A stretch of 64,000 nt of DNA, from NCBI GenBank assembly GCA_013153635.1, contig JAADDZ010000007.1, forward strand, positions 43,425 through 107,424, read 5' to 3'. The notes under the pieces were generated by a model that made no database searches, was not told the origin of the DNA, and saw only the letters and a program-made list of their open reading frames with translations. Numbering within the stretch: the stretch's first letter is position 1; every line of letters begins with the position of its first letter. This DNA is from Aquificota bacterium. GTDB lineage: Bacteria > Aquificota > Aquificia > Aquificales > Hydrogenothermaceae. This document shows positions 1 through 64,000 of the stretch, piece after piece. The position numbers were made by a program, and so were the translations under genes.

Positions 1-1406
<1,406 letters not shown>

Positions 1407-2240
1407 CTAATGGATATTTTTCCAGATTTTTCTTTTCCAAGCGTATGTAAGAACTACACCGATGAACATATAGATTAACACCCAAATACCTATCTTTTTT
1501 CTCTGCTCTTTGTATGGGTCTGCTATCTTATCTAAGTATGCTACCAAAGTTTCTGTTGCTTCTTTGGTTAGCCCTAGTCTAGGCATAGTAGTTCCCGGTA
1601 GCAATACTTGGGGATTGTTTATAAAAGTTATTAGATACTCATGTTCCTTTGCTCTTCCCATTAGGGATAGGTCTGGAGGAATTTTTCCAAGATATATCTT
1701 TAGATGTTCTTGGCTTGTTTCAGCAGGAATCTTCTGATATTTTACGCTGTGACATCTTGTACATGCATCATGGAGAATCTCCTTTCCTGTAAGCTCCTTT
1801 TTTGCTGTACTTTTTAGATATGCGATGATGTTCCCTATCTGGTCATTGGTCAGGTATCCCATAGGAGGCATAGCAAATTTTGGGTTTTTCGTAGCTGTTT
1901 GAGGGTCTCTTATGAAGTTGGCTAAAAAATGGGACTCTATAATAGTGGCTACATTGGATAAATCAGGAGGAACTACATGAAACGAAAGCTCTGCTGTTTT
2001 TTTATCCATTCCTGCTTCTATACCATCAGCTTTTAGGCTGTGGCAAGAAGAACAGTTCGCTTTAAAAAGCTCTCTTCCCTTCTTTGGGTCTCCTACTGGC
2101 TCAAATTTAGGTAAATCTAGATAGCTAAAATCAGGAGGAGGTATCGTCCCATGCATAACATGTTTTGCATAAGGTTCAATGCCTATATAACCTACTAGAA
2201 CTATTACTACTAAGACAGCTAATATTTTTAGTTCTTTCAT
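1407..2240 (-). CDS. petC: Diheme cytochrome c subunit of the cytochrome bc1 complex
   Basis: Third subunit of the quinol:cytochrome c oxidoreductase; passes electrons from the Rieske protein to periplasmic cytochromes. The 277-residue protein has an N-terminal membrane segment (about 5-22), two CxxCH heme c sites (CSSCH 63-67, CTRCH 160-164), candidate axial methionines near 124-127 and 219, and a C-terminal anchor (about 250-268). Two hemes in tandem cytochrome domains match the epsilonproteobacterial-type subunit, not the monoheme c1 of mitochondria. The start overlaps the end of the cytochrome b gene by four bases (ATGA), so the two are translationally coupled. A strong terminator follows. 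Confidence 0.9.
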   Translation of the reverse strand: MKELKILAVLVVIVLVGYIGIEPYAKHVMHGTIPPPDFSYLDLPKFEPVGDPKKGRELFKANCSSCHSLKADGIEAGMDKKTAELSFHVVPPDLSNVATIIESHFLANFIRDPQTATKNPKFAMPPMGYLTNDQIGNIIAYLKSTAKKELTGKEILHDACTRCHSVKYQKIPAETSQEHLKIYLGKIPPDLSLMGRAKEHEYLITFINNPQVLLPGTTMPRLGLTKEATETLVAYLDKIADPYKEQRKKIGIWVLIYMFIGVVLTYAWKRKIWKNIH

Positions 2241-3427
2241 TGTTTATCGCCCCCACGTTCTAACTGTTTTCTTTCTATTTTAGATATGATTGGTAGAGAA
2301 AGGAAAAATCCAAAAAACACAATAGAACCGATTAAGCCAAGCCAAGCATAAAGACCTGTAGGTGGTAATTTTCCTAGTACAGTTAAAAATACAAAATCTA
2401 TAACAAAAATCCAAAATGCGATTTGGAACAAGGGTCTGTGTTTTCCACTTACGATTGGAGACCTGTCTAACCACGGTAAAAACATAGCTATAAACATACT
2501 AAGGACAAAAGCTATCAAACCTAAATTTTGGCTAAAGAAAAATCCTCTTAATACTTCATAAAAGGCTAAAAAGTACCATTCTGGATATATATGTGGAGGG
2601 GTTTGAAGCTTGTCAGCTGGTATGAAGTTTATAGGGTCCATAGCAAACTCATAATGGAAAAACACTAGAAAGAAGAAAAATGTTAAAAATACAGTCATCA
2701 CAAAAAACTCTTTTGCCATGAAAACTGGCCAAAAAGGTATACCTTTTTTCTTTTTTTCTTCCTTTGGTATAGGTTCTCCATCTTCATTATTACTTCCAAC
2801 GATTCTAACTGCATAAAGGTGAATTGCAGTAAACACGATGAGTAACAGAGGTAAAAATACTACGTGAAGAGCGAAAAATCTCGTCAAGGTTGGGTCTTCA
2901 ACTATAAAGTGTCCTCTAATCCATATAACAAGGTCTGGTCCAATAACAGGAATCTTTTCAAATAGAGTTGTTATCGTCTGCGCCGCCCAGTAAGACATCT
3001 GTCCCCATGGGAGAAGATAACCTGTAAAAGCTGTAGCAGACATAAGTATAAATAGGATATAACCTGTTATCCATACTATCTCTCTTGGGGGTTTGTAAGA
3101 GCCGTAATATATACCGCGAGCCATGTGAATAAAAAGTACCAAAAACATAATACTCGCACCAACTGCATGAACATGACGGAAAATCCAACCAAAAGCAACG
3201 TCCATCATTATCGTTTTGTTTACGCTGTCAAAAGCGAGGTTTGCATCAGGTTTGTAGTACATAAGTAAAAATAGTCCGCTAATTATCAAAATAACTAGCA
3301 TAAGAACAATAAGAACTCCAAAACTCCAAAGGAAGTTTATGTTTTTAGGTACATAATACTCTGTCATCATTATTCTAATGAGCTGTCTAATGGCAAGTCT
3401 TTCATCTAACCAATCTATGAATCTCAT
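2237..3427 (-). CDS. petB: Cytochrome b of the bc1 complex
   Basis: Membrane diheme subunit that oxidises quinol and reduces quinone. The 396-residue full-length form (N plus C parts in one chain) has His pairs at 87/101 and 188/203 and the Qo-site PEWY motif (PEWYFLAFYE). Thirteen residues separate the first His pair but fourteen separate the second. Fourteen is the b6-type spacing and, from memory, also that of epsilonproteobacterial cytochrome b. Phrases such as YYKPDANLAFDSVNKTIM also resemble Campylobacter-type proteins. It sits between the Rieske gene (13 bases upstream) and the diheme cytochrome c gene (4-base overlap). Confidence 0.95.
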   Translation of the reverse strand: MRFIDWLDERLAIRQLIRIMMTEYYVPKNINFLWSFGVLIVLMLVILIISGLFLLMYYKPDANLAFDSVNKTIMMDVAFGWIFRHVHAVGASIMFLVLFIHMARGIYYGSYKPPREIVWITGYILFILMSATAFTGYLLPWGQMSYWAAQTITTLFEKIPVIGPDLVIWIRGHFIVEDPTLTRFFALHVVFLPLLLIVFTAIHLYAVRIVGSNNEDGEPIPKEEKKKKGIPFWPVFMAKEFFVMTVFLTFFFFLVFFHYEFAMDPINFIPADKLQTPPHIYPEWYFLAFYEVLRGFFFSQNLGLIAFVLSMFIAMFLPWLDRSPIVSGKHRPLFQIAFWIFVIDFVFLTVLGKLPPTGLYAWLGLIGSIVFFGFFLSLPIISKIERKQLERGGDKQ

Positions 3428-3440
3428 CTTCCCCTCCTTG

Positions 3441-3956
3441 CTATGAAATCATCTTTTTATATTCTGGTCCTTCTTCTCCAAGTACTATCACAGTACCCTC
3501 TAACTTAAAAGGAGGAATATCTAAAGGTCTAGGAGGTGGTCCAAATATGTTTATACCACAAGCATCATATTCCCCACCGTGACAGGGACAGTGCCAGATT
3601 TTCCTATCAGCTTCCCAGTTCGGAATACAACCTAGATGAGTACAAACCCCAATAACTACCGTATATTTTCCAGCAATCGTCCTTTCTGGGCATTGAGCCA
3701 TATCTTGGGTTTTGTGGAGAATAAATATAGGTTTTCCTCTCCATGAGATAACTTTTAGTTCTCCGGGTTTTACTTGAGCTAAATCAAATTTTACAGTTGC
3801 CTGTGCTAAAACTTCTGGTAAAGGCTCCCATGTCTTGTACATAGCATAAAGAGTGTACCCGACTCCCACTGTAGCCCATGCACCCATAGCATACAAAAGA
3901 AAATCTCTTCGGGACATTCCTTGGCTGTTTTCCTCCATTCTTTCTTCGTTTTCCAT
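3441..3956 (-). CDS. petA: Rieske iron-sulfur protein of the bc1 complex
   Basis: Carries the 2Fe-2S cluster that takes electrons from quinol. The 171-residue protein has a twin-arginine-like N terminus (SRRDFLL, 15-21) followed by one membrane anchor (about 22-40), consistent with Tat-dependent insertion. Cluster ligands lie in CTHLGC (C105, H107) and CPCHGG (C123, H126), with C110 and C125 as the disulfide pair. The start at 3956 has a GGGAGG ribosome binding site. It is the first gene of the operon; a 21-bp inverted repeat lies 20 bases upstream. Confidence 0.95.
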   Translation of the reverse strand: MENEERMEENSQGMSRRDFLLYAMGAWATVGVGYTLYAMYKTWEPLPEVLAQATVKFDLAQVKPGELKVISWRGKPIFILHKTQDMAQCPERTIAGKYTVVIGVCTHLGCIPNWEADRKIWHCPCHGGEYDACGINIFGPPPRPLDIPPFKLEGTVIVLGEEGPEYKKMIS

Positions 3957-3976
3957 TGAAGCCTCCCTATAGAAAT

Positions 3977-3997
3977 ATGATTTTTGGTAAAAATCAT
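3977..3997. promoter_or_regulatory. Perfect inverted repeat upstream of the bc1 operon
   Basis: Nine-base arms ATGATTTTT and AAAAATCAT flank GGT. The repeat lies 20 bases upstream of the Rieske start codon, in the 149-base gap shared with the divergent ABC ATPase gene. It could be an operator, or a hairpin in the mRNA leader. It does not match a canonical FNR or CRP site closely. In such AT-rich DNA chance is a real alternative. Confidence 0.35.
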
Positions 3998-4105
3998 AAA
4001 AATGATAACAAATAACTATCGTATTTTCATCGTTAGTGTTTACTTTTTAGTTTTAAATTTTAAATAGATGTATTTTATCTAAATTCTGATAAAATTTGAT
4101 TAGGA

Positions 4106-4912
4106 ATGAAGAAAAAAATTATAGTCAAAAATCTTACAAAAAAGTTTGGTGATAAAGTAGTACTGGACAACATTTCCTTTGAGGTATATGAAAACGAAGT
4201 TTTTGTATTGATGGGAGGAAGTGGTAGTGGTAAAAGTACTACTATAAAACATATTATCGGTCTTTTAAAGCCTACTTCAGGTCAGATTATCATAGATGGG
4301 GTAGACATAACAAAACTGAAAAAAAGTGAATTAATGGAATTTAGAAAAAAGATGGGCTATCTATTCCAAGAGGGAGCATTATTTGACAGTCTAAAAGTAT
4401 GGGAAAACGTAGGTTTTTACTATTTAGAAAATACAAAAATGCCAAAAAAAGAGATATATCTCCTAGCTCAAAAAAAGTTAGCCTTAGTAGGTTTAAAAGG
4501 TATAGAAGAGCTGTATCCATCTCAATTATCTGGAGGAATGAAAAAAAGAGTAGCCCTTGCTAGAGCGATAGCAACTGACCCGCAGATAGTTCTCTATGAT
4601 GAACCTAGTTCTGGATTAGACCCAGTTACAACGGCAGTGATTGATGAACTAATCTTATCGTTGAAAAGGAGATTAGGGGTTACCTCTATAGTAGTAACTC
4701 ACGATTTACAGAGTGCTTTTTATATAGCAGATAGAATAGCCATGATACATAAAGGTAGGATTCACGCTATTGGAACACCAGAGGAAATCAAGAATAACCC
4801 TGACCCGGTAGTTCAGCAATTCATAAATAGAAAGCCTGTAGGTCCTATAACAGAGGATTTTATCAAAAATCTAGAAAATCTTGACGAAATAGAATCAAAA
4901 GAGCATATTTAA
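4106..4912 (+). CDS. mlaF: ABC transporter ATP-binding protein, MlaF/Ttg2A type
   Basis: ATPase subunit of an MCE-type phospholipid transporter at the inner membrane. The 268 residues contain Walker A GGSGSGKST (37-45), signature LSGGM (141-145), Walker B IVLYDEP (161-167) and the H-loop His199. The Q-loop segment FQEGALFDSLKVWENV is characteristic of MlaF compared with other ABC ATPases. No permease gene is adjacent, and an MCE-domain protein is encoded about 35 kb away (39636-41180), so the transporter genes are scattered. The gene is divergent from the bc1 operon. Confidence 0.87.
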   Translation: MKKKIIVKNLTKKFGDKVVLDNISFEVYENEVFVLMGGSGSGKSTTIKHIIGLLKPTSGQIIIDGVDITKLKKSELMEFRKKMGYLFQEGALFDSLKVWENVGFYYLENTKMPKKEIYLLAQKKLALVGLKGIEELYPSQLSGGMKKRVALARAIATDPQIVLYDEPSSGLDPVTTAVIDELILSLKRRLGVTSIVVTHDLQSAFYIADRIAMIHKGRIHAIGTPEEIKNNPDPVVQQFINRKPVGPITEDFIKNLENLDEIESKEHI

Positions 4913-4971
4913 AAATAGATTCTAAGCATTATATATCAAAACTGCTGTTTTTCTATATGGAGGTGGAGGCA

Positions 4972-6546
4972 ATGAACAAACTATTAACAGCTTTATTTAC
5001 TATACCTACCGCTATATTTATCGCTTCGTGTAGTGGAGGAGGTGGTGATAACGATAATGATAATTATAATACTAATCCTGACTATAACACAAATACTAAC
5101 TACAATGATAATTATAATAACAACAACCAAATCACTGGTTATGAAAGCTACCTGTTTTTTGGAAATTCTATGTATTATGTGGACCCTACAAAAACTCCTG
5201 TAACTGTTCAAGAGCTAACACAAGAGCCTATACAAAATACCTACTTAGTACTAGCGGTTGAAAATTATGACCCTGCAACAAACAGTTATGAAGGTCTCCA
5301 TAAGAGATACATACTCTATATATCTAATGGAAAAATATACAAAGCCAATGCCAAAGTCTCATTAGGAACACCTGTACCTGAACAGGTTTCTAACATCTCT
5401 GATGGGTGTGAATTTGTAGATACTTTCGACGAACCATTACACCCTGACGACTCTTATGCGGTTATAGAGAGAGGTGGGGTTGATGGAAACTGTCTTACAG
5501 AAGGAGATAACACATACTCTTTGATAAAAGTTAGCATGGGTTCTACAGATAGCCCAATAGACCTTACAGGTAAAAATATTATAGATGCATTTTCGCATCA
5601 AGAAACAGAAATGATAGAGGGCTTTTTAGTATTAGAGACCAACACGCTAAAAGCCTGTGATGAAACTTTAAACAACTGTATAGACTTAAAGACAGGTGTT
5701 AACAATGTACAGATGATAGGAAAATACGATATGGATACACCTAAATACCTTATAGATATAGATGGAAATCTATATGTATATGATGGCAGTACAGAAGAAT
5801 TATCATCAAGTCCTGTATATACTGGATTTGATGCAGATGGTTTCTTATTTGATAAGTATGCTCTATATTTTTACAAAAATACAGGTACAGTTAAAAAACT
5901 ATCCTTTCTTAACTGGGGTATAACTGATATATATACCTCGACTGATTACATACAAGATATATACCAAACAAGTGACTACATAATAGTTATTATCTCTAAT
6001 AACACTCTTCCTACTTACACATGGAAAGCTGTATCAAAAACAGGAACAGAAGTTAAAACTATAGATAGTTCTACTTATCTATATGATAGTGTATCAACAG
6101 GAAACAAGTTCTTCTATACGAAAGTATCAACCTTAGGAGTGAACTACTGCTACTGGATAGATGGAGCTAACACTTCCACTTGTAGCGGTACACAGGGATA
6201 CTTGGCAGGAGGTTCTGTAGCAACAGATGCCTCTTTAAAATACGATAAGGAAGAGATTATAGACCATATCCTCGTTGTAGAAGGGTGTCAGCTTTCTCTA
6301 TCTGCATGTACCGGAGGTACTGTAAAATTTATAAGAACCGCTGATTTAAATAAAATCACAATAGGAGATTTACCTTCAGATGGTTTTTCTTTCTCTGCTA
6401 TTGGAATAGGTAGATACTCTCTTGGTACTATAAATATCCCAACAAATACTGCCTCCCAGACAGATATTATGTTTGTGGACTTAGGAACACCTTACCTGCA
6501 AAAAATTACAAATACACCTGACAAGAGTGAACTGATATTTTTCTAA
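4972..6546 (+). CDS. Large Asn/Asp-rich lipoprotein, function unknown
   Basis: I do not recognise a family. The ATG at 4972 is chosen because GGAGG (4963-4969 region) precedes it; an in-frame ATG at 4957 overlaps the ribosome binding site. The protein (524 residues) starts with a lipoprotein signal peptide ending in IASC, then Gly residues and a low-complexity Asn/Asp/Tyr linker of about 40 residues. The rest resembles a beta-propeller-like exported domain with recurring YxxxDxxG strands and several Cys that could form disulfides. It stands alone; its 3' end overlaps the convergent hydrolase gene by four bases. An outer-membrane or surface lipoprotein is likely. Confidence 0.8.
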   Translation: MNKLLTALFTIPTAIFIASCSGGGGDNDNDNYNTNPDYNTNTNYNDNYNNNNQITGYESYLFFGNSMYYVDPTKTPVTVQELTQEPIQNTYLVLAVENYDPATNSYEGLHKRYILYISNGKIYKANAKVSLGTPVPEQVSNISDGCEFVDTFDEPLHPDDSYAVIERGGVDGNCLTEGDNTYSLIKVSMGSTDSPIDLTGKNIIDAFSHQETEMIEGFLVLETNTLKACDETLNNCIDLKTGVNNVQMIGKYDMDTPKYLIDIDGNLYVYDGSTEELSSSPVYTGFDADGFLFDKYALYFYKNTGTVKKLSFLNWGITDIYTSTDYIQDIYQTSDYIIVIISNNTLPTYTWKAVSKTGTEVKTIDSSTYLYDSVSTGNKFFYTKVSTLGVNYCYWIDGANTSTCSGTQGYLAGGSVATDASLKYDKEEIIDHILVVEGCQLSLSACTGGTVKFIRTADLNKITIGDLPSDGFSFSAIGIGRYSLGTINIPTNTASQTDIMFVDLGTPYLQKITNTPDKSELIFF

Positions 6547-7451
6547 AATTCAAAATCTAGCTCGTTGTATATCTTGTATATGTTTTGATTGTGGAACTCT
6601 TTAAACATAGGGAACTTTTTGTATTCTATATCTTGTAACTTTTTCTTTATCTCATCGTAAAACAGACCTTCATCTTTCATCTTTGCTATCTGTGTTCTTA
6701 AAAAAGAGATATATTGATAAGTAAAATCAATTGCCTTTTTATCTAGTGGATAATTATGTCCTGCAAAAATTTTATCTATATCCATCTTTTCCAAATCTTT
6801 TAAAACTTTTAGCCAGCCTTTACTACTAGCATTAGAATCTCCCACAAAAGGAATCCTTTTATAAAAAACAAGGTCTCCCACAAATATAAACTTCCTGTCT
6901 GGCATATATACCACTATATCTGTGTTCGTATGTGCTGGAGTCATAGAGATAACCTTAAAAGATTTATCTCCTGTAGAGATAGTAATCTCATCTCTTACAG
7001 TAAAATCAGGGGGAGTTAACTTTACATTTTTGAAAAGATTTTTAAATCTTCTTTTAAAGTTTTCCAAAGCTTCCATAGCTTGACCAGACTCATAAAACTT
7101 TTTTAGGTTTTTGTGAGCTATTACATAAGCTCCCTCTTTTTTAAACTCTGAAGCCCCATACCAATGGTCTAAGTGATAATGTGTTACTATCAGATATTTA
7201 ATCGGGACATTTTTTTCTTTCTTTAAAAGAGATATAAACTCTCTAGCTAGTTCAGGGGTTGACAAAGAATCTATAACCACCCAACCATCTTTTACAAAGA
7301 TACCATAAGCGTTAGATATAAAACCTCTATTTTTTTCAGAAGGTAGACCATCATAACCTCTAACCATATAAATATCCTTATCTACTTTTTCTAACTGCAT
7401 ACCATACGAAAACGATAAAATAAAAACCACCAAAATTACTAAAAATCTCAT
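6543..7451 (-). CDS. Secreted metallo-beta-lactamase-fold hydrolase (SoxH-like)
   Basis: Predicted periplasmic binuclear zinc hydrolase. An N-terminal signal peptide (1-17) is followed by the fold's metal ligands: THYHLDHWYG (H91, H93, D95, H96), H174 in TPAHTNTD, D193 in VGDLVF and H232 in AGHNYP. At 302 residues the size fits the SoxH / quinoprotein-relay-system hydrolases found beside sulfur- or alcohol-oxidation genes, but no Sox genes are present here. Substrate cannot be read from sequence. It overlaps the end of the neighbouring lipoprotein gene convergently by four bases. Confidence 0.85.
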   Translation of the reverse strand: MRFLVILVVFILSFSYGMQLEKVDKDIYMVRGYDGLPSEKNRGFISNAYGIFVKDGWVVIDSLSTPELAREFISLLKKEKNVPIKYLIVTHYHLDHWYGASEFKKEGAYVIAHKNLKKFYESGQAMEALENFKRRFKNLFKNVKLTPPDFTVRDEITISTGDKSFKVISMTPAHTNTDIVVYMPDRKFIFVGDLVFYKRIPFVGDSNASSKGWLKVLKDLEKMDIDKIFAGHNYPLDKKAIDFTYQYISFLRTQIAKMKDEGLFYDEIKKKLQDIEYKKFPMFKEFHNQNIYKIYNELDFEF

Positions 7452-7558
7452 CTTTATCCTCCAAAACTAGCTGATACTCTTTAATATACAATTTGTGCAA
7501 ATAAAATCATCGAACTATCTTATAATAGTTTAAAATCAGCTATAAAAAGAGGAGGAAA

Positions 7559-9514
7559 ATGATAAAGCTAAATATAGAAGGTTTTGGCGAATACGAATTT
7601 GAAGATGGGATAACATTAAAAGAGATAATACAAGCATTAAAACCAGAACATAAAAAACTCCAAAAAAAAGAGAAAGAAATCGTAGGAGGAAAATTAGACA
7701 CCCAGATTATAGACTTTCACACCCCAATAAAAAAGAGTGGAACACTCAAATTCATAACAAAAAAAGACCCGGAAAGTTTAGAAATACTAAGACACAGTTT
7801 GGCTCACATATTAGCACAAGCCTTAAAAGAACTCTATGGAGATAAAAATGTCCATTTAGGGATAGGACCCACCACAGAACACGGCTTTTATTATGATATA
7901 GAGGTAGAAGGAAAAAAAATCACAGAGGAGGATTTACCATTAATAGAAGAAAAAATGAAAGAAATAATAAAAACAGATTACCAAATCACAAGAAAGGAAC
8001 TACCTAGAGAAGAAGCGTTACACTTTTTTGAGGAAAAAAAAGAAATCTACAAACTAGATATAATAAGACACCTTATCCCCGAAGGAGAACCTGTCTCTAT
8101 ATACGCACAAGGGGACTTTGTAGACTTATGTAGAGGTCCTCACCTACCTACCACAGGTACCGCACCTTTTGCATTTAAATTAATCTCTGTAGCTGGAGCT
8201 TACTGGAGAGGTAAAGAGGGAAATCCTATGTTGCAGAGAATATATGGCGTTGCCTTCTGGACTGAAAAAGAGCTAAAAAAATATCTAAACATGCTAGAAG
8301 AAGCAAAGAAAAGAGACCATAGAAAGATTGGAAAAGAGCTAGAACTATTCATAATAGATGAAGATGTAGGAGGAGGTTTAGCTCTATGGCTTCCAAAAGG
8401 AGCTATCTTGAGAAAAGAAATAGAAGATTACTGGAAAGAAGAACATACAAAAAGAGGGTATCAGCTCGTATACACACCTCATATAGGGAAAGAAAAACTA
8501 TGGCAGACTAGCGGACATGTAGATTTTTATAGAGAGAGCATGTTCCCTGAAATGCAGATAGAAGAAGAAGGATATTTTGTAAAACCTATGAACTGTCCTT
8601 TCCATGTAGAGATATACAAATCAAAGCATAGAAGTTACAGAGAACTCCCTATAAAACTTGCAGAGCTAGGAACTGTATATAGATACGAGAGAAGTGGTGT
8701 TCTACATGGACTTATGAGAGTTAGAGGATTTACCCAAGATGATGCTCATATAATATGTACAGAAGAACAAGTAGAAAAAGAGATTAGAGATGTTTTACAC
8801 CTTGCCCTTGATACTCTTAGAGCCTTTGGATTTGAAGACTTCAAAATATACCTATCAACAAGACCTGAAAAATATGTAGGTGACGAAAAGATGTGGGAAT
8901 TGGCTACAGATTCTCTAAAAAAAGCTATAGAGAGTACAGGTCTAGAATATGAGATAGATGAAGGAGGAGGAGCTTTCTATGGTCCAAAGATAGATGTAAA
9001 AATAAAAGATGCCATAGGAAGACTCTGGCAGTGTTCAACAATTCAGTTTGATTTTAACCTACCAGAAAGATTCGATATGTACTATATAGGAGAGGACAAT
9101 AAAAGACACAGACCTTATATGATACATAGAGCGATTTTTGGTTCTATAGAGAGATTTATAGGAGTTCTTATAGAACATTATGCCGGTTTACTACCTCTTT
9201 GGCTATCCCCTGTCCAAGCAAAAATAATCCCAATATCTGATGTACACGTTAAATACGCCCAAGAAGTACAAAATCAGCTTAAAAATGCTGGTATAAGAGT
9301 AGAAGTAGATGACAGAAATGAAAGAATGAACAAAAAAATAAGAGATGCAGAACTAGAAAAAGTCCCATATATGCTGATAGTCGGAGATAAAGAATGGCAA
9401 ACAGGTACAATCTCTGTTAGAACAAAGAAAAAAGGAAACATAGGTATCATGACGATTCAAGAATTTAAAGACAGAGCATTAAAAAATATAAAAGAAAAAA
9501 CTATCGAAATCTAA
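7559..9514 (+). CDS. thrS: Threonyl-tRNA synthetase
   Basis: Charges tRNA-Thr and edits mischarged Ser. The 651 residues comprise a TGS domain (1-65), an editing domain with H79, H83, C191 and H195, a class II catalytic core with zinc ligands C346, H397 and H523, and an anticodon-binding domain (about 540-640). These positions align with C334, H385 and H511 of the E. coli enzyme at a constant offset of 12. The start has a strong GAGGAGG site. A TATAAT box at 7521-7526 is a possible -10 without a clear -35. First gene of the long plus-strand run to lon; I see no T-box leader. Confidence 0.98.
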   Translation: MIKLNIEGFGEYEFEDGITLKEIIQALKPEHKKLQKKEKEIVGGKLDTQIIDFHTPIKKSGTLKFITKKDPESLEILRHSLAHILAQALKELYGDKNVHLGIGPTTEHGFYYDIEVEGKKITEEDLPLIEEKMKEIIKTDYQITRKELPREEALHFFEEKKEIYKLDIIRHLIPEGEPVSIYAQGDFVDLCRGPHLPTTGTAPFAFKLISVAGAYWRGKEGNPMLQRIYGVAFWTEKELKKYLNMLEEAKKRDHRKIGKELELFIIDEDVGGGLALWLPKGAILRKEIEDYWKEEHTKRGYQLVYTPHIGKEKLWQTSGHVDFYRESMFPEMQIEEEGYFVKPMNCPFHVEIYKSKHRSYRELPIKLAELGTVYRYERSGVLHGLMRVRGFTQDDAHIICTEEQVEKEIRDVLHLALDTLRAFGFEDFKIYLSTRPEKYVGDEKMWELATDSLKKAIESTGLEYEIDEGGGAFYGPKIDVKIKDAIGRLWQCSTIQFDFNLPERFDMYYIGEDNKRHRPYMIHRAIFGSIERFIGVLIEHYAGLLPLWLSPVQAKIIPISDVHVKYAQEVQNQLKNAGIRVEVDDRNERMNKKIRDAELEKVPYMLIVGDKEWQTGTISVRTKKKGNIGIMTIQEFKDRALKNIKEKTIEI

Positions 9515-9527
9515 CTAGGAGGAATTT

Positions 9528-9959
9528 ATGAAAAAATTAAAATATCTAGTACTCTTGTTTTTAACAGTCTTTTTTATATCTTGTCAAGAACTGCCACCAG
9601 AAGCGTTTCTTATCGAAAAGTACAAAATCACAGGAACAGTTGATATAGACCCAAAGATAAAAGACAAATGCACAGAAGGTACACTATACATCATAGTCAG
9701 ACAAGGAGCATCTATACAGCCTTTAGCAGTAAAAAAATACTCAAAATTAGAATTCCCAAAAGAATTCAAAGTTCTACCTTCAGATGTTCTGATGGAGAAC
9801 AGAATAGAAGAGTTTTTTGAAGGAGACCTAATCATAATGGCAAGAATCTCAAAATCAGGCTCACCTATGCCCCAAAAAGGAGACTGTGAATCTCCAGCCG
9901 TTATGATAAACCCCGGAGAAAAAAATGTAAAACTGACAATAAACTCTATAAAGGAATAA
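9528..9959 (+). CDS. Small lipoprotein, function unknown
   Basis: A 143-residue protein with a lipoprotein signal peptide ending in FISC and a mature part of about 125 residues predicted as mostly beta-strand. It contains two further Cys (in KDKCTEG and KGDCESP) that may form a disulfide. It lies 13 bases after thrS and one base before cinA, so it is cotranscribed with housekeeping genes. A good AGGAGG site precedes its ATG. I recognise no named family; the pattern of transported-compound-like beta segments (GTVDIDP, IIVRQG) suggests a periplasmic or outer-membrane-facing beta sandwich. Confidence 0.8.
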   Translation: MKKLKYLVLLFLTVFFISCQELPPEAFLIEKYKITGTVDIDPKIKDKCTEGTLYIIVRQGASIQPLAVKKYSKLEFPKEFKVLPSDVLMENRIEEFFEGDLIIMARISKSGSPMPQKGDCESPAVMINPGEKNVKLTINSIKE

Positions 9960-9960
9960 A

Positions 9961-11142
9961 ATGAAAGGGTTTATAGTAGTAACTGGGACAGAATTTGTAG
10001 ATGGGATAAAACCTGAAAAAAACAGTCTACACATAGCAAGAGAATCTCTCCAAAGAGGAATAGAAATAATAGGTATATGTAAAACCCCTGACGATATATA
10101 CAGGATAGAACAATCAATAAGGTACGCCCTAGACAAAGCAGATATTGTTTTTGTTACAGGAGGATTAGGTGCAACCTCTGATGACCTAACAAGAGAAGCT
10201 ATACAAGAAGCCATAGGAGTCCAACTTATATACGACAAAGAGTGGTTAGAAAAATTAAAAAAAGAAAAAGGGAAAGATATAACAGAAAAAATAAAAAAAC
10301 TTGCCAAAATACCATACGGAGCAGTAAAAATCGAAAACCCTGTAGGAAGTGCTGTAGGATTTTTAAAAGTACTAGAAAACAAAGTAATAGTAGCCCTCCC
10401 GGGGATACCTTCAGAACTAAAAGCGATGTTACCTATAGTGTTCGAAAAGCTAAACTTAAAAGAAAAAACAAAAAAAATCCATATATTTAGAACATTTGGA
10501 CTATCAGAGATAGAGATAGACAACTTGCTATCAGACATAGACAATATATATCTAAACACTACCCCAAAAGGAGTAGACATATTTTTAAAAGCAAAGAATC
10601 AAGAAACATTTCAAAAAAAGATAGAAACAATAAAAAAGCGGCTGAACATCTATATCTATGCAGAAGGTAACACAGAAATGGAAGAAGTAGTAGGAAAGCT
10701 CCTAAAAGAACACCAAAAAACTATATCCACAGCTGAATCATCAACGGGAGGTCTTATAGCCTCCAGACTGATAAATGTACCCGGTTCATCTTCTTACGTG
10801 ATAGGAGGTATAGTTGCATACTCCAACGAAGCAAAAATAGAGATACTCAAAATAAACCCTGAACATATACAAAACTATGGAGCTGTAAGTGAAATAGTTG
10901 CAGAGCAGATGGCAAAAGGAGTAAAGAACCTTACAAAAACAGACCTAGCCTTAAGCGATACAGGAATAGCTGGACCCACAGGAGGTACAAAAGACAAACC
11001 TATAGGACTACATTACATTGGTTTTGCAACTGAAAAACAGACCAAAGTGTACAAAGAAGTTTTCAAAGGAGATAGAAACGACATAAGAATGCAAGTCTCC
11101 CAATATGCACTAAACTTAGTAAGACTCTACTTAACAAAATGA
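9961..11142 (+). CDS. cinA: CinA-family protein (nicotinamide-nucleotide amidase type)
   Basis: Two-domain, 393-residue protein. The N-terminal molybdopterin-binding-like (COG1058) domain contains GGLGATSDDLTREA. The C-terminal CinA domain (about 240-390) contains AESSTGGLIASRL and DTGIAGPTGG, typical of NMN deamidase that recycles pyridine nucleotides. The N-terminal domain in this family hydrolyses ADP-ribose. The name recalls competence induction, which is not implied here. The stop codon overlaps the lpxK start by four bases. Confidence 0.93.
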   Translation: MKGFIVVTGTEFVDGIKPEKNSLHIARESLQRGIEIIGICKTPDDIYRIEQSIRYALDKADIVFVTGGLGATSDDLTREAIQEAIGVQLIYDKEWLEKLKKEKGKDITEKIKKLAKIPYGAVKIENPVGSAVGFLKVLENKVIVALPGIPSELKAMLPIVFEKLNLKEKTKKIHIFRTFGLSEIEIDNLLSDIDNIYLNTTPKGVDIFLKAKNQETFQKKIETIKKRLNIYIYAEGNTEMEEVVGKLLKEHQKTISTAESSTGGLIASRLINVPGSSSYVIGGIVAYSNEAKIEILKINPEHIQNYGAVSEIVAEQMAKGVKNLTKTDLALSDTGIAGPTGGTKDKPIGLHYIGFATEKQTKVYKEVFKGDRNDIRMQVSQYALNLVRLYLTK

Positions 11143-12146
11143 AGATAATTTTATGGACTCTTTCAAAAATCTACGGTTTTTTAGCAACTAGCAGACGATT
11201 TTTTTATGAAAACGGACTTATCCCTCAAAAAAAACTACCTATTCCAGTAATTTCAATAGGAAACCTATCTGTAGGAGGAACAGGAAAAACACCTATAACT
11301 ATATTCACAGCAAAAGCCTTACAAAAAAAAGGCTTCAAAGTCTGCGTTTTATCTAGAGGATACAAACGAAAATCCCAAGAACTGATAATAGCCCAAGACA
11401 CCAACAACATCTCATATGAAGATGTAGGAGATGAACCTTACATAATGCTAAAACAGAACATACCCATTGCAGTACACAAAGACAGATACAAAGCAGGCGT
11501 AGAAGCATTAAAAAAGATAAAACCTGATATATTCATTCTAGACGATGGCTTTCAACACTACCAGTTGTACAAAGATATAGACAACCTAGTTACAGATGCC
11601 ACCAAACCATTCTGGGAAGACCAACTCCTACCCCTAGGAAGATTAAGAGAACCACCGTCTTTCTCCATGTATGCAGATAGTATAATAATCACAAGACTCC
11701 ATCTACTAAAAGAACAAAGACAAAAAGAAATACTTGAACAAGCAAAGAAATTTAACAAACCTGTCTTCATAGCAAGAGAAAAAATAGAGAAAATCCTAGA
11801 CCCATTTTCAAACACCTACCCTCTTGAAATTCTAAAAGGAAAAAAGGTTACCGTATTCGCAGGACTAGGGAACAATACCCAATTTTTTGAAACAGTAAAA
11901 AAACTGTCCCAAAAATATGACTTTAGTATTGAAGAATTTATATCCTTCCCAGACCACTATGACTACAAAAACTTTAAACCAAAAAAAGAACGTATCTACT
12001 TAACAACAGAAAAAGATATAATTAAAATAAAAGAGAAAAATGTATTTGCCCTAAACTACGAAATAGATATAGACAAGGATTACGAAGAATTAATTTTAAA
12101 TAAAATTAAAAAGAGGGAACAAAATGCAAGAAAAACACCCGTTTGA
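11139..12146 (+). CDS. lpxK: Tetraacyldisaccharide 4'-kinase (lipid A synthesis)
   Basis: Phosphorylates the 4' position of the lipid A precursor at the inner membrane, so the host makes lipopolysaccharide. The 335 residues show an N-terminal membrane-associating segment, the P-loop GNLSVGGTGKT (41-51), the YGRKS-equivalent segment LSRGYKR and ILDDGFQH, all diagnostic of LpxK. It overlaps cinA by four bases and scpA by 23 bases, so it is tightly coupled in the operon. Confidence 0.93.
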   Translation: MKIILWTLSKIYGFLATSRRFFYENGLIPQKKLPIPVISIGNLSVGGTGKTPITIFTAKALQKKGFKVCVLSRGYKRKSQELIIAQDTNNISYEDVGDEPYIMLKQNIPIAVHKDRYKAGVEALKKIKPDIFILDDGFQHYQLYKDIDNLVTDATKPFWEDQLLPLGRLREPPSFSMYADSIIITRLHLLKEQRQKEILEQAKKFNKPVFIAREKIEKILDPFSNTYPLEILKGKKVTVFAGLGNNTQFFETVKKLSQKYDFSIEEFISFPDHYDYKNFKPKKERIYLTTEKDIIKIKEKNVFALNYEIDIDKDYEELILNKIKKREQNARKTPV

Positions 12147-12744
12147 TATAGTTTTAAAATTAGTTATAAATGGAGAGATAGACCCGTGGAATGTAGATAT
12201 AGTCCAACTAGCTGACAAATTTCTCCAAGAGATTAAAAAGATGCATCTTCCAGATTTGAGATTAGCTTCAAAAGCCCTTTATGCGGCGGCACTTCTCCTA
12301 AAAATGAAAGCACAAGCCCTAGATTTAGAAGAAGAGACAGAAGAAGAAAAGATAAAAAGAAAAAAGATATTTGGAATAAAACGCTTTTATACAATAGAAG
12401 AGATAGCACATGTCCTAAAAAAGCATATATCCCCAGTAATAGAATTCAAACCAAAACCCCAAAGAAAACCTAGAAAACCATACATAAGAAAAAAAAGAAA
12501 AACTATAGAGATACCTCTTTTTAAGAACTCTTTAGAAGACGCTATAAAACTGTTAGAAGAAGAGTTAGATAAAATAGACACAAAAATAAAACTGTCCCAG
12601 CTAGACTATCCAAACAAAACCCAAGCTTTCGTCGCTCTCTTGTTCTTAAACTATGAAAAAAAGGTAAAACTATCACAAAAAAAACCTTTTGATGAGATTT
12701 TGATAGAACCTTACAAAGAAAACCTAAAAAAATTTGTCGCTTGA
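12124..12744 (+). CDS. scpA: Segregation and condensation protein A
   Basis: Kleisin subunit of the SMC-ScpAB condensin, which organises and segregates the chromosome. The N terminus (HPFDIVLKLVINGEIDPWNV, then DKFLQEIKKM and the LLKMKAQAL helix) is the conserved SMC-binding part. The C-terminal winged-helix region (about 150-206) is recognisable. At 206 residues it is somewhat shorter than the usual 240-260. The ATG at 12124 lies inside the lpxK 3' end. Its stop codon overlaps the -35 element of the rnpB promoter. Confidence 0.88.
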   Translation: MQEKHPFDIVLKLVINGEIDPWNVDIVQLADKFLQEIKKMHLPDLRLASKALYAAALLLKMKAQALDLEEETEEEKIKRKKIFGIKRFYTIEEIAHVLKKHISPVIEFKPKPQRKPRKPYIRKKRKTIEIPLFKNSLEDAIKLLEEELDKIDTKIKLSQLDYPNKTQAFVALLFLNYEKKVKLSQKKPFDEILIEPYKENLKKFVA

Positions 12745-12768
12745 AAAATTTGAGTAAAGTAATATAAT
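12741..12768 (+). promoter_or_regulatory. Sigma-70-type promoter of rnpB
   Basis: TTGAAA (12741-12746) and TATAAT (12763-12768) are separated by 16 bases, with the RNase P RNA beginning about five bases later. The -35 overlaps the scpA stop codon. Spacing, consensus and position fit a dedicated promoter for the RNA. Confidence 0.75.
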
Positions 12769-12772
12769 ATTT

Positions 12773-13143
12773 TTGCCGTAGCTCTCTGGTAGGTTGCAAG
12801 AGACTAGGTTCTCTTGAGGAAAGTCCGGACTCCAAAGGGCAGGGAGCTGTCGAAAGACAGGTGGGGGAAACCTCACGGAAAGGACCACAGAGAACAGACC
12901 GCCGTTTTTGGATACAGACCTAAGGTAGAGATACCAAGTGACTGTATCTGAAAACGGTAAGGGTGAAACGGTAGGGTAAGAGCCTACCAGCATAACCGGT
13001 GACGGTTATGGCTAGGTAACCCCCTCCCGGAGCAATCCCAAATAGGAAGGCGCTTGAGGGTTGCCCGCCTGATGCCTTCGGGTAGGGAGCTAAGATAAAT
13101 GACCTACTTCAACAGAATCCGGCTTATAAGGGAGCTACGGCAA
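12773..13143 (+). ncRNA. rnpB: RNase P RNA, bacterial class A, lacking P18
   Basis: Catalytic RNA that cuts 5' leaders from tRNA precursors. Conserved blocks are GAGGAAAGTCCGGACTCC, CACAGAGAACAGACCGCC, GTAAGGGTGAAACGGT and AGAATCCGGCTTA. Ends are set by a 12-bp P1 helix (TTGCCGTAGCTC with GAGCTACGGCAA). Visible helices: P2 (GTAGGT/ACCTAC), P3 (CAAGAGA/TCTCTTG), P8 with a GAAA loop (12847-12860), P9 with a GAAA loop (12861-12876), a long P12, P13, and P14 with a GTGA loop (12991-13010). The L15 GGGTAGG that pairs with tRNA CCA is present. The stretch between it and AAGATAAATGACC is too short for P18. No terminator follows, so read-through into trmD with processing is likely. Confidence 0.96.
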
Positions 13144-13163
13144 TAAAATTAATGTGAAAAAAG

Positions 13164-13937
13164 ATGAAATTTTTCGTATTTACAATATTTCCCCAATTTT
13201 TCGAAGGCTTTAAAAATACAGGGATAATATCCAAAGCAATAGAAAAAAAGAAAATATCTATAGAAGCTATAAACCTTAGACAGTTTACTACAGACAAACA
13301 TAGAACTGTAGACGATGCAGTATACGGTGGCGGACCCGGAATGCTCCTAAAACCAGAGCCTATATATAGAGCCTACGAAAAACTATTAGAAAAAGGGAAC
13401 AAACCATATGTCCTTATAACAGAACCTTGGGGTAGAAAATTTGACCAAAAATTTGCAAACGAACTAGCCCAAAAAGATGAGATTCTTATAATCTGTGGTA
13501 GATACGAAGGGGTAGACGAAAGAGTAAAAGATATAGTTGATGAAGAAGTATCCATAGGAGATTTTGTACTTTCTGGAGGAGAACCAGCCGCAGTTGTAAT
13601 AATGGACGCCGTTGCAAGGCTTGTCCCTGATGTAGTTGGAGATAAGCAAAGCTTAGAGGTTGACTCTTTTTCTGAAGGATTATTGGGATACCCTAATTAT
13701 ACAAGACCTGAAGAGTTCAAAGGTAAAAAAGTCCCAAAGGTGTTAACATCAGGTAACCATAAACTTATAAAAATATGGAGAAGATGGAAACAGCTAGAAA
13801 ACACTTTAAACAAAAGACCAGACCTCCTAAAATCTTCTAAACTGTCCCAAGAAGATAAAGACATGCTAAAAGCTATAAAAGAAGGGATTGAATTTGATAG
13901 ATTTATAGAACAAAGTAGTATAATAAAGAATATCTAA
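13164..13937 (+). CDS. trmD: tRNA (guanine37-N1)-methyltransferase
   Basis: Methylates G37 next to the anticodon of tRNAs with G36, keeping the reading frame. The 257 residues start MKFFVFTIFPQFF and carry the trefoil-knot SAM site (YGGGPGM, GRYEGVDERV, SIGDFVLSGGEPA) and the C-terminal GYPNYTRP...VPKVLTSGNH segment, all typical of TrmD. It begins 20 bases after the RNase P RNA; both act on tRNA, although rnpB-trmD adjacency need not be functional. A GTG at 13153 is an alternative start but would extend the family N terminus. Confidence 0.96.
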   Translation: MKFFVFTIFPQFFEGFKNTGIISKAIEKKKISIEAINLRQFTTDKHRTVDDAVYGGGPGMLLKPEPIYRAYEKLLEKGNKPYVLITEPWGRKFDQKFANELAQKDEILIICGRYEGVDERVKDIVDEEVSIGDFVLSGGEPAAVVIMDAVARLVPDVVGDKQSLEVDSFSEGLLGYPNYTRPEEFKGKKVPKVLTSGNHKLIKIWRRWKQLENTLNKRPDLLKSSKLSQEDKDMLKAIKEGIEFDRFIEQSSIIKNI

Positions 13938-13952
13938 ACAAAGGAGTTAACC

Positions 13953-14294
13953 TTGCTAGGTATACAATCTCCACCTGTGGATATTCTTGAAGAGCATGAC
14001 AGATACATAGTGTTTGTAGACCTACCCGGCGTTCAGCCTCAAGATATATCCATATATGGAGATGAAAAAAGTCTAACCTTAGAAGGTTACAGAAACATAA
14101 TACATACAAGAAAGTTCATATATATAGAAAGATTTTCAGGAAAATTTATAAGGAAATTGTCCTTCAAAGAGTTCATAAATTTGAACAAAGCTAAAGCCTC
14201 TTTGGAAAATGGCGTTTTAACCATAGAGATTCCAAAAGCAAGAAATGAATTTATTATAGATACAGCAGTAATAAAAATAACACTACGGAGGTAA
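13953..14294 (+). CDS. Small heat shock protein (Hsp20 family)
   Basis: ATP-independent holdase chaperone. The 113 residues consist almost wholly of an alpha-crystallin domain: DRYIVFVDLPGV, the SGKFIRKLSF strand and the closing ENGVLTIEIPK motif. The start is a TTG six bases after AAGGAG; no ATG fits. The N-terminal arm is very short (about 15 residues). It is followed three bases later by lon, which makes sense as a protein quality-control pair. Confidence 0.88.
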   Translation: MLGIQSPPVDILEEHDRYIVFVDLPGVQPQDISIYGDEKSLTLEGYRNIIHTRKFIYIERFSGKFIRKLSFKEFINLNKAKASLENGVLTIEIPKARNEFIIDTAVIKITLRR

Positions 14295-14297
14295 TAG

Positions 14298-16706
14298 ATG
14301 TCGCTACTAGATTACGAAGAAGAAATGGAATTACCTAAAGAATATCCACTACTTCCTGTAAGAGATTTAGTTTTATTTCCTTATATGGTTTTCCCTATTT
14401 TTGTAGGAAGACCATTCTCTATAAAAGCTGTAGAAGAAGCAATAGAAGCAAACGATAGATATATTTTTATAGCTATGCAAAAGGACAAAGATATTGATGA
14501 ACCAAAAGAAGACGACCTTTACAAGGTAGGTACAGTTGCCACTATACTGCGTATGATGAGATTAGAAGATAATAGAGTAAAAGTCTTAGTTCAAGGGGTA
14601 GCCAGAGGAAAAATAAAAAAAATGTACAAAGAAGGGGATTTGTACAAAGTAGAAGTTGAACTTATAGAAGAGCCAAAAGAAATCGAAGACAATATAGAAG
14701 TAGAGGCTTTAATCCATTCGATAAAAGACCTCCTAGACAAAGCGATAACTCTTGGGAAACAGATAGTACCAGACCTTGTAGAGATTATAAAATCTGTAGA
14801 AGAACCGGGAAAGCTAGCTGACCTCGTTGCATCTATACTAGACATAAAACCAGAAGAAGCCCAAAAATTGCTAGAAATCACAAACCCAGTGGAGAGACTA
14901 AGAGAAGTCCATAACCTCTTTTTAAAAGAGATTGGGATACTAGAGATACAGTACAAAATCCGTATCGCCGCAAGAGAGTCTATGGAAAAAGACCAAAAAG
15001 AATATTTTCTTAGACAGCAGATAAAAGCTATTCAAGAAGAGCTAGGAGAGTTAGACGAGAAAAAAGAAGAGATAGAAACCTACAGAAAAAAGATAGAAGA
15101 GTCTGGAATGCCTCCAGAGGTTAGAGAAGAAGCAGAAAAACAACTAAAAAGACTAGAGAAGATGCACCCTGATTCAGCAGAAGCCGCAGTGATAAGAACT
15201 TATCTAGACTGGTTAGTGGAGTTACCTTGGAATAAAAGGACAAAAGATAAATTAGACTTAACTAGAGCAAAAAAAATCTTAGATGAAGACCATTATGACT
15301 TAGAAAAAGTCAAAGAAAGGATTTTAGAATATCTTGCTGTACAAAAATTAAAAAAAGGCAAAGGTATAAAAGGACCTATCCTGTGTTTTGTTGGACCTCC
15401 CGGTGTTGGAAAAACGTCATTAGGCAAATCTATCGCAAAAGCACTTGGTAGAAGATTTGCAAGAATCTCCCTTGGAGGGATAAGAGACGAAGCAGAGATT
15501 AGAGGACACAGAAGAACATATGTAGGAGCTATGCCCGGTAGAATTATCCAAGCTATAAAGCAAGCTGGAACCAAAAATCCAGTTATCATGTTAGATGAGG
15601 TAGACAAGATAGGTATGGACTTTAGAGGAGACCCAGCCTCCGCTCTACTTGAAGTATTAGACCCAGAACAAAACAAAAATTTTGTAGATTTGTACCTAGG
15701 AGTTCCTTTTGACCTTTCTGAAGTTATGTTTATATGTACTGCCAATAGGATAGATACAATACCAAGACCTTTACTTGATAGAATGGAAGTAATAAGAATA
15801 CCCGGATATTCTGAAGAAGAAAAACTATACATAGCAAAAAACTACCTCATACCAAGACAGTTGAAAGAAAATGGATTAAAGCCTTCTGATGTCGAGTTTA
15901 CCGACCCTGCAATAAGATTCATTATTAGAGGTTATACAAGAGAGGCAGGTGTAAGGAGCCTAGAAAGACAGATAGGAGCTGTTTTAAGAAAAATAGCAAA
16001 AGAGATAGCCCTAAAAGGGAAAAAGAAAAAGTACAGAATCACCAAAAATACTGTTAGAAAATTTTTAGGAGCTCCTATATACATGCCTGAAAAAGAAAAA
16101 CATGATGAGATAGGAGTTGTAACAGGACTGGCATGGACAGAAACAGGTGGAGAAATAATGAAAATAGAAGCTACAAGAATGCCGGGCAAAGGACAATTAA
16201 TATTAACAGGCTCTTTAGGTGATGTTATGAAAGAGTCAGCTATGGCCGCTTTATCTTATGTAAAATCAAAAACTATAGATTACGGTTTAGACCCAGAGGA
16301 GTTTTCAAGATACGACATACATGTACATGTACCAGCTGGAGCTATACCTAAAGACGGTCCTTCAGCAGGCATAGCTATAGCCACCGCTATATTTTCTCTA
16401 TTTGCCCAGTTACCTGTTAGAGCAGATGTTGCAATGACTGGAGAAATAACATTAAGAGGTCATGTTCTTCCAGTAGGAGGTCTTAAAGAAAAGATATTAG
16501 CCGCAAAAAGAGCAGACATAAATACAGTGATACTACCAAAAGGAAACAAAGAAGAAGTGATGGAAGATTTGCCAGCTTTTGTTAAAAAATCTATGAATCT
16601 AGTATTTGTGGAACACATGGAAGAGGTTCTTCCTATAGCTATTAAAGGTTTTGACAAGTTAAAAAAGAAGAAAAAAAAGAAAAGAATCTCCAAAAAAGCA
16701 GTCTAA
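14298..16706 (+). CDS. lon: ATP-dependent protease Lon
   Basis: Degrades misfolded and regulatory proteins in the cytoplasm. The 802 residues have the LON substrate-binding domain (about 15-205), coiled linker, AAA+ module with Walker A GPPGVGKT (366-373), and the C-terminal serine protease with the catalytic Ser689 in KDGPSAG and Lys732 in [11 protein letters not shown]. The 43-residue Ser-Lys distance equals that of the E. coli enzyme. The C-terminus ends in a lysine-rich tail encoded by long A runs. Last gene of the thrS-lon run; a hairpin terminator overlaps its stop. Confidence 0.98.
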
Positions 16707-16722
16707 AAGGACTGCTTTTAAT
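16693..16722. terminator. Bidirectional terminator between lon and a convergent lipoprotein gene
   Basis: AAAAGCAGTC (16695-16704) and GACTGCTTTT (16711-16720) form a 7-bp stem extended by A-T pairs, giving a T run on both strands. It overlaps the lon stop codon and sits at the 3' end of the convergent gene at 16718, so it can serve both. Confidence 0.8.
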
Positions 16723-17434
16723 ATATTTTATACAAGCCTGTGTTTTCTTTTACATTTAGAAGAATGTACTTTTCATATTTATAGGATTCTAGTCTGCCAA
16801 CTTTTTGTATTATTACAAATTTTAGTCCGTATATTCCTTCCTTTTTTACCTTGATAGGAAAGTTTACAGTTGTTGATTTGCTGTTTGTTAAATCTATAAA
16901 AGTACTAGGATAATCTGTTTCTATATCTTTTGAGAAAGACTTATCAGGTAAAGAGAGTTTACTTTTTAAAAGAAGATAGACTTGTGATGACTTTGTCGTT
17001 GTAAATGAAAAATTTATATCTACTTTGCTACCTGTTTTTAATGGACTGCCTATAGCTATATCTATCTTTAGAGGTGGGGGCAGATTTTCTCTAAGAAGGT
17101 CTAAAGCCGCATTTATCACTGATAGTATTTCTTTATCTTTTTTAGCTATACCTTCTAGATACTCTACTGTATCAGATACAGAGTCGTTTTTTATTGAAAT
17201 GTCTGTGAGTGCCAGTACTGCCTGCTCTTTTAATTTTGGGTCTTTACTAGTAGAGATTACATCTTTTAATAGCTTTATATTTTCATTTTTTGGATTTGCT
17301 TTTAATTTTTTAATATCTTCTACTGAAAGCTGGGGCGGTTGATTTTCTTTATTATCTGCTGATGAGCCTCCACCTGAACAACCAATAAAAAATGCTATTA
17401 ACAAAATTACACAAAAATATTTTAAGTATCTCAT
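16718..17434 (-). CDS. Lipoprotein with HEAT-like helices, function unknown
   Basis: A 238-residue protein with a lipoprotein signal peptide ending in FIGC followed by a Gly/Ser linker. Residues 35-115 are charged helices of alternating pattern (KEQAVLALTDIS, NAALDLLREN), suggestive of one or two HEAT-like repeats. Residues 120-230 look like a beta sandwich (DIAIGSPLKTGSKVDINF). It follows the large metallopeptidase gene by 12 bases on the same strand and may act with it at the cell surface. No named family recognised. Confidence 0.8.
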   Translation of the reverse strand: MRYLKYFCVILLIAFFIGCSGGGSSADNKENQPPQLSVEDIKKLKANPKNENIKLLKDVISTSKDPKLKEQAVLALTDISIKNDSVSDTVEYLEGIAKKDKEILSVINAALDLLRENLPPPLKIDIAIGSPLKTGSKVDINFSFTTTKSSQVYLLLKSKLSLPDKSFSKDIETDYPSTFIDLTNSKSTTVNFPIKVKKEGIYGLKFVIIQKVGRLESYKYEKYILLNVKENTGLYKIY

Positions 17435-17446
17435 AACATCACCTCA

Positions 17447-20400
17447 CTATTCACAAGTTATGTTTAGCTGTATCATTATCGGGTCTATAAGAGTTTCTTC
17501 TGGTCTTCCTGAAAATCTGTTTTTCCATGCGTGTATAAATTCACATAAATCTGGAGCATCTAGAAAATTATCAAGCTCTTTGTCAAAAATCTGTAAAATT
17601 ACTCTTGCAGAGGAACTAGAAGCATCACTTATGTTATCAAAACTCTCATTTAGGGATTGTATGTATATAGGATTGTTAAATTCATCTACCAAATCCCACA
17701 GAAAAGCCTGAACTACACCTTCTACACCTTCATGGATTTTTTCTGCGCTACATATAGCTTGCGGAGTTTCCAACCATACAAAACTATTAGAAAACCCACG
17801 AAAAGTTAATCTATCACGGTTGTTTACAGCAAGATATATAGCAAAAAACTCTGCAATCCCCTCAAACCATGCAAATTCTTCATTTTCATTTATGAATGTA
17901 GGAATTGCTTCTCCTGCGGCTACGAAAGGCATCGCAAGGACATCTAAAACATCTTCAGGAGGTTCTAAATCAATTGCAGTTGCATCAAAACAAAAACTAT
18001 GAGAGGACAATGCCCAGTCATTTTGACTTATATCTTCTGAAAGATGGTGTGTGTATTCGTGTAATATGGTAAGGTCATCATAACTGTAACTTGAGTCCAT
18101 ATATATCTCACCAAAAATAGGGTTTGTCCAAGCAGTTCCAGTGAAGTTAACAGGTCCCGTATCTGGAAACGCAACACTGACTTTTGTTATTGGGTCATCT
18201 TCTGTAGGGTCTCGGTTAACATCTACCCATTCCCTCATAAGAAGTATGTTTTCTGCAAAATCGAAATAGGCAGAATAGTTATCCATTTCTCTTTCATCAC
18301 TGCTAAACTCTATCCAACATAGTCCTGCATCTGTTTCTCTTGCTTGCCCTTCTACCCATACTGTATCATCTTCATCTCTCCCTATAATGATATTTCCTAA
18401 ATCGTAACCTCTTCCTTCTGGAATGATAGAGGGAGCTTCTTCTTTAACATTTATCTCTCCTGTCCAGCTTACATATTCATTACAGCCATCAAAATCCTTT
18501 TCAACTTCTACCGCATAATTACCTGCTTTGATTATGAGAGTTATGTTTTTTAGTTTACCTAGATTTATACTTACTGCACCTACATCTAAAACTGTATCTG
18601 TATTGAACAATCTCTCTGGTAAAAAGAATGCAAAATCACCTTGATTATCAGTAAGGGTTTTTCCATACAACCTAGTTAACTTATTTTTGAATGCTTTTAG
18701 AGCAGTCTCAAAGAGAAAATAAGGATTATTTTCATTTTCAAAAGTAAACTTAAGATAGAGTTTGGTAAGTCTAACTGGTCTATCTGTAGGTGTACTGGTT
18801 GAATAATCTTTGTATAAGAATTTTCCTTTAATTCCTACGTATCCACATGGAAAACACACTCCTCCACAATCTACATTTTCTTCATCTTGATTCTTTATAC
18901 CATCATTACAGGTGGGAGGTTGGCAGGCTCCATCTTTACAGGCACCTTCACAGAGTATATCTTCTTCAAATAGATTACAGTCCCCTATTCCCTGTCTTAA
19001 GAAATATTCGTGGATAGTTCTATTATCTTTACAGTAATCTTCTAACTGGATAACTTCAGTTAGAGAATCAGGAGATTTTGCAAGAACAAATCCCTTCTGC
19101 TCTAAATTTTTTCCTCCATCACTTTCATAACACCGACAAACACCAAATTCACATGCAAGATTGCAGTTTACTTCATGTACCTGTAGTATATATTTACCCT
19201 CGTCATCTATACCTATGCAGGAAAATTCATATAGAGTCTGATTGTCCTTACATTCCTCTGATATAGCTGGATTATCTGTATCTCCAAATGAGATTAAAAA
19301 GGGATACTCTCTCCTTATTAATTCTAACGTCTGTTCTGATAAAAGTCTCGCTTCTACTGTTGAGCCAACAAAAATATTAAATCCACCATCATCTTCTATA
19401 GCACAGTTACACTTTCCATTGGAACACCCATCGGGACAAGAATATGTCTTGGATACGATTCCTCTTTCTCTGTCGCACATCACTTCTCTTAAGGTATTTT
19501 CATCTATACACTCATCTACATATTCATTAGAGCATGAATGTTCCCCTATACATATGCTTCTTCCCATAAAGGAATCTGTACTCACAAATACAGCTTCAGA
19601 ATAAGCTTTTCCTCTTATAAAGGGGTTACCTTGGTCAAATTCTCTACAACCACAGCCAGAGTTATCTATAAAACTGTATATCATTGAGTAGTAATCAGAA
19701 GGTTCTTCAAAAGCTACAGTCTCACATACAAATGAGATTCTCTGTTCTGCGTATGACGGACAGTCTGAATATGCATTACACGTATCACATTCATCGCCTA
19801 CTCCATCTGAATCAGAATCAAGTTGGGAGGGGTTTGGTACCTCTGGGCAGTTATCTACCACATTTGCTATACCATCTCCATCATCATCTCCAAACATATA
19901 ATTTTCCATCTCTGGGCTTATAGCAGGAACATCTACCGTTTCATTAAACTTTAGGTCTTCATTAAAAGCTCTAACTCCAACAGATGGCTGGGTCTGGGTG
20001 GTAAAACTATCACTACATTTTGATTGATTAAAACATCTCTTTCTAAGATTACTATCTACCCATATCTCTATGAGAGATATATCTTTGCCTGTTTTATCAT
20101 TTACAGTTACATCAACCTTTACTGTTTCTCCAACAGCTGGTTTTTGGGGGTTCATACTAAAATCAATCTCTATTAGAGATGTTTTGTTTTTTATATCAGG
20201 ACAGCCGTCAGTATCTTCCCAGTTATTGTAATTTTCAGCTTCTAAGGGACATTGGTCGTTATCATCTATTATTCCATCTCCATCAGAGTCAGGTTCACAT
20301 AGGTCTCCTATACCATCTTTATCTGTATCTAGTTGGTCTTCATTAGATATGTATGGGCAGTTATCACACGCATCTCCAAGAGAATCATTATCACTGTTCT

Positions 20401-20923
20401 TCTGCTGTGGGTTATGTACATATGGACAGTTGTCCAAAGAATCTTCGATACCGTCATTATCACTATCGATGGTTTTCCTTGCAACATTAAAACTACAGGC
20501 TACCCAGTCTATACTATCTATAAATTCTGTGTTTGATGATGGCTCATAAATATGAATTGCAGGCCATACCTTGTAATTTCCTTCAGTTTTTAAAGGAACT
20601 TCGGCTGTATAACTAAAAGTTTCATGGCTAGAAATACTGTCATTTTTTCTTCTATTACCAGTATCATACAAAGTAGTATCATCAATAGAAACAGCAGTAA
20701 AAATCCCTTTATCTCCAAGGTAGATAGCATTACTTGACGGATTATAAATGGTAAAGCTAACAGTAACAGTATCATCTACATACAAGTCGGAATTATCTGA
20801 AGTTACAGAAAGGTTAGAAAGTTGTAACCCTGATTGGGTATATATAACATCATTTTTATAACATAACAAGTATCCATAGGAAATATCGACTAGAACAAAT
20901 AACCAAAAGATTAGATAAAACAT
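17447..20923 (-). CDS. Large secreted calcium-binding zinc metallopeptidase-like protein
   Basis: A 1158-residue exported protein. After a signal peptide (1-18) come a beta-sandwich segment, thrombospondin type 3 calcium repeats (DSDNDGIEDSLDNCP and relatives, about 153-245 and 343-390), a Cys-rich region (about 390-690) with a CNDGIKNQDEENVDCGG-type motif, and a carboxypeptidase-regulatory-like beta region. The C-terminal domain has HEYTH at 955-959 and FEGIAEFF with E1021/E1025, matching the HExxH plus distant Glu pattern of gluzincin peptidases. Such Cys-rich plus TSP3 architecture is frequent in archaeal and Myxococcales surface proteins, so acquisition from outside is possible. Start supported by TAGGAGG. 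Likely cotranscribed with the lipoprotein downstream. Confidence 0.85.
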   Translation of the reverse strand: MFYLIFWLFVLVDISYGYLLCYKNDVIYTQSGLQLSNLSVTSDNSDLYVDDTVTVSFTIYNPSSNAIYLGDKGIFTAVSIDDTTLYDTGNRRKNDSISSHETFSYTAEVPLKTEGNYKVWPAIHIYEPSSNTEFIDSIDWVACSFNVARKTIDSDNDGIEDSLDNCPYVHNPQQKNSDNDSLGDACDNCPYISNEDQLDTDKDGIGDLCEPDSDGDGIIDDNDQCPLEAENYNNWEDTDGCPDIKNKTSLIEIDFSMNPQKPAVGETVKVDVTVNDKTGKDISLIEIWVDSNLRKRCFNQSKCSDSFTTQTQPSVGVRAFNEDLKFNETVDVPAISPEMENYMFGDDDGDGIANVVDNCPEVPNPSQLDSDSDGVGDECDTCNAYSDCPSYAEQRISFVCETVAFEEPSDYYSMIYSFIDNSGCGCREFDQGNPFIRGKAYSEAVFVSTDSFMGRSICIGEHSCSNEYVDECIDENTLREVMCDRERGIVSKTYSCPDGCSNGKCNCAIEDDGGFNIFVGSTVEARLLSEQTLELIRREYPFLISFGDTDNPAISEECKDNQTLYEFSCIGIDDEGKYILQVHEVNCNLACEFGVCRCYESDGGKNLEQKGFVLAKSPDSLTEVIQLEDYCKDNRTIHEYFLRQGIGDCNLFEEDILCEGACKDGACQPPTCNDGIKNQDEENVDCGGVCFPCGYVGIKGKFLYKDYSTSTPTDRPVRLTKLYLKFTFENENNPYFLFETALKAFKNKLTRLYGKTLTDNQGDFAFFLPERLFNTDTVLDVGAVSINLGKLKNITLIIKAGNYAVEVEKDFDGCNEYVSWTGEINVKEEAPSIIPEGRGYDLGNIIIGRDEDDTVWVEGQARETDAGLCWIEFSSDEREMDNYSAYFDFAENILLMREWVDVNRDPTEDDPITKVSVAFPDTGPVNFTGTAWTNPIFGEIYMDSSYSYDDLTILHEYTHHLSEDISQNDWALSSHSFCFDATAIDLEPPEDVLDVLAMPFVAAGEAIPTFINENEEFAWFEGIAEFFAIYLAVNNRDRLTFRGFSNSFVWLETPQAICSAEKIHEGVEGVVQAFLWDLVDEFNNPIYIQSLNESFDNISDASSSSARVILQIFDKELDNFLDAPDLCEFIHAWKNRFSGRPEETLIDPIMIQLNITCE

Positions 20924-21356
20924 GATAAAACCTCCTAGATAACAATTTGGAGGGACTTTGTGAGAGTTTTTTTACGGTAGGAATAAAAAAACCTCTCATA
21001 AATAAATTTTTCATATATACAGTTTTTGTCAATCTTTTTGGAAAAAAAGGGTACACCTATAATACAAAATTATTTTGGCACTCTTAAAAATGTCTTTTTA
21101 TTAGATTGGTTTGTGATTTTTATTGCCCTATTTTTTATAATTTTTCTTGTACTGTATAAAAGGCAAATTAACCAGTATTTAAAAACTTTTGAAGCAAGTT
21201 TTCGTTTTATTTTATAATTACTTCATTTTTATGGAAATTTTTACATATTTAAATTTGCTCAAGTTATTGTTTAACAAAGGTTTCCTACAGGAAAATTCCC
21301 TTATTTTTCAATAACATACTTAACTTTCCTTTAAAATTTACGAAAAACTCTCTACC
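20924..21356. other. Divergent intergenic region with a long hairpin
   Basis: This 433-base gap separates two divergent surface-protein genes. Near its left end, 20962-20997 forms a hairpin (GAGAGTTTTTTTA with TAAAAAAACCTCTC, one bulge) that would lie in the minus-strand leader of the metallopeptidase mRNA. A 63-codon plus-strand frame at 21026-21217 starts with TTG, encodes one hydrophobic stretch, and has no clear ribosome binding site, so I do not call it. I see no family, RNA gene or clear promoter in the rest. Confidence 0.4.
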
Positions 21357-23648
21357 ATGAGATATAATGTGTATAACCTCAACTTTTTAAAAGGTATTGT
21401 AAAAGTGGTACTAGCTTTTTATATTTTCGTTTTTATCATATCTCTATTTTCTTGTGGAGAAGGTGCTGACCAAAAAATACTAATAGATAAACAGGAGTTC
21501 TCTAGCGGATACAAAATCGTAGTTCTAGGAAACTCAAAAGAAGAGATATTCGCAGGAAAAGAGCTATCCAAATATATAAAATCTTTAACTAAAGAAGATG
21601 TTCAGATTTTAACACATCTTGATAAAGATATATTAGAAGGCAAATATATCATAGTAGGATTGGCTCAAAACAGTTATATAAGAGAAGTTCTTGGCATAAA
21701 CGCAAAATTTACAAAAGACCAAAGTTTTATGATAAAAACTTTTGATGATGATATTATCATAACGGCAGACTCTCCTATTGGGATTGTATATGGAGCCTAC
21801 CATTTTCTAGAGAACTATCTAGGATTTAGATTTTTATCTAAAGATTTTACATATATACCTACAGGTAAGATAATCTCTATTCCCTCTAATTTAGAAGATT
21901 TACAAAGTCCAAGATTTTTCTACAGAGAGATATTTATAAACGAAAGTGAAGACCCAGATTTTGCTTTGAGGTTAAAACTAAACGGAAGGCTAGGACATAG
22001 AAATCATAAGCCTTTAAGGTTTGGAAATGTGTTTGTAAAGTTAAACAGCATATTTGATTTGGTTCCTAAAAAGTACGCAAAGAAGCACCCAGAGTATTTT
22101 TGTGGTGGACAGCTTGATTTTACAAACCCAGCTGTGAAGGAAATCGCTCTTAAAAATGCCCGAAAAATATTAAAAAACTATAAAAATATCGATGGAAAGT
22201 TCTACTTTGTTATATCAAACGCTGACACAGGTTTTTACTGTGCAAACAAAAGTAGCATAAAAAGAATAAAAGAGGGAAAAGCTCCTTCTACCCCTTATTT
22301 AGACTTTATTGTGTACTTGGCAACCAGACTAAAAAAAGAGTATCCTAACGCAATCTTTACCGCTAGTGCATACCTATGGAGCAGAAAACCTCCAAAAGTT
22401 TACGACAGACTCCCTGACAATACTGCGGTGTTTTTCTGTGATATAGAAGCAGACTTCTCTAAACCTATATATGAAAAAGAAAACAAAAAAATCTACAAAG
22501 ATTTAAAAAATTGGACAAAAATTTCAGACCACATCGTTATATGGCATTACATAACAAACTTTAATAACTATTTCCAGCCTTATCCTAATATCTACTCTGT
22601 ATCAGAAAACATAAAAACATACGCAAAACTAAAACAGATAAAAGGTGTTTTCCTTCAAGGCTCCTACGGAACTCCCTATGGAGACATGTCAGATTTAAAG
22701 CTATACCTTTTTGCTAGACTCCTGTGGAATCCTAATCTAGACTCTGAACTGATAATAGATGATTTCCTAAAAAAGTTTTACGGAAAATCGTACCAATACA
22801 TAAAAGAGTACATTCAGCTTTTATATCAATCCTCAAAAGAAAACCCATACCCCTTAAGGACAAAATTGATACAAAAGACTCCTTATCTAAATGCAGAGTT
22901 TTTTGTTAAAGCAGAAAATATTTTTAACAAAGCTCTATCATCTGTAGATGAAGATTCTATTTTTTATAAAAACATAAAAAAGCTAAAATTTGGGGTAGAC
23001 CTTATGTTACTACTTAACTTACCGTATCTACAGAAAACAGCTGAAGAAAAAGGTCTAGACTGGTTTAGCCCTGTTTATCTGAAAACTCTAAAAAGAGAGT
23101 TAAAAGCTTTTATCAAGCAAAACAATATAAGAGTATATTCAGAAGGAGGAAGAATAAAAGATTTATTAACATTAATCGATATAGACAGAAGCACAGTAAC
23201 CTATCCGAAAGAAGCTCAAGGGTACACCCTTGATAAGGACTGGTTCGACTATCAGGAGTATTTACTCCAGATTTGCTGTGGAGCAAGATTTGAACGAGAC
23301 CCTCTTGCTTCAGATAAAGTTGCTGTATCTATGCCCGGTCATAGTACAGCATGGGGTATCCAGCTAAACCTTTCTTTTCTGCCAAAGGGTAAATGGAAAC
23401 TGTACTTTTCTATTAGAGTAGAGCCGACAGCTACATACTCAAAAAACAGTCCAGCTTTTAGATATGGAGTGTACAGAAAGATAAAAAGGAAAGAGAAAAA
23501 GTTAGCAGAATTTTTAGATGGAAAATACCACACTATATACGTTGGGACTGTGAAAAATACTGATGGCAAACTTTGGATAGCTCCAGCAGGAAATAAATCT
23601 GTCAAAAAAATCTACATCGATAGAGTTTTTATAATAAAAGCCAACTAA
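21357..23648 (+). CDS. DUF4838-domain lipoprotein (glycosidase-like)
   Basis: A 763-residue exported protein with a hydrophobic N terminus ending in LFSC, a likely lipobox. Residues 40-165 resemble the alpha/beta N-terminal domain shared with GH67 and hexosaminidase-type enzymes (FAGKELSKYIKSL, GIVYGAYHFLENYLGFRFLS). Residues 180-480 match the DUF4838 TIM-barrel-like domain (PRFFYREIF, HPEYFCG, YLWSRKPP, IVIWHYITNFNN, GVFLQGSYG). A C-terminal beta domain may bind carbohydrate. Activity is unproven for the family; a role in surface polysaccharide is inference. The start is uncertain because no good ribosome binding site precedes the ATG; a GTG about 16 codons later is an alternative. Confidence 0.8.
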   Translation: MRYNVYNLNFLKGIVKVVLAFYIFVFIISLFSCGEGADQKILIDKQEFSSGYKIVVLGNSKEEIFAGKELSKYIKSLTKEDVQILTHLDKDILEGKYIIVGLAQNSYIREVLGINAKFTKDQSFMIKTFDDDIIITADSPIGIVYGAYHFLENYLGFRFLSKDFTYIPTGKIISIPSNLEDLQSPRFFYREIFINESEDPDFALRLKLNGRLGHRNHKPLRFGNVFVKLNSIFDLVPKKYAKKHPEYFCGGQLDFTNPAVKEIALKNARKILKNYKNIDGKFYFVISNADTGFYCANKSSIKRIKEGKAPSTPYLDFIVYLATRLKKEYPNAIFTASAYLWSRKPPKVYDRLPDNTAVFFCDIEADFSKPIYEKENKKIYKDLKNWTKISDHIVIWHYITNFNNYFQPYPNIYSVSENIKTYAKLKQIKGVFLQGSYGTPYGDMSDLKLYLFARLLWNPNLDSELIIDDFLKKFYGKSYQYIKEYIQLLYQSSKENPYPLRTKLIQKTPYLNAEFFVKAENIFNKALSSVDEDSIFYKNIKKLKFGVDLMLLLNLPYLQKTAEEKGLDWFSPVYLKTLKRELKAFIKQNNIRVYSEGGRIKDLLTLIDIDRSTVTYPKEAQGYTLDKDWFDYQEYLLQICCGARFERDPLASDKVAVSMPGHSTAWGIQLNLSFLPKGKWKLYFSIRVEPTATYSKNSPAFRYGVYRKIKRKEKKLAEFLDGKYHTIYVGTVKNTDGKLWIAPAGNKSVKKIYIDRVFIIKAN

Positions 23649-23708
23649 ATTCACATCTTATACTTAATAGTTTACAATTTTAACTACAGTGATAAGTTTT
23701 TGGAGGAT

Positions 23709-24851
23709 ATGCGTTTGTTTTACCTTTCGAAGGTTACTCCCCTCTTTTTCCTTTTAGCCCTTACAAATCTGCTGATAGGTTTCTTTTTAAAAATATCTTC
23801 TCAAGATTACATACATTACGGCTTTGTTTTTGTGTTTGGGTTTATTGCTATTACTATTATAGGTGCGATGTATCAGATAATCCCTAACTCCCAGCAAAGA
23901 CAGCTCTACTTGCCTAACTTGTCTTATATCTCTTTTTTATTAGGAGTTATATTATCTATACTTCTAGTTTTTCAAAGTTATAAGCTCGCATCAATCGTAT
24001 TTTTTGTACTGGTAGTCCTCTTTTCTGCACATGTTCTTCCAGTACTTAAAAATGTAAAACCTATAACTATAAAATTTTTGACCGCATCTTTAGTGTATAT
24101 GTTTCTTTCAAGCATAGTATTCTTGCTAACAAACTTTTTCCAGATACCACTTCAAGCAGTTATACACACGTTCACAGTGGGAGCCATGATTAACGCAGTG
24201 TTTGGGGTAGAATTTGCATGGATACCAATGTTTTACATGCAGACAGTAAATACTAAAAGAGGAAATTTTATATTTTGGCTAAATCAACTGTCTGTAATCT
24301 TTATTTTAATTTCTTTTTTGACCCTTAACTATAAACTCATATCTTTTGCAGTTTTATTACAGATTCTTGTAACTGTTCTATTTTTGTGGTTCGTTATAGA
24401 TACAGTAAAAAGAGGAAAAGCATTAACAGGTATACCATACGCAGTAAAATTCTTTTCTGCAGGACTTTCTTTTCTGTTAGGTGGATTGGTTGTAGCCTTT
24501 TTTGTAAGTTTTACAAAAAATCATATCTTGATAGATTTTCATATAGACTTCATGATTCTTGGATTTGGAGTTTTTACCATAACAGGAGGTATGCTCCATC
24601 TCACTCCTAGGATTTTGTGGAATATCGTCTATGTAAAAAAAGCCCAACAAGGAAAACAGGTACCACAGGTAAACATGGTAATCCCAAAAAACAAGGCAGA
24701 AAGGTTCTTTTCTCTCTTGTTTTTAAGTTTTATCATAGGGCTTTTGACTGAAGGGTTTGGGTTTACATATGGTTGGGCTTTGTTCTATTTTGTTTTTATC
24801 TTTTATAGTATATATTTTGTTTATAAATTGGCAGTTTTTACAAAAATTTAA
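23709..24851 (+). CDS. Polytopic membrane protein, heme-copper-oxidase/NnrS-like, function unknown
   Basis: About 380 residues with ten to twelve predicted membrane helices. Conserved-looking His residues lie at helix ends: HYGFVFVFGF, VIHTFTVGAM, DFHIDFMILGFG and GGMLHLTPRILW. This spacing recalls NnrS or stripped-down heme-copper oxidase subunit I relatives found in other Aquificales, but I cannot name the family. GGAGG at 23702-23706 is two bases from the ATG at 23709, eight bases from a TTG at 23715, and overlaps a TTG at 23700, so the start is ambiguous. A 57-residue membrane peptide follows closely. Confidence 0.75.
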   Translation: MRLFYLSKVTPLFFLLALTNLLIGFFLKISSQDYIHYGFVFVFGFIAITIIGAMYQIIPNSQQRQLYLPNLSYISFLLGVILSILLVFQSYKLASIVFFVLVVLFSAHVLPVLKNVKPITIKFLTASLVYMFLSSIVFLLTNFFQIPLQAVIHTFTVGAMINAVFGVEFAWIPMFYMQTVNTKRGNFIFWLNQLSVIFILISFLTLNYKLISFAVLLQILVTVLFLWFVIDTVKRGKALTGIPYAVKFFSAGLSFLLGGLVVAFFVSFTKNHILIDFHIDFMILGFGVFTITGGMLHLTPRILWNIVYVKKAQQGKQVPQVNMVIPKNKAERFFSLLFLSFIIGLLTEGFGFTYGWALFYFVFIFYSIYFVYKLAVFTKI

Positions 24852-24864
24852 TTGGAGATAAAAT

Positions 24865-25038
24865 ATGAAAATACTCTATATCCTATTAATTTTGCTTGCA
24901 TTAGTATCTTTCATAAAGATGAGTCTATACCTTGGATTTATGGCTCTTGGAATAATGATAGGTATCTTCTTATATAGCTACTTTTCAAAAAAAGTTAACA
25001 GTGTCAGACAGATACATCTAGACAAAAGCCAAAATTGA
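24865..25038 (+). CDS. Small membrane protein (57 residues), function unknown
   Basis: A short gene that starts ATGAAAATACTC, ten bases after a TTGGAGA ribosome binding site, 13 bases past the preceding membrane protein gene. It encodes two hydrophobic stretches (ILYILLILLALVSF and LGFMALGIMIGIFLY) and a polar, basic tail. The size and position suggest an accessory subunit of the polytopic protein upstream. No family recognised. Confidence 0.6.
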   Translation: MKILYILLILLALVSFIKMSLYLGFMALGIMIGIFLYSYFSKKVNSVRQIHLDKSQN

Positions 25039-25095
25039 CATAAGCTTGGGAGCATGTATATTTATAAACGCATATAACAAATGGAGGACAAAAAG

Positions 25096-25410
25096 ATGCC
25101 TATCTATGTGATGTTAACAAAAGTTTCCCCTGATGCAACAAAGAATCCTTTTGACCTAGTAGAATTAGAAAAAGAAGTAAAAGCCAGTATCAAGAGAAAC
25201 TGCCCAGATGTAAAATGGATTAAAAATCTTGCAGTTTTTGGACCCTACGATTATTTAGACATCTTCGAAGCTCCAAACGACGAAGAAGCATCAAAAGTAG
25301 CTATCATTGTAAGGTCTTTTGGTCATGCAACAACCGAAACATGGAGCGCAATAGAGTGGGATAATTTCAAAGATACCATTGCACATATAAGGAAAGCACC
25401 TATTGAGTAA
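25096..25410 (+). CDS. GYD-domain protein
   Basis: A 104-residue cytoplasmic protein of the GYD family, ferredoxin-like-fold proteins of unknown role. Typical features: MPIYVMLTKVSPDA, the YDYLDIFEAPND segment and the ending TIAHIRKAP. An ATG at 25081 also exists in frame, but GGAGG (25083-25087) lies eight bases ahead of the ATG at 25096, which also gives the family's usual N terminus. Its stop overlaps the start of the acyl synthetase fusion by one base, so the two are coupled. Confidence 0.85.
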   Translation: MPIYVMLTKVSPDATKNPFDLVELEKEVKASIKRNCPDVKWIKNLAVFGPYDYLDIFEAPNDEEASKVAIIVRSFGHATTETWSAIEWDNFKDTIAHIRKAPIE

Positions 25411-27860
25411 TGTTTTTAAAGGAACATAAAGGTACTGCCCTCATACACAAAGACCAGAATATCAGTTATAAAACAGTTATCCAAGAAGTCAAAAGGTTCT
25501 CTTCAATTTTGGATATAAATCTTGGGGACAAGGTTTCTATTTTTTCTGAAAATCGTCCCCAATGGGTTTATGCCTTGTTCTCAATATGGGAAAGAGGAGG
25601 TATCCCTGTCCCTATAGACTTTATGTCAACTCCACAAGAAGTTACATACATATTAAAAGACTGTAAACCATCTACCATTTTTTGCTCAAAAACCACAGAA
25701 AAAGTACTCAAAGAAGCCATTTTACCCTTAGATTACAAGCCAAATATCATTATTTTTGAAGATGTAAAAAACTTAAACTTACATTCTTACCCTTCCCCAA
25801 AAAGAAAAAAAGAAGACCCTGCTTTGATACTTTATACATCTGGAACTACAGGAACTCCAAAAGGAGTAGTGCTAACTTTTGATAATCTTCTGTCAAATAT
25901 AGAAGGTATATTAGAGGTAAAAATAGCCTCCAAAGAAGATAAAACTTTGGCTATTTTACCTTTTCATCATTCTTATCCACTGATGGTATCTTTACTAATT
26001 CCTATTTACCTTGGAGCAACCATAATATTCCTTGAGAAACTCTCTGCTGATGAGATACTAGAAAAGATGAACAGGTATAAAGTATCTATCCTCATTGGTG
26101 TTCCTCGTCTTTATTCCTTATTCCACAGAAATATCTTTAGTAAGATAGATAAAAAACTCACTACCAGATACCTGTTTAAAACTGTAAAAATCATAAACAG
26201 TAAGAAACTCTCAAAGCTTGTTTTTAAAAAAGTCCACAATGTATTTGGAGGAAACATAAAATATTTTGTATCTGGGGGAGCAAAGTTAGACATAGAGATA
26301 GCAAAAGATTTATCAGCCTTAGGTTTTAATATTATAGAAGGATATGGTCTTACAGAAACATCACCTATCGTAACATTCAACCCTCCAGAAAAAATAAAAC
26401 TTGGCTCTGTAGGAAAACCGATAAAAGATGTTTACATAAAGCTAGAAAACGGTGAAGTTCTTGTAAAAGGTAGAAACGTGATGAAAGGGTACTATAACAG
26501 ACCAGAAGATACCGCTAAAGTCCTAAAAAATGGTTGGCTTTATACTGGAGACTTAGGATACATAGATAACGAAGGCTACCTGTTTATAACTGGAAGAAAA
26601 AAAGAGATAATAGTCTTACCAAACGGTAAAAACATAAATCCAGAAGAGATAGAGCAAAAAATTTTAAAAATCTCTGATTTAGTAAAAGAAGTAGGAGTTA
26701 TTCAAGAAAACGGCAAACTCGTTGCAATAATATATCCAAACCTTGAAAAATTAAAAGAAAAAAAGATACTAAACCTAAAAGAGACACTAAAGTGGGAAGT
26801 TATCGATGTATATAACCGAAAAGTACCAGACTACAAAAGAATATACAAATTTTATATCGTAAAAACAGAACTTCCAAAAACAAGAATAGGAAAATTAAAA
26901 AGGTTTTTACTACCAAAACTTTTAGAAAGTGAAAAAACAAAAAGATTAACTCACATCAAAGAACCAGATTTTAAAGAATACAAAATTATAAAAGATTACC
27001 TAAAAAGAATAACCAAAAAAGAGGTATACCCAAACTCTCATCTAGAGATAGACTTAGGCTTAGATTCCCTAGAAAAAGTAGAATTTATCACCTTTTTAGA
27101 AAAAACATTTGGAGTGGATATTAGTGATGAAGAGCTTTCAAAATACGAAACTGTTGAAGAAATAGCCCTTTTTATCAAAAATAAAAAGACAAAATTAGAA
27201 ACAGTTGACACAGATTGGTCAAAAGTTCTAAAAGAGAATATAACCATGGAAATTCCACAGAGGAGATATTCATTATTAGCGATAAAGTACATCACAAAAC
27301 CAGTTTTTAAACTTTATTTTAGACTAGAAGTAAAAGGAGTAGAAAATCTTCCTTCATCTTCATTTATCATAGCTCCAAACCACCAAAGCTACCTTGATGG
27401 TTTTTTGATTATCTCTTCACTACCAAACCATATACTAAAGGATTTGTACTTTCTCGCAGAAGAGAAATTCTTTCCTCCAAACACGATAAAAGGAAAAATA
27501 GGGACATTTTTTCATATAGTAACCATAAATGTAAACAAGAATCTAAAAGTATCTTTACAAAATACAGCCTATCTACTTAGAAAAGGCAAAAAGGTTGTAA
27601 TATTCCCTGAAGGTGCAAGAACAAGGACTGGAGAACTTTTAGAATTTAAACCTTTTTTCGCAATCTTAAGTAAGGAGCTAAATTTACCAGTTATCCCTCT
27701 TACTATAAAAGGAGCTTTCGAAGCCTTGCCAATAGACTCAAAATTCCCAAAACCTAGAAAAATACAACTTATCTACTCAAAACCTATATACCCAAAAGAA
27801 AAAACATATACACAGATAGTAGAACTAACAAAACAAAAAATTAAAGAAAATTTAAAATAA
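25410..27860 (+). CDS. Fusion: acyl-adenylate synthetase, acyl carrier domain and PlsC acyltransferase
   Basis: An 816-residue fusion that could activate a fatty acid, hold it on its own carrier domain and pass it to a lipid acceptor. Order: AMP-binding synthetase (1-520) with YTSGTTGTPKG (142-152) and the GYGLTETSP and YTGDLGYID motifs; acyl carrier domain (about 525-600) with the phosphopantetheine site Ser553 in GLDSLEKVE; PlsC acyltransferase (about 620-816) with the NHQSYLD motif (H658, D663) and FPEGAR (732-737). It resembles Aas-type lysophospholipid recycling enzymes, but with an added carrier domain. One-base overlap with the GYD gene. No membrane helices are needed for either domain; PlsC is probably membrane-associated. 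Confidence 0.9.
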   Translation: MFLKEHKGTALIHKDQNISYKTVIQEVKRFSSILDINLGDKVSIFSENRPQWVYALFSIWERGGIPVPIDFMSTPQEVTYILKDCKPSTIFCSKTTEKVLKEAILPLDYKPNIIIFEDVKNLNLHSYPSPKRKKEDPALILYTSGTTGTPKGVVLTFDNLLSNIEGILEVKIASKEDKTLAILPFHHSYPLMVSLLIPIYLGATIIFLEKLSADEILEKMNRYKVSILIGVPRLYSLFHRNIFSKIDKKLTTRYLFKTVKIINSKKLSKLVFKKVHNVFGGNIKYFVSGGAKLDIEIAKDLSALGFNIIEGYGLTETSPIVTFNPPEKIKLGSVGKPIKDVYIKLENGEVLVKGRNVMKGYYNRPEDTAKVLKNGWLYTGDLGYIDNEGYLFITGRKKEIIVLPNGKNINPEEIEQKILKISDLVKEVGVIQENGKLVAIIYPNLEKLKEKKILNLKETLKWEVIDVYNRKVPDYKRIYKFYIVKTELPKTRIGKLKRFLLPKLLESEKTKRLTHIKEPDFKEYKIIKDYLKRITKKEVYPNSHLEIDLGLDSLEKVEFITFLEKTFGVDISDEELSKYETVEEIALFIKNKKTKLETVDTDWSKVLKENITMEIPQRRYSLLAIKYITKPVFKLYFRLEVKGVENLPSSSFIIAPNHQSYLDGFLIISSLPNHILKDLYFLAEEKFFPPNTIKGKIGTFFHIVTINVNKNLKVSLQNTAYLLRKGKKVVIFPEGARTRTGELLEFKPFFAILSKELNLPVIPLTIKGAFEALPIDSKFPKPRKIQLIYSKPIYPKEKTYTQIVELTKQKIKENLK

Positions 27861-27946
27861 TATCTTTAAATATGAGTTTTTTCATATTTCTGCCGAAAAG
27901 CCACTGTATAATCGGCTATTAAAAATATTTTATATGGAGGGTAATA

Positions 27947-29098
27947 ATGAACAAAAAACATATATTGGCTGTACTCTTAGCATCTTCTTTTATGTTAGTC
28001 TCTTGTTCCCTAGAGTGGGACGATGATGATGACGATGATGAAGAATATCTTTATGGACTACACAACCAAGGTAAATCATGTGCTCAATGTCACTACATAG
28101 TCAAAACCACAGATGACGACTATGATGATGACGACGACTATGATGATATTGACGATGATGAGAGATTCAATATAGGGGGAACTGTATTTAAGCTTTTAGA
28201 TGCCCCTGATTATAGTGAAGAATATGCGTCTCCTTTACATTATATAGTTTTAGAAACGGAAAATGGAGAGGAGTACAAAACCAAAAGAGGAAGGGGAACA
28301 GGAAATTTTTATCTTAACAAGGAAATCTCCTCTAGATTTTTACCAAAAGTGTACGATGACGAAGACAAACTTGTAAACAAAGCAAACAACTATCATGAAT
28401 CTACATGGACAGATTGTAACAGCTGTCATACAGCGGTAGGCACAAACGGAGCCCCCGGCAGAATAGTTTCATACGCTTATTACACCCAAAACGATAATAC
28501 TGATGAAGATAATACTTATAATCCAGACCCTAATAACATACCCCCAACGATAACGAACTTCACTGCTCAACCGACCACAGGGCAACCTCCTTTGGAAGTT
28601 AGTTTTTCCTGCTCTGCTATAGACCAAGATGGTAGTATAACAGAGTACAGGTTTGATTTTGATGGAGATGGTGATACAGACCTAACAAACAACACAGGAA
28701 TAGCAGTTCACACCTATGACACAGCAGGCACCTATACCGCCAAATGTGTAGTTTATGACGATGTAGGAGCTTATGCTTATAAAACTGTTAATATATATGT
28801 TACTGACGGAACTACTACAACCTTATCCTTTGAAACAGATATTTTTCCTATACTTGAGAATAGATGTAGCGGTTGTCACAATGCTAATACTCAAAGAACA
28901 TTTATCGTTACAGATGCAACAGGAACATATACTAACATCATAGATAACAACTTAATCGATACTAATAACCCTCCAAATTCTACTTTATTACTAAAAGCGA
29001 CAAACACTGTACCTCACGATGGTGGCAAAGTGATAGACCCTGAATCCACCGAGTACAGAACTATTCTTGACTGGATTACTCAAGGAGCTAATCCTTAA
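27947..29098 (+). CDS. Triheme c-type cytochrome lipoprotein with PKD domain and Asp-rich stretches
   Basis: A 383-residue exported lipoprotein (lipobox MLVSC, Cys20). Three heme c sites: CAQCH (45-49), CNSCH (157-161) and CSGCH (307-311). Two runs of Asp (about 25-32 and 56-72) bracket the first heme. Residues 70-175 form a module related to the next gene (IGGTVFK, then CNxCH). Residues 199-286 are a PKD domain (FDFDGDGDTD, HTYDTAGTYTAKCVV). The C-terminal part resembles cytochrome domains fused to exported Planctomycete proteins (FETDIFPILENRCSGCH). GGAGG precedes the ATG. Probably faces the cell exterior; electron transfer to or from an external partner is inference. Confidence 0.88.
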   Translation: MNKKHILAVLLASSFMLVSCSLEWDDDDDDDEEYLYGLHNQGKSCAQCHYIVKTTDDDYDDDDDYDDIDDDERFNIGGTVFKLLDAPDYSEEYASPLHYIVLETENGEEYKTKRGRGTGNFYLNKEISSRFLPKVYDDEDKLVNKANNYHESTWTDCNSCHTAVGTNGAPGRIVSYAYYTQNDNTDEDNTYNPDPNNIPPTITNFTAQPTTGQPPLEVSFSCSAIDQDGSITEYRFDFDGDGDTDLTNNTGIAVHTYDTAGTYTAKCVVYDDVGAYAYKTVNIYVTDGTTTTLSFETDIFPILENRCSGCHNANTQRTFIVTDATGTYTNIIDNNLIDTNNPPNSTLLLKATNTVPHDGGKVIDPESTEYRTILDWITQGANP

Positions 29099-29129
29099 TA
29101 AGGATTTTGTTAAACCTTTGGAGGGTAGA

Positions 29130-29729
29130 ATGTTATTTAGTACTGTGATAAGAGCCTTTATACCTATGGTTATAACAGTACTGCTAACTTCTTGTGGAGA
29201 TTATTTTGAAGATGAAGATGATGAGTATGAAAATATCACAAAACAAGGCTGGCATATGCAAGGTAGAGATTGCCTTGCATGCCACAATATAGACCTTGGG
29301 ACTGAAAAGCATCTAACCATAGGAGGAACAGTTTTTAAAAGCCCCAATATCACTGACCCTGATGATTTAGACAATGTTTGTGGAGGAAATATATATGTAA
29401 GATTTGTAGAGCCGTTTACAGGGGAAACTATCAGCTCAAAAGATTATATAGACCCTGATAGTAAAGGATACCTTGGCAAAGGTAACATATTTATTCTTTC
29501 AAGATTATTATCTAGCCTTCAAGGAGAGTTTATAGTACAGATAATAGATGATAAAAATAATGTCCTTGCCACAAGCGGTATCCATAGCTTTTCGAATCAG
29601 TACATTATAGAAAACCCCACAGACCCAGATAATAGATATTCTTGCAATGCTTGTCACTCTATAGAACCTAAAGGTGGAGCTTCAGGAGTCATTTATGTTG
29701 ATACGGGAGCTGTAAACCTTTGTGAGTAA
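29130..29729 (+). CDS. Diheme c-type cytochrome lipoprotein
   Basis: A 199-residue lipoprotein (lipobox LLTSC, Cys22) with CLACH (48-52) and CNACH (172-176). It shares with the preceding protein the order HxQGxxCxxCHxI, IGGTVFK, CNxCH, then a GxGAxGxI segment, so the two are paralogous modules; this one lacks the PKD and third heme. It also has a short acidic run (EDEDDEYE) after the lipid anchor. The ATG at 29130 follows TTTGGAGGGTAGA; an upstream in-frame ATG at 29067 lies inside the previous gene and would hide the signal peptide, so it is rejected. Confidence 0.88.
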   Translation: MLFSTVIRAFIPMVITVLLTSCGDYFEDEDDEYENITKQGWHMQGRDCLACHNIDLGTEKHLTIGGTVFKSPNITDPDDLDNVCGGNIYVRFVEPFTGETISSKDYIDPDSKGYLGKGNIFILSRLLSSLQGEFIVQIIDDKNNVLATSGIHSFSNQYIIENPTDPDNRYSCNACHSIEPKGGASGVIYVDTGAVNLCE

Positions 29730-29747
29730 TATATAAGGAGGTAAAAC

Positions 29748-30272
29748 ATGATAAAACTTATATATCCTCTAATTGTGGCTGTATTTTTGTCATTTGCAAC
29801 TTATGCAAAACCAAAATTAGGAACAAAAGCTCCTGATTTTAAACTTCCTGACATCTTTACAGGAAAGATATATACCATGGACGATTTTAAAGGAAAAGTT
29901 GTTTTACTAAACCTATGGGCAAGTTGGTGTACAGGTTGTAAAGCTGAAATGCCTGAATTTTTTAAACTTCAAAAAAAACTTGAGAATAGAGATTTTATGA
30001 TAGTTGCTGTCAGTATTGATAGCTCAAAGAAAAAAGCCCTCAAATTCTTAAAAAAAGTTGAAAAAAGAACAGGGATAAGAACCCCTTTTATAGTTTTATG
30101 GGATTCAAAAAAGAACCTCGCCAAAATTTACAAACCTATAGGACTGCCTTCCTCTTATCTAATAGATAAAAAAGGTATCTTAAGGAAAGAATTTATAGGA
30201 AGCTTTACAACCAAAAATATTACACTCCTAGAAAAAGAGATAGAAAAACTTCTAGAGGAAAAAAATGATTAA
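29748..30272 (+). CDS. Periplasmic thioredoxin-like protein (TlpA/ResA type)
   Basis: A 174-residue thiol:disulfide oxidoreductase with an N-terminal signal sequence (1-20), the AhpC/TSA-like start GTKAPDFKLPD and active site WASWCTGC (Cys61, Cys64). The later PIGLPSSYLIDKKG segment contains the conserved cis-proline. ResA-like proteins reduce apocytochrome c cysteines before heme attachment, which would fit the two heme lipoproteins just upstream. A reductant for the DUF4266 Cys-rich lipoprotein next to it is an alternative. GGAGG precedes the ATG; the stop overlaps the next gene by eight bases. Confidence 0.9.
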   Translation: MIKLIYPLIVAVFLSFATYAKPKLGTKAPDFKLPDIFTGKIYTMDDFKGKVVLLNLWASWCTGCKAEMPEFFKLQKKLENRDFMIVAVSIDSSKKKALKFLKKVEKRTGIRTPFIVLWDSKKNLAKIYKPIGLPSSYLIDKKGILRKEFIGSFTTKNITLLEKEIEKLLEEKND

Positions 30273-30489
30273 ACTGGTTTTAATAGTAGTTGTACCGTCA
30301 TTTTTTTTCATATCTTGTAGTAACACTCTTACAAGTGTTATGCCATATGAAAGGGAGTATTTTGCCCAAGAGAAAATGCAGTTTGACCCAATACCTTCTC
30401 GGACAGAGCAGGAAGCCCATGTATTTTTAATTAGAGAAGCTTCTGCAGGGGGAGAAAGCTCTTTCCAAGGGGGTTGTGGATGCAGATAA
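30265..30489 (+). CDS. Small DUF4266-like lipoprotein
   Basis: A 74-residue lipoprotein (lipobox FFISC) with a conserved-looking SVMPYEREYFAQEKM segment and a C-terminal GGCGCR tail. From memory this fits DUF4266, tiny lipoproteins regularly found between a TlpA thioredoxin and a DUF3570 barrel, the order seen here. Function is unknown; the terminal Cys pair may bind a metal or be the thioredoxin's substrate. Its 3' end overlaps the DUF3570 gene by about ten bases. Confidence 0.8.
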   Translation: MIKLVLIVVVPSFFFISCSNTLTSVMPYEREYFAQEKMQFDPIPSRTEQEAHVFLIREASAGGESSFQGGCGCR

Positions 30490-31610
30490 AAAAGCTACTT
30501 GCAGGGGTAATGGTACTTCTCCCCTTTACAAAGGGTTTTTCTTCTCCCCAAGAAGATAAAATCGGAGTGGGCTTTAATCTATATGTAGATAACGCTGATG
30601 TAGAAGTTTACTCACCAACGTTTAGTCTGCTAAAAAAGATAACAGAAAAACTAATTATAAGTTTAAAAACAAGAATAGATGCAATATCCGCCGCAAGTAT
30701 AAGAAACGGAGGAAGACCAAACCAAGTAGACGCTGTAACAGGAGCTTCTTATAAGGAAGGTTTTGACGATGTTAGATATGCAGGTTCGTTATCCATAACA
30801 TATGATACTGTTAATTATTCGGTTACTTTAGGAGGCTATTATTCTACAGAGATTGATTATGAAGGAAGGGCTATATTTGCAAATGTTATAAAACAGTTCA
30901 ATAATCAAAATACAGCTTTAGGTTTTGGTTTTTCTCAATCATTTGATAGATGGTATCCTGTCTTTGATAGGGAACTTCCAAAAGAGTATAGAAGAGAGCG
31001 AAAACTAGATATATCCTTTACTCAACTTTTATCTCCTACAGCTATGATTCAGTTTATATACACAAATCTCTATTCAGAAGGTTTCCTAGCGTCCCCTTAT
31101 CACTATGTTATAAACAATGAGATAGCAAAATTTGAGAAATACCCAGACACTAGAAACGCAAACGCATTTACAGTAAAACTTGTTAAACTTATAACTGAAC
31201 CTATGAGTATAAACCTCTACTATAGGTATTACCTAGATGACTGGGATATAAAATCCCACACTATAAATACAGAAGTACTAAGAGATATAAAAGAAGATTT
31301 TACTCTAGGAGTAAGATACAGATATTACACTCAAACAAAAGCAAATTTTATAAAACCTGTTGACCAATACACCCAATCAGATAAATATTTTGCTATTGAT
31401 TACAGAATGAGTTCCTTTTCTTCTAACACTATAGGCATATCTTTTATATACAAACCTTCTGGACAGTTCTTTATAGATTGGGATAGAGTGAAACTAGAAG
31501 GAAGCATAGATTATTATTTTACTTCTTCTAATGAATATATAAAAAGGTGGTACGAAGAAGACAGATTACACGCTGTATTTACATCATTTATGACTACATA
31601 TACTTTTTGA
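30480..31610 (+). CDS. DUF3570 outer-membrane beta-barrel protein
   Basis: A 376-residue exported protein (signal peptide 1-22) made mostly of amphipathic strands ending in aromatic residues, with a terminal Phe (TTYTF), as in outer-membrane barrels. Near the N terminus two similar motifs occur, DAISAAS (67-73) and DAVTGAS (84-90). The second fits the DxxTGA[ST] pattern flavinylated by ApbE in NqrC/RnfG, and an ApbE gene follows. DUF3570 family assignment is by this region and the gene order. Start at ATG 30480 preceded by AAGGGGG; a TTG two codons earlier is possible. Confidence 0.85.
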   Translation: MQIKKLLAGVMVLLPFTKGFSSPQEDKIGVGFNLYVDNADVEVYSPTFSLLKKITEKLIISLKTRIDAISAASIRNGGRPNQVDAVTGASYKEGFDDVRYAGSLSITYDTVNYSVTLGGYYSTEIDYEGRAIFANVIKQFNNQNTALGFGFSQSFDRWYPVFDRELPKEYRRERKLDISFTQLLSPTAMIQFIYTNLYSEGFLASPYHYVINNEIAKFEKYPDTRNANAFTVKLVKLITEPMSINLYYRYYLDDWDIKSHTINTEVLRDIKEDFTLGVRYRYYTQTKANFIKPVDQYTQSDKYFAIDYRMSSFSSNTIGISFIYKPSGQFFIDWDRVKLEGSIDYYFTSSNEYIKRWYEEDRLHAVFTSFMTTYTF

Positions 31611-31618
31611 GAGTGTAT

Positions 31619-32536
31619 ATGCTAAGAATGTTCAAAAAAACGAATCAATTGAAAGACTCTGTAATGTCTACCCAGATACTCATCAAGGGAAAAGCAGACA
31701 TAGAAATATTAAAAACTTGTATAAACATAGCAAAAGATTTAGAGAACAAATTATCAGCCTATAAAGAAGACTCTTTTATATCACTTATAAATAAAAATGC
31801 AGGGAAAAAACCTATTTCTTGCCCCCCTGAAGTTATAGAAGTACTAAAAATAGCAGTTAAAATCGCCCAAGAAACAGAAGGCAGATTTGACCCTACTGTT
31901 GGTGCTTTGACCCAAAAAACTTATGGCTTTGGAACGAAGAAAGAAAAAATACCTGAAGAAAAAGAAATCTTAGAGAAAAAGAGATTAGTCAATTACAAAG
32001 AGATAGAAATTAAAGACAATAAGATTTTTTTGAAAAAAAAGGGTATGGCTTTAGATTTAGGAGGAATAGGCAAAGGGTTTGCCTGTGAAAAAATTATAGA
32101 ATATCTGCATAAAAAGGGTATTCCTAATGCTCTAGTATCTATTGGAGGGGAGATTTGCTGTTATGGTAAACATTGGAATATAGGAATAAAGCACCCAAGA
32201 GAAGATAGATTTATAGCTGTTATAACTACCAAAGAAGGAAAAACAACGATTTCTACCAGTGGAGACTATGAACGGTTTATCGATAGTATGGATTACCACC
32301 ACATACTAGATACAAAAACAGGCAAACAAAATAATTTTTATTCAAGTGTAACCCTTGTTAGTGAAGGATTTAAAGGGGCAAGACTCGATGCATATGCAAC
32401 CGCAATCTTTAACAGCAGTACTATAAACCCCTTTATAAAAAAAGATTTTGATATGATGTATATACAAAAAGAAAACAATAATATCACGATAACTGAAGGC
32501 TTTCTGTCAAAGGTAGAGAAACTAGTTATGTTTTAG
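31619..32536 (+). CDS. apbE: FAD:protein FMN transferase (ApbE family)
   Basis: Transfers FMN from FAD onto a Thr/Ser of a target protein. About 305 residues with the family's landmarks: LSAYKEDSFISLINKNAG, FDPTVGALTQ, the ALDLGGIGKGFACE segment, ALVSIGGEI, TSGDYERF and the DAYATAIFN segment with the metal-binding Asp. A signal peptide or lipobox is not evident, unlike the usual periplasmic enzyme. The start is set at ATG 31619, eight bases after the barrel stop; GTG 31613 and ATG 31628 are alternatives. Longer frames would run inside the upstream gene. Adjacent DUF3570 protein is the obvious candidate substrate. Confidence 0.9.
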   Translation: MLRMFKKTNQLKDSVMSTQILIKGKADIEILKTCINIAKDLENKLSAYKEDSFISLINKNAGKKPISCPPEVIEVLKIAVKIAQETEGRFDPTVGALTQKTYGFGTKKEKIPEEKEILEKKRLVNYKEIEIKDNKIFLKKKGMALDLGGIGKGFACEKIIEYLHKKGIPNALVSIGGEICCYGKHWNIGIKHPREDRFIAVITTKEGKTTISTSGDYERFIDSMDYHHILDTKTGKQNNFYSSVTLVSEGFKGARLDAYATAIFNSSTINPFIKKDFDMMYIQKENNNITITEGFLSKVEKLVMF

Positions 32537-32543
32537 GTAAAAT

Positions 32544-33623
32544 CTACAAATGGATAATCTTCTCTAGTTTTTTATTAAAAAATTTAAAAACCCATTTAGT
32601 TAAAAATCTATTACTAAAAGGATAAGCTATATTTCTTATCTTCAAATCTCTATAAAATTCCTTATATAAACTGTTAGACAGGTATTTTGGATACAGCTCT
32701 TTTAATGAGCCTTTTTGATGCTCTGCCTCATATATAGCCAAACTAGCTAACTGTGCGCTTTTTTGTGCTGAATATATCCCTTCTCCGCTAGCTGGGTTTG
32801 TGATACCTCCTGCATCTCCTACAAGAAGTACATTCTTAAAGACTGGCTCTTCTATAAAATTTCCAAAAGGTATAGGGTGTCCCATCAATCTATCAGACTT
32901 ATAATCTGGGGCAAAATCGTATAGAAAAGAGTAAAAATTATCAACTAGATTTTTATTTTTAGAGATTAATCCGCCTATACCTACCACAACCCTATCTTTG
33001 TTAGGGAATATCCAAGAGTATCCCCACTTAACATACCCAAAAATTATCTGTGGCTTAGTTATTTTATCTTTTAAAAATTTTTTGTCTATATATATCTCTA
33101 TGGCATTGGCTAGATTTTCTTTCCAATTCTGCTTTTTGATTATACTTCTTTTTTCCATAAGTTTTCTAACTACAGAATATACCCCGTCTGCCCCTATTAG
33201 ATATTTGTACCTAAATGTTCTACCGGAAAGAGTTTTTATCTGGTTCTTATCAAAATCTATATCTACCACTTTTTCATTTTCTAAAACCTTTACTCCTCTT
33301 TGTTTTGCCTTCTTCAAAAGAAAATAATCGTACTCTCTCCTTTTTACAAAAGAGAATTTATATTTACTATATCCTTCAAATAATCGTTCCTTTTTCCACA
33401 GTATACTGTACTGGTCTGTCTTGTAATCTATAATGTTATGGTAATCCTCTATCTTTAACTGTTTTAATAGTAGTTCTGTTTTATACGTCAAAGCTCCTCC
33501 ACATAGTTTGTCTCGCGGAAATCTAGATTTATCTAAAATAAGAACATCAAACCCAAAATCTGCTAGAACAATTCCAGCGGTTGAGCCTGCGGGACCACCT
33601 CCTATGATTACTACATCAAACAT
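32544..33623 (-). CDS. Geranylgeranyl-reductase-family flavoprotein
   Basis: A 359-residue FAD-dependent oxidoreductase. The N-terminal dinucleotide fold GGGPAGSTAGIVLA (8-21), the DKSRFPRDKLCGGALT segment and the second FAD motif VLLVGDAGGITNPASGEGI place it in the geranylgeranyl reductase / saturated-isoprenoid family. In a non-photosynthetic bacterium a likely substrate is the isoprenoid tail of menaquinone or another polyprenyl lipid, but this is inference. Its start overlaps the birA end by eight bases. Convergent with the apbE operon with only seven bases between them. Confidence 0.85.
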   Translation of the reverse strand: MFDVVIIGGGPAGSTAGIVLADFGFDVLILDKSRFPRDKLCGGALTYKTELLLKQLKIEDYHNIIDYKTDQYSILWKKERLFEGYSKYKFSFVKRREYDYFLLKKAKQRGVKVLENEKVVDIDFDKNQIKTLSGRTFRYKYLIGADGVYSVVRKLMEKRSIIKKQNWKENLANAIEIYIDKKFLKDKITKPQIIFGYVKWGYSWIFPNKDRVVVGIGGLISKNKNLVDNFYSFLYDFAPDYKSDRLMGHPIPFGNFIEEPVFKNVLLVGDAGGITNPASGEGIYSAQKSAQLASLAIYEAEHQKGSLKELYPKYLSNSLYKEFYRDLKIRNIAYPFSNRFLTKWVFKFFNKKLEKIIHL

Positions 33624-34584
33624 CTTCTTTCCTCAAGGAAATGTCTCCAGAATAAAGAACATTTATAGATTTTCCTTTTTTTATAAGAACAGCTCCATTT
33701 TCGTTTATACCTATTAATATACCTTCTAATGTTTGATTTTCGTTAAAAACTTTTATCTTTTTTCCTTTCCACAGAAGGTATCTATTTAGTTCTTTTAGAA
33801 TAGACTTTCTAAAGTCTATATTTGATAGAAATTTTATATACTCTTTTTCTATTTCATCTAGTAAAAAACTCAAAATCTCTTTTTTTGAAAAATTTTTTCC
33901 TGTTTCTATAAGCATGGAGGTTGCTGTATCTTTTATCTGTTCTAAATCTTCTACTGTATCGTTAACATTTAGACCTATACCAACTATCAGACGATTAATC
34001 CTTTCTGCTTCTATCTCACTCTCTATAAGGATACCAGAGACCTTTTTCCCATTGAGAAAAATGTCGTTAGGCCATTTTATACCAACTTCTTTTTTGGTGA
34101 AAATTTCTACAGTTTTCCTCACAACATACGGAAACAATGCAGAAAACCTCAACAACTCATCAATAGGAAGCTTTGGCTCTAAAACCAGTGAAAAGTAAAT
34201 CCCTTTTCCAGTAGAAAGCCATCTTCTATCTTTCCTTCCTTTTCCTGCTGTCTGCCGTTGTGCTATTACAACTGTTCCCTCTTTTAGTGGGTGTGTTTTG
34301 GCATATCTGTTTGTAGAATCAATCTGGTCAAAATAGAGATATTCTCTACCGATTAACGATGTGTTTAAAAGGGGTTTTACCTCATTTTCTAACAGTAGGT
34401 TTTTGTTATCTAGTAGAAGGTATCCTTTTGGGGTAGACTTTATTTGGTAGCCTGCTTGTTTTAGCTTTTTTATCCTTTTCCATATAGCTGTTCTAGTGAC
34501 GCCTAAATCTTTTGCTAATATTTCACCAGATACAACTTGCTTTTGTATTCTTTTTAGTATCTTTTTGTCTAGTTCATCTATCAT
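33616..34584 (-). CDS. birA: Biotin-protein ligase with repressor-type HTH
   Basis: Attaches biotin to carboxylase carrier domains. The 322 residues have an N-terminal winged-helix domain (about 1-60, VSGEILAKDLGVTRTAIWKRIKKL), a catalytic domain with STNRYAK, the biotin-AMP loop RQTAGKGRKDRRW and KWPNDIF, and a C-terminal SH3-like domain. The HTH suggests it also represses biotin genes, none of which is in the window. Overlaps the secreted protein gene upstream by four bases. Confidence 0.94.
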   Translation of the reverse strand: MIDELDKKILKRIQKQVVSGEILAKDLGVTRTAIWKRIKKLKQAGYQIKSTPKGYLLLDNKNLLLENEVKPLLNTSLIGREYLYFDQIDSTNRYAKTHPLKEGTVVIAQRQTAGKGRKDRRWLSTGKGIYFSLVLEPKLPIDELLRFSALFPYVVRKTVEIFTKKEVGIKWPNDIFLNGKKVSGILIESEIEAERINRLIVGIGLNVNDTVEDLEQIKDTATSMLIETGKNFSKKEILSFLLDEIEKEYIKFLSNIDFRKSILKELNRYLLWKGKKIKVFNENQTLEGILIGINENGAVLIKKGKSINVLYSGDISLRKEDV

Positions 34585-34964
34585 TCAGCACAGATAATAT
34601 CGGCTGTAAATTTTAGTATTAATTTATCCTCAAAAGACTGAAGCTCAACACTGTAGTTACTTACAGCATGATATTTAAAAACGAGACAAGAATCTTTTGC
34701 ATCTTCTATGAACTTTTCGGCTGTGTCCTCATATAAAGTCCCTATTAGGTTAGCTACTGTACCATACTCTTTTTTTATTGCAAGTTTGTTAAAAGTAAAT
34801 GTATAGATTTGTGGGAACAGTTTTACCACTGTAATAGTAGGAAAGTACTGTTTTATGTTACCTTTGGTAATACCTAAAAGGGTAGAATGAGCTTTTTTAT
34901 CAGGCTCTAGAGCGAAACTTAGACTAGAAATAAGCAGAAAAGAGAGTATCAAATTTTTTATCAT
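34581..34964 (-). CDS. Small secreted protein, function unknown
   Basis: A 127-residue protein with a clean signal peptide (cleavage after SFA, about residue 18) and a mature alpha/beta domain containing two Cys (SCLVFKYH and IICAE) that could pair. No family recognised. It is cotranscribed with birA, the stop and start overlapping by four bases. A plausible promoter lies directly upstream. Confidence 0.75.
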   Translation of the reverse strand: MIKNLILSFLLISSLSFALEPDKKAHSTLLGITKGNIKQYFPTITVVKLFPQIYTFTFNKLAIKKEYGTVANLIGTLYEDTAEKFIEDAKDSCLVFKYHAVSNYSVELQSFEDKLILKFTADIICAE

Positions 34965-34995
34965 AATTTTTCTCGTGAATTTTTACTTTTTCTTT

Positions 34996-35025
34996 ATAAT
35001 AACATTTGAATTTTGTTTTTTTCAA
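34996..35025 (-). promoter_or_regulatory. Candidate promoter of the secreted protein-birA-reductase operon
   Basis: On the minus strand TTGAAA (35025-35020) and TATTAT (35001-34996) are 18 bases apart, about 32 bases ahead of the start codon at 34964. Good consensus, but the DNA is AT-rich and chance matches are common. Confidence 0.4.
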
Positions 35026-35045
35026 ATTTTTGTTTAAAACGGCAG

Positions 35046-35065
35046 AACGGCTATAGTTAGCCGTT
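35046..35065 (-). terminator. Terminator hairpin of the pseudopilin gene
   Basis: AACGGCTA and TAGCCGTT form a perfect 8-bp stem with a four-base loop, eleven bases past the pilin stop on the minus strand. The T-rich tail is delayed (CTGCCGTTTT), so strength is uncertain. Confidence 0.6.
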
Positions 35066-35075
35066 CCTGTAAGAT

Positions 35076-35696
35076 TTAGAATAAGAATAGTTTCTCTGTT
35101 ATTATCTCTGCATCTATAGACCAGCAGTCTGTATCTTTTGTATAAGTGATGCTTCCTCCACTTAGCCTTATATCTCCTAGGCTACTTTCTCCATCATCTA
35201 TCGCTTTGTCTAATGCACAGATATATTTTGTTTGTTTTGGATAGTACACAGTGGGGTGAGTGTCAAGAGGACTTTCTGTAACTATATAAATCCAGTTTCC
35301 TCTTTTGGTTCCTATTGTTAGATAAGATATATACCAGTAACCTCCTAAGGTTGTTTGTAAATCAGAGGTAGACAGTAAACCATAAACATTTACTAAAAGA
35401 TGCCAAAAGGCTCTTTTTTCATCATTGTATTCTAATCTTCCATTTTTCGTCCCAGTACATTCTGTTACATCAGCAGGGTTAGGAGAGGTACAGCCGTCTC
35501 CTGGCCAAAATCCGTACCTATCATAAAACGTTAAAGCGGCCGCATATATTTTATTGTACTGGGAAGCTAAGCTTTTTACCTTAGCATTTTCTATGAGTTG
35601 CCTACCTTTGAAGACCATTCCTATGATAAGTCCTATTATGATAAGAACTATAGCAAGCTCTATAAGGGTAAACCCTCTTTTTGAAAAAGTTTTCAT
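35076..35696 (-). CDS. Type IV pilin-like/pseudopilin protein
   Basis: A 206-residue protein with the class III prepilin signal KRG/FTLIELAIVLIIIGLI near the N terminus (cleavage after Gly8, conserved Glu at mature position 5). The globular part begins QYNKIYAAALTFYDRYGFWPGD, as in type II secretion or pilus minor pilins, and has several Cys. No pilus assembly genes are nearby, so it is an orphan minor pilin or pseudopilin acting with a system encoded elsewhere. GGAGGAAAG precedes the start. Confidence 0.88.
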   Translation of the reverse strand: MKTFSKRGFTLIELAIVLIIIGLIIGMVFKGRQLIENAKVKSLASQYNKIYAAALTFYDRYGFWPGDGCTSPNPADVTECTGTKNGRLEYNDEKRAFWHLLVNVYGLLSTSDLQTTLGGYWYISYLTIGTKRGNWIYIVTESPLDTHPTVYYPKQTKYICALDKAIDDGESSLGDIRLSGGSITYTKDTDCWSIDAEIITEKLFLF

Positions 35697-35830
35697 ATTT
35701 ACTTTCCTCCATGTATGATTTTAAGGAAAGTTATCGGAAGATTTTGTGGGGATTTTAATAGTTTTTGTTAACTAAAACTGACCGCTTGTGTATAATTGTT
35801 TAACCATCGAACTTAAATAGGAGGCAATAG

Positions 35831-36373
35831 ATGAAAACTATAGAAAGAATTGTAGAATGGCTTTTGTGGGAAAGCCGTTTGATTATAATATTTGCTGTAA
35901 TATCTAGCGTGTTAGCCGCTTTTGTCCTTGTAGGAATAGGTACTTATGACATTTTAGTGGTATTAAAACATATACCTCACGCTTTTATAAGTGCTGAATC
36001 ATTTGAGAAATATCATGGAGAGGCTATAACCCATATAATAAGTGCTATTGATGCTTATCTCATATCTACAGTACTACTAATATTTGGACTAGGACTCTAT
36101 GAGCTTTTTATCAGCAGGATAGATTACATAGAACAGGAAACAAAGTCATCAAGGATTCTGGAAGTACATACTTTAGACCAACTAAAAGAAAAATTGGCAA
36201 AGGTTATAATTATGGTTCTTATTGTTACCTTTTTTAAGCATGCGGTTGATTTGAGTTATGGAGATGTTAAAAATCTCTTATTTTTGAGTATTGGAATCGC
36301 TCTTATCGCTGTATCAGTGTATTTTATGGGAAAGGGACATTCTATTGAAGAAAATGAGAAAAATTTACATTAA
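35831..36373 (+). CDS. UPF0114 (YqhA-like) membrane protein
   Basis: A 180-residue protein with about four membrane helices. ESRLIIIFAVISSVLAAF at the start, a His/Glu-containing periplasmic loop, DAYLISTVLLIFGLGLYELF and KVIIMVLIVTFFKHAV match the UPF0114/YqhA family. Its role is unknown. It precedes the copper ATPase by 82 bases and may or may not be cotranscribed. TAGGAGG lies just upstream of the ATG; a TATAAT box at 35791-35796 is a possible -10. Confidence 0.85.
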   Translation: MKTIERIVEWLLWESRLIIIFAVISSVLAAFVLVGIGTYDILVVLKHIPHAFISAESFEKYHGEAITHIISAIDAYLISTVLLIFGLGLYELFISRIDYIEQETKSSRILEVHTLDQLKEKLAKVIIMVLIVTFFKHAVDLSYGDVKNLLFLSIGIALIAVSVYFMGKGHSIEENEKNLH

Positions 36374-36455
36374 ATTAACTTTTAATTTATGTTCTAGAAA
36401 TCACACCAAAAAAAGTATATATTTCTGATGTTAAATTCAAATTTTGAGGAAGTAG

Positions 36456-36803
36456 ATGGAAAATCTCTTAGTTATTGGGTCTTCTATACTACTAATTGGT
36501 GGAATTAGCTGGTTTTTCTTTGGTAAAAAAGAAAAAGGAAAACCAGAAAATCTAAACGAAGAGGATTATCAAACTATCGAGGTAAACATAACAGGTATGC
36601 ACTGTGCCGGCTGTGCCGCAGGAATAGAAGGGACTTTTAAATCTATGGACGGTATAAAGGAAGTCCAAGTGAACTTTGCAACATCAAAAGGAAGATTTGT
36701 TTTTAATCCTGTAGTTATTTCTAAAGAGCAGGTGATTCAAAAAATCAAAGAGTTAGGATATGACGCATCTATAGATTTAGAGAAATTAGAAAAAAAAAGT
36801 TAG
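36456..36803 (+). CDS. Membrane-anchored HMA copper-binding domain (zero-frame product of split copA)
   Basis: A 115-residue product: one membrane helix (about 3-22), a basic/polar linker, then a heavy-metal-associated domain (about 39-107) with GMHCAGC (C50, C53). Positive charges after the helix put the HMA domain in the cytoplasm. The frame stops at TAG 36801-36803, two codons after a run of nine A. In the -1 frame the sequence continues directly into the copper ATPase. The product alone would be a tethered copper chaperone; with slippage it is the N terminus of the full pump. GAGGAAGTAG precedes the ATG. Confidence 0.85.
   Translation: MENLLVIGSSILLIGGISWFFFGKKEKGKPENLNEEDYQTIEVNITGMHCAGCAAGIEGTFKSMDGIKEVQVNFATSKGRFVFNPVVISKEQVIQKIKELGYDASIDLEKLEKKS
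36790..36803 (+). other. Candidate frameshift site: A9 run followed by a zero-frame stop
   Basis: Nine A (36790-36798) include the heptamer A AAA AAA in the correct register for -1 slippage, and TAG follows one codon later. A -1 shift after codon 36795-36797 resumes at AAG 36797-36799 and opens the full ATPase frame. RNA polymerase slippage on the run would do the same. I see no strong downstream pseudoknot. A homopolymer sequencing error or a real inactivating mutation are the alternatives. Confidence 0.6.
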
Positions 36804-38710
36804 AAAAAGAAAAGAGCCTTAGAAAAAAGGTAGTTTTATCTTTTCTTTTAACTTCTGGAGTTTTTTATCTGTCTTTTTTTCCTCTTAGCCCAAATCTAGT
36901 TAATAACATAATACTACTCATATTAGCTTCTTTTGTTCAATTTTTTATAGGGTGGGAGTTTTATAAGTCCTCAATAAACGGGATAAAAAATAAAATAGCT
37001 GACATGAATCTTTTGATAGTTATTGGTACTTCTGTAGCTTACTTTTACTCTGTAAGTGTTATACTTTTTCCTAGCTTATTTCCTGCAAATATGAAAAACT
37101 TATACTTTGACAGCTCTTGTGCGATTATCTCTTTTGTACTTCTTGGAAGATATTTAGAAATCAAGTCCCGCTCAAAAGCAACAGAGTTTATGAAAAAGCT
37201 ATTGTCCCTAAAGCCAGAAAAAGCACGAGTTATAAAAGAAAACACAGAGATTCTAGTACCAGTAGAAAAAATAAAAAAAGGAGACCTTTTAGCAGTAAAA
37301 GCTGGAGAAAAAATACCAACCGATGGAAAAATCATACACGGAGAAGCAGAAATAGATGAGTCGATGCTGACAGGAGAATCTTTTCCTGTTTTTAAAAAAG
37401 TAGGAGATAGAGTTATTGGAGGAACTATCCTCATTGATGGGTACATAAAATTTTACGCAGAGCGAGTAGGAAAAGATACAACCCTATTTCAGATAATAAA
37501 ACTCCTTTTAGAAGCTCAATCTAAAAAACCACCTATAGGTAGACTTGCAGATAAGATAACAGCCTTTTTTGTACCAGCTATACTGATAATAGCTATCTTA
37601 GTATTTGATGCTTGGTTTTTATTAAAAAATGATTTACAGATGGCTATTTTGGCTTGTGTATCTGTGCTAATAATAGCTTGTCCTTGTGCATTAGGTTTAG
37701 CAACTCCTATCGCTATAATAGCTACAATCGGACGAGGTGCAAAAGAAGGCATATTAATTAAAAATCCTGAAGTTATTGAAGTTATCAAAGATGTAGACAT
37801 AGCCATATTTGACAAAACAGGAACACTTACCCACGGAAGATTTTATGTGAAAGATACAGACATAACCGACCCCAAAATATTAGAACTCATAGCAACCGCT
37901 GAAAAATATTCAACTCATCAGATAGCTAGAGCTATATTGGATTATGCAGTATCAAAAGGTATCTACCCAAAGGAACCTGACTATTACAAAAATATTGTAG
38001 GAAAAGGTATATATGCCAAAGTTAAAGATAAAGAAATTTACATAGGTAATAAAGAGCTTTTGAAAGATTTAGGCTTAAACATAGAAGAAACAGAAATGTT
38101 AACTACTGTTTTTGCCGTTATAAACAGAAAAGTAGTTGGGAAGTTCTATCTAGAGGACAAAATAAAAGAAGAGACAAAAGAAGTGATAAGATTCTTCAAG
38201 GAAAAAGGTATAGATATAGTTCTCCTAACTGGAGATAATCAATCTGTAGCTGAAAAAGTATCTAAAGAGTTAGGGATTAACCGATTTAAAGCAAATATCT
38301 CTCCCAAAGGGAAATACGAATATGTAGAAGATTTACAAAGAAAAGGGAAAAAAGTGCTGTTTGTAGGAGACGGTATAAATGATGCTCCTGCAATGGGTAA
38401 AGCAGACGTAGGAATAGCTGTTAATCACGGAACCCAGATAGCTAAAGAGGCAGGAGATATTATCCTCCTAAAGGATTCTCTACTAGCTGTGGTACAAGCT
38501 TTTTCTTTATCCGAAGAAAGTTACAAAACAATCAAACAGAACCTTTTCTGGGCATACATATACAATCTCATATTTATCCCTGTAGCTAGTGGTATATTAT
38601 ATCCTTTCTTCAAGATTTTACTTAAGCCGACTTTCGCTGGAATGGCAATGTCGATGAGTTCAGTTACAGTTGTTTTAAACGCTCTTAGATTGTACAGTAA
38701 AAAACTTTAG
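36797..38710 (+). CDS. copA: Copper-exporting P1B-type ATPase (pump part, -1 frame)
   Basis: Pumps Cu+ out of the cytoplasm. Joined to the preceding frame the protein has about 751 residues. Going from the slip site it has TM1-TM2 (KKVVLSFLLTSGVFYL and later), TGES, the transmembrane CPC (C409, C411 of the joined protein), the phosphorylated Asp453 in DKTGT, an SxHxxA-type loop (KYSTHQIARA), GDGINDAP and C-terminal YN and MSMSS motifs typical of Cu+ pumps. No ATG, GTG or TTG occurs in this frame between the slip site and 37004, yet that stretch encodes conserved TM1-TM2. Translation therefore has to come from the HMA frame. Confidence 0.88.
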   Translation, partial: KLEKEKSLRKKVVLSFLLTSGVFYLSFFPLSPNLVNNIILLILASFVQFFIGWEFYKSSINGIKNKIADMNLLIVIGTSVAYFYSVSVILFPSLFPANMKNLYFDSSCAIISFVLLGRYLEIKSRSKATEFMKKLLSLKPEKARVIKENTEILVPVEKIKKGDLLAVKAGEKIPTDGKIIHGEAEIDESMLTGESFPVFKKVGDRVIGGTILIDGYIKFYAERVGKDTTLFQIIKLLLEAQSKKPPIGRLADKITAFFVPAILIIAILVFDAWFLLKNDLQMAILACVSVLIIACPCALGLATPIAIIATIGRGAKEGILIKNPEVIEVIKDVDIAIFDKTGTLTHGRFYVKDTDITDPKILELIATAEKYSTHQIARAILDYAVSKGIYPKEPDYYKNIVGKGIYAKVKDKEIYIGNKELLKDLGLNIEETEMLTTVFAVINRKVVGKFYLEDKIKEETKEVIRFFKEKGIDIVLLTGDNQSVAEKVSKELGINRFKANISPKGKYEYVEDLQRKGKKVLFVGDGINDAPAMGKADVGIAVNHGTQIAKEAGDIILLKDSLLAVVQAFSLSEESYKTIKQNLFWAYIYNLIFIPVASGILYPFFKILLKPTFAGMAMSMSSVTVVLNALRLYSKKL

Positions 38711-38868
38711 ATATAGATGTCTATTTTATGAGAAGCATCTTTTTGTATATCTTTTGGCTGTGGTTTCTTTTTGGATTTTGTTTTTTTCCTTTTTATCCAC
38801 TCTCTTTGATGTCTTTCATCTGTAACTGGCTTTATAGAAAGTACTTGAGTTACTTGAAACCAGTTCAT
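38707..38868 (-). CDS. Small basic protein (53 residues), function unknown
   Basis: Starts ATGAACTGG at 38868, six bases after AGAGGA, and encodes MNWFQVTQVLSIKPV followed by a Lys/Arg-rich, disordered-looking tail. Its stop overlaps the copA stop on the other strand. It lies 64 bases downstream of the Crp/Fnr regulator gene on the same strand. The good ribosome binding site and sensible composition support a gene; no family is recognised. Confidence 0.5.
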   Translation of the reverse strand: MNWFQVTQVLSIKPVTDERHQREWIKRKKTKSKKKPQPKDIQKDASHKIDIYI

Positions 38869-38932
38869 TTTAAATCCTCTAATAGATACTGTATATAATT
38901 AAAATTATTGGAATAATTCAAGCTTTTTCAAG

Positions 38933-39616
38933 TTAAACGACAAGGGTCTCTAGATAATCAGGTTTTAGAATCTCTATCTTCCCTCTTTGAGTGTTTACTA
39001 TACCTTCTTTTTTCCATTTGCTTATTATTCTGATGGCAGTTTCTACAGTAGTTCCTGCCATCTCTGCTATATCTTGGCGTGTTATAGGTGCAGTGATTAT
39101 ATATTTTCTGTTTTCTTGCTTCCCTATCTTCCTTGCAAGCTCTAATAAAAGAGTAGCTATCCTTCCTTCCACTTTTTCTGCGGCAAGACTCTTTAGCCTA
39201 TCGTAAGCCTCTAGCAACATTTTACTAGCGTCGCATGTAATCTTGACAGCTATCGCAGGATATTTTACAAGGAGTCTTAAAAAATCAGCATTTGATATGT
39301 GCAAAACATCTGTGTCTACTAGTGCTTGTGCTGTATATGTACTCTCTGGTTTTGAGTCTCCTACAGTAAGCCAACCAAAAAACTCCTTTGGGGTTACTAT
39401 TCTAAGTATAACTGTTTTTCCGTCGGCAGTTTCTTTTGTGAGCTTTACTATACCATCTACTACTATATACATTCCCGGCTCTTCGTCTCCTTCAAAAAAT
39501 ATATACTCATTTTTTTTGTAGTGTTCCTCATGAAAAAATTTTGCTATCTCTTTTATCTCTTCTGGTTTTAAACTTGAAAAAATATCAAGCTCTTGCAAAA
39601 ATTTTTCTTTGTCCAT
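38933..39616 (-). CDS. Crp/Fnr-family transcription regulator
   Basis: A 227-residue regulator with an N-terminal cyclic-nucleotide-binding fold (about 10-120, EYIFFEGDEEPGMYIVVDG) and a C-terminal Crp-type winged helix (about 150-225) with the recognition region ITRQDIAEMAGTTVETAIRIISKWKKEG. There is no N-terminal Cys cluster, so it is not an oxygen-sensing FNR proper; the HTH is closest to the NO/redox-type branch (Dnr/FixK/YeiL). Start set at 39616 because AGAGGAG lies just upstream; an earlier ATG at 39658 would overlap the MCE gene. Last of the aroB'-MCE-regulator group. Confidence 0.9.
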   Translation of the reverse strand: MDKEKFLQELDIFSSLKPEEIKEIAKFFHEEHYKKNEYIFFEGDEEPGMYIVVDGIVKLTKETADGKTVILRIVTPKEFFGWLTVGDSKPESTYTAQALVDTDVLHISNADFLRLLVKYPAIAVKITCDASKMLLEAYDRLKSLAAEKVEGRIATLLLELARKIGKQENRKYIITAPITRQDIAEMAGTTVETAIRIISKWKKEGIVNTQRGKIEILKPDYLETLVV

Positions 39617-39635
39617 TTTCTCCTCTAAAATTTTG

Positions 39636-41180
39636 TTATGGAACGCTACTAGCCGCACCTAGGAAATATTTTAAATAATCTTCTGTGAACATAAAACCAA
39701 CACCAAAGTACATACCTCTGTACTTATCATTTAGTAAGTCTGACCCTCCTATCCTAAAGAAAAAGGGTCTATCTTCTGCTTTATAGAACAAACCTATATC
39801 AAATTGGGGTTTCTCTGGCTCTCCTTGTATTACTTCTCTTCCTATTCTGTATAGGTCTGTAGTAAGTCGGATATTGTTTTTGTAATAAACATCTAGTCCC
39901 ACCGCCGCTGAAGATTCCTTTAGACCGCCTCTAAACCACAGTTCTTTAGAGCCTATTTTTATAAGTCTCCGTGCATATTGAAGGTCTATCAAAAGACCAA
40001 AATCTTTTTCTACCTCTGTAGTCATTCCAGTATCCGTATAGATTTCTCTTTTCGTTGCTACCGCTCCATTTGAGTTTGCAACTAAAGCCGCATAGTAGTA
40101 GACGCTATTTGATGGGTAAAATATACCTCCTAATCCACCTTTTACGTCCTCGTTACCAGTATGTTTCTCTGAAAACATAACTATGTCAAATCTAGATTTG
40201 TTCAAGATTTCAAAAGGTTTTGATATGTACTGAATCCCTTGAGTAGCTTTTACATAAAGAGTGTCTTCATTTATCAGTTTTCCTATCGTTCCTTTACCTT
40301 GATTTATCTTGGCTAAAATCTCTTTCAATTCTTTAGAAGACTCTTCCATGTTAGCTATTGTAGCTTTTAATTCATCTTTTTTATCTTCTAAAAGCTCATT
40401 TATTTCACTCGTGGTGCGGTCTATCTTTTCTAACAGATTAGGAGTCTTTTCTCTTAATATCTGTGAGGTTTCTCTTAGATTTGCTATAAGTACCTTTATG
40501 TCATCTTTGTTTTCTGTAGATATTTCTTCTAGGTTTTTCGCTATTTTATCTATTCTCTCAACTATTTGAGGTAGATTCTCTTTAAGAGAATAGGTAATCT
40601 GTTTGATATTTCTTAAACTTTCTTTGACCTCTCTTCTATTTTCTAAAATCATAGAATCAACATCTATGATTAGTTTATTGATGTTTTCAAAAATCTGTTT
40701 TAGTCTATCTTCTCCAAATGCCTTATTTATCTCATCTAAAGTTTTTGACAGCTTATTAGCAACCTCTTGAGCTACTTCAAATGCTGTATCTGTACCGAAA
40801 ATCTCCCCTGTTTGAATAATCTCTCCAGCCTTTGCCAATCCTGTATCCGGTGTTCCTGCATCTACATACAGATACTTATCACCCATCAGACCATAGGTTT
40901 TTATGTAAGCTCTGGCGTTTTTGTAGATAGGTATCCCTTTCTTTACAGAAAATTTTACTTTTATTTTTGAGTCTTCAAATTTTATCTCTTCTACTTTTCC
41001 TACCTTTACACCTTTTACCTGAACATCTGCCCCTACAGAAAGACCTGCAACATCATCAAAATATGCGTAATAGAAGGATTTTTTCTGTCTAAAGTCTGTA
41101 TTACCGAAGGTGAGTATCAAAAATGCAGATATTCCTGCCATGAAAAGTACAAAAAGACCTACTTTGAAAGTGGTTTGCAT
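39636..41180 (-). CDS. Long MCE-domain (MlaD-like) protein with C-terminal beta-rich domain
   Basis: A 514-residue lipid-transport protein. Inner-membrane helix (5-25), one MCE domain (about 35-112, with GLSVGADVQVKGVKVGKV and GDKYLYVDAG), a long coiled-coil stretch (about 125-300) and about 200 C-terminal residues of alternating strands (YYYAALVANSNG, YYKNNIRLTTDLYRIG, RGMYFGVGF). Ordinary MlaD ends after the MCE domain and a short helix. The extra parts could form a bridge across the periplasm to an outer-membrane barrel-like domain. It starts one base after the DHQ synthase II stop. The MlaF ATPase is encoded at 4106. Confidence 0.85.
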   Translation of the reverse strand: MQTTFKVGLFVLFMAGISAFLILTFGNTDFRQKKSFYYAYFDDVAGLSVGADVQVKGVKVGKVEEIKFEDSKIKVKFSVKKGIPIYKNARAYIKTYGLMGDKYLYVDAGTPDTGLAKAGEIIQTGEIFGTDTAFEVAQEVANKLSKTLDEINKAFGEDRLKQIFENINKLIIDVDSMILENRREVKESLRNIKQITYSLKENLPQIVERIDKIAKNLEEISTENKDDIKVLIANLRETSQILREKTPNLLEKIDRTTSEINELLEDKKDELKATIANMEESSKELKEILAKINQGKGTIGKLINEDTLYVKATQGIQYISKPFEILNKSRFDIVMFSEKHTGNEDVKGGLGGIFYPSNSVYYYAALVANSNGAVATKREIYTDTGMTTEVEKDFGLLIDLQYARRLIKIGSKELWFRGGLKESSAAVGLDVYYKNNIRLTTDLYRIGREVIQGEPEKPQFDIGLFYKAEDRPFFFRIGGSDLLNDKYRGMYFGVGFMFTEDYLKYFLGAASSVP

Positions 41181-42176
41181 TTATTTCTCCGTAATAGTTT
41201 CCTCTACTTTCATTCCAAAATGTCTGCCAGCTTCCTCAACATATCCTAGTATCTCATCTCCTACCTCTAAGTCTACTACAGATACCAAAGAACCATCTGA
41301 TTTTACTAATCTAATAGTTTCCGCATTTTGGAGTACTGCGCTTAATTTTTTATTATTATGTTCTGCTTCTATCAAAATCATAGGTCTTTTTTCTATCTTT
41401 GACCTTCCTACAAATACAGCTCTCCCATTCCCTTCTGTATCGTAAACCATCACCTCTTTGCCTGCTTCCAACTCACACAGATAGACTGTCTTTCCTCCGG
41501 GAACTTTTGTGTACATATGAACAGCTCCAGCGTTCACTCTAAAAGGTCGAGATGCCACATACGGAGATTCTTCTGTTTCTGCATGGACAAAAATCATACC
41601 TGCTGATGAATTTCCAACTAACAGACCCTCTCCTCTTTTTAGTAAGGAGGTGGTATCTACGGCTACCCTATCTCCCATACCTAACAGTTTTATAGCTGTT
41701 ACTTTGGCTTTTACCAATTCTACTTTTTCTGTGTCTTCTTTTATCAATTTTGATACTTTCTTAATCTGATTTATATCGTTTGTTTCTAAAACGACTCCTT
41801 TAACCCCTTTTTCTAGTATACCTACTGCTGTTTTTGCTTCTTGGGGGCTTTTTACAACTGAATATATATTTTCTGACTGGGCTATTAGGTTTTCTAGGGG
41901 AATTATTGTCCAATCTGTGGTTTTAACGATAACCTTCTTCCCTGATTTAGCTAGATTAGCCGCCTTTTCTTCATCTTGTTTATTCTCTATCTGAACTATA
42001 ACAAAATCATCAGATAGGTTTCCTTCTTTATCTACAGTTATAAACTTTACTCTCCCTAATTTTTTTGCTTCTTCTAATTTTTCTTGCGGGATTATTATGT
42101 AATCTGCACCTGATTCTATGGCGGTCGTTATTACCTTTTTGTCATAATCAAGTGCAGACACTATAAACTCTTTCAT
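41181..42176 (-). CDS. 3-dehydroquinate synthase II (archaeal type)
   Basis: Makes 3-dehydroquinate from 2-amino-3,7-dideoxy-D-threo-hept-6-ulosonate in the archaeal version of the early shikimate pathway. The 331 residues carry the family's diagnostic stretches: GDRVAVDTTSLLKRGEGLLVG, SSAGMIFVHAE, ESPYVASRPFRVNAGAVH, VGRSKIEKRPMILIEA. The usual first-step partner (a class I aldolase-like synthase) is not in this window. It is directly followed by the MCE gene and a Crp/Fnr regulator, an odd grouping. Family assignment is firm; NAD-dependent chemistry is known from archaeal members only. Confidence 0.9.
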   Translation of the reverse strand: MKEFIVSALDYDKKVITTAIESGADYIIIPQEKLEEAKKLGRVKFITVDKEGNLSDDFVIVQIENKQDEEKAANLAKSGKKVIVKTTDWTIIPLENLIAQSENIYSVVKSPQEAKTAVGILEKGVKGVVLETNDINQIKKVSKLIKEDTEKVELVKAKVTAIKLLGMGDRVAVDTTSLLKRGEGLLVGNSSAGMIFVHAETEESPYVASRPFRVNAGAVHMYTKVPGGKTVYLCELEAGKEVMVYDTEGNGRAVFVGRSKIEKRPMILIEAEHNNKKLSAVLQNAETIRLVKSDGSLVSVVDLEVGDEILGYVEEAGRHFGMKVEETITEK

Positions 42177-42305
42177 TCCCTACCTCACAGTTTTAGGATA
42201 ATAATATCAAGATTTTAGTAATATAAAATAATACCACATATTAATAACATAAATTAAGAATATTGTTAAGAAATTTTGATTAGATGGATATATTGATTTT
42301 TTTTT

Positions 42306-42657
42306 TGGTGGAGGCGGGGGGAATCGAACCCCCGTCCGAGAACAGCTATCGCACGGGCTTTCTACAGGCTTATCCTGTGATTAGAATTTCGCCTACAGCT
42401 TCCTCACAGGCAAGGCTACTGTAGGCTATCCCCTGAAAAGTTCAAGAAGTACCCTCGGGGAGGCAGGTACTTCTCTAGCCTGTGTGTCTGTCGCCCTTCC
42501 TAAGCCCACAGGCGAGCCTAGGAGGACGTCGCCGCTCTAATTAGGCAGCGAGAGCGAGTTCACGTTCGGGAATTGTTGTTTGTTGGTTTTTTACGGAGTA
42601 ACCTTCTCCGGCCTGCTTACCCGGCTTCACTGTTCCCGTCGAACCCGCATCGCCCCC
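42306..42657 (-). ncRNA. ssrA: tmRNA (transfer-messenger RNA)
   Basis: Rescues stalled ribosomes and tags the peptide. On the minus strand the 5' end GGGGGCG pairs with the 3' CGCCTCC before the encoded ACCA; GGTTCGACGGG and the T-arm GGTTCGATTCCCCC are conserved. The tag frame ends PERELALAA followed by TAA, resembling other Aquificales tags ending ELALAA. The resume codon lies somewhere in the preceding A/C-rich stretch and I cannot fix it. One-piece (not permuted). It is encoded between the yeiH-like gene and the aroB' operon, with no obvious terminator. Confidence 0.97.
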
Positions 42658-42676
42658 TTATTCAGTTGAGGCAATC

Positions 42677-42704
42677 AATATATTCCTTTTTGGATACTAT
42701 GCAA
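42677..42704 (-). promoter_or_regulatory. Candidate promoter of ssrA
   Basis: On the minus strand TTGCAT (42704-42699) and TATATT (42682-42677) are 16 bases apart. Transcription would start some 10-15 bases before the mature tmRNA end, leaving a short leader for RNase P to remove. The -35 overlaps the 3' end of the yeiH-like gene. Confidence 0.5.
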
Positions 42705-43716
42705 GTATCTCATGTACTATCTTAACAACTAAGATACCTCCAAAAAACAAGAATAAAAATATGATAAAAGCAGAATATATAGGCTTCATTCCTACACCTT
42801 TTATCTTATTGATATTAGTTTCTATACCCATAGCCCCCATAGCTACTGTAAGTAAAAAACTGTCCACCACGTTGATTTTTGACACTAAAGACGAAGGTAT
42901 CATATGAGTAGAGTTTACTAATACCATAGCTATAAAACCAAAAACAAACCAAGGTATAGGTATATCTCTTAAGGTTACTCCTGCACCATGGGTAGCATGT
43001 TTCTTTGCCAAATAAAAACTCAAAGCTATGAGAAGAGGTGCCAGCATCATCACCCTTGTGAGTTTTGCTATTGTAGCAGTATTGCCAGCTTCTAAGGAAA
43101 CAGCAAATCCAGCCGCAACTACTTGGGCTACTTCATGTACAGTAGCTCCTGTCCACAAACCATACAGAACGTCATTAAAGTCCAAAAGAAGACCAGCTTT
43201 GTAAACGACAGGATACAAAAACATAGCTATCGTACCAAATATAGTTACTGTTGCAACTGCCATAGCCGCATGGTGCATCTCTGCTTTTACAACTGGAGCA
43301 GTTGCTAGCACAGCAGATGCACCACATATAGAACTTCCAGAAGCAATTAGATAACTCATCTGACTGTCTAAACCAAAGATTTTCCTTGATACCCAAACAC
43401 CGATTAAGAATGTACCAACTAACATGATAGTATCTACTATAAGACCTTCGATACCCACAGATGCCACATCTTGGAGGGTAAGTCTAAAACCGAGAAAAAC
43501 GATAGCTATTCTTAGAACTTTTTTTAAGGAGAAAATTATTCCGGGTTTTAAAATCTCTGGGAGTTTGATAACATTTCCTATTATGATTCCAAAAATGATA
43601 GCTATGATTAGAGGACTAAAATTTACTGTCTGTTTTACTATATCTAAATTAGAAACAAAGGTAGCGATAACAGCTAATACAAAAGTAAAGATAATTCCCG
43701 GAAGAACCTTTGTCAT
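42697..43716 (-). CDS. YeiH/UPF0324 family membrane protein (putative exporter)
   Basis: A 339-residue inner-membrane protein with about ten helices. The segments PLIIAIIFGIIIGN, KKVLRIAIVFLGFRLTLQDV, ASGSSICGASAVLATAPVVKA and TVHEVAQVVAAGFAV are diagnostic of the YeiH family, often annotated as putative sulfate exporters. Sulfonate or sulfur-compound transport would suit a sulfur-oxidising host, but this is inference. The gene is divergent from mutS. Confidence 0.88.
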   Translation of the reverse strand: MTKVLPGIIFTFVLAVIATFVSNLDIVKQTVNFSPLIIAIIFGIIIGNVIKLPEILKPGIIFSLKKVLRIAIVFLGFRLTLQDVASVGIEGLIVDTIMLVGTFLIGVWVSRKIFGLDSQMSYLIASGSSICGASAVLATAPVVKAEMHHAAMAVATVTIFGTIAMFLYPVVYKAGLLLDFNDVLYGLWTGATVHEVAQVVAAGFAVSLEAGNTATIAKLTRVMMLAPLLIALSFYLAKKHATHGAGVTLRDIPIPWFVFGFIAMVLVNSTHMIPSSLVSKINVVDSFLLTVAMGAMGIETNINKIKGVGMKPIYSAFIIFLFLFFGGILVVKIVHEILA

Positions 43717-43853
43717 GGATTACCTCTCTAGTTTATATTTATTAGAATGAAGATAAAATTATAATCATCTTTTATTTGTATAGGTATTTGAAAATGTTAA
43801 TAACCTTATTTAAATTATTATGTCTTATTTATTAATTTGTTAGAGGTACAAAT

Positions 43854-46451
43854 GTGAAAGAAGAAAAAGTAACAACCCCAATGATTGCCCAGTATCACAA
43901 AATTAAAAATCAGTACCAAGACACTTTATTACTGTATAGACTTGGAGATTTTTATGAACTTTTCTATGAAGATGCGTTAGTAGGAGCAAAAGCGCTGAAT
44001 ATTGTGCTTACAAAGAAAAAAGTAGGTAAAGACACCTACATACCTATGTGTGGGATACCTTATCATTCAGCAGAAGGTTATATATCAAGGCTAGTAGCGA
44101 AGGGTCATAAAGTAGCTATATGTGAACAGTTAGAAGATGCTTCAAAGGCAAAAGGTATAGTAAAAAGAGACGTTATTCGGGTAATAACACCCGGTACATA
44201 TTTTGAAAATGAAAAGTTCAAATCATCTCTACTTGGGATATACCCTCACGGAAACAGTTTTTATATAGCTTACCTAGACCTTTCTACAGGAGAGTTCGAT
44301 GTAGGTCATCTAAATAAAGATTCTTTAATATCTTTTTTAGGTAAATTTCAACCTAAGGAGGTTATTCTCCCAGAAAATATAGATTTGACAGAAATCTTAC
44401 AGCAGTTCAAAGGTACTTTTGTTACTCATCTTCCAGAAGAATACTTCTCTGATGTGGCTATTGATGAACTACTACAGTTCTTTGGAAGCTCTCATTATTC
44501 AGCATTTGGGATAGATGAAAACAATAAAGGCTCTTTGTACCCTGCCGCATCTATATTAAAATATGCAAAATTAACCCAAAAGGCTTTCTTACCTTTTATA
44601 AACCCTCCCAAGTTATATTCAGACGATAAATATATGAGATTAGACTATTCTGCACAGAAACATCTTGAGCTAATATCTGCCAATGAGGGCAATATCCCCC
44701 TATTTAGAGTAATAGATAGAACCTTGACAGGTATGGGGAAGAGAAAGCTAAAATTCCTTTTACTCCACCCTCTAAAAGATGTCCATCTCATAAAAAAAAG
44801 ACAGGAAGCAGTCCAAGAGCTTGTAAAAAACCACTCTCTTAGAGAAACGATTAGAGAAAAATTAGACAAGATTTTTGATGTAGAAAGGCTTATATCTAAA
44901 ATATCTTCTAATACTCTATCTCCCAGAGATATGATAGCACTAAGAGAATCTTTAAAGAGTATCAAAAGTCTAAAATCAGTTCAAAAAGATACAAATTCTG
45001 ACCTATTAAAACAGGTCTTCGAGAAGATAGAAGATTACACTTGGCTTATTGACAAACTAGATAGGACATTGGAAGATAATCCTCCTTTGCATATGAAAGA
45101 TGGGGGTCTTATAAAAAAGGGTATTGATAAATCCTTAGATGAACTCAAAGAGGTCAAAGAAAAGGGAAACAGATGGATTAAAGAATACCAAGAAAAATTA
45201 AGAAGAGAAACAGGAATCCAAAGTCTCAAGATAGGCTTTAACAAAGTTATGGGTTACTACATAGAAGTAACAAAACCAAACCTAAAGTTTGTCCCTGAAT
45301 ATTTTAGGAGGAGACAAACCCTATCAAATGCAGAAAGATTCATCACAGAAGAACTCCAAAGATTCGAAGAGAAAATACTATCCGCTGATGAAAAAATTAA
45401 AGCGTTAGAATACGAAATCTTTATGAAGATAAGAGAGGAGGTAACCCTTTTAGCCCCTCGTATAGCAAAGACTGCTCAAAATGTAGGAATGTTAGATGCT
45501 CTATGTTCCCTTAGTCAGATAGCGGTGGAAAAAGAATGGACTAAACCAAAAATAGATAATGATTACAGAGTTTATATAGAAGAAGGATACCATCCTACTA
45601 TAAAAGAATTTATGGTAGATTTTGTCCCAAACAGTCTAAAGATGGACGAAAAAGGATTCTTTCATATTATCACTGGTCCAAACATGGCAGGGAAAAGTAC
45701 ATTTATAAGACAGTCTGCAATCATAATAATACTAGCCCAGATAGGTTCTTTTATACCGGCACAGAGAGGAGAGATAGGTATAGTAGATGCGATTTTGACG
45801 AGAATCGGTTCTGCAGATGCTTTAGCAAAAGGACTTTCTACTTTTATGGTAGAGATGTTAGAGATGGCAAATATAATAAACAATGCTACACAGAGAAGTT
45901 TTATCGTTCTAGATGAAGTAGGAAGGGGTACAAGTACCTTTGATGGACTTTCTATAGCTTGGGCGATTAGTGAATTTCTTGCAAAAAAAACCAAAGTAAA
46001 GACCCTTTTTGCGACACACTACCATGAGCTAACAGAGTTAGAAAATAAGATAGAAGGGGTTAAAAATTTCCATATGGAGATAAAAGAAGAAGGAGAAAAG
46101 ATACTGTTTCTGTACAGGTTAATGGAAGGTTTTTCAAATAAAAGTTATGGGATACATGTAGCAAAGCTTGCAGGAATAAAAGAAGAGATAATCAAAAGAG
46201 CTTATGAAATCCTTTATCATTACGAAGAAAAAGAAAAACCAAAAAGAGAAAACACAGAGCCAAAAGAGATAGATAATGAAGACATTCTACCTTTGTTTAG
46301 GCAGATAGAAGAGATAGAAAGAGAAAACATATATAAAAATATCATAGATAAAATAAAAGAAATAGAGATAGCTACATTAACTCCTGTAGAAGCTCTTGTT
46401 ATACTAAATGAACTAAAACAGAAAATAAAAGAAGAGAACAAATCCTCTTAA
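43854..46451 (+). CDS. mutS: DNA mismatch repair protein MutS
   Basis: Finds mismatches and small loops in DNA. The 865 residues are full-length MutS1: mismatch-binding FYE motif (F33, E35 in GDFYELF), connector, lever and clamp regions, ATPase with Walker A GPNMAGKST (608-616), and DEVGRGTSTFDG then THYHELT. The start is a GTG preceded by AGAGG at seven bases; the overlapping ATG is followed at once by TGA and cannot be used. MutL is not in the window. Confidence 0.97.
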   Translation: MKEEKVTTPMIAQYHKIKNQYQDTLLLYRLGDFYELFYEDALVGAKALNIVLTKKKVGKDTYIPMCGIPYHSAEGYISRLVAKGHKVAICEQLEDASKAKGIVKRDVIRVITPGTYFENEKFKSSLLGIYPHGNSFYIAYLDLSTGEFDVGHLNKDSLISFLGKFQPKEVILPENIDLTEILQQFKGTFVTHLPEEYFSDVAIDELLQFFGSSHYSAFGIDENNKGSLYPAASILKYAKLTQKAFLPFINPPKLYSDDKYMRLDYSAQKHLELISANEGNIPLFRVIDRTLTGMGKRKLKFLLLHPLKDVHLIKKRQEAVQELVKNHSLRETIREKLDKIFDVERLISKISSNTLSPRDMIALRESLKSIKSLKSVQKDTNSDLLKQVFEKIEDYTWLIDKLDRTLEDNPPLHMKDGGLIKKGIDKSLDELKEVKEKGNRWIKEYQEKLRRETGIQSLKIGFNKVMGYYIEVTKPNLKFVPEYFRRRQTLSNAERFITEELQRFEEKILSADEKIKALEYEIFMKIREEVTLLAPRIAKTAQNVGMLDALCSLSQIAVEKEWTKPKIDNDYRVYIEEGYHPTIKEFMVDFVPNSLKMDEKGFFHIITGPNMAGKSTFIRQSAIIIILAQIGSFIPAQRGEIGIVDAILTRIGSADALAKGLSTFMVEMLEMANIINNATQRSFIVLDEVGRGTSTFDGLSIAWAISEFLAKKTKVKTLFATHYHELTELENKIEGVKNFHMEIKEEGEKILFLYRLMEGFSNKSYGIHVAKLAGIKEEIIKRAYEILYHYEEKEKPKRENTEPKEIDNEDILPLFRQIEEIERENIYKNIIDKIKEIEIATLTPVEALVILNELKQKIKEENKSS

Positions 46452-46463
46452 ACTGGAGAGAGA

Positions 46464-47486
46464 ATGTCGGAGCTTAGGTACAACAGGTTAAAAGACACAT
46501 GGACTATCATTGCAGAAGAAAGAGCAAAAAGACCTCATGACTACAAGGAATATACCAAAGAGGAGGCAACACAGATAGAAAACTGCCCCTTTGAGTATGG
46601 AAATGAGCATATGACTCCACCAGAGGTATTTGCAATAAGAGAAAAAAATACAAAGCCAAACTCCTCTGGGTGGAAGGTTAGAGTAGTTCCAAATAAGTAT
46701 CCAGCTGTATCACCTCAAACCCCTTTAGATTATTTTTTTAGGTGTATCTACGATAATGTAACTGGTTTTGGGTATCATGAAGTTATAATCGATACTCCAG
46801 ACCATTTTAAACAGATACAAGACTTTAATAAGGAAGATTTTCAGTACCTATTTACAGCATTTAAAGAAAGGTTAAAAGCATTATCCAATGATAATCGTAT
46901 AAAATACATTCATATCTTTAAAAATCATAGAAAAGAAGCAGGAAAGAGCCTGTACCACTCCCACTCCCAGTTGATAGCTCTTCCTATGATTCCTAAACTA
47001 GTAGACACCCAGATAAATCAAAGCAGAAGCTACTACAAACAAAAGGAAAGGTGTCTTTTGTGTGATGAAGTTATGTATGAGTTAGAAACAGAAGAAAGAA
47101 TTTTATACAAAAATGAAAAATTTGTGGTGTACTGTCCATATGCATCTTTGTATCCGTTTGAGATTCGTATAGTTCCCTATCCTCACTCTTACTCTTTTTT
47201 AGAGATAAAAAAATTTGATTATTTGATAGATGCTGTTAAGGTAGCTGTTAAAAAACTAAATAACACCTTGTTAGACCCACCCTTTAATCTGATACTGTAT
47301 ACTTCCCCGCCAAAGAGGGATAACTACAAAATCCCAGACTACTTTTATAATATTGAAATTTTTAACCACTGGTATATAGAGATACTGCCGAGAATCACTA
47401 CACATGCAGGATTTGAGTTAGGTACAGGATACTACATAAACCCTGTACCTCCAGAAACAGCAGTAAATAAACTAAAGCAAGAGTAG
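46464..47486 (+). CDS. galT: Galactose-1-phosphate uridylyltransferase family protein
   Basis: HIT-superfamily nucleotidyltransferase, 340 residues. The active-site HSHSQ motif (165-169) follows the typical KNHRKEAGKSLYHSHSQ context. Other features are WTIIAEERAKRP at the start, CPFEYGNE and a CLLC pair for zinc, and a second half with HIT-like segments. Substrate may be galactose-1-phosphate or another sugar-1-phosphate such as ADP-glucose; the sequence does not decide this. It follows mutS by 12 bases and precedes marC by five. Confidence 0.87.
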   Translation: MSELRYNRLKDTWTIIAEERAKRPHDYKEYTKEEATQIENCPFEYGNEHMTPPEVFAIREKNTKPNSSGWKVRVVPNKYPAVSPQTPLDYFFRCIYDNVTGFGYHEVIIDTPDHFKQIQDFNKEDFQYLFTAFKERLKALSNDNRIKYIHIFKNHRKEAGKSLYHSHSQLIALPMIPKLVDTQINQSRSYYKQKERCLLCDEVMYELETEERILYKNEKFVVYCPYASLYPFEIRIVPYPHSYSFLEIKKFDYLIDAVKVAVKKLNNTLLDPPFNLILYTSPPKRDNYKIPDYFYNIEIFNHWYIEILPRITTHAGFELGTGYYINPVPPETAVNKLKQE

Positions 47487-47491
47487 ATAAG

Positions 47492-48154
47492 ATGAGTCCA
47501 TTGGAAAGTTATGAATTTAACTCTATATTTCAGACATTTTTACATTTTGAGATAGGATTATTAACTATACTAAACCCGATAGCCGCTTCTGCAATAATGC
47601 TAAGCTTAATAAACCAACCAACTAACGAAAAAGAGATAAAAAGGGTAGCAAAAAGAACATCTATCACAGTACTTATAGCCTCTCTTTGTATAGTGATTTT
47701 TGGAGAGCTGATTTTAAAAATGTTTGGTATCAATGTTTACTCTATAAAAGTTATTGGGGGAATCATTCTTATGCTTATCTCTATACGCATGGTACAAGGA
47801 GAAATCATAGAAACAACGAGACATTCTACAGAAGAGAGGAAGGAGGCAAAAGAAAGAGAAGACATATCTGTGATACCTTTGGCTATCCCTGTACTAGTTG
47901 GTCCCGGAACTATGGCTACCCTTCTTGTTTTTAAGATAAAAACCCAAAGTCTTTTAGACTTAGTAGCCCTTTTTTTAGCTATCATCGTTGCAACTATTGT
48001 AGTTTATATCTCATTGAAAAACGCAACCATATTTGTAAAGGTGCTAAAAATAACCGGACTTAAAATCATCACAAGAATAATGGGATTAATCGTAGGTGCT
48101 ATAGCTTCCCAGTTTATAATCGCCGGTATAAAATCTCTATGGCAGTTATATTAA
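47492..48154 (+). CDS. MarC-family membrane protein
   Basis: A 220-residue inner-membrane protein with six helices, of the MarC/UPF0056 family: FLHFEIGLLTILNPIAA, IVIFGELILKMFGI, and a second-half repeat with VIPLAIPVLVGPGTMATL. Members have been linked to amino-acid or drug export without clear proof. It ends convergently with the cytochrome gene, overlapping four bases. Confidence 0.9.
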   Translation: MSPLESYEFNSIFQTFLHFEIGLLTILNPIAASAIMLSLINQPTNEKEIKRVAKRTSITVLIASLCIVIFGELILKMFGINVYSIKVIGGIILMLISIRMVQGEIIETTRHSTEERKEAKEREDISVIPLAIPVLVGPGTMATLLVFKIKTQSLLDLVALFLAIIVATIVVYISLKNATIFVKVLKITGLKIITRIMGLIVGAIASQFIIAGIKSLWQLY

Positions 48155-48909
48155 TCCCAAAGCCACGAATTTTTGTTAACTGGTTTCATAAACCACATCT
48201 GGTACAGAGATATAACAATCATAATCCACGAAGCAACAAAATAACCAAAACCCCCTGCTATAACAAACCAAGCAAACCAAGGTAAAAATTTTGTAAGCCA
48301 CCAAGCCAAAATATCGATAAATTGAAAGACAAAAGGAACTGCAATCAGTACAGATTTAAGGATTCTGTTAATCCCAATAGAAAAAGAAAAAATAAAACCG
48401 ATAAACATAAAGATAAAAGACATACCAAAAAGATGTATGTGAGACAGCTTAGTAAGCCTAGATATAGATATACCAGTGTCTACCTCTGCCATCTGTTTTA
48501 GGACTTCCTTTTTTGTAATGTCAAGCTCTGGCATTTGGGAATGACAGCTAGCACACCTTTTTTGTATGATAGGCATTATTTTTTTATCTATCTCTTCATC
48601 TGGAGCGCCTCTACGTACCCAATCTATAAGAATCTTCCTCTCTTCTTCGGTAGCATAAGGCTTCATAGAACCTCTCAAAGCAACTTCCAACTTAGAACCA
48701 TCTCTCTTACCATAATAACTGTACACAATATCATCAATAGATACTCCAAACTTTCCATCGTATAAACCGTGGGTTAAAAGTATCAATACACCTGCAACGA
48801 TAAACCCCAAAGAGCTAATAAGGAGATAGCTAGTAAACAGTACCTTCACAGGGAGGGTCAGCTTTGTCAGGTTTAGCCAATTCATACCTTGGTTATTATT
48901 CTTCTCCAT
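48151..48909 (-). CDS. Membrane-anchored monoheme cytochrome c protein
   Basis: A 252-residue protein with one N-terminal membrane helix (about 24-46), a periplasmic loop holding a single CASCH heme site (119-123) and three C-terminal helices (about 158-240) rich in His and Trp (LTKLSHIHLFGMSFIF). The helices resemble part of a heme-b-binding membrane subunit, so it may join heme c and heme b in one chain. The loop segment DIVYSYYGKRDGSKLE...LRGSM suggests an elongated periplasmic part. No family name comes to mind. It stands alone. Confidence 0.8.
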   Translation of the reverse strand: MEKNNNQGMNWLNLTKLTLPVKVLFTSYLLISSLGFIVAGVLILLTHGLYDGKFGVSIDDIVYSYYGKRDGSKLEVALRGSMKPYATEEERKILIDWVRRGAPDEEIDKKIMPIIQKRCASCHSQMPELDITKKEVLKQMAEVDTGISISRLTKLSHIHLFGMSFIFMFIGFIFSFSIGINRILKSVLIAVPFVFQFIDILAWWLTKFLPWFAWFVIAGGFGYFVASWIMIVISLYQMWFMKPVNKNSWLWD

Positions 48910-49031
48910 CTGTTAAATCCTCAAAATTTGTATAAAAAAGTTTAATATGCCAAAAACTAAACATCAAATTAAAAAGCTTAGCTCTACCCCTGTTATAATT
49001 ATCTTCATCAAAAACAAAAAAGGAAATACCA

Positions 49032-49649
49032 TTGTACTTAGTAAAAGATACAAGACTAAAAAAAATGTTACAGATACTTCAAAAAAGACAAAAAGACCTA
49101 TCAGTCTTCATGGACAATATAAAAAATGAACACAATTTTTCTGCAATTATAAGAACCTGTGATTCAGTAGGAATACTCAACATATACTACCAATACAACC
49201 AAAAAGGAGAAATCCCAATAAATGAAAACATAACGATGGGTGCGCACAAATGGGTTTTTTTACAAAAAGTGAAAAATAGCTATCAATTTTTGAAAAACAA
49301 GAAAGAAGAAGGATACCAGATAGTCGTTACCCATCTCTCAAAAGAAAGTGTAAACTTTAGGGATATAGATTATACAAAACCTACAGTTATAGTAGTAGGC
49401 AACGAGATGTCCGGAGTAAGTAAAGAGATAATAGACCTTTCAGATTATAAAGTCATAATCCCTATGTATGGAATGGTTCAAAGTCTCAATGTATCTGTCG
49501 CAACAGGGATAATCTTGTACGAAGCCCAAAGACAAAGAGAGGAAAAAGGTCTATATACCACTTCCCAGCTTTCTGAAAGAGATATAGAAGACATACTAAA
49601 AAAATGGGCGGTAGAAGATGTAATAAAGACTAAAAAGGAATCAAGATGA
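49032..49649 (+). CDS. trmH: tRNA (guanosine-2'-O)-methyltransferase TrmH (SpoU family)
   Basis: Methylates the ribose of G18 in the tRNA D-loop, a modification that stabilises tRNA in thermophiles. The 205 residues carry the SpoU motifs NFSAIIRTCDSVG, IVVGNEMSGVS and IPMYGMVQSLNVSVATGIIL. The start is a TTG seven bases after AAGGA; the first ATG (49065) would remove conserved N-terminal helix residues. First of the trmH-THEP1-rnz run, with a four-base overlap to the next gene. Confidence 0.93.
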   Translation: MYLVKDTRLKKMLQILQKRQKDLSVFMDNIKNEHNFSAIIRTCDSVGILNIYYQYNQKGEIPINENITMGAHKWVFLQKVKNSYQFLKNKKEEGYQIVVTHLSKESVNFRDIDYTKPTVIVVGNEMSGVSKEIIDLSDYKVIIPMYGMVQSLNVSVATGIILYEAQRQREEKGLYTTSQLSERDIEDILKKWAVEDVIKTKKESR

Positions 49650-50173
49650 TAATAGCAGTAACAGGCAAAGTCCGAAGTGGTAAAACCACAGCAGTAAAAA
49701 AAGTCCTCCAAGCTATACAAGATAGAGCTATAGGTTTCTATACAGAAGAGATAAAAGACCCAAAAACAAATCAAAGGATAGGATTCAAAGTTGTAACTAC
49801 AGACGGCAGAGAAAGTATTCTCGCCCTAAAAGGTAAAAAGGGAAGATATAAAATAGGCTCTTATAGTGTAAATGTAGAAGAGTTTGAAAAAACAGTTATA
49901 CCACTATTAGAAGAGGCTTTAAACCAAAAAGATAAAATAATAGTGATAGACGAAATAGGAAAAATGGAGCTTCTATCTAGAAAATTCACAGAACTAGTAG
50001 ACAAAATCATATCCCAAAGAGATATAAAAGCTATTGTAACCGTTCCTCTAAAAGATGTTCACCCAATAGTAAAAAAAATAAAGACCAGTCCAGACACCAT
50101 CTTGATACATTTGACACCATCAAACAGAGACCAAATACCCAAAAAGATTTTGGAGATTTTAGATGAAAGGTAA
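49646..50173 (+). CDS. Nucleoside-triphosphatase, THEP1 family
   Basis: A 175-residue P-loop NTPase of the THEP1 type, known from Aquifex, Thermotoga and many archaea. P-loop VTGKVRSGKTT near residue 5-15, GFYTEEI and Walker B IVIDEIGKMEL. It hydrolyses NTPs in vitro; the cellular role is unsettled. Its position between trmH and rnz, overlapping both, hints at an RNA-related role. Confidence 0.9.
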   Translation: MIIAVTGKVRSGKTTAVKKVLQAIQDRAIGFYTEEIKDPKTNQRIGFKVVTTDGRESILALKGKKGRYKIGSYSVNVEEFEKTVIPLLEEALNQKDKIIVIDEIGKMELLSRKFTELVDKIISQRDIKAIVTVPLKDVHPIVKKIKTSPDTILIHLTPSNRDQIPKKILEILDER

Positions 50174-51065
50174 ATTAGTTCTGTTAGGTACATCTTCCGG
50201 TATACCAACGAAAGAGAGAAATACTACAGCTGTTTATTTACAGTTTTTAGGAAAAGGATTTTTATTTGACTGTGGAGAAGGTACCCAAAGACAGATATTT
50301 AAGGCTGACCTTAACATAACCAAAATAGATTACATGCTTCTCACTCATCTACACGGAGACCATGTACTAGGAGCTCCCGGGTTGATTCAAACTTTAGACT
50401 TTCATGGAAAAAATAAACTCAAAATATTTGGTACTCCAACAACTTCCCAAAAAATAGACTGTCTGCTAAAAGGCTCTATCTATAACAAAGAGATACAACT
50501 CCAGATAAAAGAGATACCTCCTCCAGCAACAGTAACCAAAATCTATGAAGAAAAGGACTTTTTTATAAATAGTATATCTATGAACCATGTGATAGATTGT
50601 ATAGGATACTCTTTCCAAGAAAAAGACAGAAAAGTATACAATAAAGATTTAATACAAAGATTAAACCTAAAAAAACAAGACTTTATACAACTAGAAACCC
50701 AAGGATTTGTAACCAAAAACAGCAAAACCATAAAAAAAGAAGATGTAACTACCCTAAAAAAAGGTTTTAAATTTACATTCATAACAGATACATACGAAAC
50801 AGACAATATTATAAAACTAGCAAAAGACAGCGACATTCTAGTGATAGAATCAACCTATTTTGACGAAGACGACAAAGCAAAGGAGTACAAACACCTAACT
50901 TTAAAATACATACTAAAAATATACCCAGAGCTAAACTGTAAAAAGATAGTACTTACCCACTTTAGCAGAAAATACGCATCATTAGATATTTTCAAAAAAG
51001 AGATACAAATGAGAAATCTAGATAACATCTATCTAGGGTATGATTTTTTCTCTATCCAGTTCTAA
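50163..51065 (+). CDS. rnz: Ribonuclease Z
   Basis: Cuts the 3' trailer of tRNA precursors. The 300 residues have the metallo-beta-lactamase fold with THLHGDHVLG (H62, H64, D66, H67), FDCGEGTQRQ and later metal ligands in FITDT, HLT and LTHFSRKY. The exosite arm typical of RNase Z is present between the core motifs. It overlaps the THEP1 gene by eleven bases. With rnpB and ssrA, both 5' and 3' tRNA maturation functions are encoded in this window. Confidence 0.92.
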   Translation: MKGKLVLLGTSSGIPTKERNTTAVYLQFLGKGFLFDCGEGTQRQIFKADLNITKIDYMLLTHLHGDHVLGAPGLIQTLDFHGKNKLKIFGTPTTSQKIDCLLKGSIYNKEIQLQIKEIPPPATVTKIYEEKDFFINSISMNHVIDCIGYSFQEKDRKVYNKDLIQRLNLKKQDFIQLETQGFVTKNSKTIKKEDVTTLKKGFKFTFITDTYETDNIIKLAKDSDILVIESTYFDEDDKAKEYKHLTLKYILKIYPELNCKKIVLTHFSRKYASLDIFKKEIQMRNLDNIYLGYDFFSIQF

Positions 51066-51091
51066 CTAAAGATTATAATAATTAAAGAACA

Positions 51092-52654
51092 ATGAAAAAA
51101 ACTTATTATCTAATAATACTTTTTTTAATAGGACTTTTTTTATACTCTGCGAACATCTGGGGTATATCTATATATAGTCTAGATGAAGCAAAAAACGCCA
51201 CCTGCGCAAAAGAGATGATAGAAAGGGGAGATTACATTGTTCCAACCTTTAACTATGAGCTTAGGACTGACAAACCTCCAATGCATTACTACTTTATGAT
51301 TGTAGCTTACAAGCTCTTTGGTTTTAACGAATTTTCAGCGAGAGTGTTTTCTTCGTTGTTTGGATTTTTTACCTTGATACTAACTTTTCTTTTCACAAAG
51401 AAAGTATTAGGAGAAAAAACAGCCCTCTTAGCATCTTTGGTCTTAATATCATCGTTACACGCTTCGCTACAGTTCCATATGGCTGTACCAGACCCTTATC
51501 TTATTTTTTACCTAAATGGAGTATTTTTTAGTTTTTATCTATGGTACAAAGAAAAAAAAGAAAAATTTGTGTATACAATGTACACCTTTATCGGACTAGG
51601 AATCCTAACAAAAGGTCCTGTAGCAGTAGTATTGCCGTCTTTAATAATATTTTTATTCTTAGTATATACTCACACCTTAAACTTACAGACCATAAAACAG
51701 TTAAGACTGCTAAGAGGCACACTGATAATCTTAACTATCTCTTTGCCGTGGTACATAGCTGTAGGACTCAAAACAGACTGGGTTTGGGTATACGAATTTA
51801 TATTCAAACACAACCTCCACAGATTCTCTAACTCAATGGAAGGACATGGAGGGATATTTATCCTTCCTTTTTTATTTGTGTTTTTTGGACTTTTACCTTT
51901 TTCTGTGTTTTTTGTTCAAGCTTTTTTAAAAGCTTGGCAGAACAAATATAAGGAAGTGCTTGTATATCTTATGATAGTATCCCTTGTTTATATAGGGTTT
52001 TTTTCTGTATCTGGAACAAAACTCCCAAACTACACGACCCCTACCTATCCAGCTCTATCAATACTCCTTGGTTACTTTTTGGCTAACTTCTCATTAGAGA
52101 AAAATAAAAAACTGTACATAAACGCGTCTATCGTAACTCTGATAATACTATCAGTAGTAATATCTATAGGTGTAGCTATTGGTATAAAAAATGAAAAGCC
52201 TGTAGCTGACCTATTCTACTTAGGAGCAGTTTTTTCTCTTTGGGCGTTTGGAGGTATCACTGCACTTTTAACTATAAGGAAAAGTACAAATCTGGCTATC
52301 GGTAGTATAGCTGTATCCTCAATCGTGCTGATAACTGTTTTTTTCTTTTATACATTTCCTAAAATAGATAAGAGAAATCCAGTTGTAACCATGCTCCCTC
52401 TAATAGAAAAAGGCAAACCTGTAGCCTATTATAGAGGTTTTAATCCGGCATTTGCCTTTTATTTAGGTACACCTATCCCAAAATTAAAAACACCTACAGA
52501 CGTTGAAAAATTTTTAAGTAACAACCAAAGGGTTTATGTCCTTACAAGAAAAAAATATCTCAAAGATTTAAAAGCAGTTAAAAATATAAAAATTCTTTCT
52601 ATAAGAAAAGATTTATTTGAAAAAACTAGCTCTGTTTTAATATCAAATAGATAA
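51092..52654 (+). CDS. GT39/ArnT-family membrane glycosyltransferase
   Basis: A 520-residue polytopic protein with about a dozen membrane helices. The first periplasmic loop carries SLDEAKNATCAKEMIERGDYIVPTF with the conserved Asp-Glu pair and RTDKPPMHYY, diagnostic of the ArnT/PMT superfamily (GT83/GT39), which moves sugars from a polyprenyl-phosphate donor onto lipid A or proteins. With lpxK in the window, lipid A glycosylation is a plausible role. A soluble tail of about 70 residues ends the protein. Confidence 0.88.
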   Translation: MKKTYYLIILFLIGLFLYSANIWGISIYSLDEAKNATCAKEMIERGDYIVPTFNYELRTDKPPMHYYFMIVAYKLFGFNEFSARVFSSLFGFFTLILTFLFTKKVLGEKTALLASLVLISSLHASLQFHMAVPDPYLIFYLNGVFFSFYLWYKEKKEKFVYTMYTFIGLGILTKGPVAVVLPSLIIFLFLVYTHTLNLQTIKQLRLLRGTLIILTISLPWYIAVGLKTDWVWVYEFIFKHNLHRFSNSMEGHGGIFILPFLFVFFGLLPFSVFFVQAFLKAWQNKYKEVLVYLMIVSLVYIGFFSVSGTKLPNYTTPTYPALSILLGYFLANFSLEKNKKLYINASIVTLIILSVVISIGVAIGIKNEKPVADLFYLGAVFSLWAFGGITALLTIRKSTNLAIGSIAVSSIVLITVFFFYTFPKIDKRNPVVTMLPLIEKGKPVAYYRGFNPAFAFYLGTPIPKLKTPTDVEKFLSNNQRVYVLTRKKYLKDLKAVKNIKILSIRKDLFEKTSSVLISNR

Positions 52655-52656
52655 GT

Positions 52657-53628
52657 TTACTTGTACAGAACAATCACCGTAATGTAATGGTTTTTCTTTG
52701 CTCTGTAGTATAGCTTTCCTGAAAGTTCTGGAAGTAACTGACGGACTATGTTAAGCCCTATTCCTGTGTTTGAATTCGTAGGAAAGGATATATCGTTTCT
52801 TATTGCAAGAACGAGTTTGTTTTTTTTGATACACATCTTTATATGTATGTAGCTTTTAGAGAACTTGAGAGCATTTTCGATTATGTTGTATATAACTGTA
52901 TCTATCTTGTTTTCATCTGTCCGTATGTAAAAATCCTTTAGATGTAAGATTACTTTCTTGTTTTCTGTTAGATAAGAAAACTCGTTTATCGTTCTTTCTA
53001 TAAGAGTTTTGATATTTATCAAATTTTTTGTAGGCTCTTTGTCTAATTGTTTTAATAGAGAGGTTAGATGTTTAAAGTCTTTTTCTATAAGATTGTAAGA
53101 GTATAAAAGTCTATCTAGCTCTTTTTGGGGACAACTTTCTTTTAGTATCTCAAGGTTCAGTTTGTTTATAGATAAGAAGTTTCCTAACTTATGAGATATT
53201 GATAGTATAGAAAGCTCCAATGTCTTTCTTAGCTGGGCTTCCTTTTTTATGTACCTTAGTATCGTGTAATGAAAAAACACAAATAAGCCTATTATTATCA
53301 CACTGTCCCAAAGGAGAAGGTTTATATAAAATTTTAGGTACTTTTCTTTTATGTAATTTTCGTCTACATAGATTGTTAAGTCCCCATCTTTTAACAGAGG
53401 TATAAGCTCTAAACTCGGTAAACTATCTCCTTTTTTTACTATCTTAAAGTAATCAGGTATCGGCTCTAAGTCGTTAAACTGGTGCAACTTTAGGTATGCG
53501 TTAGCTTCTCTTAGGATTGACAGCTCTAAAGTATTTTTATAGTAGAGAAAAGATATGCTGTTTATTATTATAAACCCTATTATGATGATTAATGAAAATA
53601 TAAGCAAAGCTTTTGTCTCAAACTTCAA
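52657..53628 (-). CDS. Two-component sensor histidine kinase
   Basis: A 323-residue membrane kinase: helices near 10-30 and 102-122 flank a small extracytoplasmic sensor of about 70 residues; no HAMP domain is evident. The phospho-acceptor is His146 in SISHKLGN, followed by the N-box NIIENALKFS and G-box NTGIGLNIV. The conserved position after His is Lys where many kinases have Glu. It overlaps the response regulator by four bases. The signal is unknown. Confidence 0.87.
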   Translation of the reverse strand: MKFETKALLIFSLIIIIGFIIINSISFLYYKNTLELSILREANAYLKLHQFNDLEPIPDYFKIVKKGDSLPSLELIPLLKDGDLTIYVDENYIKEKYLKFYINLLLWDSVIIIGLFVFFHYTILRYIKKEAQLRKTLELSILSISHKLGNFLSINKLNLEILKESCPQKELDRLLYSYNLIEKDFKHLTSLLKQLDKEPTKNLINIKTLIERTINEFSYLTENKKVILHLKDFYIRTDENKIDTVIYNIIENALKFSKSYIHIKMCIKKNKLVLAIRNDISFPTNSNTGIGLNIVRQLLPELSGKLYYRAKKNHYITVIVLYK

Positions 53629-54272
53629 ACTAATCTATAACCCCTTCCTTTATAGGTTTCTATACTACCTTGAGGTAGTAGTTTGCGTAGCTCTTTTATG
53701 TATGTTCTTAACACCTCGTCCCCTACAGGCTTGTCTTGCCAGACATACCTCATAAGTTTTTCTGAAGGAACTATATCTCCTTTATTCTTAGCAAGAACAT
53801 ACAGAACCTCCCAAGCTTTTTTTGATAATTTTATCTCTTGGTCATCTTTTATTATCATACCCCTGTCTAAATCGATAACTACATTATTGTTTATATTTAT
53901 TTTTTCTGGAACTCTCTTTCTCTTTGCCAAAGCTTTTAATCTTAAAAGAAGCTCTTTAGTTGAAAAAGGTTTGGTCAAATAATCATCTGCTCCTAGAGTA
54001 AAACAGGTTTCTTTATCATGTATAGAATTTTTTGCTGTTAAAACTAGTACTGGTATGTCTATATTTTTGTCTCTTAGGGATTTTAGTATATTTTCCCCTG
54101 TAGAAAATCTAAGAATCAAATCCAAAACGATAACATCAAATTCTTGATACGGAAGTACATTAAACACTTCTCTATCATCAAAAATCCAGACTACATCTAT
54201 ACCTTTTTTCTGTAGATATTCTTTCAAACTTTCCCCCAATACTAAGTCATCTTCTATGATAAGAACTTTCAT
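53625..54272 (-). CDS. OmpR-family response regulator
   Basis: A 215-residue transcription factor with a receiver domain (phospho-acceptor Asp51 in VIVLDLILR, Thr and Lys in VLTAKNS and YLTKPF) and an OmpR-type winged helix (LSKKAWEVLYVLAKNKGDIVP, RTYIKELRKLL). Starts at the ATG giving MKVLIIEDD; a TTG four codons earlier is possible. Translationally coupled to the histidine kinase. Confidence 0.92.
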   Translation of the reverse strand: MKVLIIEDDLVLGESLKEYLQKKGIDVVWIFDDREVFNVLPYQEFDVIVLDLILRFSTGENILKSLRDKNIDIPVLVLTAKNSIHDKETCFTLGADDYLTKPFSTKELLLRLKALAKRKRVPEKININNNVVIDLDRGMIIKDDQEIKLSKKAWEVLYVLAKNKGDIVPSEKLMRYVWQDKPVGDEVLRTYIKELRKLLPQGSIETYKGRGYRLV

Positions 54273-54338
54273 TACCTTCCCCAAATACTATTGTATAATT
54301 TTTCGTACAGAAAATAAACTTAACTTAAGGGAGAAATC

Positions 54339-55022
54339 GTGAAAGTTAAGGTTATACTTCTTGCGGCTGGTTATGGAAAAAGATTTGGAGAGAAAAAACA
54401 GTTCCTAAAACTAAAAGGTGAACCGTTGTTCCAGTACTCTTTAAACACTATCAATAAAATCGATATAGTACAAGAAACATACTTAGTACTACCACAAGAA
54501 GATTTAGAAAGAATTAAAATATTTTCTTTTAAGCCAGTAATAAAAATAGCTGGAGGAGTCCAAAGACAAGATTCTGTGTACAACGCTCTAGCTCATATAA
54601 AAGAGTGTGATATTGTTATAATTCATGACTCGGCAAGACCTTTTGCCACAGAAGAGATGTTTTTAGAGGCGATAGAAAATGTTAAGAAAGGTTTTGACGG
54701 TAGTATTACAGCTATCAAAACTACCGATACTATAAAAAAATACAAAGGAGACCTTATAAGAGAAACCTTGAATAGAGATGAACTGTTGCAAGCTCAAACC
54801 CCACAAGCTTTCTCCTTTGAAAAAATAAAGTCAGCTCACGAAAAAGCAAAGAAAGAAAACATCACTGGAACTGATGATGCTTATTTGATGGAAAGAGCTG
54901 GCTATAGAATAACTTACAATCAAGGAAGCCACCTAAACATAAAAATAACAACGAAAGAAGATTTAAAACTCGCTGAATGCATCTCAAACATTCAAACCCC
55001 AAAGAGAAAACCTATCTTTTAA
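54339..55022 (+). CDS. ispD: 2-C-methyl-D-erythritol 4-phosphate cytidylyltransferase
   Basis: Third step of the MEP pathway to isoprenoids; joins CTP to MEP. The 227 residues show the nucleotide-binding LLAAGYGKRFGEKKQF, VIIHDSARPF and LLQAQTPQAFSF motifs. The start is GTG, eight bases after AAGGGAG. A TATAAT box lies at 54294-54299, with no good -35. Divergent from the two-component system. Confidence 0.94.
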   Translation: MKVKVILLAAGYGKRFGEKKQFLKLKGEPLFQYSLNTINKIDIVQETYLVLPQEDLERIKIFSFKPVIKIAGGVQRQDSVYNALAHIKECDIVIIHDSARPFATEEMFLEAIENVKKGFDGSITAIKTTDTIKKYKGDLIRETLNRDELLQAQTPQAFSFEKIKSAHEKAKKENITGTDDAYLMERAGYRITYNQGSHLNIKITTKEDLKLAECISNIQTPKRKPIF

Positions 55023-55180
55023 CGGTATAGCTGTAATTGCTGTTATTTCATAGCTTGTAAGAAACTTTAAGATAAAAAATAATTTGTGAACCTTAGATAG
55101 ATAACTGTAGAGAGTTTATGTTAAAGTTTATGAATTATAATAATTTTTAAAGCAACTCCAAATATAAATATAGATAGATA

Positions 55181-56698
55181 ATGAGAAAACAGTTAAAACT
55201 TTTTTTAAAACTTATAAAAGAATCTACAAGAGACCTCCTCCCTATAATCATTGTAATTTCTATTTTTCAGTTTTTCATTTTACAGCAGATACCAGATAAC
55301 ACGTTTTCTGTAGTTTTAGGATTAAGTATCGTTTTATTTGGTTTGGCTATTTTTATACTTGGACTTGAGATTGGTATCTTCCCTCTTGGAGAGAGTCTAG
55401 CTCACGAATTTGCTAAAAAAGGTTCTCTGTTTTGGCTTTTATTATTTGCGTTTTTGATTGGGTTTTCTACCACTATCGCTGAACCTGCCCTTATCGCTAT
55501 TGCTGATAAGGCTTCTGTCATAAGTAATGGAAAGATAGATGCTTTTTTCCTAAGACTGACAGTGGCTTTGTCTGTAGGATTTGCTATAGCTTTAGGTGTA
55601 TTTCGGATTATTCTTGGACACCCTATTCACTGGTATATAATCACTGGATATATCATTGTAGTTTTGATAACCTTTTTTGCTCCTCCAGAGATAGTTGGGA
55701 TAGCGTATGATTCAGGAGGAGTTACTACTTCTACTGTTACTGTGCCTCTCGTTACAGCTTTGGGTATAGGTCTTGCTAGTAGTATCAGAGGAAGAAATCC
55801 TTTGATAGATGGTTTTGGTCTTATCGCTTTTGCCTCTTTAACTCCTATGATTTTTGTTCAGATATATGGAATCGTAGCGTTAGGTGGCGATACACAGTTA
55901 GCCAGTGTTTCAGAAAGTATAAAAGAGCTTGCTCCCCATGAGGTTACCTATTCAGAGCATAAACCTCACTGGCTAGTTGAGATTGTTTTTGATTTGATTG
56001 CTGTTGTAAAGGATTTGATACCTATTTTGGCTGTTATCTTTTTCTTTCAGTATCTTATTATAAAAAAGCCTATTCCTCACTTTAAGCTCATATCCCTTGG
56101 ATTTATATATGTGATTATAGGACTTTATGCTTTCTTAGTAGGTCTTGAGATGGGTCTCTTTCCTCTTGGAGAAACTATGGCTTTACAGCTAACCCAAACA
56201 GGAAACTACTTTCTTATATATCTTTTTGGTTTTTTGATTGGGTTTTCTACTACTATGGCTGAACCTGCCCTTATTGCCGTCGCCCTAAAGGCAAAAGAGG
56301 TTAGTAAAGGAAAGATTAACGATTTTTTCCTTAGAGTTTTTGTAGCTGTAGGTGTGGCTATTGGAATAGCATTAGGGTGTTATAGAATCGTTGTTGGGGA
56401 TTCTATACATTGGTACATAATCGCTGGTTACATTATTGTTATTATTATGACCTATTTTGCCCCTAGATATATCATACCTATAGCATACGATTCAGGAGGG
56501 GTTACTACTTCTACTGTTACTGTGCCTCTCGTTGCGGCTTTGGGTATAGGTCTCGCATCAAATATAGAAGGTAGAAACCCCTTAATAGATGGTTTTGGTT
56601 TAATTGCTTTTGCTTCATTGTTTCCTATGATTACTGTTATGGGGTATGGAATTTTATCTGAATTTTTATTCAAAATAAAGAAGGAGGGTAAAAAATGA
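55181..56698 (+). CDS. DUF1538 membrane protein with two tandem repeats
   Basis: A 505-residue membrane protein built of two DUF1538 units of about 240 residues in tandem. Each unit has [11 protein letters not shown]-type, [18 protein letters not shown]-type and [23 protein letters not shown] segments. Such families with a repeated [10 protein letters not shown] loop look like inverted- or direct-repeat transporters; the substrate is unknown. The two halves match with a constant offset of 780 bases. The PII-like gene starts inside its stop (4-base overlap), which suggests PII-type control of transport. Confidence 0.88.
55451..56553 (+). repeat. Direct internal repeat, 780-bp period, with near-identical patches
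   Basis: Within the DUF1538 gene, 55709-55773 and 56489-56553 differ at only three of 65 positions. 55721-55753 is identical to 56501-56533 (33 bases). 55451-55470 is identical to 56231-56250. All matches keep exactly the same 780-base offset, so no indel separates the copies. Other parts of the two units are much more diverged at DNA level. Confidence 0.85.
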
Positions 56699-57045
56699 GA
56701 TTTTCACTTCTTGTTGCGATTATCGATGAGGAATTAGAGGACAAAGCTATTGATGTGGCAGAAGAGAAAGGAGCGGTCAATGTATCTATACTAAACGCTA
56801 GAGGTCTATCTCTTTCTGAAGAAAAGAAAACTTTTTTTGGTTTTACTTTGGAAGGCGCTCAATCTATCTTGGTTTTTGTAGTAGAGAGAACACTCTCCAT
56901 CAAGATTATGAAAGCTTTGAACAAAGAGCTAGAACTAGAAAAACCTGATAGAGGCGTAGCTTTTATAATACCGATAGAACACATAGCAGGGGTAGAACTT
57001 AAAGAGCTTCTAAAATTCCAAGAGGAGATAAAAAAAGAGTTATAG
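56695..57045 (+). CDS. PII-like regulatory protein
   Basis: A 116-residue protein with the ferredoxin-like fold and length of PII signalling proteins ([26 protein letters not shown], a flexible T-loop-like stretch near 40-50, [16 protein letters not shown]). It lacks the canonical uridylylated Tyr context of GlnB. PII-like genes beside DUF1538 are a recurring arrangement, from memory. It overlaps the transporter gene by four bases and probably regulates it by binding a small effector; the effector is unknown. Confidence 0.8.
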
Positions 57046-57055
57046 GAGGGGTAAA

Positions 57056-57442
57056 ATGCTTGTAAAAGATGTAATGAAAACCGATATAGTTTATATCTCA
57101 CCTCTAGCTAAGGTGAGAGATGCTCTAAATCTTATGAGAGAAAAAGATATGAGGTTTTTAATTACAGAAAAAGTAAATCCGCATGATACCTACGGTATCA
57201 TAACCTATACAGACATACTAAAAGCTATAGTTGCAGAAGAAGGAGACATAGACCTTTTGAATGTGTATGACCTGTATACCAAACCTGCTATCTTTATATT
57301 TGGGGATATTGATATTAGATATGCGGCAAAGATGATGATAAAGTTCAAGATAAAAAGAATCCTTGTTGTAGAAAATAATCAGTTAAAAGGTGTGGTTACG
57401 ATGGACAGTATTATAGAAGCACTTATGGAGAGTATAAGTTAG
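57056..57442 (+). CDS. CBS-pair domain protein
   Basis: A 128-residue protein consisting of two CBS motifs (VKDVMKTDIVYISPLAKVRDAL and RYAAKMMIKFKIKRILVVENNQLKGVVTMD), a module that usually binds adenine nucleotides. It follows the PII-like gene by ten bases with a GGAGGGG site and precedes the K+ channel by four bases. A nucleotide-sensing regulator of the neighbouring transport proteins is likely. Confidence 0.9.
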   Translation: MLVKDVMKTDIVYISPLAKVRDALNLMREKDMRFLITEKVNPHDTYGIITYTDILKAIVAEEGDIDLLNVYDLYTKPAIFIFGDIDIRYAAKMMIKFKIKRILVVENNQLKGVVTMDSIIEALMESIS

Positions 57443-57446
57443 TAAA

Positions 57447-59030
57447 ATGATTTCTTTAAGAAATAAAAAAGACCCTTTTTTGTATATAGAAAGAGACCAA
57501 AACATTTTCCGTAGAAAGTACATAGCTTTTAAATTAAAGATATACAATATTTTAGAAAATGAGACTAGTCCCTACAAACAAGTCTACGATATATTTGCAC
57601 TTTTTATTGTTATCACCTCTTCTATAGGGATATTTATCGATTACATAGAGTTAGGAAAAAAACTCCCTCCTGACTTAGCCCATTTTCTTCACAAATATGA
57701 AATCTGGGCGCTTTACTTCTTCCTTATAGAGTATATCCTTAGGTGGTGGGTTGTATCTAACTTCTTTGATGACTTTAAAAAGGGTCTTTACGAGTATGCC
57801 GAAGAGAGTAACAGTATAAAAAGAGTGTTCTTAGCTTTCCTGTATGCCCTTCAGCCTAAAATCAGATGGATGATAAAACCTTACTCAATAATAGACCTTC
57901 TTGCTATTTTACCTTTATTTAGACCTTTTAGAGCTTTTCGTATACTTCGCGCTCTTCGGCTTTTAAAAATCATAAGGTACGGAGGAGCTATCAAAAGTAT
58001 ATTCCTCGCTCTTAAGGAACAGGGGTTTTTATTTATATTTATCATATTACTACTTGTTACATGGGTGGTTACTTTTTCCCTTGTTGTTTATGTCGTTGAA
58101 TATAACGCTGGAAATGAAAATTTTAGCTCTATCTTCTATGCGATTTACTGGGGTATTGTTACGATTTCTACAGTTGGGTATGGTGATATTACTCCTATTT
58201 CGGAAACCGGAAGATTTATCACTTCTATTATGATTTCTGGGGGTATTTTTTTCGTTGCCGCTTTGACAGGTACATTTTCAGCGGCTTTAGTTGGAAGATT
58301 GATGACTATAAAAGAAGGGGCGATAACCATGAGGAATCTAGAAGACCACATTGTTATATGTGGCTGGAACGAGACAGCAGAGGAGATAATGGAAGAGCTT
58401 ATGTCTCTAGAGATAGAGAAAGAAAAAGGTGTCGTTGTCATAACGAATGTGGACAAAAAAGATATGGATATTGAGCTTAATGAGTATATACTCTACAAAA
58501 AGGGTAATTTTGTCCATGAAAATGTACTGATGGACGTAGGTATAGATAAAGCTTCTGACGTTATAATCGTAGGAGAAAGAGAAGAAGGGAAAGATGAAAG
58601 AGATGTAGATGCGCGAACAGCACTGACAGCTATGCTTGTTAAAACTCTAAATCCTAAGGCTAATATATATGTAGAAGTTCTCCTTGATGAAGATGCTGAC
58701 ATTTTTAAAAAAAGGATAAAAGTAAAAGAGATTATCGTAAGAGGTCAGATAGTAGGTAAGATGATATTCTCTAGCCTTCTAAATCCGGGAGCTATAGACC
58801 TAGTACAGGCTATCATAGATAAAGAAAGAGGAATCAGAAAAGTAAAAGTAAGGAAGCTTGGAAAGTTCGAAACCTTTGGACAGCTTCTCAAAGCTGTAAG
58901 AGAAAAGGATTATATGCCGATAGCTATAGAAAGACACAAAAAGATAATTTTAAGTCCTCCTGATAGTTTTTTATTAAAGGAAGATGATTTTGTTTTCCTT
59001 ATACCAACCTCTACAGAAAGACTAAAATGA
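57447..59030 (+). CDS. Voltage-sensor-like potassium channel with TrkA-N/RCK domain
   Basis: A 527-residue six-helix-type K+ channel. An S4-like helix is rich in regularly spaced Arg (RPFRAFRILRALRLLKIIR, about 155-175). The pore has the K+ selectivity filter TVGYGD (242-247). A cytoplasmic TrkA-N (RCK) domain begins at HIVICGWNETAEEI near 297 and is followed by a TrkA-C-like end. An extra N-terminal cytoplasmic segment of about 45 residues precedes S1. Clustered with DUF1538, PII-like and CBS genes; overlaps hemD by four bases. Confidence 0.92.
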   Translation: MISLRNKKDPFLYIERDQNIFRRKYIAFKLKIYNILENETSPYKQVYDIFALFIVITSSIGIFIDYIELGKKLPPDLAHFLHKYEIWALYFFLIEYILRWWVVSNFFDDFKKGLYEYAEESNSIKRVFLAFLYALQPKIRWMIKPYSIIDLLAILPLFRPFRAFRILRALRLLKIIRYGGAIKSIFLALKEQGFLFIFIILLLVTWVVTFSLVVYVVEYNAGNENFSSIFYAIYWGIVTISTVGYGDITPISETGRFITSIMISGGIFFVAALTGTFSAALVGRLMTIKEGAITMRNLEDHIVICGWNETAEEIMEELMSLEIEKEKGVVVITNVDKKDMDIELNEYILYKKGNFVHENVLMDVGIDKASDVIIVGEREEGKDERDVDARTALTAMLVKTLNPKANIYVEVLLDEDADIFKKRIKVKEIIVRGQIVGKMIFSSLLNPGAIDLVQAIIDKERGIRKVKVRKLGKFETFGQLLKAVREKDYMPIAIERHKKIILSPPDSFLLKEDDFVFLIPTSTERLK

Positions 59031-59746
59031 AGATTTTGTTAGTGTCCCATCTAAATAATACTTACAAAGGGAAAGAGGCAGAGGTTATACATTTTCCTAC
59101 TATTAAAACTGTGGCTTTGGAATTTGGAAAGATAGATGCTCAATATTTCGATGTTCTACTATTTACAAGTACTAAAGGGATAAAATATTTCTTCCAAAAG
59201 GAAAACCCTCAAAATTACAAAGAAAAATTTTTCATAGCTGTAGGAGAAAAAACGTTAACAGCTTTGGAAAAACTAGGATTTTCTAATGTCCACATTCCAA
59301 AAGAACAGACTGCACAGGGTATAGTAACGTTCCTAGAAGAGAACTACAGTTTTTTCAAAAGAAAAAAGATACTCTTTCCAAGAGCTAAAGATGGTAGAAG
59401 AGAAATTTTACAGCTAAAAGATAGGTTTGATATATTCTGGATAGATGTTTACAGTACAGTTATAAACATACCAAAAAACAAAATCCAAGTTAAAAAGCTT
59501 TTAGGAAAGAACCATATTGATGCTGTTTGCTTTACAAGTCCTATGACTTTTAAAAACTTTTCAAAGATATTTGAAAACCAACCAAAAGAGATTCTAAAAG
59601 GGAAAGTGATTTCTTCAATAGGCAAGACTACTCAAAAAGAGATAGAAAAAGCTGGGATAAAAGTCAGCTTTGTTCCTAAAAAAGCTTCTGTAGAAGACCT
59701 AGTAAAAGGTACTGTAAGTTATATAGCGTCTAAAACTTCAACATAA
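59027..59746 (+). CDS. hemD: Uroporphyrinogen-III synthase
   Basis: Closes hydroxymethylbilane into uroporphyrinogen III for heme and siroheme. The 239 residues fit the poorly conserved HemD family: FDVLLFTSTKGIKYFF, AVGEKTLTALEKLGF, IDAVCFTSPMTFKNF, VISSIGKTTQKEIEKAGI. No other heme genes are adjacent. It overlaps the K+ channel gene by four bases and the convergent gene by 28 bases. Confidence 0.87.
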   Translation: MKILLVSHLNNTYKGKEAEVIHFPTIKTVALEFGKIDAQYFDVLLFTSTKGIKYFFQKENPQNYKEKFFIAVGEKTLTALEKLGFSNVHIPKEQTAQGIVTFLEENYSFFKRKKILFPRAKDGRREILQLKDRFDIFWIDVYSTVINIPKNKIQVKKLLGKNHIDAVCFTSPMTFKNFSKIFENQPKEILKGKVISSIGKTTQKEIEKAGIKVSFVPKKASVEDLVKGTVSYIASKTST

Positions 59747-60150
59747 CCTTCTTTTTTCTTTACTATAAAAGAAAAATTTATGTCCAAAAATACAGCATCA
59801 TCTATAATCTGGGCTATTGCTTCATTATTTTTTAGAATGTCTGTCTTAAGGAAAAATTTTACTCTCCCTGTAGAATCTTCAATAATTCCTATGTATCTAT
59901 CACCGTCTTTTTTTATCTGTACTATTTTACCTTCTATCTTTACTACCGAATTTTTTGGAAGTTTTTCTAAATCAGCTATTGGATACAGTTTTTCTTTTGC
60001 TATGATAGGGAGCTTGTTTTTGAATTCTATTTTTTGGGTTAGTCTTTTTTCAAAGACCTGTGGAGGGAAGAATACCATCTTGTAAAAGATATAAGTAATT
60101 CCAATTAAGATAAGAAAAAACAAACCTAGATAGAAAAATTTTTTCAACAA
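59719..60150 (-). CDS. Membrane-anchored OB-fold protein, function unknown
   Basis: A 143-residue protein with an N-terminal membrane helix (about 5-25) and a C-terminal OB-fold-like domain (SVVKIEGKIVQIKKDGD, IGIIEDSTGRVKFFLKTD) of the kind found in nucleic-acid-binding tRNA_anti domains and in periplasmic OB proteins. Being exported, nucleic acid binding would only make sense for DNA uptake; a structural role is as likely. No assigned family. Confidence 0.7.
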   Translation of the reverse strand: MLKKFFYLGLFFLILIGITYIFYKMVFFPPQVFEKRLTQKIEFKNKLPIIAKEKLYPIADLEKLPKNSVVKIEGKIVQIKKDGDRYIGIIEDSTGRVKFFLKTDILKNNEAIAQIIDDAVFLDINFSFIVKKKEGYVEVLDAI

Positions 60151-60272
60151 AATCCCACCTTAAAGTTAAATAAATTCTTATATTCTAAATATATGATATT
60201 TGTTATAAACAATTCTATGCTGTTATTATAACTTATTGCAGAAGTTTTAAAAATGAGTTTAGGAGGTTTTTT

Positions 60273-60623
60273 ATGTTTTTAGATAAAGAAACTTATGACA
60301 AGCTAAATATATCTGTGCAAGAGTTAAAAGAAAAGATAGATAAAGGAGAAGACTTTATCTTGTTAGATGTAAGAGAACCTAACGAATATCAGTTCTCTAA
60401 AATAAAAGAAAAAGATGCTATGTTAGTTCCTGTAATGAGTTTACCGAAAGTTTTAGATAAACTACCAAAAGACAAAGATATATATGTCCTATGCAGAAGT
60501 GGTAACAGGAGTTTACAAGCTACTTTGTGGCTTAGAAATAAAGGATTTGAGAATGTTAAAAATGTAGAAGGTGGGATACTCGCATGGTCAGATTATATAG
60601 ACCCGTCTGTGCCTAAATACTAA
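60273..60623 (+). CDS. Rhodanese-domain protein
   Basis: A 116-residue single-domain rhodanese with the active-site loop CRSGNRS (Cys74) and the LLDVREPNEY start. No signal peptide, so cytoplasmic. It probably carries persulfide sulfur, in line with sulfur-based metabolism of this group. A TTTAGGAGG site precedes the ATG by six bases. Confidence 0.92.
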   Translation: MFLDKETYDKLNISVQELKEKIDKGEDFILLDVREPNEYQFSKIKEKDAMLVPVMSLPKVLDKLPKDKDIYVLCRSGNRSLQATLWLRNKGFENVKNVEGGILAWSDYIDPSVPKY

Positions 60624-60627
60624 AAGA

Positions 60628-62793
60628 TTATTTTCTTTTTATCCTATCTACAGACAGGACACCTTTGACCTTTTTTATGTTTGATATTATCTGGTCTAGG
60701 TGTTCTTTATTTTTTACATTAAACCTAAATTCGTTTACTGCCTTTCCTGTCTTGGTTGCTCTTGCATTCACACTTGATATGTTTGTTTTTGTGTTTGCTA
60801 TCTCTTTTGTTACATCTGCAAGTAAACCGGGTCTATCCTCTGAAATAACCCTTAGATAAACTGGATACACAGCTTTATCAGGATTACTTTTCCAAATGAC
60901 TTCTATTACTCTTTCTGGCTCTTCTTTTAGTATTCTTTGTATATTTGGACAGTCTTTTGAATGAATCGATATTCCTCTTTTTTTGACTATTATTCCTATA
61001 ATGTCATCTCCGGGAACAGGATAACAGCATTTTGCTATGGTAGAGAGTACATTGGAGATTCCATCTACTTCTATACAACCTTCACACTCCTTTTTCTTTT
61101 GGGGTGTTTGTTCTTCTTTTTGGGCAGGGAGACTTTTTTCATATTTTGTTTTTAGTGCTTTCACTACTTTTACAGGGGAGAGTTTCCCTTCACCAACTTG
61201 TAAGAGTAGGTCATCAAAGGTCTTTAAGTGAAATTTGTTCAGCAAAAAGTTTTTCTCTTCTTGGGACAGAGTTTCTACTTTTTTATTTAACTTTTTCAAA
61301 AGTTTATCTAAGAGAGCCTGCCCAAATCTTATAGCTTTTTGTCTTTCTATTTTTGATATGTAGTGTTTTATGTTTGTTCTAGCTTTTGTTGTAACTACAA
61401 AATCTAGCCAATCTCTGTTTGGTTTTTTTCTAGGGTTTGTCAGTATCTCAATGATGTCTCCACTTTTTAGGGTTGTATCTAATGGGACTAAGATACCATT
61501 TACCTTTGCTCCTGCACATTTATTTCCTATTTCAGTATGTATCTGGTAAGCAAAATCTACTGGAGTAGCACCTTTTGGAAGAGTTATAACATCACCTCTT
61601 GGAGTGAATACATATATCTCTTCAGAGGCAAAATCTGTTTTTACAGAAGTTAATAGTTCATCTGAACTACCATTGTCTTTTACGTATTCTAGTAACCGTC
61701 TAAGCCAAATAAAAGACTGAAGGTCTCTTTCTTTTAATTCTTTGCCTCCTTTGTACCTCCAGTGAGCGGCTATTCCTTCTTCTGCGATTTTGTGCATCTT
61801 TTCTGTTTTTATCTGAATCTCTACAAACTTTCCTGCTGGTCCAACTACTGTAGTGTGCAAGGCTTGGTACATATTCGATTTTGGTAGAGATATGTAATCT
61901 TTTATCTTTCCGGGTACTGGCTTCCATCTGCTATGGATAAGTCCTAAAACAGAGTAGCAGTCTCCTATCTGGTCTACTACAACTCTAATCCCAAATACAT
62001 CGTGGACATCTTTTAATTTTAGATTTTTTCTTTTTGTTTTTTCGTAGATACTATAGATATGTTTTGAACGGTACTGGATTTTTGATTTTATACCTGCTTT
62101 GTCTAGTAGTTCTTTAAGCTCTGGGACTACTTTTTCTTTAAGATATTTTTCTTGGGTTTCTTTTGACTGGGCTAGGAATGTTTCTATCTTTTTGTACTCT
62201 TGGGGATTTAGATACTTGAAAGATAAATCTTCTAGCTCACTTTTTATCTTCCACAGACCTAATCTCGCCGCAAGGGGAGCATAAATCTCGAGAGTTTCTT
62301 TTGAGATTCTAATTCTTTTTTCTTCTTTTAGGAACTGTAAGGTTCTTATATTGTGTAATCTATCTGCGATTTTAACTAAGAGAACTCTTATATCTTTTGA
62401 CATAGAGACTATCATCTTTCTAAAGTTCTCTGCTTGGGCTTCTTTTTCACTGTTGAATTTGTATTTCCCTATTTTGGTAACACCGTCTACTATCTGGGCT
62501 ACTTCTTCTCCAAATAGCTCTTTTAGCTCTTGGTATGTTGTGTCTGTATCTTCTAATGTATCGTGTAAAAGAGCTGATATTATGGTGGTTTTGTCTAGTT
62601 TTAGCTCTGCTAAGATTTTTGATGCTTCTATCGGGTGAATGTAATATGGTTCTCCTGATTTTCTTTTTTGATTTCTGTGTTTTTCTACTATAAAATCTAG
62701 AGCTTCTTTTATCTGCTTAATATCTTCTTTTTTAAGGTAGTCTAACTTTTTCAAAAGTTTTTCTTTTATTTCTTCTTCTTGGGTTAGTATCAT
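60628..62793 (-). CDS. spoT: Bifunctional (p)ppGpp synthetase/hydrolase (RelA/SpoT)
   Basis: Makes and breaks the stringent-response alarmone. About 721 residues: HD hydrolase domain (SGEPYYIHPIEASKIL; HDTLEDTD near 77-84), synthetase domain (RSKHIYSIYEK, DVFGIRVVVD), TGS domain (EIYVFTPRGDVITLPKGATPVDFAYQIH), zinc-finger-like ECEGC...CC segment and C-terminal ACT domain. The intact HD motif supports hydrolysis as well as synthesis. Start placed at ATG 62793 with only a weak GGTG site; a TTG at 62805 is possible. Confidence 0.95.
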   Translation of the reverse strand: MILTQEEEIKEKLLKKLDYLKKEDIKQIKEALDFIVEKHRNQKRKSGEPYYIHPIEASKILAELKLDKTTIISALLHDTLEDTDTTYQELKELFGEEVAQIVDGVTKIGKYKFNSEKEAQAENFRKMIVSMSKDIRVLLVKIADRLHNIRTLQFLKEEKRIRISKETLEIYAPLAARLGLWKIKSELEDLSFKYLNPQEYKKIETFLAQSKETQEKYLKEKVVPELKELLDKAGIKSKIQYRSKHIYSIYEKTKRKNLKLKDVHDVFGIRVVVDQIGDCYSVLGLIHSRWKPVPGKIKDYISLPKSNMYQALHTTVVGPAGKFVEIQIKTEKMHKIAEEGIAAHWRYKGGKELKERDLQSFIWLRRLLEYVKDNGSSDELLTSVKTDFASEEIYVFTPRGDVITLPKGATPVDFAYQIHTEIGNKCAGAKVNGILVPLDTTLKSGDIIEILTNPRKKPNRDWLDFVVTTKARTNIKHYISKIERQKAIRFGQALLDKLLKKLNKKVETLSQEEKNFLLNKFHLKTFDDLLLQVGEGKLSPVKVVKALKTKYEKSLPAQKEEQTPQKKKECEGCIEVDGISNVLSTIAKCCYPVPGDDIIGIIVKKRGISIHSKDCPNIQRILKEEPERVIEVIWKSNPDKAVYPVYLRVISEDRPGLLADVTKEIANTKTNISSVNARATKTGKAVNEFRFNVKNKEHLDQIISNIKKVKGVLSVDRIKRK

Positions 62794-62878
62794 AATGTAC
62801 ACCAAAAGGTTAACAGTTATTATTTACATAATAGAATAAGCCAAAAGATAGATATTTCAAAGTCTACAAGAGGTCTAA

Positions 62879-63172
62879 CTATGTTACTGCTTCTAACCAG
62901 TTGTCTCCAAGTTCGGTTACTATCTCTAAAGAAGGGTCGTAATGCTTTTTTAGGTCTTCTAATATCATATATAGGTCTTCTATACAGTCTGGAGAGGTTA
63001 TAAAATCTAGTATCCCTTTTTTTCCACTTCTAGTTCTCGGTAAAGCTATCCTTCCATGTCCATCTATTACCATAGAGATAAAGTTTAGTTTTTGTGGGTC
63101 TACTTTTACTACTAGATTTATACTCTTTCGTGGAGGGTTTTTGGTTTTTTCTAGTATATCTTTAGGTATCAT
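62879..63172 (-). CDS. DUF4911-like small protein
   Basis: A 97-residue cytoplasmic protein. The LVVKVDPQKLNFISMVIDGHGRIALPRT segment followed by GILDFITSPDCIEDLYMILEDL resembles DUF4911 proteins of thermophilic bacteria, from memory. Function unknown. It is adjacent to the glycine-zipper protein gene on the same strand with no gap. Confidence 0.7.
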   Translation of the reverse strand: MIPKDILEKTKNPPRKSINLVVKVDPQKLNFISMVIDGHGRIALPRTRSGKKGILDFITSPDCIEDLYMILEDLKKHYDPSLEIVTELGDNWLEAVT

Positions 63173-63541
63173 CTAAAACCGTTGGTCTAGGATTCCTATA
63201 CCTGCAAAGGTATATACCTCTTTGTCTTCTCCGTTTAAAAACTGAAGGTGCAATCTTCTTAGTATTCTGGCAAACATTGAACTGTCATTCTTCGATAGAT
63301 AACCAGTTGCTTCATACACTCCAAAGGCAGTACCTAAAAGTATCCCTACAAGTACTCCAGTACCTATCTTTTTCCCAAAGTTATCTTGGTCTATAGCATA
63401 TACTGCTGTACCTGTTAAAAATCCAATAACACCACCGTACATGGCATCTCTAAATATTATCTCTCCTGAAACTGCGTATGATTTTTTAACAGGCATTGAT
63501 ATTAGAAGCATTATGATAAAAAAGGATATTAATTTTTTCAT
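63173..63541 (-). CDS. Exported glycine-zipper protein, function unknown
   Basis: A 122-residue protein with a signal peptide (cleavage after YAV, about 24) and a Gly/Ala-rich membrane-like region (AMYGGVIGFLTGTAVYAID, IGTGVLVGILLGTAFGVYEATGY) in which glycines recur as in glycine-zipper domains. A short polar C terminus follows. No specific family recognised. Confidence 0.7.
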   Translation of the reverse strand: MKKLISFFIIMLLISMPVKKSYAVSGEIIFRDAMYGGVIGFLTGTAVYAIDQDNFGKKIGTGVLVGILLGTAFGVYEATGYLSKNDSSMFARILRRLHLQFLNGEDKEVYTFAGIGILDQRF

Positions 63542-63583
63542 TTAATCCCCCTACTCAATCTTAGGTTATATTATATATTCGGC

Positions 63584-64000
63584 TTAAATATTTTTCAATT
63601 GAGATATAAGTAATTCAAATTCCTTTAATATTTTTTCCTTTTTGTTGAAGTCCTTTTTCATTCTAATAAGCTGATTCTTTACAGCTTTTATCATATCTTT
63701 GTTTTCTGATGACGATACTGCAAATGCTTTGCTTACAGCATAAATAGCGTTTTTAAGGTACAAGATAGAAAAATCTTTATCTACTTGATAGCTTTTGTAC
63801 GCTTTGTTGATATATTCTTTTGCTAGGGCTATATACAGATTTTCTCTAGAGGATATTTTTATTACAGGTTCTATAGCTATTTCCAATGCTTGTCTTGCCT
63901 TTTGGTATTTTCTTGCCTTTAGATGGTCTTTAGCTATGCTTATAAGGTTCTGGGCATCTGTTATAGGTCCATCTATCAGTGGAACTTTTATCATCTCTTC
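63584..64000 (-). CDS. YfdX-like protein, C-terminal part (5' end outside window)
   Basis: The frame is open to the window edge, so the gene is cut off at its 5' end; an internal ATG at 63994 is not assumed to be the start. The visible 138 residues are helical (VPLIDGPITDAQNLISIAKDHL, KYQKARQALEIAIEPV, YLKNAIYAVSKAF), resembling the C-terminal repeats of YfdX-family proteins. A plain tetratricopeptide-like helix array is an alternative. Confidence in the name is low; in the gene, high. Confidence 0.55.
   Translation of the reverse strand, partial: EEMIKVPLIDGPITDAQNLISIAKDHLKARKYQKARQALEIAIEPVIKISSRENLYIALAKEYINKAYKSYQVDKDFSILYLKNAIYAVSKAFAVSSSENKDMIKAVKNQLIRMKKDFNKKEKILKEFELLISQLKNI

Follow-up and report, generated by a model that had tools for sequence, protein, structure and literature searches.

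A conserved frame change predicted at an A9 run in copA of Hydrogenothermaceae, with a tethered copper-binding protein and a copper pump as its two products

We propose that copA of the Hydrogenothermaceae (Aquificota) undergoes a programmed frame change that is conserved in the family and gives the gene a two-product architecture, an inference from comparative sequence data that we hold with high confidence. The slip site, the zero-frame stop, and the shifted frame are all conserved across diverged relatives, and the criterion for recoding is met in this respect. Faithful transcription and translation would yield a 115-aa protein composed of a membrane anchor and a cytoplasmic HMA copper domain. 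Slippage on an invariant run of nine A residues (A9) would give access to the -1 frame and yield a 751-aa anchor-HMA-ATPase fusion, a copper-exporting pump. The gene was analyzed in a 64,000-nucleotide stretch of contig JAADDZ010000007.1 (assembly GCA_013153635.1), called the window hereafter, and in related genomes.

Two reading frames of copA

The features of the locus are listed below, with positions in the window.

35831-36373: gene of a UPF0114 membrane protein, directly 5' of copA (domain search)
36456..36803, plus strand: zero-frame ORF with an ATG start, encoding the short product of 115 aa (orthologs in 31 genomes of the family)
36465..36518, plus strand: N-terminal hydrophobic helix, residues 4 to 21, LLVIGSSILLIGGISWFF (hydropathy; predicted N-out/C-in, with a Lys-rich stretch after it)
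36582..36764, plus strand: HMA domain, residues 43 to 103 (Pfam HMA, AF2, and PDB matches)
within 36603-36614, plus strand: Cys codons of the GMHCAGC copper-site motif of the HMA domain (CxxC invariant among relatives)
36761..36763, plus strand: TGA closing the -1 frame 5' of the run, with no start codon between this TGA and the run
36790..36798, plus strand: A9 slip run; the next base, at 36799, is G (A9G shared by all 29 distinct A9 sequences)
36791-36797, plus strand: heptamer A_AAA_AAA, in register, one codon (AGT) before the TAG
36797..38710, plus strand: ATPase core in the -1 frame, 637 aa, a putative Cu(I)-exporting P1B ATPase (TIGR01511 and solved structures)
36801..36803, plus strand: zero-frame TAG stop, two bases after A9G and one codon after the heptamer
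37679..37687, plus strand: CPC, the transmembrane metal site of P1B ATPases (from the sequence; in nearly all fusions of the relatives)
37811..37825, plus strand: DKTGT phosphorylation motif (from the sequence)

In the short product, a Lys-rich stretch lies between the N-terminal hydrophobic helix and an HMA domain that carries GMHCAGC; the ORF ends in GAA AAA AAA AGT TAG. Pfam HMA matched it with 57.7 bits (E=1.6e-15), the AF2 model had a pLDDT of about 90 across the HMA domain, and the best PDB matches of the modeled domain were domains of ATP7B, CopA, and CopZ. By these three lines of evidence, the protein has the HMA fold with MxCxxC found in CopZ-type chaperones. The hydropathy of the helix was about 1.8 to 2.5 in 30/30 short-product sequences, with 3 to 6 Lys/Arg within the 12 residues that follow it, and AF2 positioned the helix with low confidence only. 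Unlike CopZ-type cytosolic chaperones, the short product is predicted not to be soluble, as the N-terminal helix is present in 30/30 sequences. It also failed to reach the NCBIfam cut-off for CopZ (56.8 bits with the best CopZ model versus 95). Given this score and the predicted insolubility, we propose a CopZ-like function but do not assign the protein to CopZ. Of the 31 gene-bearing genomes, 29 encode no HMA domain other than this one and hence no separate CopZ of HMA fold. We infer that the short product is probably a membrane-tethered CopZ-like copper chaperone, and its role would most naturally be read as the delivery or retention of Cu(I) at the membrane.

The -1 frame is open from the AAG at 36797-36799 through to a TAG at 38708-38710. 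This part scored 599.3 bits with TIGR01511 (copper-translocating P-type ATPase; cut-off, 397), it was also matched by Pfam E1-E2 ATPase, and its nearest solved structures are CopA ATPases. In addition to CPC and DKTGT, it contains GDGIND and, toward the C terminus, MAMSMSS (MxxSS). Reading the zero frame up to the run and then the -1 frame gives the 751-aa fusion, which has the layout of CopA with an extra N-terminal helix. The criteria for CopA (P1B-1), namely, the family HMM, CPC, DKTGT, GDGxND, MxxSS, and an N-terminal HMA, are all met, the last one only via the frame change. Judged by its sequence, the -1 part is the core of a Cu(I)-exporting P1B-1 ATPase, its copper export activity being inferred.

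We then considered how the pump frame can be reached. In the window, the -1 frame has no ATG, GTG, or TTG before 37004, in the ADMNLL region after TM2. In 23/29 A9 loci, a -1-frame TGA overlaps the start of the run by its final A; in the other loci, the -1-frame stop is located 5 to 22 codons before the run. None of the 29 A9 loci has an ATG, GTG, or TTG between this upstream stop and the run, none has a start codon within 12 codons past the run, and nine of them, including the window, lack a start all the way to the DMN motif, which follows the second transmembrane helix. Slippage is the only route to the pump that we could discern in the sequences. The ATPase might instead be started independently after the short ORF, by termination-reinitiation or at a non-standard start codon. 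Translational coupling is conceivable, with the TAG just before the ATPase frame, and in several relatives the first transmembrane segment does include an ATG or TTG. However, the starts that such coupling would use are absent from the positions described above in the window, in the nine loci, and within 12 codons of the run at every A9 locus, and an independent start gives no reason for the invariance of A9G. We consider this explanation highly improbable and ruled it out, as start codons are missing in the right place.

Conservation of the split arrangement

We searched for relatives with the ATPase and, separately, with a short-product alignment. Sequences spanning the slip site came from 30 loci of the genome search and from 18 loci of a scan of GTDB contigs; by its position, one locus (L133) was taken to be G044, the one genome missing from the loci retrieved with the short product. 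The gene was present in 31 of the 41 genomes of the family, covering 8 of 10 genera, and at least one of the genomes without it reflects a contig break (in G002, the ATPase is cut at a contig end). Exactly A9G, in the same register and with the ATPase in the -1 frame, was found in 30 of the 31 gene-bearing genomes (8 genera). This set takes in Sulfurihydrogenibium yellowstonense SS-5 and several genomes of one to five contigs, and the named relatives in the family are Sulfurihydrogenibium, Persephonella, and Hydrogenothermus. The genomes are largely draft MAGs. Lineage independence was handled by counting genera only.

Each of the 29 distinct A9 sequences has a zero-frame stop that ends 5 to 11 nt past the run, within three codons. 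This stop is kept by varied means, as GTTAG, GCTAG, or GATAG or one or two codons later, and the stop-forming codons differ (TTA, CTA, or ATA, followed by G). The functional motifs are conserved in both frames across the relatives. Identity between the ATPases of this set goes down to ∼47 to 50%, which indicates that the split arrangement is old. The only exception is a run of A8, seen at two loci (L060 and L135) that probably represent one assembly, the draft MAG UWMA-0248 (G041), a close relative of which has A9. Either this A8 is an assembly error or it is a case that needs a different slip.

The split could also be explained by a pseudogene or by a sequencing or assembly error in a homopolymer whose true length is A8 or A10. 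A runs are indeed error-prone, and A8 does occur in one draft MAG, but A9 was found in 30 genomes, the motifs are kept in both frames, and a control A9 in lysS was not conserved (see below). Conservation in ∼30 separately sequenced genomes rules out sequencing error and decay, and we give this explanation the least credit of all those considered.

These results bear on an original prediction that was made from the window alone. It had described a zero frame with a membrane helix and an HMA domain (GMHCAGC) ending at the TAG at 36801, a -1 frame encoding a CopA-type ATPase without ATG, GTG, or TTG until 37004, and a heptamer A AAA AAA in register one codon before the stop. All of this agrees with our reading of the sequence and with the Pfam HMA and TIGR01511 matches. 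The proposed comparison with related Hydrogenothermaceae revealed the A run and the early stop in 30 of 31 genomes, and the membrane anchor attributed to the short product gained support from the helix predicted in 30/30 sequences.

As a separate observation, a Persephonella MAG (Faavne_M6_B2, locus L139) has an extra frame break in the ATPase part that ends the fusion after 155 residues; misassembly is the probable cause.

Selection on the run and the cause of the frame change

We looked into whether the run is kept beyond what its codons would explain. The codons GAA AAA AAA were used in 29/29 sequences, against a background in the same ORF of 68% for GAA and 69% for AAA, and the -1-frame Lys codon was AAG in 29/29, versus 25% AAG in the ATPase part. 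With one draw per genus, the chance of this pattern is ∼2e-9, which is only approximate given the non-independence of genera; moreover, the invariant Glu and Lys may partly reflect amino-acid constraint rather than selection on a slip run. The control, an A9 that two Lys codons (K-K) form in lysS of the genome to which the window belongs, was kept in 0/27 relatives with a readable position. Codon use and this control rule out A9 as an ordinary feature held by Lys codons.

Pattern searches on both strands of the whole 1.69-Mb draft genome gave 28 A runs of at least nine. Counts of exact lengths were 2399 for A7, 611 for A8, 26 for A9, and 2 for A10. The A8/A7 ratio of 0.25 predicts ∼156 A9 runs, about six times more than observed. 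Those of the other coding A9 runs of the genome that were translated continue in the same frame, with no second split gene among them. In many bacteria, nine is the length at which selection acting against slippage becomes apparent (PMC1088944, Baranov et al.), and efficient slippage has been reported on runs of nine (PMC5009743). Replication slippage may contribute to the deficit of long runs (PMC1088944).

Two machines could slip on this run. If RNA polymerase is responsible, it would add one A (A10) in a fraction of the transcripts, as in Thermus dnaX, and the length of the run would set the chaperone-to-pump ratio. None of the nine As varies, nor does the G after them, and a ribosome needs only seven As; the homopolymer-length criterion for slippage of the Thermus dnaX type, about nine A with a conserved length, is met. 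No conserved downstream RNA structure was detected (mean z of -0.54 over 30 loci, without a pseudoknot-specific search). The lack of conserved structure, the invariance of A9G, and the sharp drop in runs at nine favor polymerase slippage, and we regard a frame change caused by RNA polymerase as probable, though by no means firm, this transcriptional mechanism being inferred without RNA or protein data. Several points weaken the inference. The cliff at A9 could stem from replication slippage, the in-register A_AAA_AAA directly 5' of the stop is also a classic ribosomal site, one draft MAG has A8, and neither product has been seen, nor has an A10 transcript.

Alternatively, a pair of tRNA-Lys in the P and A sites could slip on A_AAA_AAA by -1 ribosomal frameshifting, so that the fusion would be made from the A9 mRNA and the same two products would result. 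The heptamer is in register with a stop one codon on in the window, and a zero-frame stop lies close 3' of the run in 29/29 A9 sequences. Among the tRNA genes read, which were not all, tRNA-Lys(UUU) was the only tRNA-Lys in the genome itself and in a one-contig relative, and this state is compatible with slippage by the ribosome. E. coli copA and dnaX do use ribosomal frameshifting (PMC5009743). However, there is no conserved downstream stem here, versus a pseudoknot and a nascent chain in E. coli copA (PMC7558416), and inspection by eye revealed no consistent Shine-Dalgarno-like element upstream. The heptamer does not need As 1 and 9 or the following G, and yet these are invariant. Furthermore, if slippage by the ribosome were costly, many A7 and A8 runs should already be affected, and these do not display a comparable drop. 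We therefore keep ribosomal frameshifting as a tentative possibility that we do not expect to be the cause, and ribosomal and polymerase slippage may both act.

The original prediction had called RNA polymerase slippage an equally good mechanism. Polymerase slippage stays plausible, but the two mechanisms are not quite equal, as the comparative evidence leans toward the polymerase without settling the matter. A broader proposal starts from polymerase slippage on A9 as the sole means by which the whole family makes this pump. The unslipped transcript would then encode the membrane-tethered HMA chaperone, and the length of the run, nine since early in the history of the family, would fix the ratio of the two. 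We see this proposal as evenly balanced between true and false.

Relation to known systems and origin of the split

In E. coli, the zero frame of copA encodes the pump, and the chaperone arises by -1 ribosomal frameshifting (PMC5009743, PMC9548414), which relies on a pseudoknot and the nascent chain in addition to a slippery sequence (PMC7558416). For dnaX, arrangements with the reverse logic are known (PMC5009743). As in E. coli, one gene of the Hydrogenothermaceae would yield an HMA copper-binding protein and a full pump, with the frame change just after the HMA domain. In contrast, the zero frame encodes the short protein and the pump is the shifted product, the short product is membrane-anchored, and the A9 site lacks a conserved RNA structure. 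The parallel with E. coli copA that had been drawn originally thus holds for the two proteins from a single gene, but its logic is reversed, since here it is the pump that needs the shift. Hydrogenothermaceae copA probably reaches the outcome of E. coli copA with a mirror-image logic and a different machine.

Thermus thermophilus dnaX is similar in that nine coding-strand As in a gene of a thermophile separate two products (PMC5009743, PMC1088944). However, the full-length product is the unslipped one in Thermus, whereas the long product of Hydrogenothermaceae copA would need a slipped transcript, and slippage was measured in Thermus dnaX but is inferred here. The proposed tethered chaperone has a precedent in CupA of Streptococcus pneumoniae, a membrane-anchored copper chaperone that, like the short product, binds copper and is tethered by an N-terminal helix, and that serves CopA (PMC5646241, PMC7558416). 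CupA has a cupredoxin fold and is a protein in its own right, whereas the Hydrogenothermaceae protein has an HMA domain, with a ferredoxin-like fold, and comes from copA itself. The HMA fold, GMxCxxC, CPC, DKTGT, and MxxSS are shared with CopZ/HMA metallochaperones and with P1B-1 ATPases (CopA and ATP7B), from which the gene differs by the extra helix N-terminal to the HMA domain and by the frame break.

Our literature search found no description of a frame change in copA of Aquificota. If our proposal is true, this gene represents a second, apparently independent and mirror-image way to obtain a copper chaperone and a pump from one gene, in which the main enzyme is the slipped product; this points to convergent selection on the ratio of chaperone to pump. 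Such genes are likely to be labeled as broken or truncated by automatic annotation. The ∼30 natural variants of one slip site of thermophiles would allow ribosomal and polymerase slippage to be separated directly.

We then evaluated when the split arose. In a search of the phylum, the strong matches within Hydrogenothermaceae have the short open frame. In the sister family (f2), the HMA domain is mostly found in open frames of ∼670 to 770 aa, fused to the ATPase (L023, L025, L027, L029, and L030 have both in one frame), and no match to the helix part was obtained. From this contrast with the sister family, we infer that Hydrogenothermaceae apparently acquired the split and the membrane anchor early in their history. 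The HMA matches from other phyla mostly share one frame with the ATPase.

Two loci outside Aquificota, L151 (Rokuibacteriota) and L187 (Balneolaceae), appear to have the HMA and the ATPase in differing frames, each on a single draft MAG contig; these breaks could be errors or other frame changes. The UPF0114 gene precedes copA in 14/30 loci, the window included, some of the others holding too little upstream sequence. Finally, one of the two A10 runs of the genome is located in the window at ∼42297-42306 on the minus strand, outside any long ORF and upstream of a minus-strand ORF at 41181-42176.
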